This document shows, piece after piece, positions 1 to 64,000 of a DNA stretch of 64,000 nt (its first letter is position 1; each line of letters starts with the position of its first letter). Made by a program: the position numbers and the translations under genes. The notes beneath the pieces were generated by a model that ran no database searches, was not told where the DNA came from, and saw only the letters and a list, made by a program, of their open reading frames with translations. Origin of the DNA: Gemmatimonas phototrophica. Lineage in GTDB: Bacteria; Gemmatimonadota; Gemmatimonadetes; Gemmatimonadales; Gemmatimonadaceae. The DNA lies in contig CAMBNV010000004.1 in the NCBI GenBank assembly GCA_945869195.1, positions 186,001 through 250,000 of the forward strand. Direction: 5' to 3'.

Positions 1-327
1 GTTGCCGACGTACCGGCCACCGCTCCAGAGGACCAGCCCGGCGCCGACCGCTGCACCTCCGCCCCACAGGTCACCGACCGACTCGAGCGCATCTAACGCC
101 CGGTTGTCTTGCCGATCACTCGAGCGTACGGCGTTGCGCACACGGAGGTCGACGCGCTGCGCGAGGATGGCCAGCCCCGCCCCAGCTCCGAGCGCCGCAA
201 GGTCGCGGCCCACGACAATCGGTACCGGCGTGACGCTCGAGTCGCGCTGCCCCCGCTCCTGCGCGACCAGCTCCTCGCCAAGGCACACGAGGAGCACAAT
301 GAGTATCAGGCGGCACCGAGCATGCAT
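1..327 (-). CDS. N-terminal part of a secreted or membrane protein, possibly PAP2-family (partial)
   Basis: The frame opens at an ATG on the minus strand and runs off the left edge with no stop, giving 109 residues. The N-terminus is a typical signal peptide: MHARCR, then a hydrophobic run LILIVLLVCL, then an AQE-like cleavage site near residue 23. Downstream are Ala/Gly/Leu-rich segments (around LAALGAGAGLAIL and VGAGLVLWSGG) that could be membrane helices. The stretch DLRVRNAVRSSDRQDN between them resembles the start of PAP2-type lipid phosphatases I know from related bacteria, but the catalytic motifs would lie outside the window. I am fairly sure it is a gene and unsure of its function. 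It is divergent from the operon that begins near 435. Confidence 0.55.
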   Translation of the reverse strand, partial: MHARCRLILIVLLVCLGEELVAQERGQRDSSVTPVPIVVGRDLAALGAGAGLAILAQRVDLRVRNAVRSSDRQDNRALDALESVGDLWGGGAAVGAGLVLWSGGRYVGN

Positions 328-434
328 GTGTCGTAGTTTAGCAGGAGGAAAGAGCCTAGGCGACCTTCTCCCGGGCCATGCGCGCCAGTGTATCCACCTG
401 CCTTCTATCTACATTCTTCATCGTTCATCGACCC

Positions 435-1199
435 GTGCTGATCAGAGACTTTCAGTCGCACGACGACCGTGCGCAGTGTGTTGCGCTCCAGGAGCTCATC
501 TGGGGCCGCGACTTCACCGAAAAGGTCCCCGCCGCCATGCTCCTCGTTGCCCAAAAAACGGGCGGTGTAACTGCGGGCGCCTTTGACGAGGCCGGTCTGC
601 TGCTCGGGTACGTCTTTGGCGTCACGGGCATCAAGAGCGGCAAGCTGATGCATTGGTCCGATATGCTCGCGGTACGCCCCGAGGCGCAGGGACAGCATCT
701 GGGAGAGCAGCTCAAAGCGTACCAGCGCAGCAAGTGTCGAGCGCTCGGCATTGAGACGATGTACTGGACCTACGACCCCCTTGTCGCCCGCAACGCCCAC
801 CTCAATCTCAACCGCATGCAGGCCCGCGTCGATGAGTTCGTCGTCGCGATGTACGGCGAGGCGACCAACTCCCCGCTGCAGGGCGACATGCCCACGGATC
901 GATTCATCATCGCCTGGGCGATTGACCCGGAGCCCACCGCGGTGGCGCCCAGTGTCCTGTCAGGGTCACTGCCGCTTGTGGTGGGGGAGCAGGCGCGCGA
1001 GGGCGACCTCGTCGACGCACCCGCGGTCGGCGTGCGCGTCCCGCACGACATCACCGGACTCGCGGCCGCCGACATCGGCGCGGCGCGGCGCTGGCGCTTC
1101 GCCACGCGACGCGCCTTCACACACTATCTCCCCCTCGGGTATCAGGTGCGTGCATTCGTCGCTGACGCCGCGGGCGGGACCTACCTCTTGACCCGATGA
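435..1199 (+). CDS. GNAT-superfamily N-acyltransferase (COG3375-like), D-amino-acid N-acylation candidate
   Basis: A protein of about 254 residues with a GNAT fold: the acyl-CoA loop is visible in LAVRPEAQGQHLGEQL, followed by the long helix and the DPLVARNAHLNLNRM segment typical of the COG3375 group. I chose the GTG at 435, where homology begins with LIRDF; an ATG at 378 would add 19 residues with no family resemblance. Its last four bases overlap the MenC-like gene (ATGA). Members of this group are often encoded beside N-succinylamino-acid racemases, and in Geobacillus such an enzyme succinylates D-amino acids. Acyl donor and substrate are inferred from context only. The C-terminal 90 residues after the GNAT core are poorly conserved and could fold separately. 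Confidence 0.8.
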   Translation: MLIRDFQSHDDRAQCVALQELIWGRDFTEKVPAAMLLVAQKTGGVTAGAFDEAGLLLGYVFGVTGIKSGKLMHWSDMLAVRPEAQGQHLGEQLKAYQRSKCRALGIETMYWTYDPLVARNAHLNLNRMQARVDEFVVAMYGEATNSPLQGDMPTDRFIIAWAIDPEPTAVAPSVLSGSLPLVVGEQAREGDLVDAPAVGVRVPHDITGLAAADIGAARRWRFATRRAFTHYLPLGYQVRAFVADAAGGTYLLTR

Positions 1200-2320
1200 T
1201 CGCACTCGACCGAATCGTCCTTCGCGAGATTCGTCTCTCGCTCCGCGAGCCCTTTCGCATCTCCTCTGGCGAGATGCGTGAACGTCGAATCCTTCTCTGC
1301 GAGCTCTTCGACGCCGACGGCGCGAGCAGTTGGAGTGAGTGTGTGGCGGACGACGAGCCGAACTATTCGCCAGAGACGATCGACACCGCCTGGCCGACGA
1401 TCGTGCGCGTACTCGCCCCGCGACTGCTCGGCCAGCGCATCGCCGGCCCCGGCGACGTGCACGCGATCCTCGAGAAGGACGTGCGCGGCCACCGGATGGC
1501 CAAGGCGGCACTCGAGATGGGCTGCTGGGGCGTGACCGCCGTGCAGTCCGGTCTTCCACTCGCCCGGCTAATCGGTGGCACGCGCGCGCAGATCGCCACC
1601 GGCATCTCGCTCGGCATTCAGCGCGACATGCACACCCTCGTCGCCAAGGCGGCGGAGGCGATCGCGGCAGGGTACCAGAAGGTGAAGATTAAGATCGAGC
1701 CCGGCCGCGACGTGGACTGGGTGCGCGCCGTGCGCGCCGCCGTCGGACATGATGCGCATCTCATGGCCGACGCCAATAACGCCTACACCCTCGCCGACAC
1801 GGCACACCTCGCGCGCCTCGATGAGCTCGATCTCCTGATGATCGAACAGCCTCTCGCCTGGGACGATCTCGTGCGGCACGCCGAGTTACAGCGGACGCTG
1901 CGCACGCCGATCTGCCTCGATGAGTCGATTACCTCGCGCGACCGCGCGCAGGACATGGTGACACTCGGCGCTGGCCGGATCATCAACATCAAGCCTGGCC
2001 GCGTGGGTGGGTTCGCGGAGTCAATCGCGATTCACGACTTCTGTGAGTCGCAGGGGATCCCCGTCTGGTGCGGCGGCATGTTCGAGAGTGGAATCGGCCG
2101 TGCGTACAACATCGCGCTCGCGTCGCTCCCCAACTTCACGCTCCCGGGCGACCTCTCGCCAAGCGCGCGCTACTGGGCAAAGGACATTGTCTCGCCCGAA
2201 TGGACGATGGACGCGCACGGCCTCGTGCGCGTGCCGCTCGATCAACCGGGGATTGGCGTGCAGGTCGATCGCGAGCATATCGACCGGATTACCGTCCGCA
2301 CGCAGGAGCTGCGTGCATGA
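1196..2320 (+). CDS. menC: o-Succinylbenzoate synthase / N-succinylamino-acid racemase (enolase superfamily)
   Basis: At 374 residues it has full length for the MenC/NSAR family. The catalytic set is complete: K162-x-K164-x-K166 in KVKIKI, metal ligands D192 (DANNAY), E217 (IEQPL) and D242 (CLDES), and the opposing base K266 (NIKPGR). This family does either the menaquinone step (SHCHC to o-succinylbenzoate), or racemisation of N-acylamino acids, or both. No other men gene is near, while an acyltransferase (upstream, 4-base overlap) and an M20 deacylase (downstream, 4-base overlap) flank it, so I infer that racemisation is its main job here. The MenC label rests on sequence family; sequence alone cannot exclude dual function. 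Confidence 0.88.
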   Translation: MIALDRIVLREIRLSLREPFRISSGEMRERRILLCELFDADGASSWSECVADDEPNYSPETIDTAWPTIVRVLAPRLLGQRIAGPGDVHAILEKDVRGHRMAKAALEMGCWGVTAVQSGLPLARLIGGTRAQIATGISLGIQRDMHTLVAKAAEAIAAGYQKVKIKIEPGRDVDWVRAVRAAVGHDAHLMADANNAYTLADTAHLARLDELDLLMIEQPLAWDDLVRHAELQRTLRTPICLDESITSRDRAQDMVTLGAGRIINIKPGRVGGFAESIAIHDFCESQGIPVWCGGMFESGIGRAYNIALASLPNFTLPGDLSPSARYWAKDIVSPEWTMDAHGLVRVPLDQPGIGVQVDREHIDRITVRTQELRA

Positions 2321-3549
2321 ATACCCGTACAGGAGTCGCGACGGTGGCGAGTACCGACGCGGCGCGTGAAGCCCGTGTGGCGGCGGCGCTGGCGCTGTTC
2401 ACGCCATCCGAGCGTGCGCAGCTTCTCACGCTGCGACGTAGCCTGCACGCGCATCCTGAACTCTCGGGGCAGGAGCGGGGCACGCAGGCGCGCCTCGTCG
2501 CCGCACTCGCCCACCATGGGATCACCGACGTGCGCGTCATCGCCGATACCGGCCTCGTCGCCACGATCACGGGCACGCGCGCGGGCGCGCCGGTGATTGC
2601 GTTGCGCGGCGACATGGACGCGCTGCCGATCACGGAAGAAACCGGACTGCCCTTCGCGTCGCAGAGTCCCGGCGTGATGCACGCCTGTGGCCATGACATG
2701 CACGCCAGCTGGGCCGTCGCAGCCGCGTTGTTGCTCAAGCGCAACCCAAGTGAGGGCGACGTCCGGGTGATTTTGCAGCCGGCGGAAGAGGTTGGTGAGG
2801 GTGCGAAGAGCGTCCTTGCATCCGGCGTACTCGATGACGTACATGTGATTTTCGGTGGGCATGTCGACTGGCGGTTCGCCGTGGGAGAAGTCGTGGCGAC
2901 CGCGGGCCCGCTCGCGGCGAGCACCGACACCTTTGAGGTGACGTTCCATGGTCGCGGCGGCCATGGCGCGCGTCCGCACGACACGATCGACCCGGTGATC
3001 GGTCTCGGTGCCTTCATCATGGGTGTACAGACACTCGTCTCACGGCGGCTCGACCCTGGCCTCCCGGGTGTGGTGACGGTCGGTGTGGTACAGGGAGGGA
3101 ACGCCTCGAACGTGATCGCCGAGCTGGCGCATTGTGCCGGGACCATCCGCGCGACCACGCCCGAGTCACGCGCACTCCTGTGCAACGGTGTGCAGGCACT
3201 GGCCGACGGCGTGGCGGCGACACACGCATTGCGTGCTGAGGTACAGATCCGCGAAGGCACTCCGCCTCTAGTGAACACTGCTCGGGCGGCGGCATGGGCG
3301 CAGGCGGCGGCGCGCCGCCTGCTCGGCGACGACTCGCTCAAGACGCTCGCGACCGCGAACATGGGGGGGGAGGACTTCGCGTGCTATACCGAGCGCATGG
3401 AAGGGTGCTTCCTGCGGGTCGGAACGTGGCGCGAAGGACGAAGTCGCTCGGGGGTGCACACTCCGCGCTTCGATCCGGACGAGGATGCCTTGTTCGTGGC
3501 AGGGGCCCTGTTGGCTGAGTGCGCGAGAACCGCGAGTGCAGCACGGTGA
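2317..3549 (+). CDS. M20D-family N-acyl-L-amino-acid amidohydrolase
   Basis: A metal-dependent deacylase of 410 residues. The ATG at 2317 overlaps the menC stop (ATGA) and sets the start; earlier in-frame ATGs lie inside menC. Visible M20 features are the LRGDMDALP motif, HACGHDMH (metal-binding Cys/His), QPAEEVGEG (catalytic and metal Glu), and a dimerisation lid with [21 protein letters not shown] near the C-terminus is typical of the hippurate hydrolase/IAA-amino-acid hydrolase branch. There is no signal peptide, so it is cytoplasmic. In the operon it would hydrolyse the N-acyl-L-amino acid formed by the racemase, pulling D- to L-amino-acid conversion forward. Substrate range cannot be read from sequence. 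Confidence 0.9.
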
Positions 3550-3601
3550 GCCTGGCTCCGGTCACCCTTGCTTCTCGCGTTGGGAGAGGGCATATCACGC
3601 C

Positions 3602-4510
3602 ATGCTCCCCATCGACCTAAAAGGCAAACGCGCCCTCGTCGCCGGCGTCGCGGATGACGGCGGTTTCGGTTTCGCCACGGCCAAGTGCCTGATTGAAGCC
3701 GGTGCCACCGTCTGTGTCGCCACCTGGCCGCCCGCCCTCAACATCTTCCTCAACCTCCTCGAGCGAGGGAAGATGGACGTCTCCCGTACGCTCGCGGACG
3801 GTACACTGCTCGATTTCGAGAAGATTTACCCTCTCGACGCAGCCTTCGACCGGCTTGAGGACGCTCCCGCCGACATTCGCGAGAACAAACGCTACAAGGA
3901 CACCGGCGACTTCTCCGTGGCCGGCATGGCGGCGCGCATGCGCGCCGACTTCGGTGATCAGCCGCTCGACATCGTCGTGCACTCGCTCGCCAATGGCCCG
4001 GAAGTAAAACGGCCACTCCTCGAGGTCTCGCGCGGCGGCTACCTCGCCGCCATCGGAACGAGCGCGTATTCGCTCATCTCCCTGATGCAGCACCTGGGCC
4101 CGATGCTCCGTCCGGGCGCGGCCGTTGCCTCACTCACCTACATGGCAAGCGAGCGCGCGATCCCAGGGTACGGTGGCGGAATGAGCTCCGCCAAAGCGGC
4201 GCTAGAGAGCGATACGCGTGTACTTGCCTATGAGGCCGGCCGTAAATGGGGCACTCGTGTGAACACGGTGAGTGCCGGCCCGTATGCGTCCCGCGCCGCG
4301 AGCGCGATCGGCATCATTGGCGCGATGGTGAGCTACTGCGAGAAGAACAGTGCGCTGCCCCAGGCGCTCGACGCCAGCGAAGTCGGCGCGACGATGGCAT
4401 TCCTCTGCTCGCCGCTGGCCAGCGGTATCACCGGATCAACGGTGTACGTCGACAAGGGCTACCACGCGATGGGCATGGCCGTCGATGGGGCGACGGTGCC
4501 GGTGTTCTAA
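3602..4510 (+). CDS. fabI: Enoyl-[acyl-carrier-protein] reductase FabI, plant/chlamydia type
   Basis: A 302-residue NADH-dependent enoyl-ACP reductase that completes each cycle of fatty-acid elongation. The SDR-like start ([21 protein letters not shown]) and the extra loop with [14 protein letters not shown] are characteristic of the plant, apicomplexan and chlamydial ENR branch. The active-site region reads [19 protein letters not shown], with the catalytic Tyr and Lys in the plant-type spacing, and the protein ends [12 protein letters not shown]...MG. The start is the ATG at 3602, where homology starts; a gap of about 50 bases separates it from the preceding operon. It is longer than E. coli FabI (262 residues) because of the insertion. 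No other fatty-acid synthesis gene is adjacent. Confidence 0.95.
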
Positions 4511-4533
4511 CGATCAGGTGAGCGGCGCGGGGA

Positions 4534-5022
4534 TTACACCGCGCGTACAAACATCGCGACCGCACTCTCACCGGATTCGCGCGCGCCCACGCGGGCGTAC
4601 CCCTGCCGTTCATGGAATCGGATCGAGCCCGGATTTGGGGGCGCCAGATTCACCTCCAGCGTCACACACGGCCAACGCCCCACGGCGAACGCGTGCAGGT
4701 CAGCGTACAAGAGTGCCCCGACGCCAGACCCCCGCGCGGCCTCCGCGACCACCACGCGATCGAGATACAGGAACGCATCGTAGCGGGCGAGGAACCACCG
4801 ATGGTTCTCGCTCCAGTAATCGACGTCTGACGGCAGGCAGAGCACGAAGCCGACCAGACCGGCCGCGTCCTCACAAACCCTGAAGTACGCGGCATGCTCT
4901 ACCAGCCACTTGAACTCGTGCGGCGCCAGCGCATTCACATTCGGCACCGCCGCGTTATTCATCAGCAGCACCGCGGCCAAGTCGGCGTCGGCCGGACTTC
5001 GTACGAGGCGGGGGGCGCTCAT
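4534..5022 (-). CDS. GNAT-family N-acetyltransferase
   Basis: A 162-residue protein with a single GNAT domain. The sheet and acyl-CoA loop are seen in LDRVVVAEAARGSGVGALLYADL, and the C-terminal part has LEVNLAPPNPGSIRFHERQGY, the usual NxxSxxFYxxxGF-like motif with His in place of Tyr. The N-terminal half (MNNAAVPNVNALAPHE) matches a small stand-alone acetyltransferase type common in Proteobacteria and Gemmatimonadota. The substrate is unknown. It converges on fabI with about 20 bases between stops and lies just upstream of the large propeller gene on the same strand. It is distinct from the transferase at 435. Confidence 0.85.
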   Translation of the reverse strand: MSAPRLVRSPADADLAAVLLMNNAAVPNVNALAPHEFKWLVEHAAYFRVCEDAAGLVGFVLCLPSDVDYWSENHRWFLARYDAFLYLDRVVVAEAARGSGVGALLYADLHAFAVGRWPCVTLEVNLAPPNPGSIRFHERQGYARVGARESGESAVAMFVRAV

Positions 5023-5063
5023 CGCGCCCCCCGCCTCGCCACAGCAACGTCACGCATCCCGCA

Positions 5064-8000
5064 TCAGGGCAGGGCCAATAGGTCCGCCGTCACCGTCGGC
5101 CGCGGCGGTGCATCGTCGGCCTTCGGCACGACCGGCGCCTGCCCCGCACGCTTCGCTTCTTGATTGAACTTGTTCAGTTCCTCGGTGAGCACCTTCCGAA
5201 TCTTCTGCAGCTGCACTTCGATTAGCGAAGAGACCTCCTCGTAGACCGCCACCGACTGATCCGTCGGCCGGTACGGTCCCGAGCCGGCGACGCTGGCGAG
5301 TCCCGCCATCTGATTGTTGAGCCGCACCGGGAAGTTGAGCGGATCCTGCCCGCTCTGGTTCTTCACCTGATAGAGCTCGCGCTCTGCCGCTGCGAGCGCT
5401 GCATTGATTGCAGCGGCGCTCCGCTTGAGACGCGGCGCTGCGTCCACGCGCTCAGCCAGCTGGGCGCGCACGTTGCGGATCGTCTTGACCGCATCGTTCG
5501 CCGCGGTCGTGCGATCGCGCACCCGGATAAGGAACTCGAACTGCGCCACGAGATCGGCCGTCGTGGCCGTCGAGCGCGGGTCGTTGAGTAGCGTGAACGT
5601 CGCCACCTGCGGCAGGGCATCACCTGCCGTGATGCGAACGGAGTAAATCCCTGCCGGCGCCACGGGGCCGCGCGTGCCGCCGGCCCACATGATCATCCCG
5701 CGGAAGCTGCTCGCATCCGGGTACCGCATGTCCCAGGCAAACTGATTGAGTCCTGCTGCGTTCGCCGGACGCATCGCGCCGCCACCACCGGCTCGGCCAC
5801 CGCCGGCACCGGCCGCCGCCGCGACGCGCGCCGAGTCGCGCTCCGCCGCGAGCTCCGCCGAATCCGCGGACTGATACGTCTTGATTACCTCGCCAGTGGG
5901 CGAGAGGAACTCGAGCAGCACCTTCTGGTTCGCCGTACCGAGGTGGTAATAGACCACCACCCCAGAGGTCGGGTTCTGGCCGGGATTGGACGCGCCAGCT
6001 GCGCCACCGCGACCGCCACCGCCGCCCCACTCAATGCGATATGCGTCGCGCGGCGTAAATAAATGCGCCGGCTTGGCAATCACCTGCGCATTCATCTGAC
6101 GCAACGCCGAGAGGTCATCCATCACCCAGAACGACCGGCCGTGCGTGGCCGCGAGCAGGTCGCCTTCTTTGATCACGAGATCATGCACCGGCGCCGGCGG
6201 CAGGTTGCGCTGCAACTTCTGCCAGTTGCTGCCGTCGTCGAAGCTCACCCAGGCCCCGCGCTCGGTGCCGGCATACAGCAGGCCACGGCGCACCGGGTCC
6301 TCGCGGATCACGCGCGTGAACTCGTCAGCGGGGATCCCGCTCACAATCTTCGTCCAGGTCGCCCCGAAGTCGGTGGTCCTGTACAGCAGCGGCTGAAAGT
6401 CGTCGAGCTGAAACCGGTTCGCGGCCAAGTAGGCCGTGCCCTCGGTATAGTGCGACGCCTCGATGATCGAGATGCGTGTGAAGTCGCCAATCCCTGGCGG
6501 TGTCACGTTCTTCCACGTCTTCCCGCCGTCACGGGTTACCTGCACATAGCCGTCGTCGCTCCCGGCCCAGAGCACGTTGGCCGACTGGAAGCTCTCCGCG
6601 AGAGTGAAGACCGTACCGTAGGTCTCGACGCCCGTCTGGTCCTTGGTGATTGGTCCGCCCGAGGCGCCGAGTGTGCGCGGGTCGTTGCGCGCCAGGGGCG
6701 GCGAGACGATCTGAAAACTCTGCCCCTCGTTCGTGGACCGGAAAAGCGTGCTGCCGCCCGCGTAGAGGATCTTCGGATCGTGCATGGAGATCACAATCGG
6801 GAACGTCCACTGGAACTTGTACTTAATGTCCTCAGACGACCAACCCATCGGGTTCATGGGCCACGCATTGATGTTCCGCTCAAGTCCGTTGCGCATATCC
6901 TTGCGCGTCAGATACCCCGAATAGCTGCCGGCGTAGATGACATCTGGATTAGTCGGGTCAGCCGTCACGTAGCCCGACTCACCCCCGCCAGCGTCCTGCC
7001 AGTCGCCGAGCGAGACGCTGCCGGACTTTCGGCTCGGCGCGCAGAGCGTCGAGTTGTCCTGCTGCGCACCGCACACCTGGTAGGGAAAGTGATTCGTGGC
7101 CGAGACATGATAAAACTGCGCTGTGGAGAAATCCTGCTCGCTCCAGGTCACGCCGCCGTTGGTGCTGACGTTTGCACCGCCGTCATTGGCCTGGATCATA
7201 CGGAGCGGATCGTTTGGCGCGATCCACAGGTCGTGGTTGTCGCCGTGAGGCACCTGGATCGACTGGCGAAAGGTCCGACCGCCGTCGATGCTACGAAAGA
7301 ACGAAACGTTCAATCCATAGACGACGTTCGTATCCTTGGGATCGGCGACGACGCGCGAGTAGTACCACGCACGCTGTCGCAGGTTGCGGTCACCGTTCAG
7401 GTACTGCCAGGTCGCGCCGGCGTCGTCGGAGCGATACGTACCGCCCGAATCGGCTTCGATCTGCGCCCAGAGGCGCCGCGGGTTCGCCGGCGAGATCGCG
7501 ATGCCGATCTTACCCAGCACGCCGCGCGGGAGGCCTGGATTGACAGTGAGTTCGCGCCAGGTCGCACCACCGTCGGTGGTCTTCATGATGCCGCCGCCAG
7601 GGCCCCCAGAGTTCAGCATCCATGGGGTACGGTACGCATGCCAGAAAGTCGCGTAGAGCGTGTTCGGGTCCGTCGGGTCCATGATGAGGTCCCAGACGCC
7701 CGTAGAATCATTGCGAAAGAGAATCTTATTCCAGCTCTTCCCGCCGTCGATCGTCTTGAAGACGCCACGCTCGGGGTTTCGGCCGAACGCGTGACCGAGT
7801 GCGCCGACATAGACGACGTCAGGGTTGGTCGGATGCACCCGCACGCGACCGATGTGGCGGGTCTCTGTGAGGCCCATCGACGTCCAGATGCGACCCCCGT
7901 CCGTCGTCTTCCACAGCCCGTCGCCGTGCGAGGTGTTGCCGCGAATGTCGGTCTCGCCGCCGCCCACATACACCACGTCCGGATTCGACTCAGCGACACC

Positions 8001-8294
8001 AATCGCGCCGATCGTTCCGCCAAAGTAGCGGTCGGTGACGGGCTGCCAATTCACGCCGCCGTCGGTCGTCTTCCAGACGCCACCACCGGTGGTGCCCATC
8101 CAGTACTCGAGAGGCCGAGCGACGGACCCAGCCACGGCAACCGAACGCCCACCGCGTGCGGGGCCGAGTTCGCGCCACCGAAGTCCATTGAACGCCGCGG
8201 GTTGCACGGTCTGGGCGGTGAGCGCGGCCGGCCAGAATGCGACCGTCGCCGCAGCGGCGAACACGAAGCGGTGGAACAGGGAGCGGAGACTCAC
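5064..8294 (-). CDS. Large secreted VPS10/sortilin-type BNR beta-propeller protein
   Basis: A 1076-residue exported protein. I chose the GTG at 8294: a Shine-Dalgarno GAGGAGG lies just upstream, and the product then starts with a clean signal peptide (VSLRSLFHRF, hydrophobic core, cleavage near LTAQ). The first 720 residues contain many Asp-box/BNR repeats (SxDxGxTW variants such as TTDGGVNW, TTDGGRIW, TIDGGKSW, TRDGGKTW), forming one or two seven-bladed or ten-bladed propellers as in sortilin-like glycosyl-hydrolase-related proteins. The C-terminal 300 residues hold a Gly/Ala-rich linker, a beta-sandwich (FAWDMRYPDA) and a helical segment. No catalytic activity can be assigned; family members are often misannotated as glycosyl hydrolases. 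Confidence 0.88.
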   Translation of the reverse strand: MSLRSLFHRFVFAAAATVAFWPAALTAQTVQPAAFNGLRWRELGPARGGRSVAVAGSVARPLEYWMGTTGGGVWKTTDGGVNWQPVTDRYFGGTIGAIGVAESNPDVVYVGGGETDIRGNTSHGDGLWKTTDGGRIWTSMGLTETRHIGRVRVHPTNPDVVYVGALGHAFGRNPERGVFKTIDGGKSWNKILFRNDSTGVWDLIMDPTDPNTLYATFWHAYRTPWMLNSGGPGGGIMKTTDGGATWRELTVNPGLPRGVLGKIGIAISPANPRRLWAQIEADSGGTYRSDDAGATWQYLNGDRNLRQRAWYYSRVVADPKDTNVVYGLNVSFFRSIDGGRTFRQSIQVPHGDNHDLWIAPNDPLRMIQANDGGANVSTNGGVTWSEQDFSTAQFYHVSATNHFPYQVCGAQQDNSTLCAPSRKSGSVSLGDWQDAGGGESGYVTADPTNPDVIYAGSYSGYLTRKDMRNGLERNINAWPMNPMGWSSEDIKYKFQWTFPIVISMHDPKILYAGGSTLFRSTNEGQSFQIVSPPLARNDPRTLGASGGPITKDQTGVETYGTVFTLAESFQSANVLWAGSDDGYVQVTRDGGKTWKNVTPPGIGDFTRISIIEASHYTEGTAYLAANRFQLDDFQPLLYRTTDFGATWTKIVSGIPADEFTRVIREDPVRRGLLYAGTERGAWVSFDDGSNWQKLQRNLPPAPVHDLVIKEGDLLAATHGRSFWVMDDLSALRQMNAQVIAKPAHLFTPRDAYRIEWGGGGGRGGAAGASNPGQNPTSGVVVYYHLGTANQKVLLEFLSPTGEVIKTYQSADSAELAAERDSARVAAAAGAGGGRAGGGGAMRPANAAGLNQFAWDMRYPDASSFRGMIMWAGGTRGPVAPAGIYSVRITAGDALPQVATFTLLNDPRSTATTADLVAQFEFLIRVRDRTTAANDAVKTIRNVRAQLAERVDAAPRLKRSAAAINAALAAAERELYQVKNQSGQDPLNFPVRLNNQMAGLASVAGSGPYRPTDQSVAVYEEVSSLIEVQLQKIRKVLTEELNKFNQEAKRAGQAPVVPKADDAPPRPTVTADLLALP

Positions 8295-8423
8295 GCGAAC
8301 TTCCTCCTCAAGGGTGGGGGCGGACTCTCCGATGTTGTCAGAATCGGAGATAGAACGCAAGCGCTAGATTGATCCGTAGCGCCGCTTCGCGGCGATCGCG
8401 TGTGACACTTTGGAGAGGTTTCG

Positions 8424-9434
8424 ATGCGATTTGCCGTCTGTTCATTTACGCGCCGCGCGCTCCTCTCGTTCGAAGTCGCGGCACTCGGCGTCACGACCGT
8501 TACTGCCTGCGCGAGGCCCGACACAGAGTCCGGCGACGCCCCGGCCGGCCGGCGTGATCCCAATCGGCCGGTCTACACGACCACCACGGGCCTCGCCACA
8601 CCCGAGTCAGTCCTCTGGGACCCGACCCGGCAGCTCTGGTTTGTCTCCAATATCAACGGCCAGGCGCCGGAGAAGGACGACAATGGCTACATCGTCCGAC
8701 TCGGCGCCAGGGGCGAACCGATGGATTCGTTGCCGTTCATCAACGGTGCGGACGAAGACATCACGTTGCACGCGCCAAAGGGGATGGCGATCCGCGGGGA
8801 CACGCTCTGGGTGGCAGACATCGATGCGCTCCGCGGATTCGATCTCACGAGCGGCAAGCAGGTGGCCAGCATTGATCTCGCGCCACTGCGCGCGACCTTT
8901 CTCAACGATGTCGCCGTGGGCCACGACGGCGGGATCTACATCACCGACAGTGGGATCGGGTTCGATACGACTGGCGCGCTGACGCATCCCGGGCAGAGCC
9001 AGATTCTGGTCGTGCGCAACGGTGTACCGAGTGTCGCCGTGAAGCTGCCCAGGCAGTCTGCGGCCAACGGAATTGCCTGGCACCCCTCGAGGAATGCGTG
9101 GATGATCGTCGGATTTAATTCAGCGAACATCTTCGAGTGGGTGATGGGCGCGACAGAGACCACGGTCCTCGGTACCGGCCCGGGCGGCGGCGACGGAGTC
9201 GTCGTGCTGGGCGACGGACGCGCGATCTACTCCAGCTGGGCCGATTCGTCGCTCAGTGTCTTCGTGGACGGCACGAGTACCAGGCTGCGAAAGGGCCTCA
9301 ACTCGCCGGCCGACATCGGCTATGACCCGGCGCGCAAGTTGATTGCAGTGCCCCTATTCAACGAGAACCGCGTCGAGTTCTGGTCGATCGACGAGGCGCC
9401 CGTGGCGCCGACTGTTCCGGCTCCGACGCCCTGA
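8424..9434 (+). CDS. SMP-30/gluconolactonase-like beta-propeller lipoprotein
   Basis: A 336-residue protein with an N-terminal export signal ending in a lipobox-like VTAC, so it is probably anchored by a lipidated Cys near residue 29. The rest is a six-bladed propeller of the SMP-30/gluconolactonase/LRE type: ATPESVLWDP at the start, LHAPKGMAIRGDTLWVADID, FLNDVAVGHDGGIYITDSG with the usual metal-site Asn-Asp pair, AANGIAWHP, and a final blade VPLFNENRVEFW. It is divergent from the BNR propeller gene, with about 130 bases between starts, and is followed after 7 bases by the SCP2-like gene, so the two are probably cotranscribed. Substrate unknown. Confidence 0.85.
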   Translation: MRFAVCSFTRRALLSFEVAALGVTTVTACARPDTESGDAPAGRRDPNRPVYTTTTGLATPESVLWDPTRQLWFVSNINGQAPEKDDNGYIVRLGARGEPMDSLPFINGADEDITLHAPKGMAIRGDTLWVADIDALRGFDLTSGKQVASIDLAPLRATFLNDVAVGHDGGIYITDSGIGFDTTGALTHPGQSQILVVRNGVPSVAVKLPRQSAANGIAWHPSRNAWMIVGFNSANIFEWVMGATETTVLGTGPGGGDGVVVLGDGRAIYSSWADSSLSVFVDGTSTRLRKGLNSPADIGYDPARKLIAVPLFNENRVEFWSIDEAPVAPTVPAPTP

Positions 9435-9441
9435 GTGGCGC

Positions 9442-9870
9442 ATGAGTGTCATCGTTAACCGTCCGTTCACGCCCGAGTGGGCGGCGGCGTTCCAGGGCGC
9501 GATCGAAGCCGACCTGACATACCGCGAACTCGCCGCTAAGTGGACCTGGCCCGTCGCGCTCGTGATCGACGCTGCGCCCGAGCTCGGATGCCACGAACCG
9601 GTCGCAGTTGAACTCGCGCTCGAGGGTGGTCGCTGCCAGAACGCGGTGATCCGTCACGCCGACGCGGTGACGGCGCCGTTCACCCTGCGCGCGGCGTACG
9701 CCACATGGAAACTCGTCATGCACGGTGAACTCGACCCGCTCGCCGGGGTAAGCCGCGGCAAAATCCGCGTGAGCGGTTCGGTCGCGACACTCCTGCTCCA
9801 CGCCAGCTTCGCGAGCGCGCTCTGTGGCTGCGCCCGCGCCGTTCCCACAGACTTTCCCGACGAGAGCTGA
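9442..9870 (+). CDS. SCP2-like sterol-binding/lipid-transfer domain protein
   Basis: A small 142-residue protein starting at the ATG at 9442, 7 bases after the preceding stop. The pattern of an N-terminal helix ending KWTWPVALVIDAAPEL, a short beta-hairpin with ADAVTAPFTLRAAYATWKLVMHGELDPLAGVSRGKIRVSG, and a C-terminal helix (SVATLLLHASFASAL) is that of an SCP2 domain. The motif DPLxGVxxGKIxVxG is the most diagnostic part. Such proteins bind lipids or other hydrophobic ligands; the ligand here is unknown. It converges with the diguanylate cyclase gene with only 18 bases between them. Two Cys residues (CGCAR) near the end are unusual but may not be functional. Confidence 0.75.
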   Translation: MSVIVNRPFTPEWAAAFQGAIEADLTYRELAAKWTWPVALVIDAAPELGCHEPVAVELALEGGRCQNAVIRHADAVTAPFTLRAAYATWKLVMHGELDPLAGVSRGKIRVSGSVATLLLHASFASALCGCARAVPTDFPDES

Positions 9871-9888
9871 CGGGCCCCCGCCCCGCCC

Positions 9889-10779
9889 CTACGACCCCTG
9901 ACGCAACTCGTCAGCGGAAGGCCCACCGAGCCGACGCATCGACGAGCGCTCGACCACGCGAACCGCGAGCAGATTCTGGTCGGCACGATCCATCGTCCCC
10001 GTAAGACTCTCCTGCGGTTGCCGCGACGCCCAGCCGAGCGAGAACGGTACCGGCGCCGTTCGCAACGCCGACGCCTGCATCCGCTGTGCGACCAGCATCG
10101 TCTGGGACTCGAGTGCCCCCCGTAACACGATGAGGAACTCGTCGCCGCCAATGCGAATGACCGGCTCTTCCGCCCGCACCTGTCGCATCAGAAACCGGCT
10201 CATTCTCATGAGCGTCTTGTCACCCATCTGGTGTCCATGAGTGTCGTTGTAGTGCTTGAAGTGGTCGATGTCGATAAACAGGCAACCCCAGACCGTTTCC
10301 GACGAGCACAACTCCTCGTCCAACTGCGTCAGGTACCGACGATTGAAGCAGCCGGTGAGCGGATCACGCATCGACTGCTGCCGCAGTTCATCCTCCACCT
10401 TTTTGCGGTGAGTGATATCCACCAGCATGCCGTGATAGACCGTCTCATGAGAGTCGGTGTCGGTCACGGCGTACATGGTGTCAAGCACGGTGAGTAGCGC
10501 GCCGTCGGGCCGCACGAGCTGGCGTTCGAAGTCGCGCACAAAACCGTCGCGCGCGAGAAGCGCGCGCTCGGCGACACGCCGCGTTCCATTCACGGCAAAC
10601 TCATTCGTCCCAGACGTTTTTAAGTCGGCGAGAGCGCGCACACCTAGGAGATTTATGAACGCCGGATTGGCGTCAAGGATGTCTCCGCGCGCGTTCATAA
10701 TATAGATCGCCTCCCGTAGGTTTTTTACCAGCGAACGCAACGTGTCGATGTCATCCAGCGACCGAAAGCTTGGCGTCAT
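9889..10779 (-). CDS. PAS-GGDEF diguanylate cyclase
   Basis: A cytoplasmic 296-residue signalling protein. I start it at the ATG at 10779 because AAGG sits at proper distance upstream; an upstream in-frame ATG would add 20 basic residues. Residues 10-130 are a PAS domain (AIYIMNARGDILDANPAFINLLG, ending in the PAC-like HGMLVDITHRKKVEDEL). Residues 135-290 are a GGDEF domain: DPLTGCFNRRYL, FIDIDHFKHYNDTHGHQMGD and an intact active site IRIGGDEFLIVL, so it should make cyclic di-GMP from GTP. The allosteric RxxD site that precedes the active site in many such enzymes is not conserved here (RAEE). What the PAS domain senses cannot be read. Confidence 0.92.
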   Translation of the reverse strand: MTPSFRSLDDIDTLRSLVKNLREAIYIMNARGDILDANPAFINLLGVRALADLKTSGTNEFAVNGTRRVAERALLARDGFVRDFERQLVRPDGALLTVLDTMYAVTDTDSHETVYHGMLVDITHRKKVEDELRQQSMRDPLTGCFNRRYLTQLDEELCSSETVWGCLFIDIDHFKHYNDTHGHQMGDKTLMRMSRFLMRQVRAEEPVIRIGGDEFLIVLRGALESQTMLVAQRMQASALRTAPVPFSLGWASRQPQESLTGTMDRADQNLLAVRVVERSSMRRLGGPSADELRQGS

Positions 10780-11145
10780 ATGACCTTTCCGATTAGGGCG
10801 AGTGGTGCCGCCGTGTGAACGCCGCAATCGCAGCGCCATCGTGGAGCGTTCTGCGCGGTTGTCATGCTGTGGTGCCCCCAGGGTGGTTCCACCTTATGAC
10901 CCACTCCTCGTCCGCGCGCTTCCCGAGTTTGGCGATCACATCCTGAATGGAATACGGACCTTTGTCTGGTCGTGCAAGAGCGCGGCCATATCGAGCGTCC
11001 GGACGTCCCCGTCCACCCGGCCCACCCAGAGTGAAAACGCGGCGGCGTGGCGACGTGGCTACCTTTCTTTCGGACGCGACCCCTCGTTGCGCGTCCTCCG
11101 TGCCTGCGACGCCACGCAGGCGACTCTCCCGTCGGAGCCCCACCC
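10780..11145. other. 366-base gap between the divergent diguanylate cyclase and transketolase genes
   Basis: This stretch should contain the promoters of both divergent genes. I find no convincing -35/-10 pair, no long inverted repeat and no supported coding region. A minus-strand frame ending near 10862 has a plausible-looking last 30 residues but its upstream part is antisense to transketolase and unlike any family I know. Confidence 0.4.
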
Positions 11146-13158
11146 GTGACCGCAGCTGCACCTGTTTCGCCCGAGTTGCAAAAGCTCGCGATCGATACAA
11201 TCCGCACGCTGTCCATGGACGCTGTAGAGGCCGCCGAGTCCGGCCATCCCGGCACACCGATGGCGCTCGCACCGCTCGCATATGCGCTCTACCTGCGTCA
11301 CGTCAAGCACAACCCTGCCGACCCCCACTGGCCCGACCGCGACCGCGTGATCCTCTCGGCCGGGCACGCGTCGATGCTTTTGTACTCGACGCTGTACCTG
11401 ACGGGCTACGGCCTCACGCTCGACGAGATCAAGGCCTTCCGTCAGTGGGGGAGTAAAACCCCGGGGCACCCTGAACACGGCCACACGGCCGGCGTCGAGA
11501 CGACCACGGGTCCGCTCGGCCAAGGTCTCGCGAACGCCGTCGGCATGGCGGTCGCGGAGGCGCACCTGGCCGCCGTGTTCAATCGCGACGGGCACCGCGT
11601 GCTCGACCACTATACCTGGTTCATCGCCGGCGACGGCTGTCTGATGGAAGGCCTCTCGCACGAAGCCGCGTCGTTCGCGGGCCACCAAAAGCTCGGCAAG
11701 CTTATTGGGTTCTGGGACGACAATAGCATCACGATTGATGGCCGCGTCAGTCTCTCCTGCAGCGACGACGTCGCCAAGCGGTTTGAGAGCTACGGCTGGC
11801 AGGTGCTGCAGATCGCGGACGTGAACGACCAGGCGCAGATCGATCGCGCGATCGACGAGGCAAAGGCCGACACCGAGCGCCCGACACTCGTCTGCACCAA
11901 GACGATTATCGGCTACGGTTCACCCAACCGGGCCGACACCGCCAAGGCCCATGGTGAAACGCTCGGGAAAGACGAGATCCTGCTCACCAAGGCCGCGTAC
12001 GGCTGGCCGAGCACCGAGCCCTTCTTTGTGCCGACTGAGTCGCTCACGCATTGGCGCGGAGCCCTGGAACGCGGCGTGAATCTCCAGCGCGCGTGGATGA
12101 CGCGCTTCGCCGCGTACACCAAGGCATTCCCGAGCGAGGCGATGGAGCTTGGGCGGCGCTGGCATGGGGATCTGCCTGCGGCGTGGGAGAAGGCGCTCAC
12201 GGTGTTTGACGCGAGCAACGGCAACGTCGCGAGCCGCGCGGCATCAGGCGCGGTCATCAACTCGCTGGCCACCGCACTCCCTGAACTGATCGGCGGCTCG
12301 GCTGACCTCACCGGCAGCAACCTCACCGACGTGAAGGGGGCGGCGATCTTCTCGCCCACGCAGCGCGCTGGCCGCAATTTTCGCTTTGGCATTCGCGAGC
12401 ATGCGATGGGTTCGATGATGAACGGCATGGCGCTGCACGGAGGGATTATTCCCTACGGTGGCACTTTTCTCGTCTTTGCCGACTACATGCGCCCGGCGAT
12501 CCGCTTGGCCGCCTTGATGAAACAGCAGTGCATCTATGTCTTCACGCACGACTCCATCGGCCTTGGTGAGGACGGGCCCACGCATCAGCCCGTGGAACAT
12601 CTCACGTCGCTGCGGTGCATTCCGGGTCTCCTGGTGCTGCGGCCGGCGGATGCGGCCGAGACGGCGGAGGCGTGGCGGATGGCGCTGCGGTATCGCACCG
12701 GACCGAGCGCGATCGTGTTGACGCGGCAGAAGTTGCCGTTGATCGACCGGAGCACCCACGGCGCGGTGAGTGGAGCGACTCGTGGGGCCTATGTCCTGAA
12801 GGATCCCGCTGACGGAGAGGCGCCAGTCGCCGTGCTCCTGGCGAGCGGATCCGAAGTGGCGATCGCGCTCAAGGCGGAGGCGGAGCTCGCGGCGGCTGGT
12901 GTCCCAACCCGGGTGGTGTCGATGCTTTCGATGGAAGTGTTCGCCGCGCAGGACGCCGCGTATCGGGCACAGGTGTTGCCCGCCGACATACGGCGCGTCG
13001 CAATCGAAGCGGCGCACCCAATGTCGTGGCATCGGTGGGTCGGGCTCGACGGCGTGGTGGTCGGGATCGAGATGTTCGGGGCCTCGGCGCCGTTCCAGAC
13101 GTTATATGCGGAGTACGGGATTACCTCCGCGGCCGTGGTGAAGGCCGTTCGTGCGTAG
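11146..13158 (+). CDS. tkt: Transketolase
   Basis: A 670-residue TPP enzyme of the non-oxidative pentose phosphate pathway. The start is the GTG at 11146, with GGAG about 8 bases upstream and homology beginning at [20 protein letters not shown]; an ATG at 11047 would add 33 unrelated residues. Key elements are the substrate loop [36 protein letters not shown], the TPP/metal site AGDGCLMEG...[12 protein letters not shown], and in the pyrimidine domain [20 protein letters not shown] and [20 protein letters not shown]. Length and domain order are normal for bacterial transketolase. It is followed after 9 bases by the YeiH-type transporter, which has no obvious link to it. Confidence 0.96.
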
Positions 13159-13167
13159 TCCCCTGCC

Positions 13168-14262
13168 GTGATGTTGGTGAGCGACGAAGCAGACGCTACG
13201 CACGCGCTTGGAGTTGGCTCCTCTGGTCGATATCCCGCGCCCGTGTTTCCACGTCGCATCCTTCCGGGCCTCGCCCTCGTCGCCGTCATCGGCGCACTCT
13301 CGCTCGGCATCGCTGTCGTCGAGACCCGCCTCTTCGGCCATCCGGTCGTTGAGGCGATCGTCGTCGCGATCCTCATTGGCATGTGCGTGCGTTCGGCGCA
13401 TCCATTGTCCGAGGCGCTCGAACCCGGGATCGCCTTCGGCGCTAAGCCCCTCCTCGAACTCGCGATCGTGCTCCTCGGTGCCACGGTCGACCTGCCCTTA
13501 CTCCTGCGTGCGGGATCCGCGCTCGCCGTCGGGATTGTACTGCTCGTCCTCGTCGGTCTTGCTGCCGGCTACGGCATCGGCCGGGCCTTCGGATTGCCCC
13601 ATCGCCTTGCCGTGCTCGTCGCCGCCGGCAACGCCATCTGTGGCAACTCAGCGATCGCAGCCATCGCCCCCGTGATTGGCGCGGAACGGGAACATGTCGC
13701 GAGCGCAATTGCATTCACGGCGATCCTGGGCGTCGCGGTCGTCCTCGGGCTGCCGCACCTCATGGGCCCGCTTGGCTTCACCGAATACCAGTACGGCGTC
13801 CTCGCGGGCCTCACTGTGTACGCGGTGCCGCAGGTCCTCGCCGCGGCCTTCCCCGTTGGCACGCTCGCGGGGCAGGTGGGCACGCTCGTGAAGTTGGTGC
13901 GCGTGCTCATGCTCGGGCCGGTGGTCATCTTCTTCACCATCAGCAATCGTGCGGACCAGCGGGCTGGGGCACGCACCGGGCGCAACGCCTTCACCGTCGC
14001 GCGCGCCCTCCCCTGGTTCATCGTCGGATTTCTCCTCCTGGCTGCGCTGCGTTCAGCTGGTGTGATCCCCGTCGGCGTCGCGAGCCTACTCAAGAACATC
14101 GCCGGCTGGCTCACGATCCTCGCGATGGCGGCCCTCGGCTTGGGAGTCGACCTACGGGCGCTCCGAAAGATTGGTGCGCGGGTCATGCTCACCGCCACGG
14201 TGTCGCTCGTCCTCTTGATCGCCATGAGTGTTGGCCTGATCCGGCTGCTGGCAATTCGCTGA
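13168..14262 (+). CDS. YeiH/UPF0324-family putative sulfate exporter
   Basis: A 364-residue integral membrane protein with about ten hydrophobic segments, starting after a 30-residue polar lead (two adjacent ATG codons at 13168 and 13171). Family hallmarks are GIAFGAKPLLELAIVLLGA, LVAAGNAICGNSAIAAIAPVIGA, GLTVYAVPQVLAAAF with VKLVRVLMLGPVV, and a final AALGLGVDLRALRKIG. The family is annotated as putative sulfate exporters; experimental support for the substrate is thin. It follows transketolase after only 9 bases and may be cotranscribed with it. Nothing nearby points to sulfur metabolism other than the more distant cystathionine beta-synthase. Confidence 0.88.
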   Translation: MMLVSDEADATHALGVGSSGRYPAPVFPRRILPGLALVAVIGALSLGIAVVETRLFGHPVVEAIVVAILIGMCVRSAHPLSEALEPGIAFGAKPLLELAIVLLGATVDLPLLLRAGSALAVGIVLLVLVGLAAGYGIGRAFGLPHRLAVLVAAGNAICGNSAIAAIAPVIGAEREHVASAIAFTAILGVAVVLGLPHLMGPLGFTEYQYGVLAGLTVYAVPQVLAAAFPVGTLAGQVGTLVKLVRVLMLGPVVIFFTISNRADQRAGARTGRNAFTVARALPWFIVGFLLLAALRSAGVIPVGVASLLKNIAGWLTILAMAALGLGVDLRALRKIGARVMLTATVSLVLLIAMSVGLIRLLAIR

Positions 14263-14402
14263 GGGACCGACGCCCGGCAGGGCCCAGCATCACACCCCCC
14301 TCCCGCGTACCCTTTCAGCGCACCGGATCCCGGGTTTGCCAACCTCTTCGGACCGCGCCACATTCTCTCCCCGCCGGCCCCTCCGACCACCCGACCATCA
14401 GC

Positions 14403-16028
14403 ATGCCCTCTCGCCGCGACTTCCTCGCCACCACCGGACTCGCGGCCAGCGCCATCGCGCTGGCCGCCCGCCGCGTCGACGCCGCAGGCACGCGTTCGCC
14501 AATCCTGACGGCGAACACCGAGCCCGATCCGCAGGTCAAGGTCCTGCTCCTCGAAGCCCTCAACGCCGCCCGGATCGCCGGTGCCGGTTGGGCTGACGCG
14601 CGCATTCAGCGCCAGCGGCGCCAGAATCTCGGTACTCGCGAGCAACAGGTCACCAACGTCTCCGACACCGACACCATTGGCTGCGGCGTGCGCGTGCTGG
14701 TCGACGGCACTTGGGGGTTTTCGGCGACACGCTCACTCACCAAGGAAGGGGTCGGACGCGCGGCGCAACGCGCGGTCTCGCTCGCCAAGGCCAATCGCGT
14801 CGCGCGCGATCGCCTCGTCCGGCTGGCCCCAACCGACGTGCACCCCAACGCCACTTGGAAATCGAACTACACGATCGATCCGTGGGCCGTTCCGGTCGAG
14901 GAAAAGGTCGCCCTCCTCCTGCGCGCGAATGCCGCCGCGATGAAGGTGAAGAACATACGCTTCGTCAACTCGAACCTCGCGTTCGTCAAGGAAGAGCGCT
15001 CCTACGCGAACTCCGAAGGCTCGATGATCTCGCAGGACGTGGTGCGCAGCTGGGTGACGATGAGCTGCACCGCCGTGAGCGACGATCGCACCGAGACCGC
15101 CACCCGTGGTCCCGAGGTCGTCCAGCCGATGGGGCGCGGCTGGGAGTATGTGCTTGAGAACGACATTGTCACGAATGCGACCGTCTGGGCCGAGCAGGCG
15201 CGCGAGAAGCTCACCGCGCGCGCAGTCGACGTCGGGCGTTGGGATCTCATCCTCCATCCGTCGCAGCTCTTCCTCACCATTCATGAGTCGATCGGGCACT
15301 CGACCGAACTCGATCGCGCGGTGGGCTACGAGGCCAACTCGGCAGGGACGTCATTCCTCGCGCCACCGAACGAGGTACTTGGCAAGCTGCGACTTGGTCC
15401 CGAGATGCTCACGTTCCGCGGAAACCGCTCGGAGCCCGACGGTCTTGCCACGATCGGCTACGACGACGACGGCGTGAAACCCGAAAGCTTTGACATCGTG
15501 AAGAACGGCGTCTTCTGGGACTATCAGACCACGCGCGAGCAGGCCGAATGGCTGCGGCCCTGGTACGAGAAGAACAACATGCCCGTGCGCTCGCACGGCT
15601 GTTCGTACTCGCAGAGCTGGAGCGACGTCGCCTTTCAGCGCATGCCGAATGTCTCGATCGTGCCAGATCAGAAAGTTGATCGCTCGCTCAACGATATCAT
15701 CGCGGCGACTGACAAGGGCATCGTGATGATTGGGCGGTCGTCGTATTCGATTGATCAGCAGCGCTACAATGCGCAGTTCGGCGCTCAGATCTGTTACGAA
15801 GTGCGTGGCGGCAAGATCGTCGGGCAACTGCGGGATGTCGCCTATGTCATGCGCACGCCGGACTTCTGGAGCTCCGTCGACATCATCGGCGGCAAAAGTG
15901 CCTACGAACTCGGCGGCACGTTCAACGACGGCAAGGGTCAGCCTGGCCAGTCCAACGCGGTGAGTCACGGGTGCCCGCCAGTGCGCTTCAAGAACATCAA
16001 TGTGATCAATACCGGACGCACCCTATGA
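14403..16028 (+). CDS. tldD: TldD-family metalloprotease subunit with Tat-type signal
   Basis: A 541-residue protein whose N-terminus SRRDFLATTGLAASAIALAA is a twin-arginine signal, so it is probably exported folded. The TldD metal site is intact in HESIGHSTELDRAVGYE (HExxxH), and the C-terminal barrel ends with HGCPPVRFKNINV. TldD/TldE form a heterodimeric zinc protease that degrades unfolded peptides and matures some ribosomal peptides; classical TldD is cytoplasmic, so the Tat signal makes this the secreted variant. It overlaps the partner gene by ATGA, supporting equimolar expression. Members with this signal are common in Gemmatimonadota and Acidobacteriota. Substrate unknown. Confidence 0.9.
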   Translation: MPSRRDFLATTGLAASAIALAARRVDAAGTRSPILTANTEPDPQVKVLLLEALNAARIAGAGWADARIQRQRRQNLGTREQQVTNVSDTDTIGCGVRVLVDGTWGFSATRSLTKEGVGRAAQRAVSLAKANRVARDRLVRLAPTDVHPNATWKSNYTIDPWAVPVEEKVALLLRANAAAMKVKNIRFVNSNLAFVKEERSYANSEGSMISQDVVRSWVTMSCTAVSDDRTETATRGPEVVQPMGRGWEYVLENDIVTNATVWAEQAREKLTARAVDVGRWDLILHPSQLFLTIHESIGHSTELDRAVGYEANSAGTSFLAPPNEVLGKLRLGPEMLTFRGNRSEPDGLATIGYDDDGVKPESFDIVKNGVFWDYQTTREQAEWLRPWYEKNNMPVRSHGCSYSQSWSDVAFQRMPNVSIVPDQKVDRSLNDIIAATDKGIVMIGRSSYSIDQQRYNAQFGAQICYEVRGGKIVGQLRDVAYVMRTPDFWSSVDIIGGKSAYELGGTFNDGKGQPGQSNAVSHGCPPVRFKNINVINTGRTL

Positions 16029-17455
16029 GCACCCTGAGACGTATCCCCGATGCGCCGAAGCGGTTGATCGCGCACACCGGTGCCGAACGACACGGGGTGC
16101 TCGCCGAGGCGCTGGTCCTCACCCGCGCCGAATGCGAGGATATCGTCCAGCGCGGCCTCACGCTCTCCAAGGCCGATGCCTGCCGCATCTCGATCGGCAG
16201 CACGTACCAGACCAATGTCCGGTTCGCCGACAACCAGATGTCCACCGCGGGCATCACCGACGACGCAACGATCACCATCAGTTCGGTCGTTGGCAAAAAG
16301 CGCGCAAGCGTCACCATTAACGACGTCTCACCGGAAGGTCTGGCGCGCGGCATCGCACAGTCGGAAGCGCTGGCCCGCCTGGCGCCCGACGACGCCGAGC
16401 TCATGGCCGAACTCGGGCACCAGGAGTACGCGTCGATTCCGGCCTGGTTTGATTCCACCGCGAACCTCAGCGCGGACGAACGCGCCAAGGCCGCCCTTAC
16501 CGCGCTCGAGCCGGCACGGCGCGCCAAGGACCTCACGGTCGCCGGGTTCATCGACTGTTCGGCCAACGCGACTGCGATCGGAACGAGCGCGGGACTGTTC
16601 GCCTACCACCGTAGCACCGGTGCCAACTACACCTTGACCGTACGCACCAGCGACGGCACCGGCTCTGGATGGAGCGGCGCCGACGAGAACGACTTCGGCA
16701 AAATTGATTTTCACGACATCGCCACGCGCGCGATCGAAAAGGCGCGCGCCTCGCGCAACCCGCAGGCGATCGAGCCAGGCCGCTACACGGTAATCTTCGA
16801 GCCGCAGGCCGTGAGTGACCTCATGGGCTCCGTACGTGGGGCATTCAACGCGCGCGCCACCGACGAAGGCCGCACGCCGTTCAGCCAGCGTCGAGCCGGG
16901 GGCAACGGCACGGCACTCGGCGAACGCGTCATGGATGCGCGCGTGACCCTGCTCACCGATCCGGCGGACCCACAGATCCTCGGCACGCCCTTCGACGGCG
17001 ACGGTCTCCCCCAGGGCCGACAGGTCTGGGTCGAGAAGGGCGTGCTCAAACAGCTCGCCTTCACACGGTTCTGGGCGCAGCAGAAGGGTGTTGCGCCGAC
17101 CGGTGGAGGCTCCGGTGGAGGGGGCGGGCTCAAGATGGTGGGCGGTGACTCCTCGCTCGCAGCTATGATCGCCGACACCGAGCGCGCGGTCCTCGTGACG
17201 CGACTCTGGTACTTGCGCGCAATCGACAATCGGACGCTCCTGTACACCGGGCTCACACGGGACGGCACCTTTCTGATCGAGAATGGCAAGGTCGCGCGCA
17301 GTATTAAAAACTTCCGCTTCAACGATTCCCCGCTCTTCTTCCTGAACAATCTCGAAGCGATTGGTCAGTCGGGGCGTGTCGCCGAGGGCGGCGCGGTGGT
17401 GCCCGCGTTGAAGGCGCGTGACTTCAGTTTCTCCAGTCTGTCGGACGCGGTCTAA
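16025..17455 (+). CDS. pmbA: TldE/PmbA-family protein, partner of TldD
   Basis: A 476-residue member of the same superfamily that lacks the HExxxH site, as expected for the structural TldE/PmbA subunit. The start at 16025 (ATGA overlap with tldD) fits the homology start. Visible family features are NVRFADNQMSTAGITDD, a central ARGI-like helix, YTVIFEPQAVSDLMGSVRGAFNARAT, GTPFDGDGLPQGRQVWVEKG, and a C-terminal GTFLIENGKVARSIKNFRFNDSP. The run GGGSGGGGGLKMVGGDSS is a flexible loop rather than an error. It has no obvious signal peptide of its own, so if the pair is exported it must ride with TldD through Tat, or the partner stays inside; sequence cannot settle this. Confidence 0.88.
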   Translation: MSTLRRIPDAPKRLIAHTGAERHGVLAEALVLTRAECEDIVQRGLTLSKADACRISIGSTYQTNVRFADNQMSTAGITDDATITISSVVGKKRASVTINDVSPEGLARGIAQSEALARLAPDDAELMAELGHQEYASIPAWFDSTANLSADERAKAALTALEPARRAKDLTVAGFIDCSANATAIGTSAGLFAYHRSTGANYTLTVRTSDGTGSGWSGADENDFGKIDFHDIATRAIEKARASRNPQAIEPGRYTVIFEPQAVSDLMGSVRGAFNARATDEGRTPFSQRRAGGNGTALGERVMDARVTLLTDPADPQILGTPFDGDGLPQGRQVWVEKGVLKQLAFTRFWAQQKGVAPTGGGSGGGGGLKMVGGDSSLAAMIADTERAVLVTRLWYLRAIDNRTLLYTGLTRDGTFLIENGKVARSIKNFRFNDSPLFFLNNLEAIGQSGRVAEGGAVVPALKARDFSFSSLSDAV

Positions 17456-17505
17456 TGCGTCTCCGTGCCGGCGACCAACGTTCACTGGCACCGGGAGTCT
17501 GAACC

Positions 17506-18534
17506 ATGCCGCAGGCCAAGTACCCGTGGGCCACGTGGACCGATGAGCGTCTGTTGGTGATGCGCTTCAAGGATCTTAGGTTGCGCATCGAAGGTACTTG
17601 GGTCCAGGGCTGTGTCAACGAACTGCACGACGAACTCGACGAGCGCGGACTCCGGCTCAAGCCGCACGTCTGGGTCTCCGACGAGTGGTTTTCGCCCGGC
17701 GGCGTCTCGGGGTTCGCCGTGCCGTTCTATCTGCTCCACCCGCGGCTGATCAAGCTCGAGCGTACGGAACTCCTCGACGCAGAGGGGAGCACGCACCACG
17801 AGTGCATGAAGATCATGCGCCACGAGTGCGGACATGCCGTTCAGCACGGCTATCAGTTGCATAGACGACGCGAGTGGCAGCGGTTGTTTGGGAAGTCGTC
17901 GCTGAAGTATCCCGAGGCGTATCGCCCAAACCCCGCGAGCAAGCGCTACGTGCAGCACCTGCGCCGTTGGTACGCCCAGAGCCATCCGGATGAAGATTTT
18001 GCTGAGACATTTGCGGTCTGGCTCCGGCCGCGGCGCGACTGGCGCAAGCAATACGCCACCTGGCCGGCGCTGCAGAAACTTGAGTACGTCGACCGCCTCA
18101 TGGCGGAGCTCGCGGGGGTCGCACCACCACAGCGTAATCGTCAAGTGGTCGATCCCCTGCGTTCGCTCAAGCAGACCTTGTTCGAACACTATACCTATCG
18201 TCGTGCGCTCTATTCTGTCGAGTATCCCAAGACCTATGACGACGACTTGCAACGCCTTTTCTCCGACGACCCGCGCCACGGCACCAGACCCACCGCCGCC
18301 AGCTTCCTCCGACAGCATCGCGCCGACATCCGCCGGATTGTCGCCCGGTGGACCGGGGAGTACCAGTTCTCACTCGACCAGGTACTCGGCGACATGATTG
18401 GTCGCTGCAGAGAGCTCCGGCTGCGCGTCGGAACCAACGAACGCCAGCTCCTAACCGACTTTCTGGTGCTGCTCACCGCACGCACCATGGGCTTTCTCGT
18501 GGGACAGGGCCGTCGCGACTGGATCGCCGTATGA
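17506..18534 (+). CDS. Putative zinc-binding metallopeptidase (Peptidase_Mx-like)
   Basis: A 342-residue cytoplasmic protein (no signal). A gluzincin-type site is visible: HECGH at residues 106-110 inside MKIMRHECGHAVQHGYQL, with a candidate third ligand E167 in DEDFAETFAVWL. The N-terminal half (EGTWVQGCVNELHDELDERGL) and the segment RRDWRKQYATWPALQKLEYVD match the group annotated as putative zinc-binding metallopeptidase. A helical C-terminal region of about 140 residues follows the catalytic core. The gene overlaps the ATP-grasp ligase gene by ATGA, so the two products are probably made together and may act on the same peptide-like substrate, one making and one cutting an amide bond. That pairing role is inference. 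Confidence 0.8.
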   Translation: MPQAKYPWATWTDERLLVMRFKDLRLRIEGTWVQGCVNELHDELDERGLRLKPHVWVSDEWFSPGGVSGFAVPFYLLHPRLIKLERTELLDAEGSTHHECMKIMRHECGHAVQHGYQLHRRREWQRLFGKSSLKYPEAYRPNPASKRYVQHLRRWYAQSHPDEDFAETFAVWLRPRRDWRKQYATWPALQKLEYVDRLMAELAGVAPPQRNRQVVDPLRSLKQTLFEHYTYRRALYSVEYPKTYDDDLQRLFSDDPRHGTRPTAASFLRQHRADIRRIVARWTGEYQFSLDQVLGDMIGRCRELRLRVGTNERQLLTDFLVLLTARTMGFLVGQGRRDWIAV

Positions 18535-19544
18535 AGTGCGTTCGCATCCTCGTTCTCACGCACCCTGATCTTGTGCCGCCAGAGGACCAGGGTCAGCTCA
18601 CGCCGCGCGAGGCTTTCGAGGTCAAGACGGAGTATGATGTCATTTCCATCCTGCGCGACTGTGGGCATGACGTCCACGTCCTCGGCGTGCAGTGGGAGCT
18701 CCGGCCCATCCGCGAGGCGGTGGACCGCATCAAGCCCGACATCGTCTTTAACCTCCTCGAGGAGTTTCATGGCGAGACGGTCTACGACCACAACGTCGTG
18801 AGCTATCTCGAACTCATGAAGGTGCCCTATACCGGCTGCAACCCGCGCGGCCTCATGATTTCGCGCGGGAAGGCTCTCTCGAAGAAACTGCTCGCCTATC
18901 ACCGCATCCGCGTGCCCGACTTCGCCGTCTTTCCGCTGGGCCGAAAGGTCCGCCGACCTCGGCACCTCGCCTTTCCGCTGATCGTGAAGTCGCTCATCGA
19001 GCACTCGAGTCTGGGTATTTCCCAAGCCTCGGTCGTCGACACGGACGAGAAGCTCGGGGAGCGCGTGCGTTTTATTCACGAGCGCATCGGGACCGACGCG
19101 ATTGCCGAGCAGTTCATTAGTGGCCGGGAGATTTATGTGAGTGTCCTTGGGGACGCCCGCCTCGTCGCCTTCACGCCCTGGGAACTCATCGTCGCGCACG
19201 CCAGCCCCGACGCGCCACTGATCGCGACGGCGAAGATGAAGCACGACATCGACTACCAAACCAAGAAGGGAATCTCGATCAGGGCCGCGGAGCAGCTACA
19301 CCCTGAAATCGATGCGCGGCTGATCCACGACAGTAAGCGCATTTATCGGATTCTTGAACTCACGGGCTATGCGCGTATCGACTTTCGCCTCGACGCGGAG
19401 GGACGGACCTGGTTCCTGGAGGCGAACCCAAACCCGGATATCGCCCGGGAGGAGGAGTTTGCGCAGGCGGCGGCGTTCGACGGAATTCCGTACTCCAAAC
19501 TGCTCGAGCGGATTGTTCGGCTTGGGCTACGGCAGCAGAACTAG
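18531..19544 (+). CDS. ATP-grasp ligase, D-Ala-D-Ala-ligase-like
   Basis: A 337-residue ATP-grasp enzyme. The N-terminal domain contains VFNLLEEFHGETVYDHNVVSYLELMKVPYTGCNP; the ATP-grasp core shows FPLIVKSLIEHSSLGIS (nucleotide-binding Lys), IAEQFISGREIYVSVLG, and the metal site YARIDFRLDAEGRTWFLEANPNPDI. It is not the cell-wall ligase: the true ddl lies at 32320-33270 and the sequences differ clearly around the D-Ala sites. Enzymes of this type join a carboxylate to an amine using ATP. The start at 18531 overlaps the metallopeptidase gene by ATGA. Substrate unknown; peptide or amino-acid ligation is the most likely chemistry. Confidence 0.85.
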   Translation: MKCVRILVLTHPDLVPPEDQGQLTPREAFEVKTEYDVISILRDCGHDVHVLGVQWELRPIREAVDRIKPDIVFNLLEEFHGETVYDHNVVSYLELMKVPYTGCNPRGLMISRGKALSKKLLAYHRIRVPDFAVFPLGRKVRRPRHLAFPLIVKSLIEHSSLGISQASVVDTDEKLGERVRFIHERIGTDAIAEQFISGREIYVSVLGDARLVAFTPWELIVAHASPDAPLIATAKMKHDIDYQTKKGISIRAAEQLHPEIDARLIHDSKRIYRILELTGYARIDFRLDAEGRTWFLEANPNPDIAREEEFAQAAAFDGIPYSKLLERIVRLGLRQQN

Positions 19545-19600
19545 CAGTCTCGCGCCGATTCGTGCCAACGAGTGGCGCTCGCGCGGCGTAATCTGGCATC

Positions 19601-20875
19601 ATGCCCAGACTGCGCCGATCACTGGTTCTGCTCGTCTCTGCTCTCCTGGCCTCGGTCTCTTCCGCCGCGCAGGGATCGGACGACCTGCGCCTCCGTGTCT
19701 TCCTGGACTGCCCTGGTGGCGGCTGTGACCGCAACCATCTCGTGACCGAGCTGCCGTTCGCCCTCTGGACGCAGGACCGGCTCGACGCAGATGTCCACCT
19801 GCTCGTCACACGGATCACCACGGGGTCGGGCGGCGGGGAGTATACCTACACCTTTCTTGGTCAACGCCGCTACGCTTCGCGCGTTGACACGCTCGTGGGT
19901 TTTGTTCCGCCCAACACCTCGGACGAGCTCCGGCGCCGCGAAATGGCGCGGGTCGTCAAGATCGGACTCGCCCCGCTCGCGCTGCGACTCCCGGGTGGGG
20001 AGTACTTCTCGCTCCTCTACTCCGCGCCGAAAGATGCGCCGGCGGCACCGGCGCTCAAGACACTCAACGATCCCTGGAACTTTTGGGTCTATCGCACGCG
20101 ACTGAACGGTGCCGGTAACGCCGAGAGCCGCTCGAGCTCGTACGACCTCAACGCGAGCCTGAATGCCTCACGCGTGACCGAAGACTGGAAGATCTCGTTC
20201 AACGCCGGTCAACAGTATAGAGACTCACGCTACACCCTCTCTGATGGAGCGGAGCGGTGGTTCGTCCTGCGGAGCGCCGAGGCGAGCGCGCGCGCGGTGA
20301 AGAGCCTCGACGACCACTGGTCGCTCGGCGCGCGGGCCGGCACGGCGTTTTCCGAGTTCTCGAACATCCAGGCGAGTGGGTCGGTCGACGCCTCAGCTGA
20401 GTACAACTGGTATCCGTGGGCCGAGGCAACGAGTCGCCAGTTGACCGCGCTGGTCTCCGTCGGTGGCCGCTACAACGACTACTACGAAACGACGATCTAT
20501 GGACGCAACACCGATCTACTGCCGGTCGCGCGCCTCGTGTTCGCTGGTGAATCGCGACAGGCCTGGGGCACGGTGGACACTCAGGCGCGCTACACGCGCT
20601 ATCTCCGAGACAGTCGGACCTACAGCGTGAGCTTCTCTGGCCGCACGAACTTCCGCCTCACGCGCGGCCTGTCGCTCGAACTCCGCGGCGACGCCGCCCG
20701 GGTGAACGACCAGGTCTTCCTCTCGCGCGGCGATGCCACCGACGACGAGGTGCTCACGAAGCAGCGCGCGCTGTCGACCGCGTTCCGGCTCAGCGGAGGC
20801 GTGGGACTTAGCTTCACCTTCGGCTCGATTTACAATACGATTGTGAATCCGCGGCTCGATGATCTGGACAGATGA
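19601..20875 (+). CDS. Outer-membrane beta-barrel protein of unknown function
   Basis: A 424-residue exported protein: a short Arg-rich lead, a hydrophobic core LVLLVSALLASVSSA, and cleavage near AAQG. The first 140 mature residues (FLDCPGGGCDRNHLVTELPF, LLVTRITTGSGGGEYTYTFLGQ) form a soluble domain with two close Cys residues. The rest is a run of amphipathic strands with alternating pattern and aromatic girdles (SYDLNASLNASRVTEDWKIS, YSVSFSGRTNFRLTRGLSLE), ending in a strand-like GLSFTFGSIYN, so an outer-membrane barrel is likely. The start of the mature region resembles a recurring Gemmatimonadota family of unnamed function. It follows the ATP-grasp gene after 56 bases, and a link to that pair is possible but unproven. 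Confidence 0.78.
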   Translation: MPRLRRSLVLLVSALLASVSSAAQGSDDLRLRVFLDCPGGGCDRNHLVTELPFALWTQDRLDADVHLLVTRITTGSGGGEYTYTFLGQRRYASRVDTLVGFVPPNTSDELRRREMARVVKIGLAPLALRLPGGEYFSLLYSAPKDAPAAPALKTLNDPWNFWVYRTRLNGAGNAESRSSSYDLNASLNASRVTEDWKISFNAGQQYRDSRYTLSDGAERWFVLRSAEASARAVKSLDDHWSLGARAGTAFSEFSNIQASGSVDASAEYNWYPWAEATSRQLTALVSVGGRYNDYYETTIYGRNTDLLPVARLVFAGESRQAWGTVDTQARYTRYLRDSRTYSVSFSGRTNFRLTRGLSLELRGDAARVNDQVFLSRGDATDDEVLTKQRALSTAFRLSGGVGLSFTFGSIYNTIVNPRLDDLDR

Positions 20876-20939
20876 GGCGCGGGGAGATCGGAGACCGTAG
20901 AGGGTAGGTGGGAGCGGATTCGCTACCTTATACCGACTC

Positions 20940-21425
20940 ATGACTGACACGCCTTCCGAACGCCGCGCCAGACTCCTTGGCCTCTCGTACCGCCAGTTCA
21001 TCGCGGTCGTCGCGCTGATCAACCTGTTCGTGGCCGCCTATCTGCACCTCTGGAAGATCGGCATGGCGGGCACCCTCGCGTGCGGTGAGGGTCACGGCTG
21101 CGCGCTCGCGCAGATGAGTAGCTTCGGCTGGTTTCTTGGGGTGGACGTGGCGCTGATCGGTGCCCTCGGCTACGCCCTAATCTTCGCCACCGCGATCATC
21201 GGCTCGCTGCCTGAACGCGAGGACGCGCGCGGGCCGGCGTTGGCGCTCGCGGCGCTCGTCTACCCGGCGATTCTCTTTACACTTCGCCTCAAGTACGGGG
21301 AGTTCATCGTGCTCCAGACCTTCTGCCCCTGGTGCGCAATCTCGGCGGTCTCGGTCACCCTGCTTGGCGTGATCGTCGCGCTCGAGCTGCGCCGCACGCG
21401 GATCGTCGCGGCGAGGCGTTCGTGA
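20940..21425 (+). CDS. Vitamin K epoxide reductase (VKOR) family membrane oxidoreductase
   Basis: A 161-residue polytopic protein with about four to five transmembrane segments. The redox centre CPWC is at residues 129-132 and the loop cysteines are C48 and C54 (ACGEGHGCA), the expected four-Cys set of bacterial VKOR. These enzymes reoxidise a DsbA-like thioredoxin partner using quinone, driving disulfide formation outside the cytoplasm. Unlike many bacterial homologs there is no fused thioredoxin domain, and no DsbA-like gene is adjacent, so the partner must be elsewhere. Its stop overlaps the GTG start of the following dehydrogenase (GTGA), so the two are translationally coupled although functionally unrelated. 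Confidence 0.9.
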   Translation: MTDTPSERRARLLGLSYRQFIAVVALINLFVAAYLHLWKIGMAGTLACGEGHGCALAQMSSFGWFLGVDVALIGALGYALIFATAIIGSLPEREDARGPALALAALVYPAILFTLRLKYGEFIVLQTFCPWCAISAVSVTLLGVIVALELRRTRIVAARRS

Positions 21426-22915
21426 CACCCACGCTCTCGCACTTTGCCCGCGGCGCGCGACTCCCCGCGCACTCGACCCGCACCTCGCCGATCTACGACC
21501 CTGCCACCGGTCGGGTCGCGGCCCATCTCCCACTCGCCGACGCCACCGACGCGCGCCGCGTCATCGACGACGCGGCCGCCGCGGCCGGTGCGTGGGGTGA
21601 GCGCTCAGCGTCTGACCGCGCGCAAGTCCTGTTCAAGTTCCGGGAACTCTGCCTCGCCAACCGCGACGCAATTGCACGCCTGATCTCGAACGAGCACGGC
21701 AAGGTCCTCGCCGATGCGCGGGGCGAGCTCCAGCGCGGCCTCGAGGTCATCGAGTTCGCCTGCGGCATCCCGCACCTCATGAAGGGCGAGTTCTCCGACG
21801 GCGTCTCGCGCGGCATCGACATGCACTCGCTCCGCCAACCGCTCGGCGTGGTGGCGGCGATCACCCCGTTCAACTTTCCCGCGATGGTCCCGCTCTGGAT
21901 GCTGGGGCCGGCGCTCGCCACCGGGAATGTGGTGGTGCTCAAACCGAGTGAACGGGACCCGAGCTGTCCGTTGCGCCTGGCCGAACTGTGGAGCGAGGCG
22001 GGCGGCCCCCCCGGCACCTTCAACGTCCTCAATGGTGACAAAGAGGCGGTCGATGCTCTGCTCACGGATCCGCTCGTTCAGGCGGTGAGTTTCGTCGGCT
22101 CCACGCCGGTCGCACGCTACGTGCACGAGGCCGCCGGGAAGCACGGCAAGCGGGTGCAGGCGATGGGCGGCGCGAAGAATCATTGCGTGGTGCTTCCCGA
22201 TGCCGACTTGGCGCAGGTGGCCGATGCGTTGATGGGCGCCGCCTACGGATCAGCGGGAGAACGGTGCATGGCGATCTCCATCGCCGTCGTGGTGGGCGAC
22301 GCCACCGCCGACGCGTTGGTCGCACGACTCGCCGAGCGAGTGCGCGCCCTGGAGATCGGCGCCCCGACCGAAGGAAATCTGGACATGGGCCCCCTCGTGA
22401 CCAGCGCGCACCGTGATCGCGTCGCTGAGTATGTGAGCGCCGGAGTGGCGGAAGGCGCCACACTCGTCGTCGACGGCCGTGCGCACCCTCGCGTGGCTGG
22501 CCCGGGATTTTTTCTTGGCGGATCGTTGTTCGACCGCGTCACGAGCGGGATGAGTATTTATCAGGACGAGATCTTCGGCCCGGTACTCTGCGTCGTGCGG
22601 GTCTCGAGTGCCGACGAAGCGCTCGCGCTCTGCGACAGCCACCGCTACGGCAATGGTGTTGCCATCTTTACGCGCAGCGGTGGCGCTGCCCGCGACTTCG
22701 CGCACCGCGTGCAGTGTGGCATGGTTGGGGTGAATGTCGCGATCCCGGTACCACTCGCCTTCTACTCGTTCGGCGGGTGGAAGGAGTCGGCATTTGCTGA
22801 CCACAACCAGCACGGTATGGACGGCGTGCGCTTCTATACGCGAGTAAAGACCGTCACCTCCCGTTGGCCAGAGGGGACGAGTGGCGCATCATTCGTGATG
22901 CCGGTCTTGAGGTAG
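21422..22915 (+). CDS. mmsA: CoA-acylating methylmalonate/malonate-semialdehyde dehydrogenase
   Basis: A 497-residue aldehyde dehydrogenase. The start is the GTG at 21422, inside the GTGA overlap with the VKOR gene; an upstream ATG at 21332 adds only antisense-like residues. Hallmarks of the MmsA branch are EHGKVLADARGELQRGLEVIEFACG, SLRQPLGVVAAITPFNFPAMVPLWM, GSTPVARYVHEAAGKHGKRVQAMGGAKNH, and the catalytic C282 in SAGERCMAIS. The enzyme oxidises methylmalonate semialdehyde to propionyl-CoA or malonate semialdehyde to acetyl-CoA using NAD and CoA. The adjacent convergent genes encode a beta-alanine:pyruvate-type aminotransferase and a P1 peptidase, which points to the malonate-semialdehyde reaction. 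Confidence 0.93.
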   Translation: MTPTLSHFARGARLPAHSTRTSPIYDPATGRVAAHLPLADATDARRVIDDAAAAAGAWGERSASDRAQVLFKFRELCLANRDAIARLISNEHGKVLADARGELQRGLEVIEFACGIPHLMKGEFSDGVSRGIDMHSLRQPLGVVAAITPFNFPAMVPLWMLGPALATGNVVVLKPSERDPSCPLRLAELWSEAGGPPGTFNVLNGDKEAVDALLTDPLVQAVSFVGSTPVARYVHEAAGKHGKRVQAMGGAKNHCVVLPDADLAQVADALMGAAYGSAGERCMAISIAVVVGDATADALVARLAERVRALEIGAPTEGNLDMGPLVTSAHRDRVAEYVSAGVAEGATLVVDGRAHPRVAGPGFFLGGSLFDRVTSGMSIYQDEIFGPVLCVVRVSSADEALALCDSHRYGNGVAIFTRSGGAARDFAHRVQCGMVGVNVAIPVPLAFYSFGGWKESAFADHNQHGMDGVRFYTRVKTVTSRWPEGTSGASFVMPVLR

Positions 22916-22954
22916 AGCAGAGTGCGAGACAAGGACGGGGCGCGCCTTGCACCC

Positions 22955-24184
22955 CTATCGGATTCGCCCGTACTTTCGGAGTGCGTCGATCAGTCGCGGA
23001 GCGGGTAGCCCATAGACGCGGGTGAAGTTCGCGCCTTCCATTGTCTGCGACGCCAAGAGGGCATTCACGATCGCCTCTTCGGTCGCCTGGACCGTCGCGG
23101 CAAAGAGCGGTGAAAGGCGTGCATTCGACAGCATGGTCAGCTGCGTACTGTCGTTCGTCATCGCCGTGTTCGGGTTGGCCGTGGAAAAAGCCACAAAGAT
23201 GTCGCCCGATCCATTCGACGCGAATCCTCCCATCCGCCCCACGCCCAGCGACACGCGCGTGGCGATGCGCTTGAGTTGATGCGGAAGGAGGGGTGCGTCG
23301 GTCGCGACCACCGCGATGATTGACCCGAGTTCAACCGGCTCCCTGGTGTCGTCGCGCCTGAGTCCTCCCGCACAGTGTCGACGGGGGCTCGGGGAGGCGC
23401 TGCTCGATGGCATCGCTCCTGCCGTACAGGCTTCGAGATCGGTAATCTCTAATCCCACCGGTACCCCAGCGATCATCAGGTTCCGTTGGTTTCCGAAGTT
23501 GCACTGCACGAGCACGCCCACGGTGTAACCGCCCTGTTCCGGCGGCAGCGTGCGAGACGCCGTGCCGATCCCTCCTTTGAACCCGAGGCAGATCATCCCG
23601 GTTCCGCCGCCGACGGCCCCTTCGAGCACCGCGCCAGCGCGCGCGGACAGGATCGCCTCGCGCACATGCAACGGCTTCACATGAAAGCCGTCGATGTCGT
23701 TAAGGGTGCCGTCATACGTCTCGGCGGCAACAGGAAGGCCCCAGGGCTGCAGTCCAGGCGTCCCCACCTGCCACTCGAGAATCCCGTCGCGAACGATGCC
23801 GACGCTGTTCGTGTTCGTGATCCCGATCGGGCCTTCGAGAATACCGCCCTCCTGCAACCAGGTCGTGCCGGTCATCTCGCCGTTGCCGTTGAGCGTGAAC
23901 CAGGCGCCGAATACGGGGTCGTTGCTCTGTCGTCCGCGCGGATGTACGATCGTCACGCCCGTCCGCACCGGTCCCGTGCCAACGACCACTGGCCCAGCCG
24001 CGCCGCGGATGATTGTTGCGTGTCCGACCTCAACCCCCTTCACGTCGGTGATCGCGTCGAGCCGGCCCGCGGTGCCGCCGATCAGCGGCGTAATGCCCAG
24101 CTCGCGCGCGCGCGGTTGCTGCGCGGCCAGTGAACTCGCCATCCCCAGCAGGACGAGCGCTTGGCATGCCGCCGCGCGCATCAC
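22955..24184 (-). CDS. P1-family (DmpA/BapA-like) exported aminopeptidase
   Basis: A 409-residue protein of peptidase family S58. A signal peptide is evident (MMRAAACQALVLLGMASSLAAQQ). Family motifs are GRLDAITDVKGVEVGHATI, GVTIVHPRG, FTLNGNGEMTG, ITNTNSVGIVRD, GAVGGGTGMICLGFKGGIGTASR and the autoprocessing site ELGSIIAVVATDAPLLPHQL, where cleavage before the Ser would create the catalytic N-terminal nucleophile of the beta chain. The family includes L-aminopeptidase D-amidase/esterase DmpA and the beta-aminopeptidases that remove N-terminal beta-alanine. The ATG at 24184 overlaps the stop of the upstream aminotransferase gene (ATGA). A Ser/Pro/Arg-rich loop precedes the scissile Gly-Ser. Substrate inferred from neighbours only. 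Confidence 0.9.
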   Translation of the reverse strand: MMRAAACQALVLLGMASSLAAQQPRARELGITPLIGGTAGRLDAITDVKGVEVGHATIIRGAAGPVVVGTGPVRTGVTIVHPRGRQSNDPVFGAWFTLNGNGEMTGTTWLQEGGILEGPIGITNTNSVGIVRDGILEWQVGTPGLQPWGLPVAAETYDGTLNDIDGFHVKPLHVREAILSARAGAVLEGAVGGGTGMICLGFKGGIGTASRTLPPEQGGYTVGVLVQCNFGNQRNLMIAGVPVGLEITDLEACTAGAMPSSSASPSPRRHCAGGLRRDDTREPVELGSIIAVVATDAPLLPHQLKRIATRVSLGVGRMGGFASNGSGDIFVAFSTANPNTAMTNDSTQLTMLSNARLSPLFAATVQATEEAIVNALLASQTMEGANFTRVYGLPAPRLIDALRKYGRIR

Positions 24185-25515
24185 GCCGCCCGCTCGATAG
24201 CGCTCCTCACCTTGGAGATCAACTCGTCGATCTGCACCTCCGAGATGATCAGCGGCGGCGATAGCGCGATGGTATCTCCCGTCGTCCGAATCAACACCCC
24301 TTCATCGAAGAACGCCGACATGAACACATCGAACGCGCGCGTTGCCGGGGCGCCAGCTCGTGGCTCCAACTCGATCCCCGCCACGAGCCCGACGTTTCGT
24401 ACGTCGACGACATGCCGTGCCCCGCGCAACGAGTGCACCGCCGCGGCCCACACCGGAGCCATCGACGCCGCCCGCGCGAATATTCCGTCGTCAGCATAGA
24501 GCTTGAGCGTCGCTAATCCCGCCGCCGCCGCGAGCGGATGCCCGCTGTACGTGTATCCGTGGAAAAACTCGACCCCCTTCTCCGTCCCCTGCATAACGGT
24601 GTCGTAGATCGCGCCGCGCACCGCCGTGGCCCCCATCGGCACCGCCGCGTTGGTGATCCCCTTCGCCAGCGTGATCATGTCTGGCATCACACCAAAATAC
24701 TGGGCCGCGAACGGCGCGCCCAACCGTCCGAATCCGGTGATCACTTCGTCAAAAATCAGCAGGATCCCGTGCTGGTCGCAGATCGTACGCAACCGCTCCA
24801 GGTAGCCCACCGGCGGAACGAGCACACCCGTCGATCCCGCCACCGGCTCGACGATCACCGCAGCAATCGTGTCGGCGCCGTGCGCGGCGACCATCGCCTC
24901 CAGTGCGTCCGCGAGTTCGGCGCCATACGCCGGCATTCCCTTCGAGAAGGCGTTGCGCGCCGGATCATGTGTGTGCGGGAGGTGACCGACGTGCGGGAGC
25001 AGCTGCGCCGCGAAGGTCGATTTGTTCGTGGCGATCCCACCCACCGAGATCCCCCCAAACCCCACGCCGTGGTAGCCACGCTCTCGCCCAATGAACCGCA
25101 CGCGCTTTGGCTGCCCGCGGGCGAGGTGATACGCGAGCGCAATCTTCAGCGCGCTGTCAACCGCTTCTGACCCAGAGTTCGAAAAGAACACCTGATCGAA
25201 CCCCGCCGGCAGGATTCCCTTGAGCGCCTGCGCGAGCGCGAAACTCGCCGGGTGACCCATCTGGAAACCGGGGGCGAAGTCGAGCGTCGACGCCGCTTTC
25301 GTGATCGCCTCGATGATTGGCGCGCGGCAGTGCCCGGCATTCACGCACCAGAGCCCGGCCGTGCCGTCGAGGATTGACCGGCCGTCGTCTGAGACGTAGT
25401 GCATGTTTTTCGCACCGACGAGCATCCGCGGACGCGCCTTAAATGCCTTGTTCGCGGTGAAGGGCATCCAGAGCGCATCGAGCGCAGGATCGTGCGGTGG
25501 GGTAATGGTCGTCAT
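24181..25515 (-). CDS. Class III aminotransferase, beta-alanine (omega-amino acid):pyruvate type
   Basis: A 444-residue PLP enzyme; the ATG at 25515 starts the MTTITPPHDPALDALWMPFTANKAFKARPR segment characteristic of omega-amino-acid:pyruvate transaminases, and longer frames add nothing conserved. Visible features are FFSNSGSEAVDSALKIALAYH, GYHGVGFGGISVGG, the cofactor Asp in ILLIFDEVITGFGR (D256) and the Schiff-base Lys K285 in ITLAKGITNAAVPMGA. The length and the N-terminal WMPFT motif match the beta-alanine:pyruvate group, which converts beta-alanine and pyruvate to malonate semialdehyde and alanine. It overlaps the P1 peptidase downstream by four bases and lies 39 bases plus one gene from the convergent mmsA. 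Confidence 0.9.
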   Translation of the reverse strand: MTTITPPHDPALDALWMPFTANKAFKARPRMLVGAKNMHYVSDDGRSILDGTAGLWCVNAGHCRAPIIEAITKAASTLDFAPGFQMGHPASFALAQALKGILPAGFDQVFFSNSGSEAVDSALKIALAYHLARGQPKRVRFIGRERGYHGVGFGGISVGGIATNKSTFAAQLLPHVGHLPHTHDPARNAFSKGMPAYGAELADALEAMVAAHGADTIAAVIVEPVAGSTGVLVPPVGYLERLRTICDQHGILLIFDEVITGFGRLGAPFAAQYFGVMPDMITLAKGITNAAVPMGATAVRGAIYDTVMQGTEKGVEFFHGYTYSGHPLAAAAGLATLKLYADDGIFARAASMAPVWAAAVHSLRGARHVVDVRNVGLVAGIELEPRAGAPATRAFDVFMSAFFDEGVLIRTTGDTIALSPPLIISEVQIDELISKVRSAIERAA

Positions 25516-25567
25516 GGCGGGAGAGAATGTGGAACGGTGTCCTTCGACCGACTGAACGCTCCGCCGC

Positions 25568-27865
25568 TCAGAACGCAAGCATCCGCGTCACCTTCAGCGC
25601 CAGCGTTCGCTCGGCGAGTTCGCCCGTCTCCTGGTTACGTCGATCGGTGTAGACAAGGAAGATGTCGCTCAGGGGGGCATACCGGAAGTTCAGGCGTGCA
25701 TTCGTCACCATCGTATTCGACTGCGCGTTGTACTGCAGAAACGCGCTCCCAGAGAGGCTCGTCGACCATGAGTAGCGTACGCGCAATCGCCCGACATCGG
25801 CCAGGAACGGGCCGCTCGCGAGGTGCACATCGTTGCGCGTGTAGTTGGCTTCGATGAGAAAATCGTATCGCGCCCGCCAGGTGACGGTCGCGCCGTAACT
25901 GTTACGGCTTCCATCATAGAAGCCGCCCGTCGTTGCGTTCGCGTTCCAGAAGACCGGCTTTGCCCGCGACGATTCCCAGGTCACGGACGCCTCGCGCCAG
26001 CTATACGCTCCTGTCGGGATCGCACGACCGGACACCGGCGAGAAGGACGCGTCAAGCCGGTCGAACTGGTCCTGCATTTCGAGGGTGATCTTCCCGTCCG
26101 GCCGGAACTGTACTTCAACGCCGGCCTCCACGGTCCGCGTGTCTAGCTCGCCGTGCTCGTCCGCGATATGGTCGAAACTGACGTACGGTGCGACCTCCTG
26201 TATCCCACGCCAGGTTGGCCGCGTGTGCACACCGACCGTCGCGAACCCCTGCTGCATTCCGCTCCGTCTCACGAACCCCATCCCGGGATCGAACGCGTCG
26301 CTCACCTGCTTCAGCATCGCCGACGTATTCCAGAACGCATTGCGATACCCGACCGAGAGACGTGCCGCGATGCCGTCCGACGCCGCCCCCTCTGCCGCAC
26401 TGGCCGCCGCGTAGGCGTTGATGACGAGGTTGCCAATCGGACGCAGGTTGGCATCCACGCCATAACTGATATTCTCGTCCCCGCTCCCATCCGTTGCCCC
26501 GCGCCGCTGCACGAGCGCCCCGACGTCGGAGTTCCCCCATAGGTTTCGCCGCGCGCGCAGCACGCCAAAGTTTTCTGCCTGGGTCTGCATGTCGAGCAGT
26601 CCGAGCTCCCACGGCCCGGCGCGCCCGGAAAGTCGTCCGCCTCCAACGATTGGAATGGGACGCCCGTCGTCGGTAAGTCCAATCCGGCGTGAGTTGAAGA
26701 GGGTCAGATCGCGCAACGACGCACCCATGCGGTAGTTCCGTTCCTGGACGTCGCCGAAGGTGAAGGAGCCCGCATTCTCAATAAAGAACTCGCGCCGCTC
26801 GGGGAACGAGAGCGAGAAGCGCGTAAGGTTCACCTGCTCCTGGTCGACCTCCACCTGGGAGAAATCGGTGTTGTAGGTGAGATCGAGTGTCATTGCCGGC
26901 GACACACCGTACTTGAGATCGAGCCCAGCATCGTGGCTCGCGCCCTGCGCACTCGCCGGGACCTGCGCCCCGCGGGAGCCGCCCCCCACGACGTACGGCT
27001 TGACCTGCAGATTGCGTCCGGACCGCAGTCCCTCGAGCTGCTCCAACGTCCCAGCCTTCGACATGCGGTGCAGCCGGTACTGACGTTCGAGCGGCGACCA
27101 GTAGGAGGTTTCGTTCACGCGCCGCACGCGGCGGATGAAGTTCGCACCCCAATCCTGCACCGGCTTTGATCCGTCGAATCGCAGCGATCGCAGCGGGATC
27201 GCGATCTCGGCGATCCACGACGTATCGGTCAGGCGGGTGCGTACCTGTATGATCCCTTCCCACGCGTCAACGACCGTGCGACTGTCGTTGAATACCTGCT
27301 CGTCGCGCACTGCGCCGTGCGGATTTACGAGAAACAAGAAGGCGTTGCGCCGATCAAGAAAGGTGTCGAACACCATTCCGAAGATGTCGCTGTCACCGCT
27401 GGTGAAGTCGCGCTCCAGCCCGGTGGTGATCGCACGCTGCGGCTCGGGGTCCAGGTTCTCAGCGCCGACGTAGAGGTGCTCGTCGTCATAGAGCACGCGC
27501 ACCACGGTCGGAAAGGTCGCCGGGTACCCTGTGCGAGGGAGCTGCTGCCGGAAGCCGCTGATCAGCTCCGGACCAAGCCACTCCGCTTCATCGAGTCGCC
27601 CATCGATCACTGGCGCGCGTGCAGTGCGCGTTGGGCGCATCGAGGGGCGCGGCAAGAGCTCCGGGTCGCCGTAGCCGTCCGGCGCGACCAGTGGGGAAAC
27701 AGTGGGTGCGACCGCGGGCGCAACGGGCAGAGTGGCCTTCGTTGCCTGTGCGTGCGCGCGCGAACCAGAAGTCGCCAGCGCGATCACGCCGACGACTCGG
27801 TGGCCCCACCTGCGAACCCCACTGCGAACCCGCGAGACCGTCGAGCCTGACTCAGAATCTTCCAT
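25568..27865 (-). CDS. DUF5916 outer-membrane protein with CBM9-like N-terminal domain
   Basis: A 765-residue exported protein. After an Arg-rich lead and hydrophobic segment (VVGVIALATSGSRAHAQ) comes a proline-rich linker, then a CBM9-like/DUF1083 fold starting at APVIDGRLDEAEWLGPELISGF and including LYVGAENLDPEPQRAI, FDTFLDRRNAFLFLVNPHG and WIAEIAIPLRSLRFD. Residues from about 290 to the end are amphipathic strands (YNTDFSQVEVDQEQVNLTRFSLSFPERREFFIENAGSF is split here only by turns) that end in LRVRYSWSTSLSGSAFLQY, NARLNFRYAPLSDIFLVYTDRRNQ and a final KVTRMLAF, typical of DUF5916 barrels. The function is unknown; members sit in the outer membranes of Bacteroidota and Gemmatimonadota and may bind glycans or peptides. 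Confidence 0.88.
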   Translation of the reverse strand: MEDSESGSTVSRVRSGVRRWGHRVVGVIALATSGSRAHAQATKATLPVAPAVAPTVSPLVAPDGYGDPELLPRPSMRPTRTARAPVIDGRLDEAEWLGPELISGFRQQLPRTGYPATFPTVVRVLYDDEHLYVGAENLDPEPQRAITTGLERDFTSGDSDIFGMVFDTFLDRRNAFLFLVNPHGAVRDEQVFNDSRTVVDAWEGIIQVRTRLTDTSWIAEIAIPLRSLRFDGSKPVQDWGANFIRRVRRVNETSYWSPLERQYRLHRMSKAGTLEQLEGLRSGRNLQVKPYVVGGGSRGAQVPASAQGASHDAGLDLKYGVSPAMTLDLTYNTDFSQVEVDQEQVNLTRFSLSFPERREFFIENAGSFTFGDVQERNYRMGASLRDLTLFNSRRIGLTDDGRPIPIVGGGRLSGRAGPWELGLLDMQTQAENFGVLRARRNLWGNSDVGALVQRRGATDGSGDENISYGVDANLRPIGNLVINAYAAASAAEGAASDGIAARLSVGYRNAFWNTSAMLKQVSDAFDPGMGFVRRSGMQQGFATVGVHTRPTWRGIQEVAPYVSFDHIADEHGELDTRTVEAGVEVQFRPDGKITLEMQDQFDRLDASFSPVSGRAIPTGAYSWREASVTWESSRAKPVFWNANATTGGFYDGSRNSYGATVTWRARYDFLIEANYTRNDVHLASGPFLADVGRLRVRYSWSTSLSGSAFLQYNAQSNTMVTNARLNFRYAPLSDIFLVYTDRRNQETGELAERTLALKVTRMLAF

Positions 27866-27967
27866 AGTGGTCGCTTACGCAGGACTCGCACTCAGAGTTG
27901 AGCGCGCAACCGGTGCGGTCGCTCTCTCGGAATTCCAGTAGTCCGATTTGCCTCGATCAACGACGAA

Positions 27968-27991
27968 GCGCCCGACCAGATGGCCGGGCGC
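27968..27991 (-). terminator. Stem-loop downstream of tRNA-Phe
   Basis: A 10-base-pair stem with one mismatch and an AGAT loop begins 10 bases past the tRNA 3' end on the minus strand. The downstream minus-strand sequence is only weakly T-rich (TTCGTCGTTG), so this is a possible rather than certain terminator. It may also shield the tRNA precursor during 3' processing. Confidence 0.5.
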
Positions 27992-28000
27992 TCCGCAGCA

Positions 28001-28073
<73 letters not shown>

Positions 28074-28082
28074 GAATTCCTA

Positions 28083-28111
28083 ATATTAGTCCGGTCACTT
28101 CCCTCCGCCAA
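28083..28111 (-). promoter_or_regulatory. Sigma70-type promoter of tRNA-Phe
   Basis: On the minus strand, TTGGCG (28111-28106) and TAATAT (28088-28083) are separated by exactly 17 bases. The -10 box ends 9 bases before the mature tRNA 5' end, so transcription should start almost at the tRNA, leaving a very short 5' leader for RNase P. Confidence 0.75.
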
Positions 28112-28312
28112 CCCCTCGCGGACGACCATCGAGCAGCGTCAACCTATTGCCCGTTCGCCAGTTGCCGGCCCCTCTGTTTTTTTGACGGGTACCACGGCCC
28201 CGTGGTGCACCGGGTCGCCCGCGTCACCTGAGACGACTACGGCACACTACACTTCCCAAGATTCTCTCTGCGCCCGTACGTTCGCCAACACCACGATCCC
28301 CAGGATCCCAAG

Positions 28313-29680
28313 ATGAGCTGCACGCGACTGCTCCGCCCTCTTCTCGTCCTAGGCCTTACCCTCCCCGCCCTACTCCGCGCGCAGAACACCACCCTTCGGG
28401 TCCCTGTGGTTGTCGACACACTTCCCAATGGCCTGACCCTGATCATCCACGAGGACCGCACGGTCCCCGTCGTTACGACCAACGTCTGGTATCACGTAGG
28501 CTCTGGTGACGAAAAGCCGGGCCACACCGGCTTCGCGCATCTCTTCGAGCACCTCATGTTCATGGGCTCCAAGAACGCGCCGTATCCACAGTTCGACCGC
28601 CTCCTCGAAGCAGCGGGCGCGAACAACAACGGCTCGACCAGCGGCGACCGCACCAACTACTACGAGTCCGGTCCGGCGAGCGCGCTTCCGCTCATGCTCT
28701 GGCTCGAGGCCGATCGACTCGGTTGGATGCTCGAGACGATGGATGTCGCCAAAGTGGACCTCCAACGCGACGTCGTAAAGAATGAGCGCCGCCAGGGCAT
28801 CGAGAATCAACCGTATGGCCTTGTCGAGGATCATCTGGCACCAGCGCTCTATCCGGCCGGTCATCCGTACTCGTGGAGCACGATCGGGTCCATGGCCGAT
28901 CTTTCGGCGGCCTCGCTCGACGACGTCAAGCATTTTTTTCGCACCTATTACGCACCGAATAACGCGAGCATCGTCGTCGCGGGCGCCATCAACCCAGACT
29001 CGGTCCGGCAGCTGTTCCGCAAGATGTTCTCCGACATCCCGCGCGGCCCGGCAATCACGCGCCCTGTCACGCCGCCATTCACCCTGCGCGATACCGTAAT
29101 CACGCTCGAGGATCGCGTACAGCTTCCGCGCGTGTACCTCGCCTGGCACGGAGTAAAAGAGTTTTCCGGCGATGACGCCGCGCTCGACATCGCCGCGTAC
29201 GTGCTCAGCGGGGCCCGGAACTCCCGGCTCACGGCGGCCCTCGTCTATGAGCGCGAGATCGCCACCACCGCAAGCGCCTTCAACTCCTCGCAGCGGCTCG
29301 ACGGCGACTTCCAGGTCGTCGTCACCGCACGCCCCGGCTTCGGGCTTGATACCATCACGGCGGTCGTCGATACAGAACTCCGCCGCCTCGCGGCGGGGGG
29401 CCCAACGGCGCGCGAACTCGGACAGGCCGTGAACTCCATCGAGGCGCAGTTCCTCAATCGCCTGGAGTTCTCGTCCGCCAAGGCGGACCGCCTGAACGCG
29501 TACTACTACGCGAAAGGCACACCCGACTGGTTCCAGCAGGACCTTGAGCGCTACCGCAACGTCTCCGCCGCCGATGTTCAGCGCGTTGTGAGCACGTATC
29601 TTGGCGCCGGCCGCGTCACCCTCAGCGTCGTGCCGCAAGGCAAACATGAGCTCGCCGCCACGCGGAGGGCCGTCCAGTGA
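28313..29680 (+). CDS. Secreted M16 (pitrilysin-family) zinc protease, catalytic subunit
   Basis: A 455-residue protein with a signal peptide (basic start, LVLGLTLPALLRA, cleavage near AQN). The inverted zinc motif is intact: H76-L-F-E79-H80 in GFAHLFEHLMF, with the distal Glu in RDVVKNERRQGI. The N-terminal DTLPNGLTLIIHED and the C-terminal fold with YVLSGARNSRLTAALVYERE complete the two-domain M16B architecture. The following gene, overlapping by GTGA, encodes the partner without a zinc site, the usual arrangement of M16B heterodimers with one catalytic and one substrate-binding subunit. It degrades peptides, probably in the periplasm. The 239-base gap upstream contains the tRNA promoter but no clear promoter for this gene. 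Confidence 0.92.
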   Translation: MSCTRLLRPLLVLGLTLPALLRAQNTTLRVPVVVDTLPNGLTLIIHEDRTVPVVTTNVWYHVGSGDEKPGHTGFAHLFEHLMFMGSKNAPYPQFDRLLEAAGANNNGSTSGDRTNYYESGPASALPLMLWLEADRLGWMLETMDVAKVDLQRDVVKNERRQGIENQPYGLVEDHLAPALYPAGHPYSWSTIGSMADLSAASLDDVKHFFRTYYAPNNASIVVAGAINPDSVRQLFRKMFSDIPRGPAITRPVTPPFTLRDTVITLEDRVQLPRVYLAWHGVKEFSGDDAALDIAAYVLSGARNSRLTAALVYEREIATTASAFNSSQRLDGDFQVVVTARPGFGLDTITAVVDTELRRLAAGGPTARELGQAVNSIEAQFLNRLEFSSAKADRLNAYYYAKGTPDWFQQDLERYRNVSAADVQRVVSTYLGAGRVTLSVVPQGKHELAATRRAVQ

Positions 29681-31158
29681 TTCGCCGCGCACACTCCACC
29701 CAGCGCACTTCGTTCATCGCCGTACTCACTGCCGCGCTCCTCACCGCGTCGGCGACGACGCCGCTGACTGCACAACAGGCTCTGTTCGACCGCACGCGGC
29801 CGCCCGCGACCGCCGAGACGCCCCCACTCACCGTCCCTACCGTCTTGGCAAGTCGGCTATCCAATGGGCTAGCCCTGCGTGTCGTCGAGCAACGCGACCT
29901 CCCACTCGTACAGGTAACACTCAGTATCGCCGGCGGTGGACGCCTCGACCGAGACACGCCGGGACTGGCGACCTTTGCCGCCAATCTTATGGACGAAGGC
30001 GCCGGCGCGCGCGATGCCAACGCCTTGCAGTCCGCCCTCGCCTTCCTCGGCGCCTCGCTCTCCACCGGCGCAAACTGGGATGCGACCACCATCTCCCTCA
30101 AGGTCGCGCGCCGCAATCTCGAGGCCGCGCTCGACCTCATGGCCGACGTCGTGTTGCGCCCCACCTTCTCCGCGAGTGAGGTGCGCCGCCAACGCGACCT
30201 CCGTCTTGCCGCACTGTTACAGCAGAAGGACCAGCCCGGGGTGCTCGCGAGTCTCTCGTTTGCCCAGGCGCTCTTCCCCATCGGACATCCCTACCGTCAC
30301 GCGCTCGGCGGTGACTCGACCAGCACGGCGCGTTTCGATTCGACGCTTGTGCGGGAGTTCCATCGGGGCGGCCTCCGACCAGAACGTGCGACCTTCTATA
30401 TCGTTGGTGATCTCTCGGCGGCCGACGCCCAGCGTGTCATCGGTGCACGCTTTCGCAGCTGGGTCGCCACCGGCGCGGAGCGGCAGCCCGCTCCGGTCCT
30501 GGTGACACCAGCTGCACCGCAGGGACGTCAGGTCATTCTCGTCGACAAACCCGGCGCGGCACAGTCGGTCATCATCATCGGGACCACGGGCCTTGAGCGC
30601 ACGAACGCCGACTATGCCGCCGTGGAAGTCATGAACACGATCCTTGGGGGATCGTTCTCCTCGCGGCTCATGACGAATCTGCGCGAAACAAAGGGCTATA
30701 CCTACGGCGCGAGCTCTGGGTTCACCTATCGCCCACTGCCTGGTCCGTTTTCTGTGAGCTCGAGCGTCCGCACCGACGTCAGCGACAGCGCCTTGATTGA
30801 GATTTTCAAGGAACTGCGCGCACTCCGCGAGACCCCGGTGAGCGGGGAGGAACTCGCGCGGGCGAAGGCGTACCTCACGCTCGCCGTGCCCGGCGACCTG
30901 GAGAGCACCTCGCAGATCGCCAGCGAGATGGCCGACCTCGCCAACTGGAACCTCCCGCTCGCGTGGCTGCGCGAGTATGTCACGCGGGTCGGCGCCGTCG
31001 CTGCCGCCGACGTGCAGCGCGTCGCCAAACAACTTCTCCCGTCGGAGAACGCCTACGTCGTTGTTGTTGGCGATTTAGCGCGAATTCAGAGCGGCATTGA
31101 AGCGCTCGCGCTCGGACCCGTCAGCGTTCGCGCGGTCAGTACCATTACGCACGAATGA
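29677..31158 (+). CDS. Secreted M16-family protein lacking the zinc site (partner subunit)
   Basis: A 493-residue M16B protein beginning at a GTG in the GTGA overlap with the catalytic partner. An N-terminal signal is present (FIAVLTAALLTASATTPLTAQ). At the position of HxxEH it has GLATFAANLMDEG, so it cannot bind zinc. The C-terminal substrate-binding pair Arg/Tyr is kept in SSRLMTNLRETKGYTYGASSGF, as in other non-catalytic partners. The tail SENAYVVVVGDLARI is standard. It is likely needed to hold substrate for the subunit encoded upstream. It converges on queF with about 40 bases between stops. Confidence 0.9.
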   Translation: MIRRAHSTQRTSFIAVLTAALLTASATTPLTAQQALFDRTRPPATAETPPLTVPTVLASRLSNGLALRVVEQRDLPLVQVTLSIAGGGRLDRDTPGLATFAANLMDEGAGARDANALQSALAFLGASLSTGANWDATTISLKVARRNLEAALDLMADVVLRPTFSASEVRRQRDLRLAALLQQKDQPGVLASLSFAQALFPIGHPYRHALGGDSTSTARFDSTLVREFHRGGLRPERATFYIVGDLSAADAQRVIGARFRSWVATGAERQPAPVLVTPAAPQGRQVILVDKPGAAQSVIIIGTTGLERTNADYAAVEVMNTILGGSFSSRLMTNLRETKGYTYGASSGFTYRPLPGPFSVSSSVRTDVSDSALIEIFKELRALRETPVSGEELARAKAYLTLAVPGDLESTSQIASEMADLANWNLPLAWLREYVTRVGAVAAADVQRVAKQLLPSENAYVVVVGDLARIQSGIEALALGPVSVRAVSTITHE

Positions 31159-31197
31159 GTCGCGCCGGGATGCGGCGTTTGATGGCCCTTCCTTCCA

Positions 31198-31593
31198 CTA
31201 TCTCGCGGTGGCCTTCTTCACGGTGATGATCGACTTCAATCCACCCCGTACATTGAAATCCCCCACCACCTTCAGCTTGCGCGGCTTCGCCTTCGCCAGA
31301 AGATCGTCGAAGATTCTGTTGACCACCCGCTCGTAGAAAATTCCGTCGTTGCGGAAGCTCCAGAGATAGAGCTTGAGACTTTTCAGTTCTAAGCACTCCA
31401 CGTCCGGGACGTACGAGATGTTGATCGTCGCGAAGTCTGGGGCACCGCCCTTCAGCAGGGCAAGTTCGGCTGCGTCGGACTCAATTCCGCCCAACGGGCA
31501 GAGTGACGTGAACTCCGGTGTGGTCATAAAGATCTCGTAGTCCCGGTCGGCATACGGATTCGGGAACGTCTCGAGCAGCTCTGGTTGCGGCAT
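31198..31593 (-). CDS. queF: NADPH-dependent 7-cyano-7-deazaguanine reductase QueF with an insertion beside the catalytic Cys
   Basis: A 131-residue unimodular QueF that reduces preQ0 to preQ1 in queuosine synthesis. The ATG at 31593 gives the normal start (ETFPNPYADRDYEI). Catalytic C32 lies in FTSLCP, and PDFATINISYVPD and LKSLKLYLWSFRND (the QueF signature) are intact. In typical unimodular QueF the catalytic Cys and Asp are 7 residues apart (CPxTGQPD); here D53 is 21 residues after C32, so 14 extra residues (around GGIESDAAELALLKGG) sit in the active-site loop, in frame. The gene ends the long minus-strand run that includes ddl. No other queuosine gene is visible in the window. Activity is likely but the insertion is unusual. 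Confidence 0.9.
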   Translation of the reverse strand: MPQPELLETFPNPYADRDYEIFMTTPEFTSLCPLGGIESDAAELALLKGGAPDFATINISYVPDVECLELKSLKLYLWSFRNDGIFYERVVNRIFDDLLAKAKPRKLKVVGDFNVRGGLKSIITVKKATAR

Positions 31594-31657
31594 ATCGCGT
31601 GGGGTCTCTGAGGAGGGAGGAACGCGCGGTCGGTGAGAAGGGGGCGACCCCGAGGAG

Positions 31658-32323
31658 TCAGCGCAGCCCGGTGGGGGGCGGAATACGAAGACACAGCCGA
31701 ACATCGCCATGTGTCGCAGTCGCCAACTCGAGCACCGTCGCCCACCGGCGGTCGAGCGCACCCGGCATCTCTGCGTCTTGGAAGGGATGGAGCACAACCT
31801 GCGTCAACGCGCTCGTACGGTGGACGTCCTGCACCAATCGCAGAATCTGCGAATCTGGCGTGTCGGATTGCGCGACGATTACGAGCGCGTGCGGACCGCC
31901 AGCCTCTGCGGCCACCCCAACCGTCCGCATCGCGTTATCCACCGAGGCGTCGCCGGCACCAAGCTCCACCGTGACCTGTGTGAGTGCGAGGAATGGGAGC
32001 AGGGCGACGAGTTCTGCGGGACGCTGGCCGTCGGTGTCGAGCATCACAGGGATCGTCGGCGTCAACTGCGAGAGTGCGGCGAACAGGAATGGGACATTGC
32101 CAAGCACATCGCGCCCACCAATCACAATCGAGTGAAACGTCGAGTGCGACTGCTGTCGCGCGAGTTCGCGCACGAGGGCCGTCGCGATATACATCCTCGC
32201 GGTCTCCGCCTCCCCGGCAAATCGGACGAAGAGTTGCCGTCGACCCGCCCAAGGCCCGAGCGACTGCACGCCCGCCGCGACACCCGAGAGGGCGGCCCCG
32301 ACGACCATCGAGAGATCCCTCAT
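31658..32323 (-). CDS. Conserved-looking protein of unknown function
   Basis: I do not recognise this 221-residue protein. Its start overlaps the ddl stop (ATGA), which supports the frame. It begins with a short hydrophobic stretch (LSMVVGAALSGVAAG) that is weak as a signal, then RRQLFVRFAGEAETARMYIATALVRELARQQ, and a region with alternating strands and helices (FHSIVIGGRDVLGNVPFLFAALSQL, IPVMLDTDGQRPAELVALLPFL, VTVELGAGDASVDNAMRTVG). This could be half of a barrel like that of radical-SAM proteins, but there is no CxxxCxxC motif and only one Cys. It lies between ddl and queF in the same direction. No function is claimed. Confidence 0.6.
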   Translation of the reverse strand: MRDLSMVVGAALSGVAAGVQSLGPWAGRRQLFVRFAGEAETARMYIATALVRELARQQSHSTFHSIVIGGRDVLGNVPFLFAALSQLTPTIPVMLDTDGQRPAELVALLPFLALTQVTVELGAGDASVDNAMRTVGVAAEAGGPHALVIVAQSDTPDSQILRLVQDVHRTSALTQVVLHPFQDAEMPGALDRRWATVLELATATHGDVRLCLRIPPPTGLR

Positions 32324-33270
32324 CCGTGCTCTCCTGTTGACTTGAGCGCGTCGAGCGCGATGCGCTCACACAGTTCGGGAAAGCTGACCCCGTCCGCCTG
32401 CGCTGCTTGCGGCACGAGACTCGTACCCGTCATCCCGGGCAGCGTATTCGCCTCGAGGCAGAACAGCCCTCCATTGGGGTGGAGGCGGAAATCGATTCGC
32501 GCACAGCCGCGCAACTTGAGCGCATCGTAGGCGAGTCGCGTGAGTCGCTGGGCCTCCTCGCGCACGGCCGGGTCGATCGGCGCGGGGAACAGTTCCTCCG
32601 CCATGCCCGGTGTGTACTTGCACTCGTAGTCGTAAATCTCACGCGTCGGGATGATTTCTCCAACCGGCATCATCCAGTCGCCAAGCACTCCGACCGTCAA
32701 CTCCCGCCCCGGAACAAAGGCTTCGAGCATCACCTCGTCATCGTGACGAAATGCCTCGCGCACCGCCACACCCAGGAACGCCGTCTCCTTTACGATACTT
32801 AAACCGACCGTCGACCCTTGCTTCGACGGCTTGACGACGATGGGGAGGCCCAGCGCATGCACCGCGCGGGAGGCGTACTCTGGTGTGCGCCAATCCGGGC
32901 CCTGATCGGTGCGCGCCATCCACCAGTCCGCTGTTGGGACCTTCGCCGCGCGGAAGAGATGCTTCGACAGATCCTTATCCATCGCGATCGCACTCGCGAG
33001 GTGCCCGCTCCCCGTGTACCGCACTCCCGTGAGATCAAACATCGCCTGCATGGTGCCGTCCTCTCCGGTACCGCCATGCAGTGCCATCCAGACGACATCC
33101 GCGGCCTTCGCCGCCGGTAGTATCGCGAGTGGATCACCCGCCGGATCCGCCTCGGTGACGAAATGTCCACGCGCCACCAGCGCCGCGGACACGCGCCTAC
33201 CGCTCGAGAGCGAGACCTCCCGCTCAGAGGAGTCACCGCCCTGCAGGACGAGGATTTTGAGCGGCGACAT
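32320..33270 (-). CDS. ddl: D-alanine--D-alanine ligase
   Basis: A 316-residue ATP-grasp enzyme making the D-Ala-D-Ala of peptidoglycan precursors. The ATG at 33270 starts KILVLQGGDSSEREVSLSSGR, the normal N-terminus. Other marks are VVWMALHGGTGEDGTMQAMFDL, YTGSGHLASAIAMDKDLSKHLF, LPIVVKPSKQGSTVGLS, MLEAFVPGRELTVGVLG and the metal site GCARIDFRLHPNGGLFCLEANTLPGMT. It follows the cystathionine beta-synthase gene after one base and overlaps the unknown gene by four, within the minus-strand run. No other mur/fts gene is nearby. Confidence 0.95.
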   Translation of the reverse strand: MSPLKILVLQGGDSSEREVSLSSGRRVSAALVARGHFVTEADPAGDPLAILPAAKAADVVWMALHGGTGEDGTMQAMFDLTGVRYTGSGHLASAIAMDKDLSKHLFRAAKVPTADWWMARTDQGPDWRTPEYASRAVHALGLPIVVKPSKQGSTVGLSIVKETAFLGVAVREAFRHDDEVMLEAFVPGRELTVGVLGDWMMPVGEIIPTREIYDYECKYTPGMAEELFPAPIDPAVREEAQRLTRLAYDALKLRGCARIDFRLHPNGGLFCLEANTLPGMTGTSLVPQAAQADGVSFPELCERIALDALKSTGEHG

Positions 33271-33271
33271 G

Positions 33272-34669
33272 TTAGCGCGCCATGAGGAACTGGAGCAGGT
33301 CGGATCGCGTGAGGATCCCCTGCACGGTCCCATGGTCGCGCACGAGCACCGCCGGATTGTTGCGACCAAGCATCTTGACCGCGGCATCCACCGGCATCGC
33401 CGTGTCCACGACTGGGAATGGCGAGTCCATCACGTCGCTCACACTGCGCTCGAGCACCTTGGTGTCCTCGAGCCCACGCACACTCAAGACGCTCTCGCTC
33501 ACCGACCCCACGCAGTTCGCGCCATCCATCACCGGCAGCTGCGACACGTTGTGGAAGCTCATCAGCCCGAGCGCCTGGCGCACCGACGCGCCCGGCCCGG
33601 TGCTCACGAGCGCCGGAATCTCTCCACCCTTCGCCGAGAGCAGCTGGCCGAGCGTCATCTTCTCCGCATCGAGCATCTGGTTCTCCCGCATCCACTCCTC
33701 ATTGTAGAGCTTTGACAGATACCGCTCGCCCGTGTCGCAGAGCACCGTCACCACACACGCCTCAGGGTCGTTGATCCGCCGTGCGACGTTCAACGCCGCG
33801 TGGGCGATCAACCCCGCGGAGCCGCCCACAAAGAGGCCTTCTTCCCGCGTGAGTCGACGCGCCAGGGCGAACGCGTCGTGGTCGCTCACCGTCTGGTATT
33901 CATCGATCAACGAGAGGTCGAGTGCGCCAGGCAGCTTGTCCTGTCCGATGCCCTCCACCTTGTACGGCGACCCCTGTGGTTTGTTCGCCCCGTTGGACCG
34001 CCACACTTCAGCTAAGATCGACCCCATCGGGTCGGCACCGACGATCTGCACCTTTGGGTTCTTTTCTTTCAGATAGCGACCGACACCGGAGATCGTCCCG
34101 CCCGTCCCCGCGCCGGCGACAAAGTGCGTGATGGTACCATTCGTCTGCTCCCAGAGCTCGGGACCCGTCGTCTCGTAGTGGGCCGTGGGGTTCGTCATGT
34201 TGTAAAACTGGTTCGCGAGCACGGCATTCGGTGTCTCCCCAGCGATCCGCTTTGCCATCGACGTGTAGCTGTCCGGATGATCAGGGGGCACGGCCGTCGG
34301 CGTGATAATCACCTCGGCGCCGAACGCCTTGAGCAGTCGCACCTTCTCCTGCGACATCTTGTCTGGCATCGTGAAGATACATTTGTATCCCTTGAGCCCC
34401 GCCGCGATCGCGAGCCCCACACCCGTGTTGCCGCTCGTGCTCTCGACGATCGTCCCGCCCGGCTTGAGCTGCCCCGTGCGCTCGAACTCCTCGATCATCG
34501 GGAGTCCGATCCGATCTTTCACACTTCCGCCCGGATTGAAAAACTCCGCCTTGCCGTAGACCGGCGTGCGGATTCCCTGCGTCACCCGCGTGAGTCGGAT
34601 GAGCGGAGTCCACCCAATCGTCTCGAGGACGTTCGCGTACGGCTGGCGGTGGCGAATATGGTCGGTCAT
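33272..34669 (-). CDS. Cystathionine beta-synthase (PLP core plus CBS domains)
   Basis: A 465-residue PLP enzyme. Residues 1-320 are a fold-type II core with the cofactor Lys in FFNPGGSVKDRIGL, the phosphate loops STSGNTGVGLA and GAGTGGTISGVGRYLKE, and EGLFVGGSAGLIAHAAL. Residues 340-465 contain two CBS domains (PALVSTGPGASVRQALGLMSFHNVSQLPVMD and FPVVDTAMPVDAAVKMLGRNNPAVLVRDHG), which in related enzymes bind adenosyl ligands for regulation. With this architecture the reaction is condensation of serine and homocysteine to cystathionine; cysteine-synthase activity is possible. It has 27 bases to mutS upstream and one base to ddl downstream. Confidence 0.93.
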   Translation of the reverse strand: MTDHIRHRQPYANVLETIGWTPLIRLTRVTQGIRTPVYGKAEFFNPGGSVKDRIGLPMIEEFERTGQLKPGGTIVESTSGNTGVGLAIAAGLKGYKCIFTMPDKMSQEKVRLLKAFGAEVIITPTAVPPDHPDSYTSMAKRIAGETPNAVLANQFYNMTNPTAHYETTGPELWEQTNGTITHFVAGAGTGGTISGVGRYLKEKNPKVQIVGADPMGSILAEVWRSNGANKPQGSPYKVEGIGQDKLPGALDLSLIDEYQTVSDHDAFALARRLTREEGLFVGGSAGLIAHAALNVARRINDPEACVVTVLCDTGERYLSKLYNEEWMRENQMLDAEKMTLGQLLSAKGGEIPALVSTGPGASVRQALGLMSFHNVSQLPVMDGANCVGSVSESVLSVRGLEDTKVLERSVSDVMDSPFPVVDTAMPVDAAVKMLGRNNPAVLVRDHGTVQGILTRSDLLQFLMAR

Positions 34670-34696
34670 GGTCGGGGCGTGAGGGATGTCGCGAAT

Positions 34697-37336
34697 CTAC
34701 CGTCGCGCCCGCGCGGCGGCCGCCAGTTCGGCGAGGAGGGAGAGCGCCTGCAACGGCGTGAGGGCGTCGATGTCGACACCCTGGAGACGCTCGACCAGTG
34801 GGTCTGGCACTGGAGCGGCGAACAGGTCGAACTCATCCCCGGCCGGCTCCTCGCGACGCGCCGGCACGAGCTGCTCGCTCTCGAGCACCTTCAGGAGGGC
34901 GCGCGCGCGCGCGATGACCGGCGCCGGCAGCCCCGCAATCCGACCCACTTCGATCCCGTACGATCGATCGGCGCCGCCGGGCCTGAGTCGGTGCAAAAAG
35001 AGGATGCGCTCCTCCACCTCCTGCACGGCCACGTTGTAGTTGCGCACCGAAGAGAACTCGTCCGCGAGCTGCGTAAGCTCGTGGTAGTGCGTCGCGAAGA
35101 CCGTCCTGCAGCCCACGCGCTCGTGCAGGTGCTCGCTCACCGCCCACGCGATCGAGAGTCCGTCCCAGGTCGCGGTGCCTCGCCCGATCTCGTCGAGCAA
35201 CACAAGGCTTCGGGCCGTTGCGGTGTGCAGGATCGCGCTCGTTTCTGACATTTCGACCATGAAGGTCGACTGCCCGCGCACGAGGTTGTCGCTCGCTCCC
35301 ACGCGCGTGAATACGCGGTCCGCGATGCCCACGCGCGCCGACGTCGCCGGCACATAACTCCCCATCTGCGCCATCAGCACCAGGAGGCCGATTTGTCGCA
35401 GGATGGTGCTTTTCCCCGCCATGTTGGGGCCCGTGAGGATGATCATTCGTGCCTCGGGCGCGAGTGACACATCGTTCGGGATGAACTGATCACGTGGCAT
35501 CATCCGCTCCACCACCGGATGCCGACCCCGCACAATCGCGAGCGTTGGTCCGTCGTCCACCACTGGCCGCACATACCCCTCGCGCGCGGCCACCTCGGCG
35601 AGCGCGGCCAGCACGTCGAGCTGTGCGCACCGCTGCGCCACCGCCTGCAACCGCGCGACCTGCGCCCCGATGCGCGCGCGCACCGCCTCAAACAGTTCGC
35701 GTTCGAGCGTTTCCATTCGCTCGGTCGCATGCAACACCTTCTCCTCAAACTCCTTGAGCGCCGGCGTGATGTAGCGCTCCGCCCCGGTCAACGTCTGCCG
35801 TCGCTGGTAATCGGTCGGCACCAGATCCTTGTTCGCATTCGTGATCTCGATGTAGTACCCGAATACCCGGTTGTAGCCAACCTTGAGGGAGTGAATCCCC
35901 GTCCGCGCGCGCTCCTCTGCCTGGAGCGCGGCAATCGCGTCCTTCCCGCCCGTCGCAATCGCCCGCAGAGCGTCCAGCGGACCGTCCACGCCGGGGGCGA
36001 TCGTTTCGCCGTCGCCGAATGCGACCGGCGGCCGTGCCACGAGCGTCTCCTGGATCGTTGCGCTCAACTCCGCCGTATCATCCCACGCCTCGGCGATCTG
36101 ACACAGCCCGCCGGCGAGCGTTGTCCGGCGCAGCGCCGCCGCGACCGATGGCAGCCGCGCGAGCGAATCACCCAACGCGCGGAGGTCGCGTGGTGTCGCG
36201 CGTCCAGCCGCGGTGCGGCCCGCGAGGCGCTCAACATCGCGCACCCCATCAAGTGCCTCGCGCAGCGCGGCCCGCGTGAGCGCGTCCGTGAAGAGTGCGG
36301 TCACCGCATCGAGCCTCGCATCGATCGCCGGCACGTCGGTGAGTGGCGCGAGGATCCAGTGGCGCAGGAGGCGCGCGCCCATCGGGGTCTGCGTTCGGTC
36401 GAGCACGCCGAGCAACGTGCCGCTCGTATCAGGACTCGTCTCCGTGCTTGTACGCAGCGACTCCACGAGCTCGAGGTTGCGGCGGGTCATTTCGTCGAGC
36501 GGCATCGTCCCACCGGGTCGTTCCACCACCGGCCGCGCGAGATGGGGCAGCCCGCCGGGCTGCAGCTCCCGCAGGTAGCGCAGGAGTGCTCCCGCGGCCC
36601 CAACGACAACGGCATCCGCACCACCAATCCCGAACCCCTCGAGTGACTGCACGCCGAACTGCGCTGCAAGCGTGTCCTCCGCAAGCGCGGACTCGAACTC
36701 CCACCGCTCTCGTGTCGTTACCAGGCCGCCGGTTGCCCCCGCGAGGCGAGCGGCCACGGACTCCCCGCGGTCAGTCGGGGGACCACCTCCGGCCATCGAT
36801 TCCGCCGTGCGCCCAATCAACACCTCGCGCGGCACAAGCCGCGCAAGCGCTGCTTCGGCATCACCGGTGGCGCAGCGGATGAGGCGCAGTTCGCCCGTGG
36901 AGAGATCGGCCGCCGCAATCCCCACCTCCGCGCCGACCGCCTGTATGGCACAGAGAAAGTTGTTGCGCCTGCCCTCGAGCAGGTCGTCGCTAAACGCTGC
37001 TCCTGGAGTGATCGTCTCGACCACCGCGCGTTTGACAATCCCTTTCGCGAGCTTCGGGTCCTCGATCTGCTCGCAGATTGCCACCCGGAACCCCTGCTGT
37101 ACCAGCCGACGGAGATACTCCGATGCCGCCTTGACCGGTACGCCCGCGAGCGGCACCTCAGCGCCGCCACCATTATTGCGCGACGTGAGCGTGAGATCGA
37201 GCACGCGGGCCGCCGTCTCGGCGTCCTCGTAGAACATCTCGTAGAAGTCGCCCATCCGGAAGAACAGGATCGCGTTCGGGTGCCGCGCCTTGATCTCCCG
37301 GTACTGCAGCATGAGCGGCGTCGCGCTGGCACTCAC
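34697..37336 (-). CDS. mutS: DNA mismatch repair protein MutS
   Basis: An 879-residue MutS. The mismatch-recognition FxE is in FRMGDFYEMFYEDAE near residues 25-33 (the start TPLMLQYREIKARHPNAILFF is canonical). The clamp and lever region has FGYYIEITNANKDLVPTDYQRRQTL. The ATPase shows Walker A GPNMAGKSTILRQIGLL near residue 634, SDNLVRGQSTFMVEMSET, Walker B LVLLDEIGRGTATWDGLS, and FATHYHELTQL. The C-terminus holds the helical dimerisation segment. It overlaps the upstream SPOR gene by ATGA. Length and domains are those of a standard repair MutS, not MutS2. No mutL is in the window. Confidence 0.97.
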   Translation of the reverse strand: MSASATPLMLQYREIKARHPNAILFFRMGDFYEMFYEDAETAARVLDLTLTSRNNGGGAEVPLAGVPVKAASEYLRRLVQQGFRVAICEQIEDPKLAKGIVKRAVVETITPGAAFSDDLLEGRRNNFLCAIQAVGAEVGIAAADLSTGELRLIRCATGDAEAALARLVPREVLIGRTAESMAGGGPPTDRGESVAARLAGATGGLVTTRERWEFESALAEDTLAAQFGVQSLEGFGIGGADAVVVGAAGALLRYLRELQPGGLPHLARPVVERPGGTMPLDEMTRRNLELVESLRTSTETSPDTSGTLLGVLDRTQTPMGARLLRHWILAPLTDVPAIDARLDAVTALFTDALTRAALREALDGVRDVERLAGRTAAGRATPRDLRALGDSLARLPSVAAALRRTTLAGGLCQIAEAWDDTAELSATIQETLVARPPVAFGDGETIAPGVDGPLDALRAIATGGKDAIAALQAEERARTGIHSLKVGYNRVFGYYIEITNANKDLVPTDYQRRQTLTGAERYITPALKEFEEKVLHATERMETLERELFEAVRARIGAQVARLQAVAQRCAQLDVLAALAEVAAREGYVRPVVDDGPTLAIVRGRHPVVERMMPRDQFIPNDVSLAPEARMIILTGPNMAGKSTILRQIGLLVLMAQMGSYVPATSARVGIADRVFTRVGASDNLVRGQSTFMVEMSETSAILHTATARSLVLLDEIGRGTATWDGLSIAWAVSEHLHERVGCRTVFATHYHELTQLADEFSSVRNYNVAVQEVEERILFLHRLRPGGADRSYGIEVGRIAGLPAPVIARARALLKVLESEQLVPARREEPAGDEFDLFAAPVPDPLVERLQGVDIDALTPLQALSLLAELAAAARARR

Positions 37337-38283
37337 CCGCGTGGGACCTCGACGAGGAAGGCCGTCGCCATCTCCTTCGTCGTGTAGCCCTCGAGCGCCG
37401 CTGCTGCCGCGGCTCTCGTCGGGAATCGGCCGAAACGGATGCGGAAGGGGGCCACGCTGCCGTCGATGCGCACATCGTAGCCACGCTCCCGCAAGCGCCG
37501 CACCATCGCATTCGCTTCACTGTTCGTGCTCACGGCGGCGACCTGCACCGACCAGGTCGGCGCACCGGACACCGCGGGTGCACCCGCGAGCGCGATGGTC
37601 GTATCCGCACTCGTCGTCGGAGTCGGGGCAACGGTCGCCACCGGTACCGAGTCTGTCGCCCCTAGCGCAGGACACTCTCGCAGGAGATACCCGTATTGGT
37701 TCTCCAGTTCGAGCTGCCCGGCACGCAATATCGCGTGGCCGCTGCGCAGTACAGTGCAGCTGCCACTCCGGTCACCCCGCTCGAGCAGGAGTCGTCCATG
37801 CCAGAGCGCCCCTTCGGCGCGCGCGACGCTCTCTGGTGCTTCGAGCACAAGGCGCTCAAGGTATCGCAGGGCCGCGTCGCGGTCCCCGCGCGCGGCTTCG
37901 CCCTGCGCTAGCCGAAGCATCGCATCGCCCGCGCGCGCGGAACGGTCGTGCTCGAGCATGATTCGCAGGTAATCCCGTTGCGCCAGTTCCCACGACTCTG
38001 CGAGTGTCGCGCGCCAGAACAACGCCTCCGCCTCGTCCGGTGTGCGCAACTCGGCGGCACTGAGCATCGAGTCGACGAGCGCGCGGCCTTCGGTGCCTTG
38101 GCCGTCGTTGACGAGCCGTTGAGCGCGGAGATAGATCGCGCGCGCTGCGTCCGCCCGTACTGCCTGCGCGTTGATGGGCTGCGCGTTCACGGGTTGCGCG
38201 CTCATCGGGGGCGCGAACAGGGCAATCGCAGCGAGGAGACCGAGGATCTGACCGCGCAGAATACCTACTCTGGTCGTCGTCAC
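37333..38283 (-). CDS. Exported TPR/SPOR-domain protein
   Basis: A 316-residue protein starting at a GTG within the GTGA overlap with holA. Signal peptide: basic VTTTRVGILRGQ, then ILGLLAAIALFAPPMSA. The middle holds tetratricopeptide-like helices (AEALFWRATLAESWELAQRDYLRIMLEHD, AGDAMLRLAQGEAARGDRDAALRYLERLV). Residues 235-316 form a SPOR domain (TWSVQVAAVSTNSEANAMVRRLRERGYDVRID and FRIRFGRFPTRAAAAAAL), which binds denuded glycan at the division septum. Location in the periplasm and a role linked to cell-wall turnover are inferred from the SPOR domain. Its coupling to holA and mutS reflects operon structure rather than an obvious shared role. Confidence 0.85.
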   Translation of the reverse strand: MTTTRVGILRGQILGLLAAIALFAPPMSAQPVNAQPINAQAVRADAARAIYLRAQRLVNDGQGTEGRALVDSMLSAAELRTPDEAEALFWRATLAESWELAQRDYLRIMLEHDRSARAGDAMLRLAQGEAARGDRDAALRYLERLVLEAPESVARAEGALWHGRLLLERGDRSGSCTVLRSGHAILRAGQLELENQYGYLLRECPALGATDSVPVATVAPTPTTSADTTIALAGAPAVSGAPTWSVQVAAVSTNSEANAMVRRLRERGYDVRIDGSVAPFRIRFGRFPTRAAAAAALEGYTTKEMATAFLVEVPRG

Positions 38284-39338
38284 GCGGCTCTCCGGCGCGA
38301 GGCCGCCGGGAGAATCGCCAACAGCAGCGACGTCACGATCTGTTCCTCGCTCGAGACCTTTGTGTCCTTGAGCGCGCGGTCCGCGGCGAGCAGGCGCAAC
38401 AACGCGTAGTCCACCTCGACGGCGGTCCACTTCGGTACAGCGCGCGCCCAGCACCCGACCGCATCGCCCCAGGAGCGGCCCGTGAGCACCGCACCGCCTT
38501 CCTTGAGCAATCCGAAAAACTCGCCCTCAAGCCGACCTGCACTCAGTCCGCGCGCGCGCGCCGACAGTGCCCAGCCGATGGCAAGCGTCTGCGCCGTGAG
38601 GGCGAGCACCACCACGACGCCCGACATCTTTGGCTGCGCCAGTAACTCATCGACGAGCGCAATCGCTTTGGTGGTTTCGCGCGCTGCCGCGAGATCGAGC
38701 AGATCGGCGAGCGTGTGGCCGGGGCGCACGCCGGTGACCGCCTCGACGGCCGTCGCGGTGATCGTCTCACCCTGGCTGAATGCGGAGAGCTTCTGTAGTT
38801 CACCGGTCAGTAGGGCGAGATCGTTGCCGCCATAACTCGCGAGGAGTGTCGCAGCGTCTGGGGTGATGGTCGTCCCGCACGCCGCCAGCGCCTGGTGCGC
38901 AATCCACTGCACCAACTCCGCGTCGGTGAGCGCGCGAAACTCCACTGCACTCGCTAGGCCAAGCAGTTCGGCGTCGGCTTTCGATCCCGCGGGGAGGACG
39001 AGCACGAGACAGGTGTCCAATGCTGGCGACGCGAGATAGCGCATCAGACGCTCGCGCACGGGCTTTTTGAGTGCGCTCGGATCTCGGAGAATCACCACAC
39101 GTCGCTCAGCGAGCATCGGCATCGCTTCCAGTGCCCCCGACAGCCGGGCCCCATCGCACTCGGTCCCCCGCAGTAGCTCGAGGTTGAAGTCCCGAGTAGA
39201 GGGATCGGTCGCGCGGGCGATTAGCGCGCGCACCTTCTCCTCCTTCAGAAAGTCATCCGTGCCGTGGAACAGGTACACGGGGTCCAAGCGTGCGTTCTCG
39301 AGCGCCGACTTGAACGCCTTCATTGTCACAGGGGCCAT
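38280..39338 (-). CDS. holA: DNA polymerase III delta subunit
   Basis: A 352-residue clamp-loader subunit. The ATG at 39338 (or 39323, Met-Lys-Ala-Phe) precedes the canonical LDPVYLFHGTDDFLKEEKVRALI. Other conserved points are FNLELLRGTE, LEAMPMLAERRVVILRDPSALKK, the AAA+-like region LASYGGNDLALLTGELQKLSAFS, and HTLADLLDLAAARETTKAIALVDELL. Delta opens the beta clamp during replication. The 5' end overlaps the zf-HC2 gene by about 86 bases in another frame, unless the latter ends earlier by frameshift. The 3' end overlaps the SPOR gene by GTGA. Confidence 0.92.
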   Translation of the reverse strand: MAPVTMKAFKSALENARLDPVYLFHGTDDFLKEEKVRALIARATDPSTRDFNLELLRGTECDGARLSGALEAMPMLAERRVVILRDPSALKKPVRERLMRYLASPALDTCLVLVLPAGSKADAELLGLASAVEFRALTDAELVQWIAHQALAACGTTITPDAATLLASYGGNDLALLTGELQKLSAFSQGETITATAVEAVTGVRPGHTLADLLDLAAARETTKAIALVDELLAQPKMSGVVVVLALTAQTLAIGWALSARARGLSAGRLEGEFFGLLKEGGAVLTGRSWGDAVGCWARAVPKWTAVEVDYALLRLLAADRALKDTKVSSEEQIVTSLLLAILPAASRRRAA

Positions 39339-39591
39339 AGGGGCGCAATATAGCCGCGCCCGCTCCGCCCGTCTCCGCAGCGAGCCTCGTCGAGAGGGTG
39401 TGCCGAAACCCCGGTGACGGCCGGATGGGTGCGTTTTGTCGCGCCCAGAGCAGCCCCGCGCGCACGAGGCGGTCGTACCGACCGCACGCCGAGCATCGGT
39501 CGGCGTGCGCCCGCATCGCCATCGTGCGCGCCGGCCCATGGGCGGCGGCAATCCACGCGAGCTGTTGGGATCGGAACTCGGGGCAGCGCAT
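39253..39591 (-). CDS. zf-HC2-type zinc-finger protein, putative anti-sigma factor
   Basis: A 112-residue protein beginning MRCPEF and carrying HADRCSACGRYDRLVRAGL, the H-x3-C-x2-C zinc motif of anti-sigma (ZAS/zf-HC2) domains, with the N-terminal Cys as the expected additional ligand. The following RQNAPIRPSPGFRHTLSTRL also matches a Gemmatimonadota zf-HC2 group. It has no clear transmembrane segment. It lies on the same strand directly downstream of the ECF sigma gene, as anti-sigma genes do, but a strong terminator separates the two. The last 86 bases overlap the start of holA. No good ribosome-binding site precedes the ATG, so the start is uncertain. Confidence 0.65.
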   Translation of the reverse strand: MRCPEFRSQQLAWIAAAHGPARTMAMRAHADRCSACGRYDRLVRAGLLWARQNAPIRPSPGFRHTLSTRLAAETGGAGAAILRPYGPCDNEGVQVGARERTLGPRVPVPRHG

Positions 39592-39630
39592 CGGAAGGAG
39601 TGGGGGAATCCCGCGCACAGTCGGGATGGG

Positions 39631-39676
39631 ACGAAAACAACGAAACGTCCTCCCGATACCCCGGGAGGACGTTTCG
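39631..39676 (-). terminator. Intrinsic terminator after the ECF sigma gene
   Basis: A perfect 15-base-pair stem (39641-39655 with 39662-39676) and a six-base loop are followed on the minus strand by TTGTTTTCG. It begins 49 bases after the sigma-factor stop. This is the clearest intrinsic terminator in the window. Confidence 0.9.
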
Positions 39677-39725
39677 CGTTCCGGCCTGCAGCACGTGGGA
39701 GGTCCCACCCCCTTTCTCGAAACGG

Positions 39726-40364
39726 CTACTGCAGGGTCGGCGCGATAATCTCCGCAAACGAGCTCCGCGCCCGGTTCAGGCGCGACTTCACCGTGCCAAG
39801 GTTGCAGTGTGTGATCTCGGCAATCTCCTCATAGGAGCGTCCCTCGAGCTCGCGGAGCACAAAGACCTCGCGGTGGTGCAGCGGAAGCTGCGCGACCGTC
39901 TGCTCGACTAGCGAGCGCACCTCGCGCCGACGAAAGAGGTCGTCCGGACGCGACAGGGGGTCCTCGAACTCCAGGGGCCGCTCGTCGTCGTCCCACCCCG
40001 CCGTCATCGTCTGGAAGAGCATGATCGGGTTGCGGGCGCGGTTGCGCAGTTCATTCTTCGCGAGATTCGACGCGATCGTGTACACCCAGGTCGAGAACTT
40101 TCTCGATTGGTCAAAGCGCGTGAGATGGCGATGTACGCGGATAAAGACCTCCTGAACGAGGTCTTCGGCGCGCTCTCGGTCACCGACGGTGCGGTAGATG
40201 AAGTTGAGCAGTCTAGACTGATACCGATCGACGATCGCATCGAATGCCCGCGACCTTCCGGCGATATATTCAGCCACCAAGGCGCCATCATCGAGCCTTT
40301 TTAGGTCATCTATCGTCCGATACTGCAACTGCGTGGCGCCATACTTCACTGCGGCGGTTCCCAT
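39726..40364 (-). CDS. ECF-type RNA polymerase sigma factor
   Basis: A 212-residue ECF sigma factor. The start is fixed by a strong Shine-Dalgarno GGGAGGAG just upstream of the ATG. Sigma region 2 is FDAIVDRYQSRLLNFIYRTVGDRERAEDLVQEVFIRVHRHLTRFD with KFSTWVYTIASNLAKNELR; region 4 is LPLHHREVFVLRELEGRSYEEIAEITHCNLGTVKSRLNRAR. A 30-residue N-terminal extension (YGATQLQYRTIDDLKRLDD) and an acidic linker (GWDDDERPLEFEDPL) between the domains are present. The zf-HC2 protein downstream may be its anti-sigma. A sigma54-like site, an IHF-consensus site and a dyad lie in the 188-base gap upstream, so the gene itself may be activated by an enhancer-binding protein. Confidence 0.94.
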   Translation of the reverse strand: MGTAAVKYGATQLQYRTIDDLKRLDDGALVAEYIAGRSRAFDAIVDRYQSRLLNFIYRTVGDRERAEDLVQEVFIRVHRHLTRFDQSRKFSTWVYTIASNLAKNELRNRARNPIMLFQTMTAGWDDDERPLEFEDPLSRPDDLFRRREVRSLVEQTVAQLPLHHREVFVLRELEGRSYEEIAEITHCNLGTVKSRLNRARSSFAEIIAPTLQ

Positions 40365-40415
40365 GAGCTCCTCCCACGATGTGGAGTTCTGCTGCCATTC
40401 CCTGCTGATTACTCA

Positions 40416-40431
40416 GGCAGGGTCTGTGCCA
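40416..40431 (-). promoter_or_regulatory. Candidate sigma54 (-24/-12) promoter of the ECF sigma gene
   Basis: On the minus strand TGGCAC (from 40431) and CTGCC are placed so that the invariant GG (40430-40429) and GC (40418-40417) are exactly 10 bases apart, as required for RpoN. The predicted start near 40405 leaves a leader of about 40 bases before the ATG. The -12 element is CTGC instead of TTGC. Confidence 0.4.
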
Positions 40432-40458
40432 GCACATGGATCGCTATAAGTTCTTATT

Positions 40459-40471
40459 AATCAACATCTTA
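40459..40471. promoter_or_regulatory. IHF-consensus site upstream of the ECF sigma gene
   Basis: AATCAACATCTTA matches WATCAANNNNTTR at all fixed positions. It lies in an AT-rich patch (about 40440-40480), centred roughly 60 bases before the predicted sigma54 start, the usual place for a DNA-bending site. Whether the organism has IHF or another HU-family protein is not known. Confidence 0.35.
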
Positions 40472-40515
40472 ATCTATTGACTGATTGCTGTTCCGTCCGT
40501 GATTTCGGAGACTTG

Positions 40516-40533
40516 TGTCCTCTGTTGAGGACA
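40516..40533. promoter_or_regulatory. Perfect dyad TGTCCTC-N4-GAGGACA
   Basis: A 7-base-pair inverted repeat with a TGTT spacer lies between the NUDIX stop and the sigma gene, about 120 bases upstream of the predicted sigma54 start. It could be an enhancer-binding-protein site; alternatively it is a weak terminator of the NUDIX gene, but no T-run follows it on the minus strand. Confidence 0.35.
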
Positions 40534-40552
40534 ACACAACATCCTTCTGACC

Positions 40553-41101
40553 CTATGCCCTGAACCCTGCCGCGTAGAGAATACCGACAATCGTCTTGGC
40601 GTCCGAAATCTCGCCGGACTCGATTTTTTTTAAGACGTCCGCCAACGGCAGGGCTACCACCTCGATGAACTCGTCCGCTTCTGGGCGCGATTCCCCGCGG
40701 GTCAGGCCCGTTGCCATGAAGAGGTGGATCTGCTCATTCGTGAATCCTGGTGTGGTCCACATCGTTGTGAGCGGCGTGATCGCCGAGGCCGTGCAGCCAG
40801 TTTCCTCGCGCAACTCCCGGTGCGCACAGGCGGTTGGCGCTTCCCCTGGCTCAAGCCTCCCCGCGGGAATCTCCCAGAGCGTGCCGCCGGTGGCGTACCG
40901 GTATTGACGGAGGAGGAGAACCTGCGGATCGCCACCGGTCGGATCGTTCAGGAACGGCACCACCGCCGCCGCCCCCGGATGATGGATCAGCACCTGCTCG
41001 CCGATCGACCCGTCCGGGTACCGCACCCGATCTAACTGTGCGTCCAGGAATCGGTTTTGCCAGATGCGCGCGCCGTCCACACGCCCGGTTGATTCGTTCA
41101 T
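40553..41101 (-). CDS. NUDIX hydrolase, ADP-ribose pyrophosphatase-like
   Basis: A 182-residue NUDIX enzyme with a complete box: GRLEPGEAPTACAHRELREETGC. The N-terminal strands (FLDAQLDRVRYPDGS, HHPGAAAVVPFLND) and VLLLRQYRYATGGTLWEIPAGRLEPGE match the ADP-ribose pyrophosphatase (NudF/YffH) group, which hydrolyses ADP-ribose or related nucleoside diphosphate sugars. The C-terminus with EADEFIEVVALPLADVLKKIESGEISDAKTI is also typical. The ATG overlaps the stop of the M16-family gene (ATGA), so it is the last gene of an M16 pair operon. No signal peptide; cytoplasmic. Confidence 0.92.
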   Translation of the reverse strand: MNESTGRVDGARIWQNRFLDAQLDRVRYPDGSIGEQVLIHHPGAAAVVPFLNDPTGGDPQVLLLRQYRYATGGTLWEIPAGRLEPGEAPTACAHRELREETGCTASAITPLTTMWTTPGFTNEQIHLFMATGLTRGESRPEADEFIEVVALPLADVLKKIESGEISDAKTIVGILYAAGFRA

Positions 41102-42483
41102 CTAAGTCCCTCCGCAGGGTCGTTGTCACTCGCATATCGCTCCACGTCGCCCAGTCCGAGCGCGGCGAGCGGGGCTTCGATTACCGCGGGGTCTCCGACG
41201 GCGAGCACCATCAGTCGCGACGGGTCCAGGTGCGTGCGCGCCGCTCGATGCACCGCCTCTGGGGTGATTGCGCGAATACGATCCCGATACCGCACAAACC
41301 AATCCTCATCTAGACCGAAGATCGTCGCACCCGCGAGAGCGCCGGCCACGGCCGACGTGCTTTCGAAGCGGATGGGAAAGACTCCAGCAAGGTAGTCCGT
41401 CGCAAGCAACACCTCGGCAGCCTCGGGTGCGACCGCGCGCACCCCCTTGATCTCGCGCAGGATCTCCTCGACAGCACGCGCCGTCACCTCGCTTTTCACC
41501 GCGGTACTCACCACGAACGGCCCCGCGCCGCGCCGCCAGTCGTAGCTCGATGACGCGCCATACGTGAAGGCGTGCTTCTCGCGCAGATTGAGATTGATGC
41601 GCGACGAAAAGAGCCCGCCGAGAATCGCGTTCATCACGACGATCGCGAGGTAATCAGGATGCGCGCGCGGTACGCCCACCTGCCCCACGCGCAACTCCGA
41701 CTGCGGGGCGTCCGCTTTTTCCACCACCACCACGCGCGGACGACCTTCGCTGGCCATGACCAGCGCCGGCACTGCTGGCACCGCGACGCCAGACCAGGTC
41801 CCGAACCCTTTCTCGACGAGTGCCTGTGCCCCGTCCACCGTGATGTCGCCGACCAGGATCAGCGTCGTCCCGCTCGGGGCGTAGTGGTCGGCGTAGAACC
41901 GGCGCACCGCGTCGGCGTCGAGCGTCGCCACGCTGCGTGCGGTCCCAGCAACCGCGCGCGCGTAACGACTCGTTCCCGCATAGAGGAAGCCGCCAAACCG
42001 TTCGTCCGCGAGGCCGCGCGGCTCGGCGAGCTGCTGTGCCATGTCAGCGAGACGCTCGTCACGTCGGCGCGCGACGTCGGACGTTGGAAATGTCGCGCCC
42101 CGCAGGACCGTCGCGAAAAGCGCGAACGCCTCGTCGAGTCGCGAGCGCGTGACGGTGAGCCGGGCGACACTCGAGTCCCAGTCCGCCGAGGCGGCGAACG
42201 CCGTACCGAGTCGCTCGAACCGTGCGGTGATTGTGCCGCCGTCGAGCCCCCCTGCGCCTTCGGCGAGTGTGCGAGTCACAAGTGCGGCCACGCCTTCCTG
42301 ACCCGGCAACTCGGCCGACGCTCCCGCATCGACGAGCGCGAGCACCGATACCAACGGAAGTCGTGGCATTGGCGCGACCACGAGCCGTAGGCCGTTGGCA
42401 AGGGTCAGGCGCTGCACGGCGGGGAACTCATAGGGGCGCGGCACTCCCCCAAGTGGGCGCCGCGGCGGCGGAGTGCGGCTCAT
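41098..42483 (-). CDS. M16-family protein lacking the zinc site (second pair)
   Basis: A 461-residue M16B protein without signal peptide. The usual zinc position reads GVAALVTRTLAEG, so it has no HxxEH. The binding pair is kept in SSRINLNLREKHAFTYGASSSYDWRRG. It overlaps the catalytic partner upstream and the NUDIX gene downstream by four bases each. It should be the substrate-binding subunit of a heterodimeric cytoplasmic peptidase. It differs clearly from the secreted homolog at 29677-31158 at the N-terminus and in loop lengths, so the two pairs are separate paralogs rather than a recent duplication. Confidence 0.9.
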   Translation of the reverse strand: MSRTPPPRRPLGGVPRPYEFPAVQRLTLANGLRLVVAPMPRLPLVSVLALVDAGASAELPGQEGVAALVTRTLAEGAGGLDGGTITARFERLGTAFAASADWDSSVARLTVTRSRLDEAFALFATVLRGATFPTSDVARRRDERLADMAQQLAEPRGLADERFGGFLYAGTSRYARAVAGTARSVATLDADAVRRFYADHYAPSGTTLILVGDITVDGAQALVEKGFGTWSGVAVPAVPALVMASEGRPRVVVVEKADAPQSELRVGQVGVPRAHPDYLAIVVMNAILGGLFSSRINLNLREKHAFTYGASSSYDWRRGAGPFVVSTAVKSEVTARAVEEILREIKGVRAVAPEAAEVLLATDYLAGVFPIRFESTSAVAGALAGATIFGLDEDWFVRYRDRIRAITPEAVHRAARTHLDPSRLMVLAVGDPAVIEAPLAALGLGDVERYASDNDPAEGLR

Positions 42484-43760
42484 GCTACCCCCTCGGCCGC
42501 CTGCGGGACGTAGAGCAACGAGGCGCGATTGTCAGTGCCGAGCCAGGTGCGCGCGAAGGCGCTCATAGCGTCGACCGTGATCGCGGCATGGCGCGAGGGC
42601 TCCTCGTTGACGAGCGAAGGGTCGCCGGTATAGGTGGCAAACTGTGACAACTTGTCGGCGCGCGTCCCCGCGGACTGCAGGCCGGCGATCCAGGTCGTCT
42701 CGAGTAATGCCAACGCCCGAACGCGCTCCTCTTCCGTGATCCCCTCGGCGATGAGCCGGTCCACTTCTGCGACGACTTCCGCTTCGAGCCGCGCCGCGCT
42801 CACGCCGGGGCGCGCCGTCACATCGCAGATCAAGAGGTCACACCCCTTGGAGAGGTCGAAGGTGTACGCCCCGGCATCCGAGGCGATCTGCAGCTCCCGC
42901 ACCAAGCGCTTGGGCAGGCGGCTCCCCTCACCGAGACCGAGCACCGCCCCGAGCATACTCGCCGTATACCAGTCGCCCTGCCCAGCCGCCGGAACACGGA
43001 ACGCAAGGAAGAGTCGCGATGCGACCACGGCGTCAGGCACAACGTTGCGGCGCCACTCGCCAAACCGCGCGGGCACCGACATGTCGGGAAGCGACGGCCG
43101 CCCGTTCCCACGCGCAATCGCGCCGAAGTGACGTTCCACCATCGTGCGCGCCGCCGACTCGTCGAAGTCGCCCGCGATCGTCAGGACGGCGTTGTCCGGG
43201 GTGTAGTAGGTGCGGAAGAACTCAGCGACATCCTCGAGACTCGCTTTGCTTAGGTCCTCCATCGACCCGATCAGCGAGTGGTGGAACGGATGCTCGGGGG
43301 GAAAGCAGAGCGCGGGGAGGCGCTCCCACCAGGTACCGTAGGGCTGATTGTCCACCGACCAGCGCCGCTCGTTTTTCACCACGTCGCGCTGCGTGTCGAG
43401 TTTTGCCTGCGTCATCGCCGGCAACAGTCGCGCCATGCGGTCGGCTTCGAGCCAGAGTGCAAGCTCCAGCTGGTGCGACGGCATCGTCTCGTAGTAGTTC
43501 GTCCGGTCAAGCCAGGTCGATCCGTTCAGCGTCCCGCCCGCCCCTTGCACCAGCTCGAAATGCTCATTGGCCGCGACCTGCGCACTCCCCTGGAAGAGCA
43601 TGTGCTCAAAGAGGTGTGCGAAGCCTGTGCGCCCAGCGCGTTCGTTCGCCGACCCTACGTGATACCACAGATTCACCGCCACCACTGGGGTCGCGGGGTC
43701 CTGTGACAATACAACGCGCAGCCCGTTTGACAGGGCGTACGTCTCGACCGGGATCCGCAT
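42480..43760 (-). CDS. M16-family zinc protease, catalytic subunit (second pair)
   Basis: A 426-residue M16B peptidase. The zinc motif is intact: H49-L-F-E52-H53 in GFAHLFEHMLF, with the distal Glu in RDVVKNERRWSVD. There is no signal peptide (MRIPVETYALSNGLRVVLSQD), unlike the pair at 28313. AAGGAG at a short distance supports the ATG at 43760. A 13-base-pair GC-rich stem-loop sits 20 bases upstream. The gene order (catalytic, then non-catalytic) is the same as in the secreted pair. It probably degrades peptides in the cytoplasm. Confidence 0.92.
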   Translation of the reverse strand: MRIPVETYALSNGLRVVLSQDPATPVVAVNLWYHVGSANERAGRTGFAHLFEHMLFQGSAQVAANEHFELVQGAGGTLNGSTWLDRTNYYETMPSHQLELALWLEADRMARLLPAMTQAKLDTQRDVVKNERRWSVDNQPYGTWWERLPALCFPPEHPFHHSLIGSMEDLSKASLEDVAEFFRTYYTPDNAVLTIAGDFDESAARTMVERHFGAIARGNGRPSLPDMSVPARFGEWRRNVVPDAVVASRLFLAFRVPAAGQGDWYTASMLGAVLGLGEGSRLPKRLVRELQIASDAGAYTFDLSKGCDLLICDVTARPGVSAARLEAEVVAEVDRLIAEGITEEERVRALALLETTWIAGLQSAGTRADKLSQFATYTGDPSLVNEEPSRHAAITVDAMSAFARTWLGTDNRASLLYVPQAAEGVA

Positions 43761-43779
43761 CGCGCTCCTTGTATTTTAC

Positions 43780-43809
43780 TGGCGGCGCCGCAGCCGTGCG
43801 GCGCCGCCA
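43780..43809 (-). terminator. Perfect 13-bp GC-rich stem-loop between the ElyC-type and M16 genes
   Basis: TGGCGGCGCCGCA pairs with its complement across a GCCG loop, starting one base after the ElyC-type stop codon. On the minus strand the following bases are GTAAAATAC, not a T-run, so it may be a factor-assisted terminator or an RNA-stabilising hairpin rather than a classical intrinsic terminator. Confidence 0.55.
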
Positions 43810-44418
43810 TCACCATTCGAAAATCATCGCCGCCGGGGCCTTCACTGATTCCGCGAAGAAATAGCCGGGCTGCCGCAGGAGTCGTCCCCACGCATCGTCG
43901 GTCCGCGTCGGTGACGTGAGCGCCGCGAGGTGATGGCGGCGCGCCACCACCGACGCTCGGAACAGGTGAAACGGGTCCGAGACCAGGATGACCCGTTCCA
44001 TCCCGCGCGCCTTCAGTAGATGCGCCACAGCGGCCAGCGACTGTTCCGTGGTGCGGCCACCGTTCTCCAGCAGAATCGCCGAGTCCGGGACACCCGCCTC
44101 TAACACATATGTTCGACTCACCGCGGCCTCGCTCGCTATGTCACCTTCGGCAACCCCGCCCGTGAGCACCAGGCGCGGCGCGAAGCCCTGCGCAAAGAGC
44201 TCTACCGCATGCTCTAATCGTGCCCGGAGTACCGGCGACGGCTTTCCGCGGTACTGCGCCGCGCCAAGGACGACGATCGCATCGGCGCGGGCGGCCCGGT
44301 CGTGCGACGCGAACCAGAAAACTGACGTGGCTGACCCCAACCAGAGCGCAGCGACAACCCCACCCAGGGCGACGACGACGCGACGACGGCGGGACCACGA
44401 GTTATGCACGACCATCAC
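43810..44418 (-). CDS. ElyC/SanA/YdcF-family protein (DUF218)
   Basis: A 202-residue inner-membrane protein with one N-terminal anchor (VVVALGGVVAALWLGSATSVFWF). The DUF218 domain is seen in ADAIVVLGAAQYRGKPSPVLRARLEHAVELF, RLVLTGGVAEGDIASEAAVSRTYVLEAGVPDSAILLE and RTTEQSLAAVAHLLKARGMERVILVSDPFHLFRA. Members affect envelope biogenesis and vancomycin tolerance (SanA, ElyC), but the biochemical role is unknown. The domain would face the periplasm. It is transcribed toward the M16 pair, with a strong stem-loop in between. Confidence 0.88.
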   Translation of the reverse strand: MMVVHNSWSRRRRVVVALGGVVAALWLGSATSVFWFASHDRAARADAIVVLGAAQYRGKPSPVLRARLEHAVELFAQGFAPRLVLTGGVAEGDIASEAAVSRTYVLEAGVPDSAILLENGGRTTEQSLAAVAHLLKARGMERVILVSDPFHLFRASVVARRHHLAALTSPTRTDDAWGRLLRQPGYFFAESVKAPAAMIFEW

Positions 44419-44488
44419 CGGAAGTTATCGGGCTGCAGAACGCTGCGGTACGGTCAGCACCAGAGCGTGCGCCGTGTCGACGCCAACG

Positions 44489-44677
44489 TCAGCGCGAGCC
44501 GCTCGTATCCGACTCCGCCTCGCGCCCGAAGACCACGGTCATGCGCGTGCCCTCCTGCGTCATCATCGTCGGGGCCCAGCCTCCTCGGCTGCGCTCGTTC
44601 AGTAGGTCCGTCAACGCATCCTCGTCCTCACGGTGATGCCGCGCGAGACGGAGGATCACGGCCTGATATTCTTTCAT
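44489..44677 (-). CDS. Small DUF4177-like protein
   Basis: A 62-residue protein starting MKEYQAVILRLARHHREDEDALTDLLNERSRGGW, which fits the small DUF4177 family (a short strand-helix-strand protein with a conserved GW, then MTVVFGREA). A GAGGG lies 8-10 bases before the ATG. The function of the family is unknown. It is the last gene with ordinary base composition before the AT-rich island. Confidence 0.6.
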   Translation of the reverse strand: MKEYQAVILRLARHHREDEDALTDLLNERSRGGWAPTMMTQEGTRMTVVFGREAESDTSGSR

Positions 44678-44696
44678 ACAACACGCCCTCGTAAGT

Positions 44697-44724
44697 TGTT
44701 GCCTTTACAATAGTTACAGCTATT
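44697..44724 (+). promoter_or_regulatory. Candidate promoter reading into the AT-rich island
   Basis: TTGCCT (44697-44702) and TATTAT (44719-44724) are 16 bases apart, a good sigma70-type match in AT-rich sequence. It points toward the small frame at 44789 and the methyltransferase at 45039. AT-rich DNA gives such matches by chance more often than the surrounding sequence, so confidence is limited. Confidence 0.4.
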
Positions 44725-44788
44725 ATTTAGCGAGACCTTCATCAATTAAACAGTAATTTAGCCAACCGAATTCGTAACCAAGACCCAA

Positions 44789-44995
44789 ATGACGACCAAG
44801 TCAAACAAAAATCTCAAGGAATTCTACAGGGTAGCGAATCAGGGAAGCTACGTGGTTCAGATTCAAACACGATTCGCTTCGGTGAAACGACTTCACATTT
44901 CATCAAGTGTGTACCCCGAAACACCCAATGCAGAAGAGACGCTCAGAAAATGGTACGCGGGCTTCGCGCGCGCTATTTCATACGGCTGCAGTTGA
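44789..44995 (+). CDS. Small hypothetical protein in the AT-rich island
   Basis: A 68-residue frame rich in Lys, Asn and Ser (MTTKSNKNLKEFYRVANQGS), unlike the Ala/Arg-rich proteins around it. I see no family, no signal and no clear ribosome-binding site. It may be a real foreign small gene, the remnant of one, or a chance frame in AT-rich DNA. It lies between a candidate promoter and the methyltransferase gene on the same strand, with a gap of about 43 bases. Confidence 0.3.
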   Translation: MTTKSNKNLKEFYRVANQGSYVVQIQTRFASVKRLHISSSVYPETPNAEETLRKWYAGFARAISYGCS

Positions 44996-45038
44996 ACCTT
45001 GGTCGTTATGCCGCAACAGATATTCCTTGAGGAACCTC

Positions 45039-45683
45039 ATGACTGATCCTTCCGAACACTGGCAGTCCGTGTATAAAAACAAGGCTCCGGAGGAAGTAAG
45101 CTGGTTTCAGACCGAGCCTCATCTCTCGTACAAGCTCATTGCGAGTGCTGCTCCATCGCGGGATGCGCGCATTGCGGATATCGGTGGCGGTGCGTCTACC
45201 TTGGTCGATACACTGATAGCCAAGGGATACACCAATGTCGCCGTACTGGATTTGGCACCTGCGGCACTCCACAGGGCCCAAGCGCGTCTAGGCGCCGACG
45301 CATGGCGAGCAGACTGGCTGGCAGCTGATGTTCTTACCGTCACGTTTCCGCCGGAGAGCATCGATGTATGGCATGATCGTGCGGTATTTCATTTCCTGAC
45401 GCGCCCCGAGGACCGAGATCGCTACGTTGAGCAGGTCAAGCGAGCAGTCCGACCCGGTGGACACGTGTTGGTTGCAACGTTCGCCGAGGACGGACCAACT
45501 CGTTGCAGCGGGCTACCAGTAGCTCGCTATTCCTCCGAACAACTGCATGGCACTTTTGGGCTTGGCTTCGTACTGGAGAAGAGCGCCAGAGAGGATCACA
45601 CGACTCCTTCCGGAGCGCATCAGGCATTTACCTATTGCCTGTGTCGGTGGGAGCCCGATCATTCAGGGCGCGTTGTGGCATAA
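45039..45683 (+). CDS. Class I SAM-dependent methyltransferase, probably horizontally acquired
   Basis: A 214-residue methyltransferase starting at the ATG at 45039 with TGAGGA upstream. The protein opens with HWQSVYKNKAPEEVSWFQTEP, typical of a small, widespread methyltransferase group; motif I is IADIGGGASTLVDTL, followed by VAVLDLAPAALHRAQARL, ADVLTVTFPPESIDVWHDRAVFHFL and VKRAVRPGGHVLVATFAEDGPTRCSGLPV. Substrate unknown; some relatives are annotated as thiopurine/tellurite-like methyltransferases. Codon use and GC content are lower than in flanking genes, and the preceding 350 bases are AT-rich, so transfer is likely. It reads opposite to its neighbours on both sides. Confidence 0.85.
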   Translation: MTDPSEHWQSVYKNKAPEEVSWFQTEPHLSYKLIASAAPSRDARIADIGGGASTLVDTLIAKGYTNVAVLDLAPAALHRAQARLGADAWRADWLAADVLTVTFPPESIDVWHDRAVFHFLTRPEDRDRYVEQVKRAVRPGGHVLVATFAEDGPTRCSGLPVARYSSEQLHGTFGLGFVLEKSAREDHTTPSGAHQAFTYCLCRWEPDHSGRVVA

Positions 45684-45757
45684 TCGAGAGTTATGTACAC
45701 CTCACAAGGATTCGCACATGCGTAGAGTCCTCTGCCTCGACAGCGGATCGCGGCCCC

Positions 45758-45919
45758 TCATCGCTTCAAACCAGCAGCGGAAGGATCAGCTCGGCGATCT
45801 GCCGACCCAGCATCGTCGTGCGCCAACTTGAGCGGCGCCGCACAGGCCCCCGCCACGAGCGCTGCAGTCAGCGTCACGGCGAGCGCGTGGCGCCGCCCGT
45901 GTATCGTCGAGATTCGCAT
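45758..45919 (-). pseudogene. Truncated lipoprotein gene remnant
   Basis: From the ATG at 45919 the frame encodes a convincing lipoprotein signal (MRISTIHGRRHALAVTLTAA then LVAGAC, a lipobox), but it stops after 53 residues in a sequence with no domain. A neighbouring frame carries a plausible C-terminus (MLGRQIAELILPLLV), as expected if most of the gene was lost or frameshifted. The remnant lies on the right flank of the AT-richer methyltransferase segment. The rest of 45684-45995 has no other supported gene. Confidence 0.4.
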
Positions 45920-45995
45920 GAGGAGCGTCAAAAGTGAGAGCGGACCCAGCTGCCCAGCCGCAGCCTCCATCACCTATGTACGCGGTCGTGCCTGC

Positions 45996-47171
45996 TTAGC
46001 GCAACGCGGGCCGGTGCAACCGGAGATAGTCGTCGACGAGCGTGTCCCACACGGCATCCCACGTTTTCGTTGCCGCGATCGCCAGCGCGCGGGTGGCGGC
46101 CTCACGCACCCGTGACCGATCGTCGATCAGGGCGATGATGGCACCGGCAAATGCCGCGGCATCGCCTGGCGCCGCCAGCCATCCGCCCCCCGACTGCAGT
46201 TGCTCACGGGTGGGCCCCACGTCAGCGCCGATCACTGGCAGCCCCGACGCCATGGCTTCGAGCATCACGTTGCCGAAGGTGTCGGTCGTACTGGGGAAGA
46301 GGAACACGTCCCCGCTCGCAAACGCCTCGCTCAAGGCCGCGCCCTCAAGTTTCCCCGTGAGCACGGTGCCACGAGGCGCCCGTGCCCGGACCTCCTGCTC
46401 ATACGGTCCGTCGCCCACCACCAGAAATCGCACCTGCCCGGGACGGTCCTGCTCGACCAGCGCCAGCGCGTCGAGGGCCACGTCCAGCCCCTTCTCGGCC
46501 GCGAGCCGGCCGACGTACGACAGCACCAAGCTGTCATCAGCCACACCGAGACGCGCGCGGAGCGCCTCCGAGCGATATGACGGCGAGAAGCGCGTGCCGT
46601 CGACGCCGCGGGACCAGACGGCCGTTCGCTCAAAGCCGCGGGCATTGACTTCGTCGACGATCGCCTGGGTCGGACAGTAGGTCCGCAGCCCGCCGTTGTG
46701 AAACCAGCGCATGAAGTGCCAGCCCGGTCGAGCCAACGCCCCGAGTCCGTAGTGCTCGGCGTATGCCGCGAAGCTGGTGTGATACGACGAGACGAACGGA
46801 ATCCCCAGATCACGCGCCGCTCGACGACCTGCCAGTCCGACCCCGAACTCCGTCGCCGCGTGGACGATCGTCGGGGCGTACGCCTCGAGCGCGGCACGCA
46901 CCACGCGCTGTCGTGGCCAGGCCAGCCGCACCTGCGGATACGCCCAGAAGGCGCGGCTCGGAAACCGGCCCACGTGGGCGGAACTCGACGCCTCCGGGTC
47001 GTGGGCCGTGAACACCCGCACCGCGCCGCCTCGCGCTTCGACGGCGGCCGCGAGTCGCTCCAGCGTCCGCGCGACCCCGTTCACTTGCGGCGCATAGGTG
47101 TCGGTGAAGAGCGCCAGCCGAAGTCCTTCGGCGCTCACCGGGTGCGGTGGCGTCGAGACGAACGAGACCAT
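45996..47171 (-). CDS. GT4-family glycosyltransferase
   Basis: A 391-residue GT-B fold enzyme. The start region RLALFTDTYAPQVNGVARTLERLAAAVEARG is typical of the SQD2/PimB/MgtA-like group of lipid-directed transferases; IPFVSSYHTSFAAYAEHYGLG and VWSRGVDGTRFSPSYRSEALRARLG follow. The donor-binding EX7E-like motif is in FLFPSTTDTFGNVMLEAMASGLPVIG. It transfers a sugar from a nucleotide sugar with retention of configuration; donor and acceptor are unknown. It is three bases downstream of a second GT4 gene, so the two probably act in sequence on one glycolipid or polysaccharide. Confidence 0.9.
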   Translation of the reverse strand: MVSFVSTPPHPVSAEGLRLALFTDTYAPQVNGVARTLERLAAAVEARGGAVRVFTAHDPEASSSAHVGRFPSRAFWAYPQVRLAWPRQRVVRAALEAYAPTIVHAATEFGVGLAGRRAARDLGIPFVSSYHTSFAAYAEHYGLGALARPGWHFMRWFHNGGLRTYCPTQAIVDEVNARGFERTAVWSRGVDGTRFSPSYRSEALRARLGVADDSLVLSYVGRLAAEKGLDVALDALALVEQDRPGQVRFLVVGDGPYEQEVRARAPRGTVLTGKLEGAALSEAFASGDVFLFPSTTDTFGNVMLEAMASGLPVIGADVGPTREQLQSGGGWLAAPGDAAAFAGAIIALIDDRSRVREAATRALAIAATKTWDAVWDTLVDDYLRLHRPALR

Positions 47172-47174
47172 GGG

Positions 47175-48347
47175 TCAGCGCCCCAGCACCGTGCGGTACA
47201 CCGCGAAGAGCCGGTCGAAGACCGTGCTCCAGCTATGCTCCGCTTCGGCGTAGGCCCGCCCGCGGGCGCCAAGCGACACCAGATCCTGCTGGAAAAGCTT
47301 CACCGCCTCTTCGGCCAACGACGCCGGCTGCCCCCGTGCATATACCATCCCGGCACCGCTCTCCTGCACACGTTCCACGACCGCGCCTTCACTCACGGTG
47401 AGCACCGGCGTCCCGCTGGCCATCGCTTCGATCGCCGACAGTCCAAACGTTTCGATCGGTCCGGCCGCGACGTACACATCCAGCGCCGCCAACAAATCGG
47501 CCAGCGCCTCGCGATCTTGCACGAATGGCACGAAGGTGACGCGGGGGCCGTACGGGTGGGCGCGCAGTCGCGCCTCCATCGGTCCGGCGCCAACCAGCGC
47601 CAATCGCGCACCGGAACGTCGCTCGACCTCGGCCCATCCGTCGAGCACCACCTCGAGTTCCTTTTCGCCCGCGAACCGACCCACGAACGCCGCCAACGGT
47701 CCATGGGGCAGACCGAAGCGGTCGCGTGTGTCGCTGGCGTACGCACGGCGCGACGGCGTAAAGCACTCGAGATCCACGCCCAGCGGTACGTGTGCGACGC
47801 GGTCGATGCCGACGCGCGACAGCTCCGTGGCCGAGTACGCGGAGGCGACAATCGTCACAGCGAACATCCGGTCGAGGCAACGCAGGTATCGCGAGGAGGC
47901 GTCGACGAGCGCGCTGGACACCCGCCCGGCGCTGCGCCCCCGCGGAGCGAGCCGCCGCGCGAGGTTGGTGTGATAGAAACTCACCAGCGGCACGTCGAGC
48001 GCCCGCGTGGCGTGCCGGACAATCCACGGTACGACAAACGGACTGCCCACCTCGACCAAACTGGGACGTTCCTCGCGAATGATGCGCCCCACCGAGCGCG
48101 GTGCGAGCATGAAGCGGTAGGGTCGCTGACGCGGAATGGGCGGCCCTTTCAAGTGATACATGCGCACGCCCTCGCCATCGGTAATGCTATCGTGTGCCCC
48201 CGGCACCACGATGGTGTGCCGCAACCAGGGGCGCGTGGACACGTAGTTCCCTTTCTCGAGCAGGTAGGTGCGAATCCCCCCGCTCGTTTCGCCAAACCAT
48301 TCGGTGATGTCGAGGACCGCGAGGTCGGCGTCGGCACGCAGCAGCAA
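47175..48347 (-). CDS. GT4-family glycosyltransferase
   Basis: About 390 residues. I prefer a TTG start at 48347: AGGAG lies 7 bases upstream and homology begins shortly after (AVLDITEWFGETSGGIRTYLLEKGNYV); an ATG at 48404 would add 19 residues without family resemblance. The GT4 core shows VEVGSPFVVPWIVRHATR, VPLVSFYHTNLARRL, VPLGVDLECFTPSRR, LAAFVGRFAGEKELEVVLDG and the donor motif PIETFGLSAIEAMASGTPVLT. Donor and acceptor are unknown. It is the first gene of a two-gene unit with the transferase at 45996. The short N-terminus before the first strand is normal for this subgroup. Confidence 0.85.
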   Translation of the reverse strand: MLLRADADLAVLDITEWFGETSGGIRTYLLEKGNYVSTRPWLRHTIVVPGAHDSITDGEGVRMYHLKGPPIPRQRPYRFMLAPRSVGRIIREERPSLVEVGSPFVVPWIVRHATRALDVPLVSFYHTNLARRLAPRGRSAGRVSSALVDASSRYLRCLDRMFAVTIVASAYSATELSRVGIDRVAHVPLGVDLECFTPSRRAYASDTRDRFGLPHGPLAAFVGRFAGEKELEVVLDGWAEVERRSGARLALVGAGPMEARLRAHPYGPRVTFVPFVQDREALADLLAALDVYVAAGPIETFGLSAIEAMASGTPVLTVSEGAVVERVQESGAGMVYARGQPASLAEEAVKLFQQDLVSLGARGRAYAEAEHSWSTVFDRLFAVYRTVLGR

Positions 48348-48425
48348 CAGAGCACTCCTGGACGATAAGCGACGATGGCCGACTCTCCGCAGAGCGCCGG
48401 CCATCGTCGAGCGATTGCCCCATCG

Positions 48426-48665
48426 TCAGTCGAAAGCATTCATGCCCGACAGCGCAGCCACCGTAGTGGCACCAGCCGGCGTTTCGATGACGAAGGTCAC
48501 GCGACGATTGCGTTCGGCTCTATCGGCAGTCCCCTGTGCGCCTGGACGAACCAGACGAGCCGTTACAGAACCTACTGTGCGCAGCGCGGAACCGTCGAGG
48601 CCCTTGGTCACGAGGACGTCACGAACGGCCTCAGCTTGGCGCCTTCGCCAACCACTCGCCCCCAT
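48426..48665 (-). pseudogene. Remnant of an OmpA-like C-terminal domain
   Basis: This frame encodes RRRQAEAVRDVLVTKGLDGSALRTVG and later GTADRAERNRRVTFVIE, a clear match to the last half of an OmpA/MotB peptidoglycan-binding domain (RAxAVxxxLVxxGV...GRAxNRRVxFVI). The first half of the domain, any barrel and the signal are missing: upstream sequence in this frame lies inside the SDR gene, overlapping its last 12 codons. Part of an OmpA-family gene therefore seems to have been lost, leaving about 70 codons next to the SDR stop. Expression as a useful protein is unlikely. Confidence 0.55.
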
Positions 48666-49491
48666 CGATCACGAAGATCGATCCGGTGATCCAGTCGCCC
48701 GCCGGCGACGCGAGAAACGCGACCATGTTCGCGATGTCGCGCGGCGATCCCCACCGCCCCAGTGGAATCCCCTTCTTCGCGTACTCGGCCATGCGCGCAT
48801 CGGCGGCAGCGAACACGTCAGGCACGCCGCTGTCGGCCGGCGGCGTGAAGGCCTTTCGCACTCCGTCGGTGGGAATCGGTCCCGGCGCGATCGCATTCAC
48901 GCGAATGCGCTGCGGCGCCCACTCCACGGCAAGCGTGCGTGTGAGAGCGTCAACACCGGCCTTGGCTGCCGTCGCGTGCGCCATCATGGGCCAGCCGCGA
49001 TAGTGCAGCGTCATAGACGTGCTCACGATGCGCCCGCCACCCTGCGCCGCCATGATCGGATACACGGCCTGCGAGCAGTAGAAGGTGCCGTACAGATCGA
49101 TTTCCACCACGCTCTTCCACGCATTCGGCGACAGCGTGGCGCTGGGCGCGTAGAAGTTGCCGGCGGCGTTGTTCACCAGCACATCGATGCGCCCCAGCTG
49201 CTGCGCGATGCCATCGACCGCCGCCTTGACCTGTTCGGGGTCTCGCACATCGAGCTGCACCGCCGTGACCTTGCCGCCGCGGGATGCGATGTCGGCCCGC
49301 GCCGCTTCGAGATTGGCCGGCTTCCGACTTGCCATGACCACATGTGCGCCGAGCTCGGCGAGCAATTGCGAAATGCCGAGGCCGATTCCGGTACCACCAC
49401 CCGTGACCAGCGCGACTTGCCCATCGAGCAGCCCCGGACGGAAAATCGCGGCCATGCTTGCGAGGTCGGAACCACCAGTTGTATCGGGCAT
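48631..49491 (-). CDS. SDR oxidoreductase, 2,4-dienoyl-CoA reductase (DECR)-like
   Basis: A 286-residue classical-size SDR (ATG at 49491; a second in-frame ATG is at 49455). The cofactor loop is VALVTGGGTGIGLGISQLLAELGAHVV, with ASRKP as the NADPH-selecting segment, and NNAAGNFYAPSATLSPNAWKSVVEIDLYGTFYCSQA follows. In place of the usual Tyr-x3-Lys it has MMAHATAAKAGVDALTRTLAVEW, the arrangement of peroxisomal/bacterial 2,4-dienoyl-CoA reductases, which lack the canonical Tyr. It probably reduces dienoyl- or enoyl-CoA in beta-oxidation of unsaturated fatty acids. It follows rnhB after 4 bases. The 3' end abuts an OmpA remnant. Confidence 0.85.
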   Translation of the reverse strand: MPDTTGGSDLASMAAIFRPGLLDGQVALVTGGGTGIGLGISQLLAELGAHVVMASRKPANLEAARADIASRGGKVTAVQLDVRDPEQVKAAVDGIAQQLGRIDVLVNNAAGNFYAPSATLSPNAWKSVVEIDLYGTFYCSQAVYPIMAAQGGGRIVSTSMTLHYRGWPMMAHATAAKAGVDALTRTLAVEWAPQRIRVNAIAPGPIPTDGVRKAFTPPADSGVPDVFAAADARMAEYAKKGIPLGRWGSPRDIANMVAFLASPAGDWITGSIFVIDGGEWLAKAPS

Positions 49492-49495
49492 GCAC

Positions 49496-50179
49496 TCACT
49501 CCGCGTGAAGAAACCGGGAAGGGACATCGAGGTCGTTGGGTGGCACGGGGGCGAGCAGCAACGCCACCTGTTCGTCAAGACAGAAGCTGCGCCGATGATG
49601 TGGGGTGAGCCCCAATTCGTCGAGCGCGGCGCGATGGGCGGCGGTGCCGTAGCCGCTGTTGCGCTCCCACGCGTAGCCATCGTATCGCGCCGCGAGGGCA
49701 TGCATGAGCCGGTCGCGTGTGACCTTGGCCACGATGGACGCACAGGCGATCGCGTAGCACTTCCCATCGCCCTTCACCACGGCGGTGTGCACCGTGCCCA
49801 GGGTTCGCAGGGGCTTGCCGTCGATCAGCACGTGATGCGGCGCGCAGCCCAGGCGGCTAGGCACGCGGTCCAGCGCCCGACGCATGGCGAGCACGGTGGC
49901 GTGGTAGATGTTGATGCGGTCGATCTCGCGCGCGCTGGCCGCCCCCAGCGAGACGACGAGGGCCTGCTCGCAGATGCGGGCGGCGAGCACCACGCGGGTG
50001 GCGGCATCGAGCTTTTTGGAATCGTCCACGCCCGCGATGGCGCGGCGGCCGGGCGGCATGACGATGGCGCATGCGACAACGGGGCCCGCAAGCGGGCCCC
50101 GTCCGACTTCATCCACACCCACCAAGAGCGGCCCGTGTTGCGCACGCAGGGTGCGCTCGATCGGCGTCCACCGAGCCAC
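49496..50179 (-). CDS. rnhB: Ribonuclease HII
   Basis: A 227-residue RNase HII that removes ribonucleotides from DNA. The active-site acidic set is visible in VGVDEVGRGPLAGPVVACAI (Asp-Glu), VLIDGKPL (Asp) and the conserved KGDGKCYAIACASIVAKVTRDRLM with its acidic tail; the GRG motif that recognises the RNA-DNA junction is in EVGRGPLAG. The C-terminal YAWERNSGYGTAAHRAALDELGLTPHHRRSF is standard. It lies 40 bases downstream of rplS, an arrangement seen in many bacteria. Confidence 0.95.
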   Translation of the reverse strand: MARWTPIERTLRAQHGPLLVGVDEVGRGPLAGPVVACAIVMPPGRRAIAGVDDSKKLDAATRVVLAARICEQALVVSLGAASAREIDRINIYHATVLAMRRALDRVPSRLGCAPHHVLIDGKPLRTLGTVHTAVVKGDGKCYAIACASIVAKVTRDRLMHALAARYDGYAWERNSGYGTAAHRAALDELGLTPHHRRSFCLDEQVALLLAPVPPNDLDVPSRFLHAE

Positions 50180-50218
50180 CTGGGCCGGCTTCCTGGTGCC
50201 GCGTGAAACGCGTGTGCC

Positions 50219-50581
50219 TTACGCGCCGCGAGGGGCGCGCACGACCTTACGCTCCTTGATACGCGCAGCCTTACCCGTCACGTCGCGGAGATAGTACAGC
50301 TTCGCACGGCGCACGGCGCCACGGCGAACGACGACGATCTCGGCCACCATCGGGCTGTGGATCGGGAAGATGCGCTCCACGCCGACACCGTTCGAAATCT
50401 TGCGCACGGTGAACGTCTCGCTGACACCACCGCCACGACGCGCGATGCACACGCCTTCAAACGCCTGCACGCGTTCCTTATCGCCTTCCTTCACGCGCAC
50501 GTTGACACGCAGCGTGTCACCCGGGCGGAACGGCGTAATGGGCTTCATCCACTCTTTTTGCGTTTCGATAAACGGATGCAT
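50219..50581 (-). CDS. rplS: 50S ribosomal protein L19
   Basis: A 120-residue L19. The ATG at 50581 follows GGAGAGAACT, a good ribosome-binding site, and gives the normal start [12 protein letters not shown]. Conserved parts are [59 protein letters not shown] and [19 protein letters not shown]. It lies at the interface of the two ribosomal subunits. The common partners rpsP, rimM and trmD are not upstream here; instead there is a 362-base gap and then a divergent peptidase gene, so rplS probably has its own promoter. Confidence 0.97.
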
Positions 50582-50943
50582 AGTTCTCTCCGGGGCCAAA
50601 ACGCGCCCGGTTCAGGTGCTGCAGATCCGGCGGTACGACGTCGATCTGCCATGGAGCCGAAGCCCGGACAGCGAACGACACCAACACCAACGGTGCGAGA
50701 GGCCATGACGCAGACTGGGAGCGAAGTCCCCCGATCCGGAACCGACGTGGCATCGCCGCCCGGTATATTCCGGGGAGGCACAACAGTCTCGAAAGACCGG
50801 TAAAACACTATAGCTTCGCAAGATACCAGAGGAATTGGCGCTGGCGCTAGTGCCCCGCCCTCCCGTAGCGTTGGGCCATCATCCGTTTCGGCCTCCCCAC
50901 GCCTCATGCGGTTTCGCCGAACCTCCACCAGTGCCCCCCTCTC
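50582..50943. other. 362-base gap between divergent rplS and prolyl oligopeptidase genes
   Basis: This region should carry both promoters. Near 50805-50815 the minus strand has TATAGT, a fair -10 for rplS, without a convincing -35; the same patch reads ACTATAGC on the plus strand. I see no long inverted repeat and no supported gene. Long frames crossing it on the minus strand are antisense to the peptidase gene and are not credible. Confidence 0.35.
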
Positions 50944-53040
50944 GTGTCCTCTCCGCTCGAGCCCGCTCGCCCCGCTACGCCGCTGACCTATCCCACGACG
51001 CGGACGGTCGACCAGGCCGATAAGTACCACGGTACCCTGATCGCCGACCCGTTCCGATGGCTGGAAGACGACAGCTCGGCCGAGACGGCCGCGTGGGTGG
51101 CGGCGCAGAACCGGGTCACCTTCGGGTACCTGGATCAGATCCCCTACCGCGACGCCCTCCGCGCGCGACTGACCGAGCTGGTGGACTACCCACGGTACTC
51201 CGCCCCGGTCGTGAAGAAGCCCTGGCACCTCTTCACCAAAAACGACGGCCTCCAGAATCAGGCGGTCTATTACGTCCAGGAAGGCGCCGCCGGCGCACCG
51301 GTCGTCCTGATCGATCCCAACGCCCTCTCGGCCGACGGCACGACCCGGGTAGCCGGCCTGACGTTCAACAAAGCCGGCACGCGCATCGCCTACATGCTGA
51401 GCCACGCCGGCTCCGACTGGCAGCAGATTCGCGTGATCGATACGGCCACGCGCGAGCATCTGCCCGATGCGGTCGACTGGGTAAAGGTGTCCGGAATCGC
51501 TTGGCATGGGGATGGCTTCTTTTACAGCCGCTATCCCGCGCCCGACAATGCCGACGCCGCCTTCTCGTCGATGAACGAGGACCATCAGGTCTATTTCCAC
51601 GCGCTTGGCACGCCGCAGTCGGCGGACCGTCTGGTATACCGCGACCGCACCAACGCACAGCGTTTCCACACGGTCGGCACCACGGAAGACGAGCGCTTTG
51701 CCGTGCTCTCCGTGAGCGATCGCGGGCAGGGCAAGGATGGCAACGCGCTTCACGTGCTGGACCTCAGCGTGCCCGACGGCGCCTTTACCCCGCTGTGGAC
51801 CACGTTCGACGACCAGATGGATGTGCTGGACAACGTGGGCGATCAGTTCCTCGTGCTCACGAACCGCCACGCGCCCAATCAGCGCGTCGTGCGCATCGAT
51901 CTCGCCGCTCCGGACGAAGCGAACTGGGTCACGGTGATCGCCGAACGTACTGAGCCGGTCAGTGGCATGTCCACCGCCGGCGGGCGCCTGTTCGCTACGT
52001 ATCTACAAGACGTGACCACGCGCGCCTACGTGCATACGCTCGACGGCCGCGTGGAGCGCGAGATCACGCTGCCTGGCATCGGAACAGCCGGCGGCTTCGA
52101 TGGCGAGCACGATGCGACGTCGGTGTACTACAGCTTTACCTCGTTCACGGCGCCGATCACCGTGTATCGGTACGACATCGCGTCCGGGAATAGTACCCAG
52201 CTACGCGACGTCACCCTGCCATTCGACCCCACGCAGTTCGACACGACGCAGGTGTTCGTGACGAGTAAGGATGGCACCAAGGTGCCCGCGTTTATCGTCG
52301 CGCGCAAAGGTCTCGTGCTCGACGGCGCGAATCCCACGATGTTGTACGCCTACGGCGGCTTTAACGTGTCGTTGCCTCCGAACTTCAGTGCGATGCGCGT
52401 AGCGTTCCTCGAGCAGGGCGGTGTGTACGTGCAAGCCAACTTGCGCGGCGGCAACGAGTACGGCGAAGCATGGCACCAGGCGGGCATGAAGGAAAAGAAG
52501 CAGAACGTCTTCGACGACTTCGTAGCAGTCGCCGAGTGGCTGTTCGCGCACGGCTATACCAGCAGTGACAAGCTCGCGATCGCGGGCGGCTCCAACGGCG
52601 GCTTGTTGGTCGGTGCGCTCATGACGCAGCGTCCCACCCTGGCGAAGGTCGCGTTGCCGGCCGTCGGAGTGATGGACATGCTGCGCTTTCACAAATTCAC
52701 GATCGGCTGGAACTGGATCGCCGACTATGGATCGAGCGACGACACCGAGGGCTTCCGCTATCTCCTGGCCTACTCGCCGCTGCACAACCTGAACGACGGC
52801 ACGGCGTATCCCGCCACCCTCATCACGACCGCCGATCACGATGACCGCGTGGTGCCGGCGCATTCGTTCAAGTTTGCCGCGCGCTTGCAGCAAGCACATT
52901 GCGGCCCGAACCCGGTACTCATTCGCATCGAGACGCAGTCGGGACACGGCAGTTCGTCACTCACGAAGCAGATCGCCGAAATGGCCGACGAATACGCCTT
53001 CATGTTCGAGCATCTCGGCATGGAACCGACGTGGCGCTGA
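50944..53040 (+). CDS. Prolyl oligopeptidase family serine peptidase (S9A)
   Basis: A 698-residue cytoplasmic enzyme beginning at a GTG. An N-terminal segment (YPTTRTVDQADKYHGTLIADPFRWLEDDSSAETAAWVAAQN) and a seven-bladed propeller gate precede the alpha/beta hydrolase domain. Catalytic residues are Ser in AIAGGSNGGLLVGA, Asp in TADHDDRVVPAHSFKF and His in ETQSGHGSSSL, with QANLRGGNEYGEAWHQAGMKEKKQNVFDDF the usual active-site surround. It cleaves short peptides after proline. There is no signal peptide, unlike some homologs. It overlaps the next gene by 10 bases. Confidence 0.95.
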   Translation: MSSPLEPARPATPLTYPTTRTVDQADKYHGTLIADPFRWLEDDSSAETAAWVAAQNRVTFGYLDQIPYRDALRARLTELVDYPRYSAPVVKKPWHLFTKNDGLQNQAVYYVQEGAAGAPVVLIDPNALSADGTTRVAGLTFNKAGTRIAYMLSHAGSDWQQIRVIDTATREHLPDAVDWVKVSGIAWHGDGFFYSRYPAPDNADAAFSSMNEDHQVYFHALGTPQSADRLVYRDRTNAQRFHTVGTTEDERFAVLSVSDRGQGKDGNALHVLDLSVPDGAFTPLWTTFDDQMDVLDNVGDQFLVLTNRHAPNQRVVRIDLAAPDEANWVTVIAERTEPVSGMSTAGGRLFATYLQDVTTRAYVHTLDGRVEREITLPGIGTAGGFDGEHDATSVYYSFTSFTAPITVYRYDIASGNSTQLRDVTLPFDPTQFDTTQVFVTSKDGTKVPAFIVARKGLVLDGANPTMLYAYGGFNVSLPPNFSAMRVAFLEQGGVYVQANLRGGNEYGEAWHQAGMKEKKQNVFDDFVAVAEWLFAHGYTSSDKLAIAGGSNGGLLVGALMTQRPTLAKVALPAVGVMDMLRFHKFTIGWNWIADYGSSDDTEGFRYLLAYSPLHNLNDGTAYPATLITTADHDDRVVPAHSFKFAARLQQAHCGPNPVLIRIETQSGHGSSSLTKQIAEMADEYAFMFEHLGMEPTWR

Positions 53041-54047
53041 CCGCAGCCCGCCTCACTGCGCTCGCGCTGCTCGTTGCCGGTGCCGCCCTCGGCGTAGGAC
53101 TCGGCACCGGCGCGCCGACGCTCGCGCACCTTGTACGCGTCGAGACGACAGCGATCGAAGGGATGCCGGTCGGGGGCAACGAGGTCGCCTTCCGCCTCTT
53201 CAACATGCCCGACAGTGTCGCCGTGTATGGCACGCAGTACTTCCTGCCGTCGCGCGGTACGATCATCGTCCTGCACGGACTCGGCGCCAACGACGCGCTG
53301 TCCAGGCAGGCCGGCGACTCGTTACGACGCGTGACCGGCATGAACATTTTGTTCCTCGACCTCCGCGGGAACGGACGGTCGACGGGTGCACGCGGACGCA
53401 TCGGGCACGACACGCAGTACGCCGACGACCTCGCCACTGTCGTGCGTGAACTGAAGCGGGCGAATCCGTCTGGGCCGGTGTTGCTGGTGGGTGTGCGTCA
53501 GGGCGCCGGCACGGTGCTGGCGTTTGTCGCGCACACGAGTGATACCGAGCAGCCACGCGTGCAAGGGATCGCGCTGATGGATCCTATCCTGACGCTTGAC
53601 TCGCTGCAGATGGCGGGCACGCAGGACGGCGGCGCCTTGCAGTGGCACATCAGACGATGGCGCGCACAACAGCTGTTGAACGTCGTGGGCCTGCACTTTG
53701 CCGATCGGCTACCGGTGGCGTATCAGCGCACACAGCGGCCCGACGGACCGACCGCGCGCACCTTCAGCTGGCGCGCCATTCGCACCCTGCTGCCGGGAGA
53801 TCCGTGGGCCATCGCGAATGGCGCACCGATGCCGGTGTTGTTGGTGCGCCGAGAGACGCCAGACGCCGCGCCGCTCCGGCGCACCGACCGGCACGAGGTG
53901 GAGTCCGTGCCGGCCGAAGCGTCACTGTTTGCGTCGACCACGTGGCGCATCTTCGAACGGTGGACGGCGCAGTTCTCCGCCGACGCGGCGATCCGCGAGA
54001 ATATTCTGCCATACGTGCCGATCCCGCTCACCGATACGACACGGTAG
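53031..54047 (+). CDS. Membrane-anchored alpha/beta hydrolase-fold protein with Arg at the nucleophile position
   Basis: A 338-residue protein starting at the GTG at 53031, which overlaps the peptidase stop by 10 bases. One hydrophobic N-terminal segment (LTALALLVAGAALGVGLGTG) may be an uncleaved anchor. The fold is seen in GTIIVLHGLGANDALSRQAG (oxyanion HG), MNILFLDLRGNGRSTG and a nucleophile elbow LLVGVRQGAGTVLAF. The elbow is G-V-R156-Q-G where an active enzyme would have G-x-S-x-G; the codon is CGT, one base from AGT (Ser). LFASTTWRIFERW near the end has no clear catalytic His. It may be a pseudo-hydrolase; function unknown. Confidence 0.78.
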   Translation: MALTAARLTALALLVAGAALGVGLGTGAPTLAHLVRVETTAIEGMPVGGNEVAFRLFNMPDSVAVYGTQYFLPSRGTIIVLHGLGANDALSRQAGDSLRRVTGMNILFLDLRGNGRSTGARGRIGHDTQYADDLATVVRELKRANPSGPVLLVGVRQGAGTVLAFVAHTSDTEQPRVQGIALMDPILTLDSLQMAGTQDGGALQWHIRRWRAQQLLNVVGLHFADRLPVAYQRTQRPDGPTARTFSWRAIRTLLPGDPWAIANGAPMPVLLVRRETPDAAPLRRTDRHEVESVPAEASLFASTTWRIFERWTAQFSADAAIRENILPYVPIPLTDTTR

Positions 54048-54056
54048 CCCGACGCG

Positions 54057-55991
54057 TCACTTCGACGGAAACGGGCGCGGGGCCGGCAGGTCGTCCGCGA
54101 AGCGCCACGGCGACGCCCCGTCACGCGTGAGCTTCACGTTGGCCATGCGCGCGCGCACCATCGCGATCGGCATCGGTCCGCCCTGCAGCACCGCGTCATG
54201 GAACTCGCGGTCGGTCATCTTCTTCGACATCACCAGCTCCTTGTACAGCGCGCGCAGCTGCAATCCGCCCAGCATGTACGCCGCCTGATAGATCGGCGAG
54301 TACGACCCGTTGAACGATCGGCGCACTTCACCCTCGGCGTTGGCGCGCTCGAACGGCACCTTATCTACCACGTATTCGATGGCCTGCTCCGGCGTCATCT
54401 TGCCCAGATGGAAGCTGAGCGAGAAGACGATGCGCGCACTACGATGCATGCGCCACGCGAGCGCCCCGAGACGGTCTTCCGGCGTGACATGGAAGTCATG
54501 ATCCCACAGGAACATCTCCCAGTACAGCGACTGCCCTTCGTTCCAGAACGGCGTGGAGAACACGCGACGATGCGCGTTGTAGCGCGCGGTCATGAACCCC
54601 TGTAAGTGATGACCAGGGTTGAGTTCGTGAAACACCGTCGCGCGCGAGAAGAACGGGTTGTTGCCGCGCATGCTCATCAGCTTCTCTTCGTCGGTCATGT
54701 CCGCCGTGGGATACGACACGAGAATCAGATCGCCACCCAGGAAGAAGGGCGACACCCGCTGACGCTCGGGCGCCATCATCTCCATGCGCCAATCTTCGCG
54801 CGCTAACGCGGGAATGGTGACCCAGTCGTGCTTCGCAAAGAACGCGTCGGCTTCGTTCGCCAGATCGCGAATGAGATCTGGCTGCTTGCCTGGCTCGACG
54901 TACATGTTCTTCACCTTCTCCATCGCCGCCTTCCAGTCGTCGCCGAGTCCCAGCTCGCGCGCCGCTTTCTTGGCTTCGGACAGACTGAACGCATACTCCT
55001 TTTCGGCGATCGCGATCAGCTCATCGGCCGAATACGGAATCATGGCGTGGCGCAGATCGACGGCGAGTCCTGCGGCGCCGATCGGATCCCCGACAATCGG
55101 CTCGTTGGCCGCAGCCGCATTGCGCGGCGCCTGGGCGGCACCAGCGCCAGCCGCCACGACCGGGGCCGGCTGAATGCCGACGATTCGCGTACGGATGGTG
55201 GTCGCGTAGCGGCGCATCGCCTCATCGAGCTTCTGATACGGATTGGTGGCCCACCACGAGAAGAGCGGATCGTACCCGTTGTAATAGCGATACCACACGC
55301 CGACCGTGTTGCGGATCTGATCGAGCTGATCGGCGGCGCGATTGCCGACCGTGCGGGACACCTTGGGTGCCACCGCGCGCGGGGCACGCGGGGCACCGTT
55401 GGCACTGTCACCGGCGGGGCGAGCCGGGGCGGGCTCGAGCAGCGCGCGCAGACTGTCCACCATTTTGGTGACATCGGCCAGCGTACGGGCCGACGCCTTG
55501 GCGTCGATGGTCTTGAGGTCGCGCCGCTCGTCCTGCAGTCGCAACACGCGATCCGCGAAGGGCAGTAACGGCAGCATTTCCATACGCTGAATCGTCTCGC
55601 GATCCATCAGCTCGAGCTGATAGCGCAGATGATTCTCGAGCAGCGCGTAGTCGGCCTTGGCCTCCTGCGAGAGCTTGTCGAACGCGAGCTCGCCCAAGCG
55701 CGCCCGCCACGACGTGTAAAAGGCGCGGGTGCGGGTGCGCTGCGCTGGCGAATCAGGGGCGTCGTAGCGTCGCTGAAGCACCTGCTGATCGGATGCGAAG
55801 CGCGCGATGACATCGGCCATCTCGCTGGTGCGTGCCGACACGAGCGCACCCAGGGCGGGCACACTCAACGCCGGATCGGTCGGGAAATTCTGTCGCGTGG
55901 TGGACTTCACGCCGCCGGGCTGTGCCGACAGCACCAGCGGAATCGCCAACAGTGAGGTAGCGGCCAGCACAATGCGCAACGAACGATTCAC
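54057..55991 (-). CDS. Exported DUF885-family metallopeptidase-like protein
   Basis: A 644-residue protein with a signal peptide (IVLAATSLLAIPLVLSAQ). The DUF885 zinc-type motif is present as HELNPGHHLQG near residue 455, followed by WNEGQSLYWEMFLWDHDFH with the candidate third ligand, and CPEDRLG-like HVTPEDRLGALAWRMHRSARIVFSLSFHLGKMTPEQAIEY. A helical N-terminal half includes an Ala/Pro-rich low-complexity insert (PAPARPAGDSANGAPRAPRA). Members are thought to be zinc carboxypeptidases or dipeptidases, but few have been tested. It converges with the preceding hydrolase-fold gene with 9 bases between stops. Confidence 0.87.
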   Translation of the reverse strand: MNRSLRIVLAATSLLAIPLVLSAQPGGVKSTTRQNFPTDPALSVPALGALVSARTSEMADVIARFASDQQVLQRRYDAPDSPAQRTRTRAFYTSWRARLGELAFDKLSQEAKADYALLENHLRYQLELMDRETIQRMEMLPLLPFADRVLRLQDERRDLKTIDAKASARTLADVTKMVDSLRALLEPAPARPAGDSANGAPRAPRAVAPKVSRTVGNRAADQLDQIRNTVGVWYRYYNGYDPLFSWWATNPYQKLDEAMRRYATTIRTRIVGIQPAPVVAAGAGAAQAPRNAAAANEPIVGDPIGAAGLAVDLRHAMIPYSADELIAIAEKEYAFSLSEAKKAARELGLGDDWKAAMEKVKNMYVEPGKQPDLIRDLANEADAFFAKHDWVTIPALAREDWRMEMMAPERQRVSPFFLGGDLILVSYPTADMTDEEKLMSMRGNNPFFSRATVFHELNPGHHLQGFMTARYNAHRRVFSTPFWNEGQSLYWEMFLWDHDFHVTPEDRLGALAWRMHRSARIVFSLSFHLGKMTPEQAIEYVVDKVPFERANAEGEVRRSFNGSYSPIYQAAYMLGGLQLRALYKELVMSKKMTDREFHDAVLQGGPMPIAMVRARMANVKLTRDGASPWRFADDLPAPRPFPSK

Positions 55992-56436
55992 AGCGGACTC
56001 CTGCGGGTCGGGGAGGCGCTGGCCGAGGTGCGGCGCAACGCAAACGGTCTCACTCTGGGAACGCCATCATTCTCGTCGACAGCGCGGCCCAGGACGTCGT
56101 CGAGGCCGCGGTCAGCGCCAGTGCCGTGAGCCTGGTCAGCCCGGGACGTTGGAAGGAAAGCATCCCGGAATGTTCCGGCCGCGTTGCGCCGTTGGCAAGC
56201 ACGGGGCTGGCGAGTGGCACGTAGCCCTGCCGACAGCCCCGGCCAACAGCCCGCCACGCAACCCGCGCACTCCCCACTGAAGGGCCCGTACCCGCCGTTA
56301 AACGTTGTCCGCGAGTCCGATGCACGTCATGTTTCCCCTGCCTCCGCCAAGGTGCGTTGGCTCTCCCCCCAGAACGGCACCCGCGGAAGGCCATCTGCAC
56401 CGGCGCGGTGACGCGCTGTCCGAGGAAACAGTACGC
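55992..56436. other. 445-base gap between divergent DUF885 and decarboxylase genes
   Basis: No gene is supported here. The only regular element is the inverted repeat CCGGAA-TG-TTCCGG at 56165-56178, which could be an operator for either divergent gene. No good promoter pair stands out. Minus-strand frames in this gap lack family resemblance. Confidence 0.3.
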
Positions 56437-56973
56437 ATGACAACGCCCGCTCGACCAACAACCTCATGGCCTGACGACATCTTCGCGCACTTCAAGCGCG
56501 TGAACATCCGTCAGGTCGCCTACGTGCCCGATGCGGGACACACGCGGCTGATTGAACGGTGCATCGCGGATGCGGACATTGCCGACGTCGTGCTCACCAC
56601 GGAAGAGGAAGGTGTGGCGCTCGTGACGGGCGCCGCGCTGGGCGGACAGCGTGCGGCGCTGTTGATGCAGAGCAGCGGCGTGGGCAACTGCGTGAACATG
56701 TTCTCGCTCCTGTCGGGATTCGGCGTGCCGTGTCTGTTGCTCGTGACCATGCGCGGCGAGTTCGGGGAGTTCAATCCGTGGCAGGTGCCGATGGGATCCA
56801 CGACGGAGGAAACGCTGCGATTGAGCGGATTCCTCACCTATCGCGTGGAGTCGGCCGAGGAGGTGGACGAGATCGTGGGCGCGAGATGCGACATGGCGTT
56901 TAACGGGAGCCGACCCATTGCGATCCTGTTGTCGCAGCGCATGATCGGCCGCAAGCAGTGGGTGGCGAAATGA
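56437..56973 (+). CDS. TPP-dependent decarboxylase, alpha (PYR) subunit, sulfopyruvate/phosphonopyruvate-decarboxylase-like
   Basis: A 178-residue protein equivalent to the N-terminal pyrimidine-binding half of TPP decarboxylases. The ATG at 56437 follows GAGGAAA. Conserved features are VNIRQVAYVPDAGHTRLIERCI, the TPP-activating Glu in VLTTEEEGVALVTGAALGGQRAALLMQSSGVGNCVNMFSLL, and LLVTMRGEFGEFNPWQVPMG. Split alpha/beta subunits of this kind are found in sulfopyruvate decarboxylase (ComDE) of coenzyme M synthesis and in relatives of phosphonopyruvate decarboxylase. The substrate here is unknown since no coenzyme M or phosphonate genes are adjacent. It overlaps the beta-subunit gene by ATGA. 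Confidence 0.85.
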   Translation: MTTPARPTTSWPDDIFAHFKRVNIRQVAYVPDAGHTRLIERCIADADIADVVLTTEEEGVALVTGAALGGQRAALLMQSSGVGNCVNMFSLLSGFGVPCLLLVTMRGEFGEFNPWQVPMGSTTEETLRLSGFLTYRVESAEEVDEIVGARCDMAFNGSRPIAILLSQRMIGRKQWVAK

Positions 56974-57590
56974 GCGCGATCAACGAGGGGCCGTTGTTGG
57001 AGCGTCGCGGTTTTGTCCGTGCCCTGTTGGTCGATCGCGGCGCGTTGATGGTCGTCAGCGGACTCGGCTCGGCCACCTACGACGTCGCGGCGGCCGGCGA
57101 CCATCCGCTCAACGTGTATCAGTGGGGCGGTATGGGCGGCACGATGATGATCGGCCTGGGCCTCGCCCTCGCACAGCCGACGCGTCCGGTGGTGGTGATC
57201 ACGGGCGATGGCGACGCGCTGATGGGCTTGGGCAGCCTCGCGACAATTGCGGTGCAACGTCCGGCGAATCTCTCCATCGTTGTGCTCGACAACGGGCGCT
57301 ATGGCGAAACGGGGATGCAGGCGAGCCACACCAGCGGTGGAGTGGATCTGGTGGGCGTCGCTGCGGCGTGTGGGTTCGCGGAGTCGCGTATGATTGATGC
57401 GACGGGCGACGTGTCGGGTCATATGTCGGCGGTGCGGACGCTGCTGCATGCGGGCGCCGGACCGGTGTTCGTGCGCGCGCGCATTTCGTGTGATGAAGTG
57501 CCGCGGGTGCTGCCGACGCGCGACGGGCAAGCGATCCGCTTGGGGGTGGAGCGGGCGTTGCGTGCGGAGAGCGACGCGTCGAGCCGATAG
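56970..57590 (+). CDS. TPP-dependent decarboxylase, beta (PP) subunit, sulfopyruvate/phosphonopyruvate-decarboxylase-like
   Basis: A 206-residue protein equivalent to the C-terminal diphosphate-binding half of the same enzyme. The start is in the ATGA overlap. The metal/TPP motif is VVVITGDGDALMGLGSLATIAVQRPANLSIVVLDNGRYGETGMQ (GDG-x24-28-N). VYQWGGMGGTMMIGLGLALAQP precedes it, and a short C-terminal domain with PVFVRARISCDEVPRVLP follows. With the alpha subunit it would decarboxylate a 2-oxo acid bearing an acidic or phosphonate/sulfonate group. Both halves look intact, so the enzyme is probably active. Confidence 0.85.
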   Translation: MSAINEGPLLERRGFVRALLVDRGALMVVSGLGSATYDVAAAGDHPLNVYQWGGMGGTMMIGLGLALAQPTRPVVVITGDGDALMGLGSLATIAVQRPANLSIVVLDNGRYGETGMQASHTSGGVDLVGVAAACGFAESRMIDATGDVSGHMSAVRTLLHAGAGPVFVRARISCDEVPRVLPTRDGQAIRLGVERALRAESDASSR

Positions 57591-57733
57591 CGTTGAGTGG
57601 GAGCGTTGTCGCTGAGGCGAACTGCGTTGGACACTGCGGGCACGGAGGACAACAGCCTCTGGGGCCTCTGTGTTTACCACCGGTACACCCGCCCTCGTAA
57701 ATCACCATCGGCGGCCGACGTCGCACGCGAAGC

Positions 57734-57761
57734 GCGCTGTGCGCTGTGCGCCGTGCGCTGT
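57734..57761. repeat. Four tandem 7-base copies at the end of the Ig/propeller lipoprotein gene
   Basis: GCGCTGT is repeated four times in a row, the third copy having one T-to-C change. The last base lies in the stop codon of the minus-strand lipoprotein gene. It is probably a replication-slippage product with no assigned role. Confidence 0.9.
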
Positions 57762-58906
57762 CAGCTACCAGGCGCGCCGGTGTACACGAGCACCCAGCGA
57801 CCGGGCTCGGCCTCCACGACCGCCGGATCGCCTCCGGTGAGCCCCAACGATCGCGGCGCACTCCAGGTCACGCCATCGGTAGTGGCGGCGTACCAGATCG
57901 GGGTGCCGTAGAAGCGCAGGGTACTTCCCACCGCCACCAGGTTGCCGGTCCAGTTCACCGTGGCGGTGCTGGGGATGTCGGCCACGCGGGTGAAGGTGAG
58001 GCCGTCGGCACTCACCGCGTGATAGGCGCCCTCCTGCGGGGCGCCGATGGGTGCGGTAAGGTGCCACTGGCCGTTCCAGCGCAGCACCGCGCAATCGACA
58101 GCATTGCGCCCCGGATTGAACCGGTACCCCGGTTCCACGGTGTAGTTGAAGCCATCGGCGGACGTGGCGCTGCAGAAACCCAGCGTCGCGGCGGTGGGGC
58201 CTTCGGGCAGCACGCCACAGGTGAAGTACAGCCGCAGGGCGCCGTCGTCACGCACCGTGATGGTGGGGTCGAAGGGGCGCTGGTAGCCGGCGGGGAGGCC
58301 CGTGACGGTAAGCGTTCGCGGCGCGGACCAGCTGCGGCCGCCGTCGGTGGAGACCGACGCGGCCACCAGGTCGAACGCACCGGGGTCGTCGAACGGAAAC
58401 CACTGGAAGACCGCCACCAGTTGCCCGCTGGCTCGGCGGGTCAGGCTGACCACGCCAGCCTGACGCACGAAGGTGGCCGCCGTGCCGAAGCGGTCGGCAT
58501 CGACGCCCACGGCGATCTTGAGATCCTGTTGCCAGGGCCCCTGCGTGCTCACGACGCGCAGCGTCACCGGCGCACTGGTGACCGAGCCGGCGCCGTTGCG
58601 CACCACCACGTCAATACGGCCCCCTTCGGCCATGGAGCGCGGTGTGAAGACGTAGTTGGCCGCGGTGGCGCCGGCAATCGCCTGCCCATCGCGGCGCCAC
58701 TGGTATGCGAGGCGCGCGCCGGTGGCGCTCACCGTGAACGTCCACGTGGCGCCGACAGGCACCACGCGGGGCCTCGGGTCGACCACGATGACCGGCGCGG
58801 TGTCGACCGATGCCCCCGTCGTCGCGTCGTGCCCGCCATCGCAGGCGAGCACCGTCGCAAAGACCAGCGGGATTATCGGCAGGCGGCGGGATCGTTGCGG
58901 ACACAT
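57761..58906 (-). CDS. Lipoprotein with Ig-like domain and sialidase-type propeller
   Basis: A 381-residue protein with a lipoprotein signal (LPIIPLVFATVLAC, Cys near residue 22). Residues 35-115 are an Ig-like fold (VPVGATWTFTVSATGARLAYQWRRDGQAIAGATAANYVF). Residues 125-375 show five-bladed propeller features of the sialidase/GH43-like type: AASVSTDGGRSWSAPRTL (Asp box), DPTITVRDDGALRLYFTCG, AVLRWNGQWHLTAPIGAPQEGAYHAVSADGLTF and WYAATTDGVTWSAPRSLG. No catalytic acid/base can be named with confidence. Its substrate is unknown, possibly a glycan. It converges with the decarboxylase genes. Confidence 0.82.
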   Translation of the reverse strand: MCPQRSRRLPIIPLVFATVLACDGGHDATTGASVDTAPVIVVDPRPRVVPVGATWTFTVSATGARLAYQWRRDGQAIAGATAANYVFTPRSMAEGGRIDVVVRNGAGSVTSAPVTLRVVSTQGPWQQDLKIAVGVDADRFGTAATFVRQAGVVSLTRRASGQLVAVFQWFPFDDPGAFDLVAASVSTDGGRSWSAPRTLTVTGLPAGYQRPFDPTITVRDDGALRLYFTCGVLPEGPTAATLGFCSATSADGFNYTVEPGYRFNPGRNAVDCAVLRWNGQWHLTAPIGAPQEGAYHAVSADGLTFTRVADIPSTATVNWTGNLVAVGSTLRFYGTPIWYAATTDGVTWSAPRSLGLTGGDPAVVEAEPGRWVLVYTGAPGS

Positions 58907-58937
58907 GGGCGGAAGGATGGGGGTGGGTCGGCGCGCG

Positions 58938-60824
58938 CTATTCGGAGGCGATGATTTCGAGCTCTTCCCAGCGCGCCATCAGAACCGGGATCGCGGCTTC
59001 CAGTTCCGCCACGCGGCTCCGCACACGGGCCAGCGCCGCCATGTCTCGGACCACCATCGGGTCGGCGAGTGACACGTAGCCCTGCTCCAACTCGGCTTCG
59101 CTGGCGCTGATCCGATCCGGCAGCGCCGCCAGCTCCTGCGTCTCCTTGTACGACAACTTGCGTTTCTTGGCCTGAGTGGCGCCCGGCGCCTCGACCCGCT
59201 TGGGCGGTGCCGCCGTCACCACCACTGGCGCCGGCCGCTGCCGAAGCCAGTCGGTGTACCCGCCCACGTACTCGCGGATCACCCCCTTGCCCTCGAACAC
59301 CAACGTACTCGACACCACGGCATCGAGGAACGCACGATCATGCGATACGAGCAACAGAGTGCCGGTAAACGCGGTCAAAAGCGCCTCGAGCACATCGAGC
59401 GTTTCGATGTCGAGATCATTAGTGGGCTCGTCGAGCACCAGCACGTTAAATGAGCGCGTAAACAGCCGCGCCAACAGCAGCCGATTGCGCTCACCGCCGC
59501 TGAGGGCGCGCACGGGTGTGCGGGCACGATCGGGACTGAACAGAAAGTCCTGTAGATAGCCGTTCACGTGCCGCTGCTGTCCGCCCACCGACACGAACTC
59601 GGCACCGTCGGCAATGCTGTCGAACACGCTGCGCTCAGGATCGAGCTGCTCACGCCGTTGATCGAAGTACGCGATCTCGAGATTCGTGCCGTGGCGGATT
59701 GCCCCGCTCTGCGGCGTGATGTCGCCCAGCAGCAACTTGATGAGTGTGGTCTTGCCGCAGCCGTTCGGCCCCACCAAGCCCACACGATCGCCGCGCATGA
59801 TCGTCGTCGTGAGGTCCGAGACGATCGGCTTTATTCCGTGCGAGAAACTGATCGCGTTGGTTTCGAGCACCATCCGTCCGGAGCGCTCGGCATCCTGCGT
59901 TTGCGCGCGCGTGGTGCCCACCCGCTCGCGCCGCTGCGAGCGCTCCACGCGCAGCGCTTCGAGACCACGCACGCGGCCTTCGTTACGCGTGCGTCGGGCC
60001 TGAATGCCGGTGCGGATCCAGACTTCTTCCTTCGCCAGCCGCTTGTCGAACTCGTCCCACGACTTCGCTTCCGACGCCAGCATGGCGTCTTTCCGCTCGA
60101 GATACGTGTCGTAGTCGGTACCGAAGTCCACGAGGCGGCCGCGATCGAGCTCCACGATGCGCGTCGCTACGCGGCGCAGGAAGGCGCGATCGTGCGTCAC
60201 GAAGATCAGCGTGAGACCGCGCGACGTGAGGTACTCTTCCATCCACTCGATCGCTTCGATGTCGAGATGGTTGGTAGGCTCGTCGAGCAGAATGAGATCG
60301 GGCTCGCACACCAGCGCCCGCGCCAGCAACGCCTGGCGGGTGCGACCACCCGAGGCCTGTTCGATGCGCGCCTCAGGGTCGAGGGCCAAATGCTCGAGCA
60401 CCGTTTCCACACGAATGTGCAACTGCCACGCATCGGCTGAATCGAGGGCGCGGTGCAAGCGGTCCAGTTCGCGCAGCGCACCCTCGGAGTGATCCACACT
60501 CACGCGCAGCGAGGCGGCGTGATACTCCGTGAGCAGGCGCCCGCGATCGCCCAGCCCTTCGGCCACCACTTCGAACATCGAGCCCGTAAGCGCCAGCGGC
60601 ATTTCCTGATCGAGCCGCGCCATCGTTACGCCGCCCAGCTTCACCACGGCGCCAGTGTCGGGCACCTGCGTGCCATCGAGCACTTTCATGAATGTGCTCT
60701 TGCCGGCGCCATTACGGCCCAGCAGACAGACGCGCTCCCCCCGCTCGATGGCAAAATCGGCGTGATTGAGCACGGGGGGACCCCCGAAGGCGACACTGAC
60801 GTCCTGCAATGATACGAGCGACAT
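58938..60824 (-). CDS. uup: ABC-F family ATPase (Uup-like)
   Basis: A 628-residue soluble protein with two ABC ATPase domains and no membrane segments. ATPase 1 has LLGRNGAGKSTFMKVLDG, signature ASGGRTRQALLARAL (degenerate) and LILLDEPTNHLDIEAIEWMEEYL; ATPase 2 has LVGPNGCGKTTLIKLLLG, signature ALSGGERNRLLLARLF and VLVLDEPTNDLDIETLDVLEALL. The linker carries charged helices (RRTRNEGRVRGLEALRVERSQRRERVG), and the C-terminus is a coiled coil (ALPDRISASEAELEQGYVSL) as in Uup, which acts on DNA/ribosomes and transposon excision. The start at 60824 is one of two close ATGs (60833, 60824). Only 21 bases separate it from the divergent next gene. Confidence 0.93.
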   Translation of the reverse strand: MSLVSLQDVSVAFGGPPVLNHADFAIERGERVCLLGRNGAGKSTFMKVLDGTQVPDTGAVVKLGGVTMARLDQEMPLALTGSMFEVVAEGLGDRGRLLTEYHAASLRVSVDHSEGALRELDRLHRALDSADAWQLHIRVETVLEHLALDPEARIEQASGGRTRQALLARALVCEPDLILLDEPTNHLDIEAIEWMEEYLTSRGLTLIFVTHDRAFLRRVATRIVELDRGRLVDFGTDYDTYLERKDAMLASEAKSWDEFDKRLAKEEVWIRTGIQARRTRNEGRVRGLEALRVERSQRRERVGTTRAQTQDAERSGRMVLETNAISFSHGIKPIVSDLTTTIMRGDRVGLVGPNGCGKTTLIKLLLGDITPQSGAIRHGTNLEIAYFDQRREQLDPERSVFDSIADGAEFVSVGGQQRHVNGYLQDFLFSPDRARTPVRALSGGERNRLLLARLFTRSFNVLVLDEPTNDLDIETLDVLEALLTAFTGTLLLVSHDRAFLDAVVSSTLVFEGKGVIREYVGGYTDWLRQRPAPVVVTAAPPKRVEAPGATQAKKRKLSYKETQELAALPDRISASEAELEQGYVSLADPMVVRDMAALARVRSRVAELEAAIPVLMARWEELEIIASE

Positions 60825-60845
60825 GCCGCACATTAGCTTGCAGGC

Positions 60846-61295
60846 ATGGCCAATGCGACGGACACGCCACGTTCGGACACCACGCCGGATACCCGATCGG
60901 TCCTCTTGTACGACGGAGACTGCGGTTTCTGCGCGGGCAGTGTGCAGTTCGTCTTGGGACACGAGCCGCCGTCGGCAGGGCAGCGCTTGGCGTTCGCGCC
61001 GTTGCAGGGGCTATTCGGGAGCAGGATCCGGGCGCAGTTCCCCGAGCTGGCTGGTGTGGATTCCGTCGTGTGGTACGACCCGTCCATTCCGGCCGTGCGG
61101 GTGCGGAGCAGTGCCGCCCTCGCCGCCGTGGCCCACCTCGGGGGCATCTGGAACGTGGTAGCCACGCTGGGCCGACTGGTCCCCCGCCCGCTCCGCGATG
61201 CCGTGTACGATCAAATCGCCCGTCGTCGGTTCGCGATGGCCGCCCCGGCCTGCCTGCTGCCCAGCGCTGAGGAACGGGCTCGCTTCCTTCCGTAG
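60846..61295 (+). CDS. DCC-family thiol-disulfide oxidoreductase-like protein (DUF393)
   Basis: A 149-residue protein. The DxxCxxC motif is in VLLYDGDCGFCAGSVQFVLGHE, and the rest (LAFAPLQG, VVWYDP, AVRVRSSAALAAVAHLGG, DAVYDQIARRRFAM) fits the DCC/YuxK family. The active Cys pair suggests a thiol-disulfide role, but the family is uncharacterised. It has no signal peptide. Its start is 21 bases from the divergent Uup start, so the two promoters must lie within or very near each coding region. Confidence 0.88.
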   Translation: MANATDTPRSDTTPDTRSVLLYDGDCGFCAGSVQFVLGHEPPSAGQRLAFAPLQGLFGSRIRAQFPELAGVDSVVWYDPSIPAVRVRSSAALAAVAHLGGIWNVVATLGRLVPRPLRDAVYDQIARRRFAMAAPACLLPSAEERARFLP

Positions 61296-61368
61296 TCTTC
61301 CGCCTGGGGCGAGCGTTCCCTGCATGTCTCTCCCCCTCGGCGCCCCACCGTTCACGATCACGCGCTTA

Positions 61369-62655
61369 TTACATCTTGGTGGCAGGCTTGAGCGTGGCGC
61401 CGGCCAACCGGCCCACGCCGCCCAACGTGGTCTGCGCGGCGTTGAGGCCGAGACGGAAATCCTTGTCGGTGTACGTGGACCACACGTCGGTGGGCTGGTG
61501 CCAATGCGGGTTCCATCCGTTGCCCGTTTGCGTGCCGCGCTCGTTCTCGCGCAGGCTGATGGCGGGAATGAGGTCCTGGAACGGGCCGGAGTCAGTGTTG
61601 GTCATGTGCGGCCCCACCTGCGCCGGATAATCGGTCGCGTACTTCGTGTTGGACTGGTGCAGCGCCCAGGCCAGCTCCGACGACGCTTTCCACATCTTCG
61701 AGCTGATCTGGAACTCGATGTTCACGTCGGCTTCCGGTCGCTGGTCCTTGGCCATGGTGCCGTCAGCCTTCGGCATGCCGTGGTCCCACATCATCATGTC
61801 GTGCTGGATCATGCCGAGCCACTTGGGTTCCGGATATTTCCCCGATCCCTTGGGTGACTCGATGCCCTGCAGCTTCTCGCGCTGCTCGATGTACGCCCGT
61901 GCGCCGTTCAGGCCCGACTCTTCGTTGTTCCAGAGCACGAAGCGAATCGAACGTTCGGTCTGCACGTCGGGATTGCTGAACACGCGCGCCAACTGCATCA
62001 CCAGCGCCGTACCCGACCCGTCGTCGTTCACGGCCTCGCCCCAACCGATACCGTCCATGTGCGCCCCCACGATGTACATCTCCTCCGGGTGCGTCGTACC
62101 GATCTTGGTGCAATACACTTCCTGCCGCTCGCCCGGCATGCTCGGCTCAGCGTTCAGCGCGCGCAGCTTCGGATCGGGCTGCAGCAACGAGTCGTTGTTC
62201 ACACCGGCGCGCGTACGGATGCCGCGGTTGCGACCTCCACCCGAGGCCTGCGTGGCCGGCGGACCGACGCGGCGCAGCGGCGGCTGACCGGCGGCGGGCG
62301 GTGTGGCGGCGGGCGGTGCCGCCGGACGCTCGGCCAAGGTGGGCGGCTCGTAGCGATAGATGACGCGTTCGGTGTTCGAGCACCCGTAGCTCTTGAGCTG
62401 CGCTTCGATCCAGTCCACGGCGTCGCGGTTGCGCTTGGTCCCCTGCTTTCGGTCGCCGAACTGCGTAAGGCCCTTCAGCGTGGTCTTGTACTGCTCAAGG
62501 TCGAGGCGCGCGACCATCAGCGCGACCGGGTCGGCGGAGTCGATCGGGGCAATCGCCGTGGGCAGCACCTGCCGCTGGGCGAGAACGGGCGACGCCGCCA
62601 GGACGGCCACGACGGCCGAGACGGACAGAGACGTGAGCGAGCGCATCATACGCAT
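61369..62655 (-). CDS. Exported M28-family zinc aminopeptidase
   Basis: A 428-residue protein. Three in-frame ATGs (62655, 62649, 62646) precede the signal peptide (LTSLSVSAVVAVLAASPVLAQ); I list the first. The M28 metal site is IVGAHMDGIGWGEAVNDDGSGTALVM (His and Asp) and VLWNNEESGLNGARAYI (catalytic Glu pair), with further ligands in DGTMAKD...NIEFQ and GWNPHWHQPTDVWSTYTDKDF. A Pro/Ala-rich insert (AERPAAPPAATPPAAGQPPL) separates the N-terminal strand region from the core. It probably removes N-terminal residues from peptides outside the cytoplasm. Confidence 0.92.
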   Translation of the reverse strand: MRMMRSLTSLSVSAVVAVLAASPVLAQRQVLPTAIAPIDSADPVALMVARLDLEQYKTTLKGLTQFGDRKQGTKRNRDAVDWIEAQLKSYGCSNTERVIYRYEPPTLAERPAAPPAATPPAAGQPPLRRVGPPATQASGGGRNRGIRTRAGVNNDSLLQPDPKLRALNAEPSMPGERQEVYCTKIGTTHPEEMYIVGAHMDGIGWGEAVNDDGSGTALVMQLARVFSNPDVQTERSIRFVLWNNEESGLNGARAYIEQREKLQGIESPKGSGKYPEPKWLGMIQHDMMMWDHGMPKADGTMAKDQRPEADVNIEFQISSKMWKASSELAWALHQSNTKYATDYPAQVGPHMTNTDSGPFQDLIPAISLRENERGTQTGNGWNPHWHQPTDVWSTYTDKDFRLGLNAAQTTLGGVGRLAGATLKPATKM

Positions 62656-62775
62656 GGTGAGGCGAGTGGAAAGGGAAACGTGGAGAAAGCTTCCAATCAT
62701 TCTGACGGACGGCGGCATCCAAGCGTTGAGGGCCCTTCTCAATTTCTTCCCGTGAGCCCCCGCCTAATCGCCTCT

Positions 62776-63402
62776 CTAAGCTCCGCCCAGTGGGCATCGC
62801 GCGCAACCATGGTGGTCGCGGGATCCGGGTGCGCTGCCCAACGACAGCGCCGCGCGCAGGTTACCCACGAGCGCACCACGATTGCCGAAATCCCAGCCGG
62901 CGCCGTAGCGCAGATCGGCGATCACGAACTGCGGGCTGTTCGGTTTCGCATTCGGCCTCGGCACAATCACCAGCGTGTCCGTCCACTTGACCGTGGGCGG
63001 CTGCATCGCATTGGTGAAGGCCATCACGGCGAAGGTGGTGTCGCCGCGCGTGGCGAGACGGCGAATGCCGAACGACGTGTTGCCCTCGAACAGACTGCCG
63101 AACAGATCGCCTTCCACGAACGGGGGCTTCTCGCCGGGTACGCGGCGCGATGCATCATTGCGCGCGTGACGCGCGTCCACGAGCAAACGCACCAACGTGG
63201 AATCGAGGTACGGTTGCACGGCATCGAGCGCCAGCGAATCGGGCACGCCGCTCACGCCAAGGCCATCGAGCAGCGTGTAGAATTGCGCGGCCGTCTCCGA
63301 CGGCGACGAGGGGGCGGAGGGGCGACAGGCGCCTACGATCGACAGCGCAAGCACCATACCGGCCGCCGCCAGCCGCCGGCGATGATTGAGCGGAGTGTTC
63401 AC
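62776..63402 (-). CDS. DUF3828-like lipoprotein
   Basis: A 208-residue protein beginning at a GTG inside the GTGA overlap with the upstream hydrolase gene. Lipoprotein signal: HRRRLAAAGMVLALSIVGAC, with the lipidated Cys near residue 25. The mature start SETAAQFYTLLDGLGVSGVPD and YLDSTLVRLLVDARHARND resemble DUF3828, and DTTFAVMAFTNAMQPPTVKWTDTLVIVPRP completes the domain. Function unknown; it may be a small envelope protein. The coupling to the hydrolase gene suggests joint expression. Confidence 0.75.
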   Translation of the reverse strand: MNTPLNHRRRLAAAGMVLALSIVGACRPSAPSSPSETAAQFYTLLDGLGVSGVPDSLALDAVQPYLDSTLVRLLVDARHARNDASRRVPGEKPPFVEGDLFGSLFEGNTSFGIRRLATRGDTTFAVMAFTNAMQPPTVKWTDTLVIVPRPNAKPNSPQFVIADLRYGAGWDFGNRGALVGNLRAALSLGSAPGSRDHHGCARCPLGGA

Positions 63403-64000
63403 TTCGGGCTTCCCGGTTTCATACGACTCGGCACCCGTGATGACAATGCGGATGGCGTATACGACGGCACAAAGCGACAGCCCTTCACCGGGTCGTACAT
63501 CGGCTCTACCTTGGCGCACAATGAGGCCACGGCCGTGGGAGTAGGCGCCGTGCCCTGCTCCACCCACGCCAACAGCGCGCGCAGGGCGCTCACGTACTGC
63601 GCGTCGCTGAGGTAACTGTGCTCGCTATCCTGCGTGAATAACTGCACCAGCGCCTTCCCGCGGCCAGCACGCTCCATCGTGCGACGAAACGTGCTCTCGA
63701 GCTCCACGAACGCGGTAGGATCGTCGATGGCGTGCATGGTGAGCACGGGCACCGGAATGCGACCGGTGGGGTCCGCGTCGGCGGCGAGGGCGACGACCGC
63801 GAGAGAATCGGCAACGTAGCGCGCGATCTTGTCATTCAGCGCCGCACCGCCGGCGTAGGTCACGCCAGTGGTCGTGAACGGATTCGCACCGTTCGTGCGC
63901 TTCGTCACGATGTCCTGAAAGTGCCAGGTGCCCCAGTTCAGGTGCGCGATCAGTGTACGCTCGGGCACCTTCACGGCGGCGAGTATGGTGGACAACCGCT
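63399..64000 (-). CDS. Alpha/beta hydrolase C-terminal part (cut by the right edge)
   Basis: The frame enters from the right edge and ends at 63399; about 200 residues are visible. PVPVLTMHAIDDPTAFVELESTFRR has the catalytic Asp region of alpha/beta hydrolases, and LFTQDSEHSYLSDAQYVSALRALLAWVE supplies the His. The lid region is WGTWHFQDIVTKRTNGANPF. The nucleophile, oxyanion hole and any signal peptide lie outside the window, so the substrate cannot be judged. It is coupled to the DUF3828-like lipoprotein gene by GTGA. Confidence 0.8.
   Translation of the reverse strand, partial: RLSTILAAVKVPERTLIAHLNWGTWHFQDIVTKRTNGANPFTTTGVTYAGGAALNDKIARYVADSLAVVALAADADPTGRIPVPVLTMHAIDDPTAFVELESTFRRTMERAGRGKALVQLFTQDSEHSYLSDAQYVSALRALLAWVEQGTAPTPTAVASLCAKVEPMYDPVKGCRFVPSYTPSALSSRVPSRMKPGSPK

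Follow-up and report, generated by a model that had tools for sequence, protein, structure and literature searches.

QueF is described as carrying out the only known biological nitrile reduction (PMC5372742, cited here and below from the available part of its text). In the window, which is the whole stretch of 64,000 nucleotides from Gemmatimonas phototrophica analysed here, the queF gene encodes a protein with a lengthened segment between the catalytic Cys and Asp. The initial annotation read this segment either as a tolerated surface loop or as a changed substrate pocket, and suspected that the gene next door might be related to it. The question raised by this locus is therefore whether such an enzyme is still a preQ0 reductase, and what the additional residues could do in it.

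Assignment of the window protein and place of the insert

The minus-strand ORF 31593-31198 translates cleanly into 131 residues, bearing out the earlier claim that the extra segment lies in frame (Table 1). The protein scored 154 bits against the QueF-II model TIGR03139 (NCBIfam, cut-off 86.9) and 105.5 bits against PF14489 (Pfam, cut-off 27.3). A second, weaker PF14489 match in the genome is FolE, so that the window gene is the sole QueF found in this genome. In the available part of PMC5372742, the selection features named for QueF are Cys55, Asp62 and Glu97 of Bacillus subtilis QueF together with the motif E(S/L)K(S/A)hK(L/Y)(Y/F/W), spacing not being among them. The corresponding columns C32, D53 and E88 are invariant in 86/86 distinct QueF from outside the family, and Cys32 and Asp53 also in 70/70 distinct QueF of the family; Glu88, the equivalent of Glu97, would by homology anchor preQ0. 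The single T-fold domain of fewer than 200 residues that defines QueF-II was likewise found (131 aa, Z 18.8 to 4f8b_A). Judged by score, signature residues, motif and single T-fold, the window protein is a unimodular QueF (QueF-II).

Table 1. Features of the queF locus, with positions counted from the first letter of the window
Feature	Position	Strand	Basis
queF, unimodular 7-cyano-7-deazaguanine (preQ0) reductase, 131 aa, with 14-aa insert	31198..31593	minus	TIGR03139, PF14489, structure match
Catalytic Cys32, equivalent to B. subtilis Cys55, thioimide former	31498..31500	minus	Alignment; role from PMC5372742 (available part)
Insert GGIESDAAELALLK, residues 35-48, followed by G49 and G50	31450..31491	minus	Gap against PDB sequences, conservation, model
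Asp53, equivalent to B. subtilis Asp62	31435..31437	minus	Alignment
QueF motif ELKSLKLY, residues 69-76, NADPH-binding	31366..31389	minus	Fits the motif in PMC5372742 (available part)
Tyr87-Glu88, helix start (model helix 87-102)	31330..31335	minus	Alignment and model
P0002, read as a QueE-like protein without Fe-S cysteines	31658..32323	minus	64 bp upstream of queF; profile comparison

B. subtilis QueF, also of the QueF-II class (PDB 4F8B, 4FGC and 5UDG), shares the T-fold, the Cys/Asp/Glu set and the QueF motif with the window protein, at 46-48% identity over 116-117 aligned residues. The window protein differs from it by 14 extra residues past the catalytic Cys, Tyr instead of His before the substrate Glu, the Val or Ala that the family has in place of Cys99, and a shorter C-terminal end. 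Archaeal QueF-Like (PDB 5JYX and 5K0P), which makes archaeosine from preQ0 in tRNA (PMC5485725, available part), has the same fold (Z 16.1) at 17-18% identity. An identity with this archaeosine synthase was rejected: comparison with QueF-Like gives 17-18% identity and Z 15-16, comparison with B. subtilis QueF 46-48% and Z 17-19.

Cys32 and Asp53 are 21 positions apart with 20 residues between them, versus 6 in ordinary QueF. Against the B. subtilis-type structures 4f8b, 5udg and 4fgc, the alignment over residues 4-120 contains a single gap of 14 residues, just after the catalytic Cys-Pro, with boundaries that depend on the alignment (34-47 or 35-48). The unusual Cys-Asp spacing first read from the letters is thus real. 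An AlphaFold2 model (58 sequences, monomer) gave a T-fold with a mean pLDDT of 88.1 and a pTM of 0.84, and in structure comparison it came closest to 4f8b_A, B. subtilis QueF captured as the thioimide, with Z 18.8 and an rmsd of 1.5 over 117 residues. Within the insert the model places a short helix at residues 41-46, with pLDDT values (69 for residues 31-40, 61 for 41-50) that are among the least certain of the model. In the family pattern GGxExDAx[ED]LxxLxGG, the first glycines could serve as a hinge, the acidic residues as a helix cap, and the last glycines as the end of a short helix.

Distribution and conservation of the insert

QueF matches were found in 150 of the 298 genomes of a phylum sample, comprising 92 genomes of Gemmatimonadaceae, the family of the window, and 58 of other families; 11 further Gemmatimonadaceae genomes of this sample were without a QueF match. 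The 92 family genomes contained 94 matches, and in every one (94/94) the matched part was as long as that of the query, so that no family match shows loss of the insert. A spacing of 20 was read in 52/52 loci from family genomes, a set that includes the window gene twice, and in 23/24 loci of a second genome collection; in the remaining one (L102) a stretch of N interrupts the insert. Some genomes are common to both sets. The insert was absent from all 19 QueF fetched from sister families (19 of the 58 with a match), each with a spacing of 6, and from the 80 loci kept of 309 IMG/VR relatives, with a spacing of 6 (79) or 7 (1). When these two groups were pooled, 6 residues separated Cys from Asp in 98/99 and 7 in 1/99. 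The comparison of Gemmatimonadota and outgroup QueF suggested in the initial annotation shows that, as far as sampled, the insert is fixed in Gemmatimonadaceae and absent from sister families, and is a molecular marker of the family. Two QueF matches each were seen in two family genomes, G276 (C114 and C50, both residues 1-126) and G258 (C239 and C109, one of them short, 1-99), and none in G171 and G248, two genomes of the same genus that are 98% and 96% complete.

A DNA pattern scan over 84,980 species (one genome each) gave 24 matches, all in Gemmatimonadota and 7 of them in Gemmatimonadaceae. The pattern was E-[FY]-..-C-P-x-G-G-x-[ED]; at one wobble base A or T was required, to keep down the number of chance matches. 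The scan was partial by design, the variant pattern being present in 7/51 family loci and its last codon relaxed for the scan, and inserts of other sequence would be missed. In IMG/VR the pattern with the family spacing had 0 matches, and the pattern with the spacing of halovirus QueF (discussed below) found 3 contigs, identical to the three found with the halovirus protein. QueF matches also occurred in 46 plasmid and 29 phage records, and a plasmid search with the protein of halovirus HVTV-1 returned 37 records; the residue-level reading covers five plasmid or phage QueF and one haloarchaeal QueF-like protein.

Conservation was assessed on 70 distinct family proteins, with identical ones merged and L102 dropped because of its N run. 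G35, G36, E38, D40, L44 and L47 are invariant in this set, which amounts to 6/14 inserted positions, and so are the flanking G49 and G50. Position 41 varies once and 43 is Glu or Asp, while 37, 39, 42, 45, 46 and 48 are variable. The mean entropy of the insert (0.78 bits) is not below that of the rest of residues 5-125 (0.62 bits), indicating a mixture of fixed and free positions rather than a uniformly frozen segment. Given that up to about 30% of residues differ between family QueF and the window protein, these patterns are signs of selection on the insert, and the invariant positions suggest an integral active-site flap in preference to a random loop. Outside the insert, W78, D83, Y87, R89, K120 and S121 are among the residues that never vary in the family but that few of the 86 distinct other QueF have. 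D83, Y87 and R89 are close in sequence to Glu88, several of these residues lie near the start of the Glu88-bearing helix, and the Tyr87 position is His in 56/86 distinct non-family QueF. The window protein thus represents a genuine variant, shared across its family, of a well-known enzyme, with an insert whose role lends itself to experiment.

Activity of the enzyme and role of the lengthened loop

The genome of the window also contains FolE (L002), two PTPS-family genes (QueD family), QueE, QueC, Tgt and QueA. With the signature residues intact and the looked-for Q-pathway genes present, a changed substrate is without support, and the most likely reaction, as far as homology indicates, is the unchanged NADPH-dependent conversion of preQ0 to preQ1. 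Very probably the protein is active as a preQ0 reductase, and its insert is structured and under selection. Going a step further, we regard it as probably a working, ordinary QueF-II of the queuosine pathway whose Cys-Asp loop, longer by 14 residues, would form a lineage-specific flap. Neither a structure nor an assay was found for any insert-bearing QueF of Gemmatimonadaceae, and the titles and abstract starts listed in literature searches included no paper on an insert in QueF or on the neighbour P0002. Overexpression of B. subtilis queF made E. coli resistant to perchlorate, whereas that of its own queF did not (PMC8343002), and the available part of that paper makes no mention of an insert.

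Loop growth may have happened once, in the ancestor of Gemmatimonadaceae. In QueF the active site is located where two subunits meet. At the mouth of this site the insert would form a short helix with an N-cap and Gly-Gly hinges (GGxExDAxxLxxLxGG). Acting as a flap, or as a clamp on the interface, it might shut over the thioimide and imine intermediates and keep the catalytic thiol shielded; such a specific flap or shield role is put forward tentatively, as a possibility that falls somewhat short of even chances. Substrate-binding loops are reported to rearrange between apo and preQ0-bound QueF (PMC5372742). In B. subtilis QueF a disulfide of Cys99 protects the catalytic Cys; about 61% of unimodular QueF have Cys99, and about 83% have a back-door Cys of some kind (PMC5372742). 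Gemmatimonadaceae have Val or Ala at the Cys99 position, with Cys in 0/69 distinct family sequences that have a letter there, and Ser or Ala at that of the alternative Cys53. Since the family is without both protective Cys, shielding or stabilisation by a flap would be a natural role. Loss of Cys99 was rejected as the sole reason for the insert, because other QueF without Cys99, those of sister families included, have no such insert; 43/86 distinct other QueF also lack Cys99, and among these the long loop occurs only in haloviruses.

In the QueF of haloviruses HVTV-1 and HCTV-5 (Druskaviridae), 21 residues separate Cys from Asp, versus 20 here, owing to an insertion of 15 residues in the very place where the family has its own; a further, short insertion follows later in the protein (L073:244-705, L078:244-705). 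These proteins share 36-38% identity with the window QueF. By eye, the halovirus insert can be aligned gap-free from G36 to D53, with G-[IV]-[ED]-x-D-A in common near its start, but apart from this it is acidic and lacks the Leu and Gly-Gly positions. HVTV-1 QueF falls under the TIGR03139 cut-off (78.3 vs 86.9 bits). In HVTV-1 DNA about 30% of G is dPreQ1, and the authors left open whether the base or the DNA is the target of the enzyme (PMC6884629, available part). The occurrence of a long-loop QueF together with dPreQ1 in the same virus suggests, by analogy, that an insert of near-equal length is compatible with QueF activity, the dPreQ1 having been measured in viral DNA and not from purified enzyme, and the halovirus protein differing from that of the window in many other respects. 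The initial annotation would have dropped its interest in the insertion if the same one occurred in a characterised, active QueF; none with the very same insert was found, and the near-equal insert of a virus with dPreQ1 in its DNA comes closest. In trees over 113 columns, a clade uniting the family and the haloviruses was not rejected (AU p 0.32), and the tree with a family-only clade had a log-likelihood 2.8 above that of the free tree found, which put three long-branch rows without the insert (L033, L134 and L139) among the family. A common origin of the family and halovirus inserts is neither shown nor rejected.

Several other explanations could account for the insert. A neutral surface loop, tolerated by the fold and kept by common descent only, would fit its loop position, its low model confidence, the freely variable positions 42, 45 and 48, a mean entropy no lower than in the rest of the protein, and the fact that insertion at the same site has occurred at least once elsewhere, in haloviruses. 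Six of the 14 positions are nevertheless invariant in 70 distinct proteins and no length variant occurs among 94 matches, despite up to about 30% divergence, which makes neutrality quite unlikely; an artefact or pseudogene has a negligible chance, as the insert is found in many assemblies of two collections, with the same spacing in 52/52 and 23/24 loci and no internal stop in the 94 family matches as listed. It is unlikely, too, that the insert mediates contacts between pentamers or subunits in place of the metal-binding C-terminal tail of B. subtilis QueF, whose pentamers are joined via these tails (PMC5372742): the family protein ends soon after the T-fold, and roughly one turn of helix separates the invariant L44 from L47, yet the sister-family QueF that were read are without tail and without insert alike.

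The insert might also admit a changed substrate or partner, such as bulky preQ0 (nucleotide, tRNA- or DNA-bound) or a docking protein of the Q pathway. Its position on the catalytic loop, the family-specific residues by the pocket, and the sole other inserted lineage found, a virus group with one member carrying dPreQ1 DNA (PMC6884629) and with an insert that by eye can be aligned gap-free with that of the family, are in line with this. Such a change is improbable all the same, given a Q pathway with Tgt and QueA, a single QueF found in the genome, and a QueE-like P0002 that BLAST did not find in 51/99 family genomes. A bolder version, in which a QueF sub-type with a longer catalytic loop takes preQ0 on nucleotide, tRNA or DNA or receives it from a partner, haloviruses gained the same device and P0002 takes part in the hand-over in about half of the family, seems very improbable. 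Of the two readings in the initial annotation, the tolerated loop is disfavoured by the six invariant positions and the flanking G49 and G50; the changed pocket keeps the location of the insert on the catalytic loop and the distinct D83, Y87 and R89 near Glu88, with no sign of a changed substrate. The preferred reading is an ordinary preQ0 reductase with a lineage-specific flap. This natural and family-wide lengthening of the catalytic loop offers a ready-made experiment on the function of that loop, be it to close on the intermediates, to guard the thiol or to hold subunits together.

The neighbour gene P0002

The profile of the P0002 family resembles that of QueE (7-carboxy-7-deazaguanine synthase) over 170 columns, including the N-terminal QGEG..G region (hhalign: probability 82.2%, E 1e-5, score 42.4 vs a shuffle maximum of 22.6, with 0/200 column shuffles as high). 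The cluster cysteines of QueE are missing, however, with no cysteine motif in 20/20 aligned P0002 proteins. Pfam Radical_SAM matched weakly in 7/20 orthologues (best E 1.7e-5), whereas P0002 itself has no Pfam or NCBIfam match, Radical_SAM included, and the NCBIfam QueE models reached at best E 0.072 in 1/20 members. Single QueE sequences scored 17-30, while ten other proteins reached 12-20, and PflA and NrdG 17. A PDB profile search with the family had its best hit in methionine synthase (E 0.054) and did not find QueE, and the P0002 profile had no second match in its own genome at E up to 10, the QueE of that genome included. A single-sequence model (pLDDT 56.6, matching NifB and other barrels) was set aside as too poor to use, and Rfam at gathering scores had no match in 30900-34800. 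P0002 is read here, from profile likeness, as a QueE-like protein without radical chemistry and with a possible ancestry among radical-SAM proteins. The true QueE of the genome, of the Cx14CxxC type, lies beside QueC (L213:1495-2124; G000:C1:200934-202133).

Orthologues of P0002 were found by BLAST in 48/99 family genomes (orthologues in L107-L125). The idea that P0002 is required for the insert was rejected, since it occurs in 48/99 genomes while every family QueF match (94/94) has the insert, which is accordingly independent of P0002. The suspected relation between the two genes is thus untied from the insert; a relation through the Q pathway is plausible given the QueE likeness, and a P0002-type protein without cluster cysteines might represent a second, unnamed piece of Q-pathway genetics in Gemmatimonadaceae. 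Among 74 loci examined, P0002 lies upstream of queF in 36/36 that hold both genes, a count in which some genomes appear twice and two rows are the window. The interval between the genes is 0.9-1.35 kb in the 34 non-window loci and 64 bp in the window (31593 to 31658), which leaves no room there for a rhomboid-like + DUF6576 gene. A rhomboid-type membrane ORF was recognised by eye in 13 inspected intervals (e.g. L079:3129-4082 and L088:850-1782); the L088 ORF passes the cut-off of the Pfam Rhomboid model, that of L079 fails it (19.3 vs 22.6 bits), and both pass that of DUF6576.
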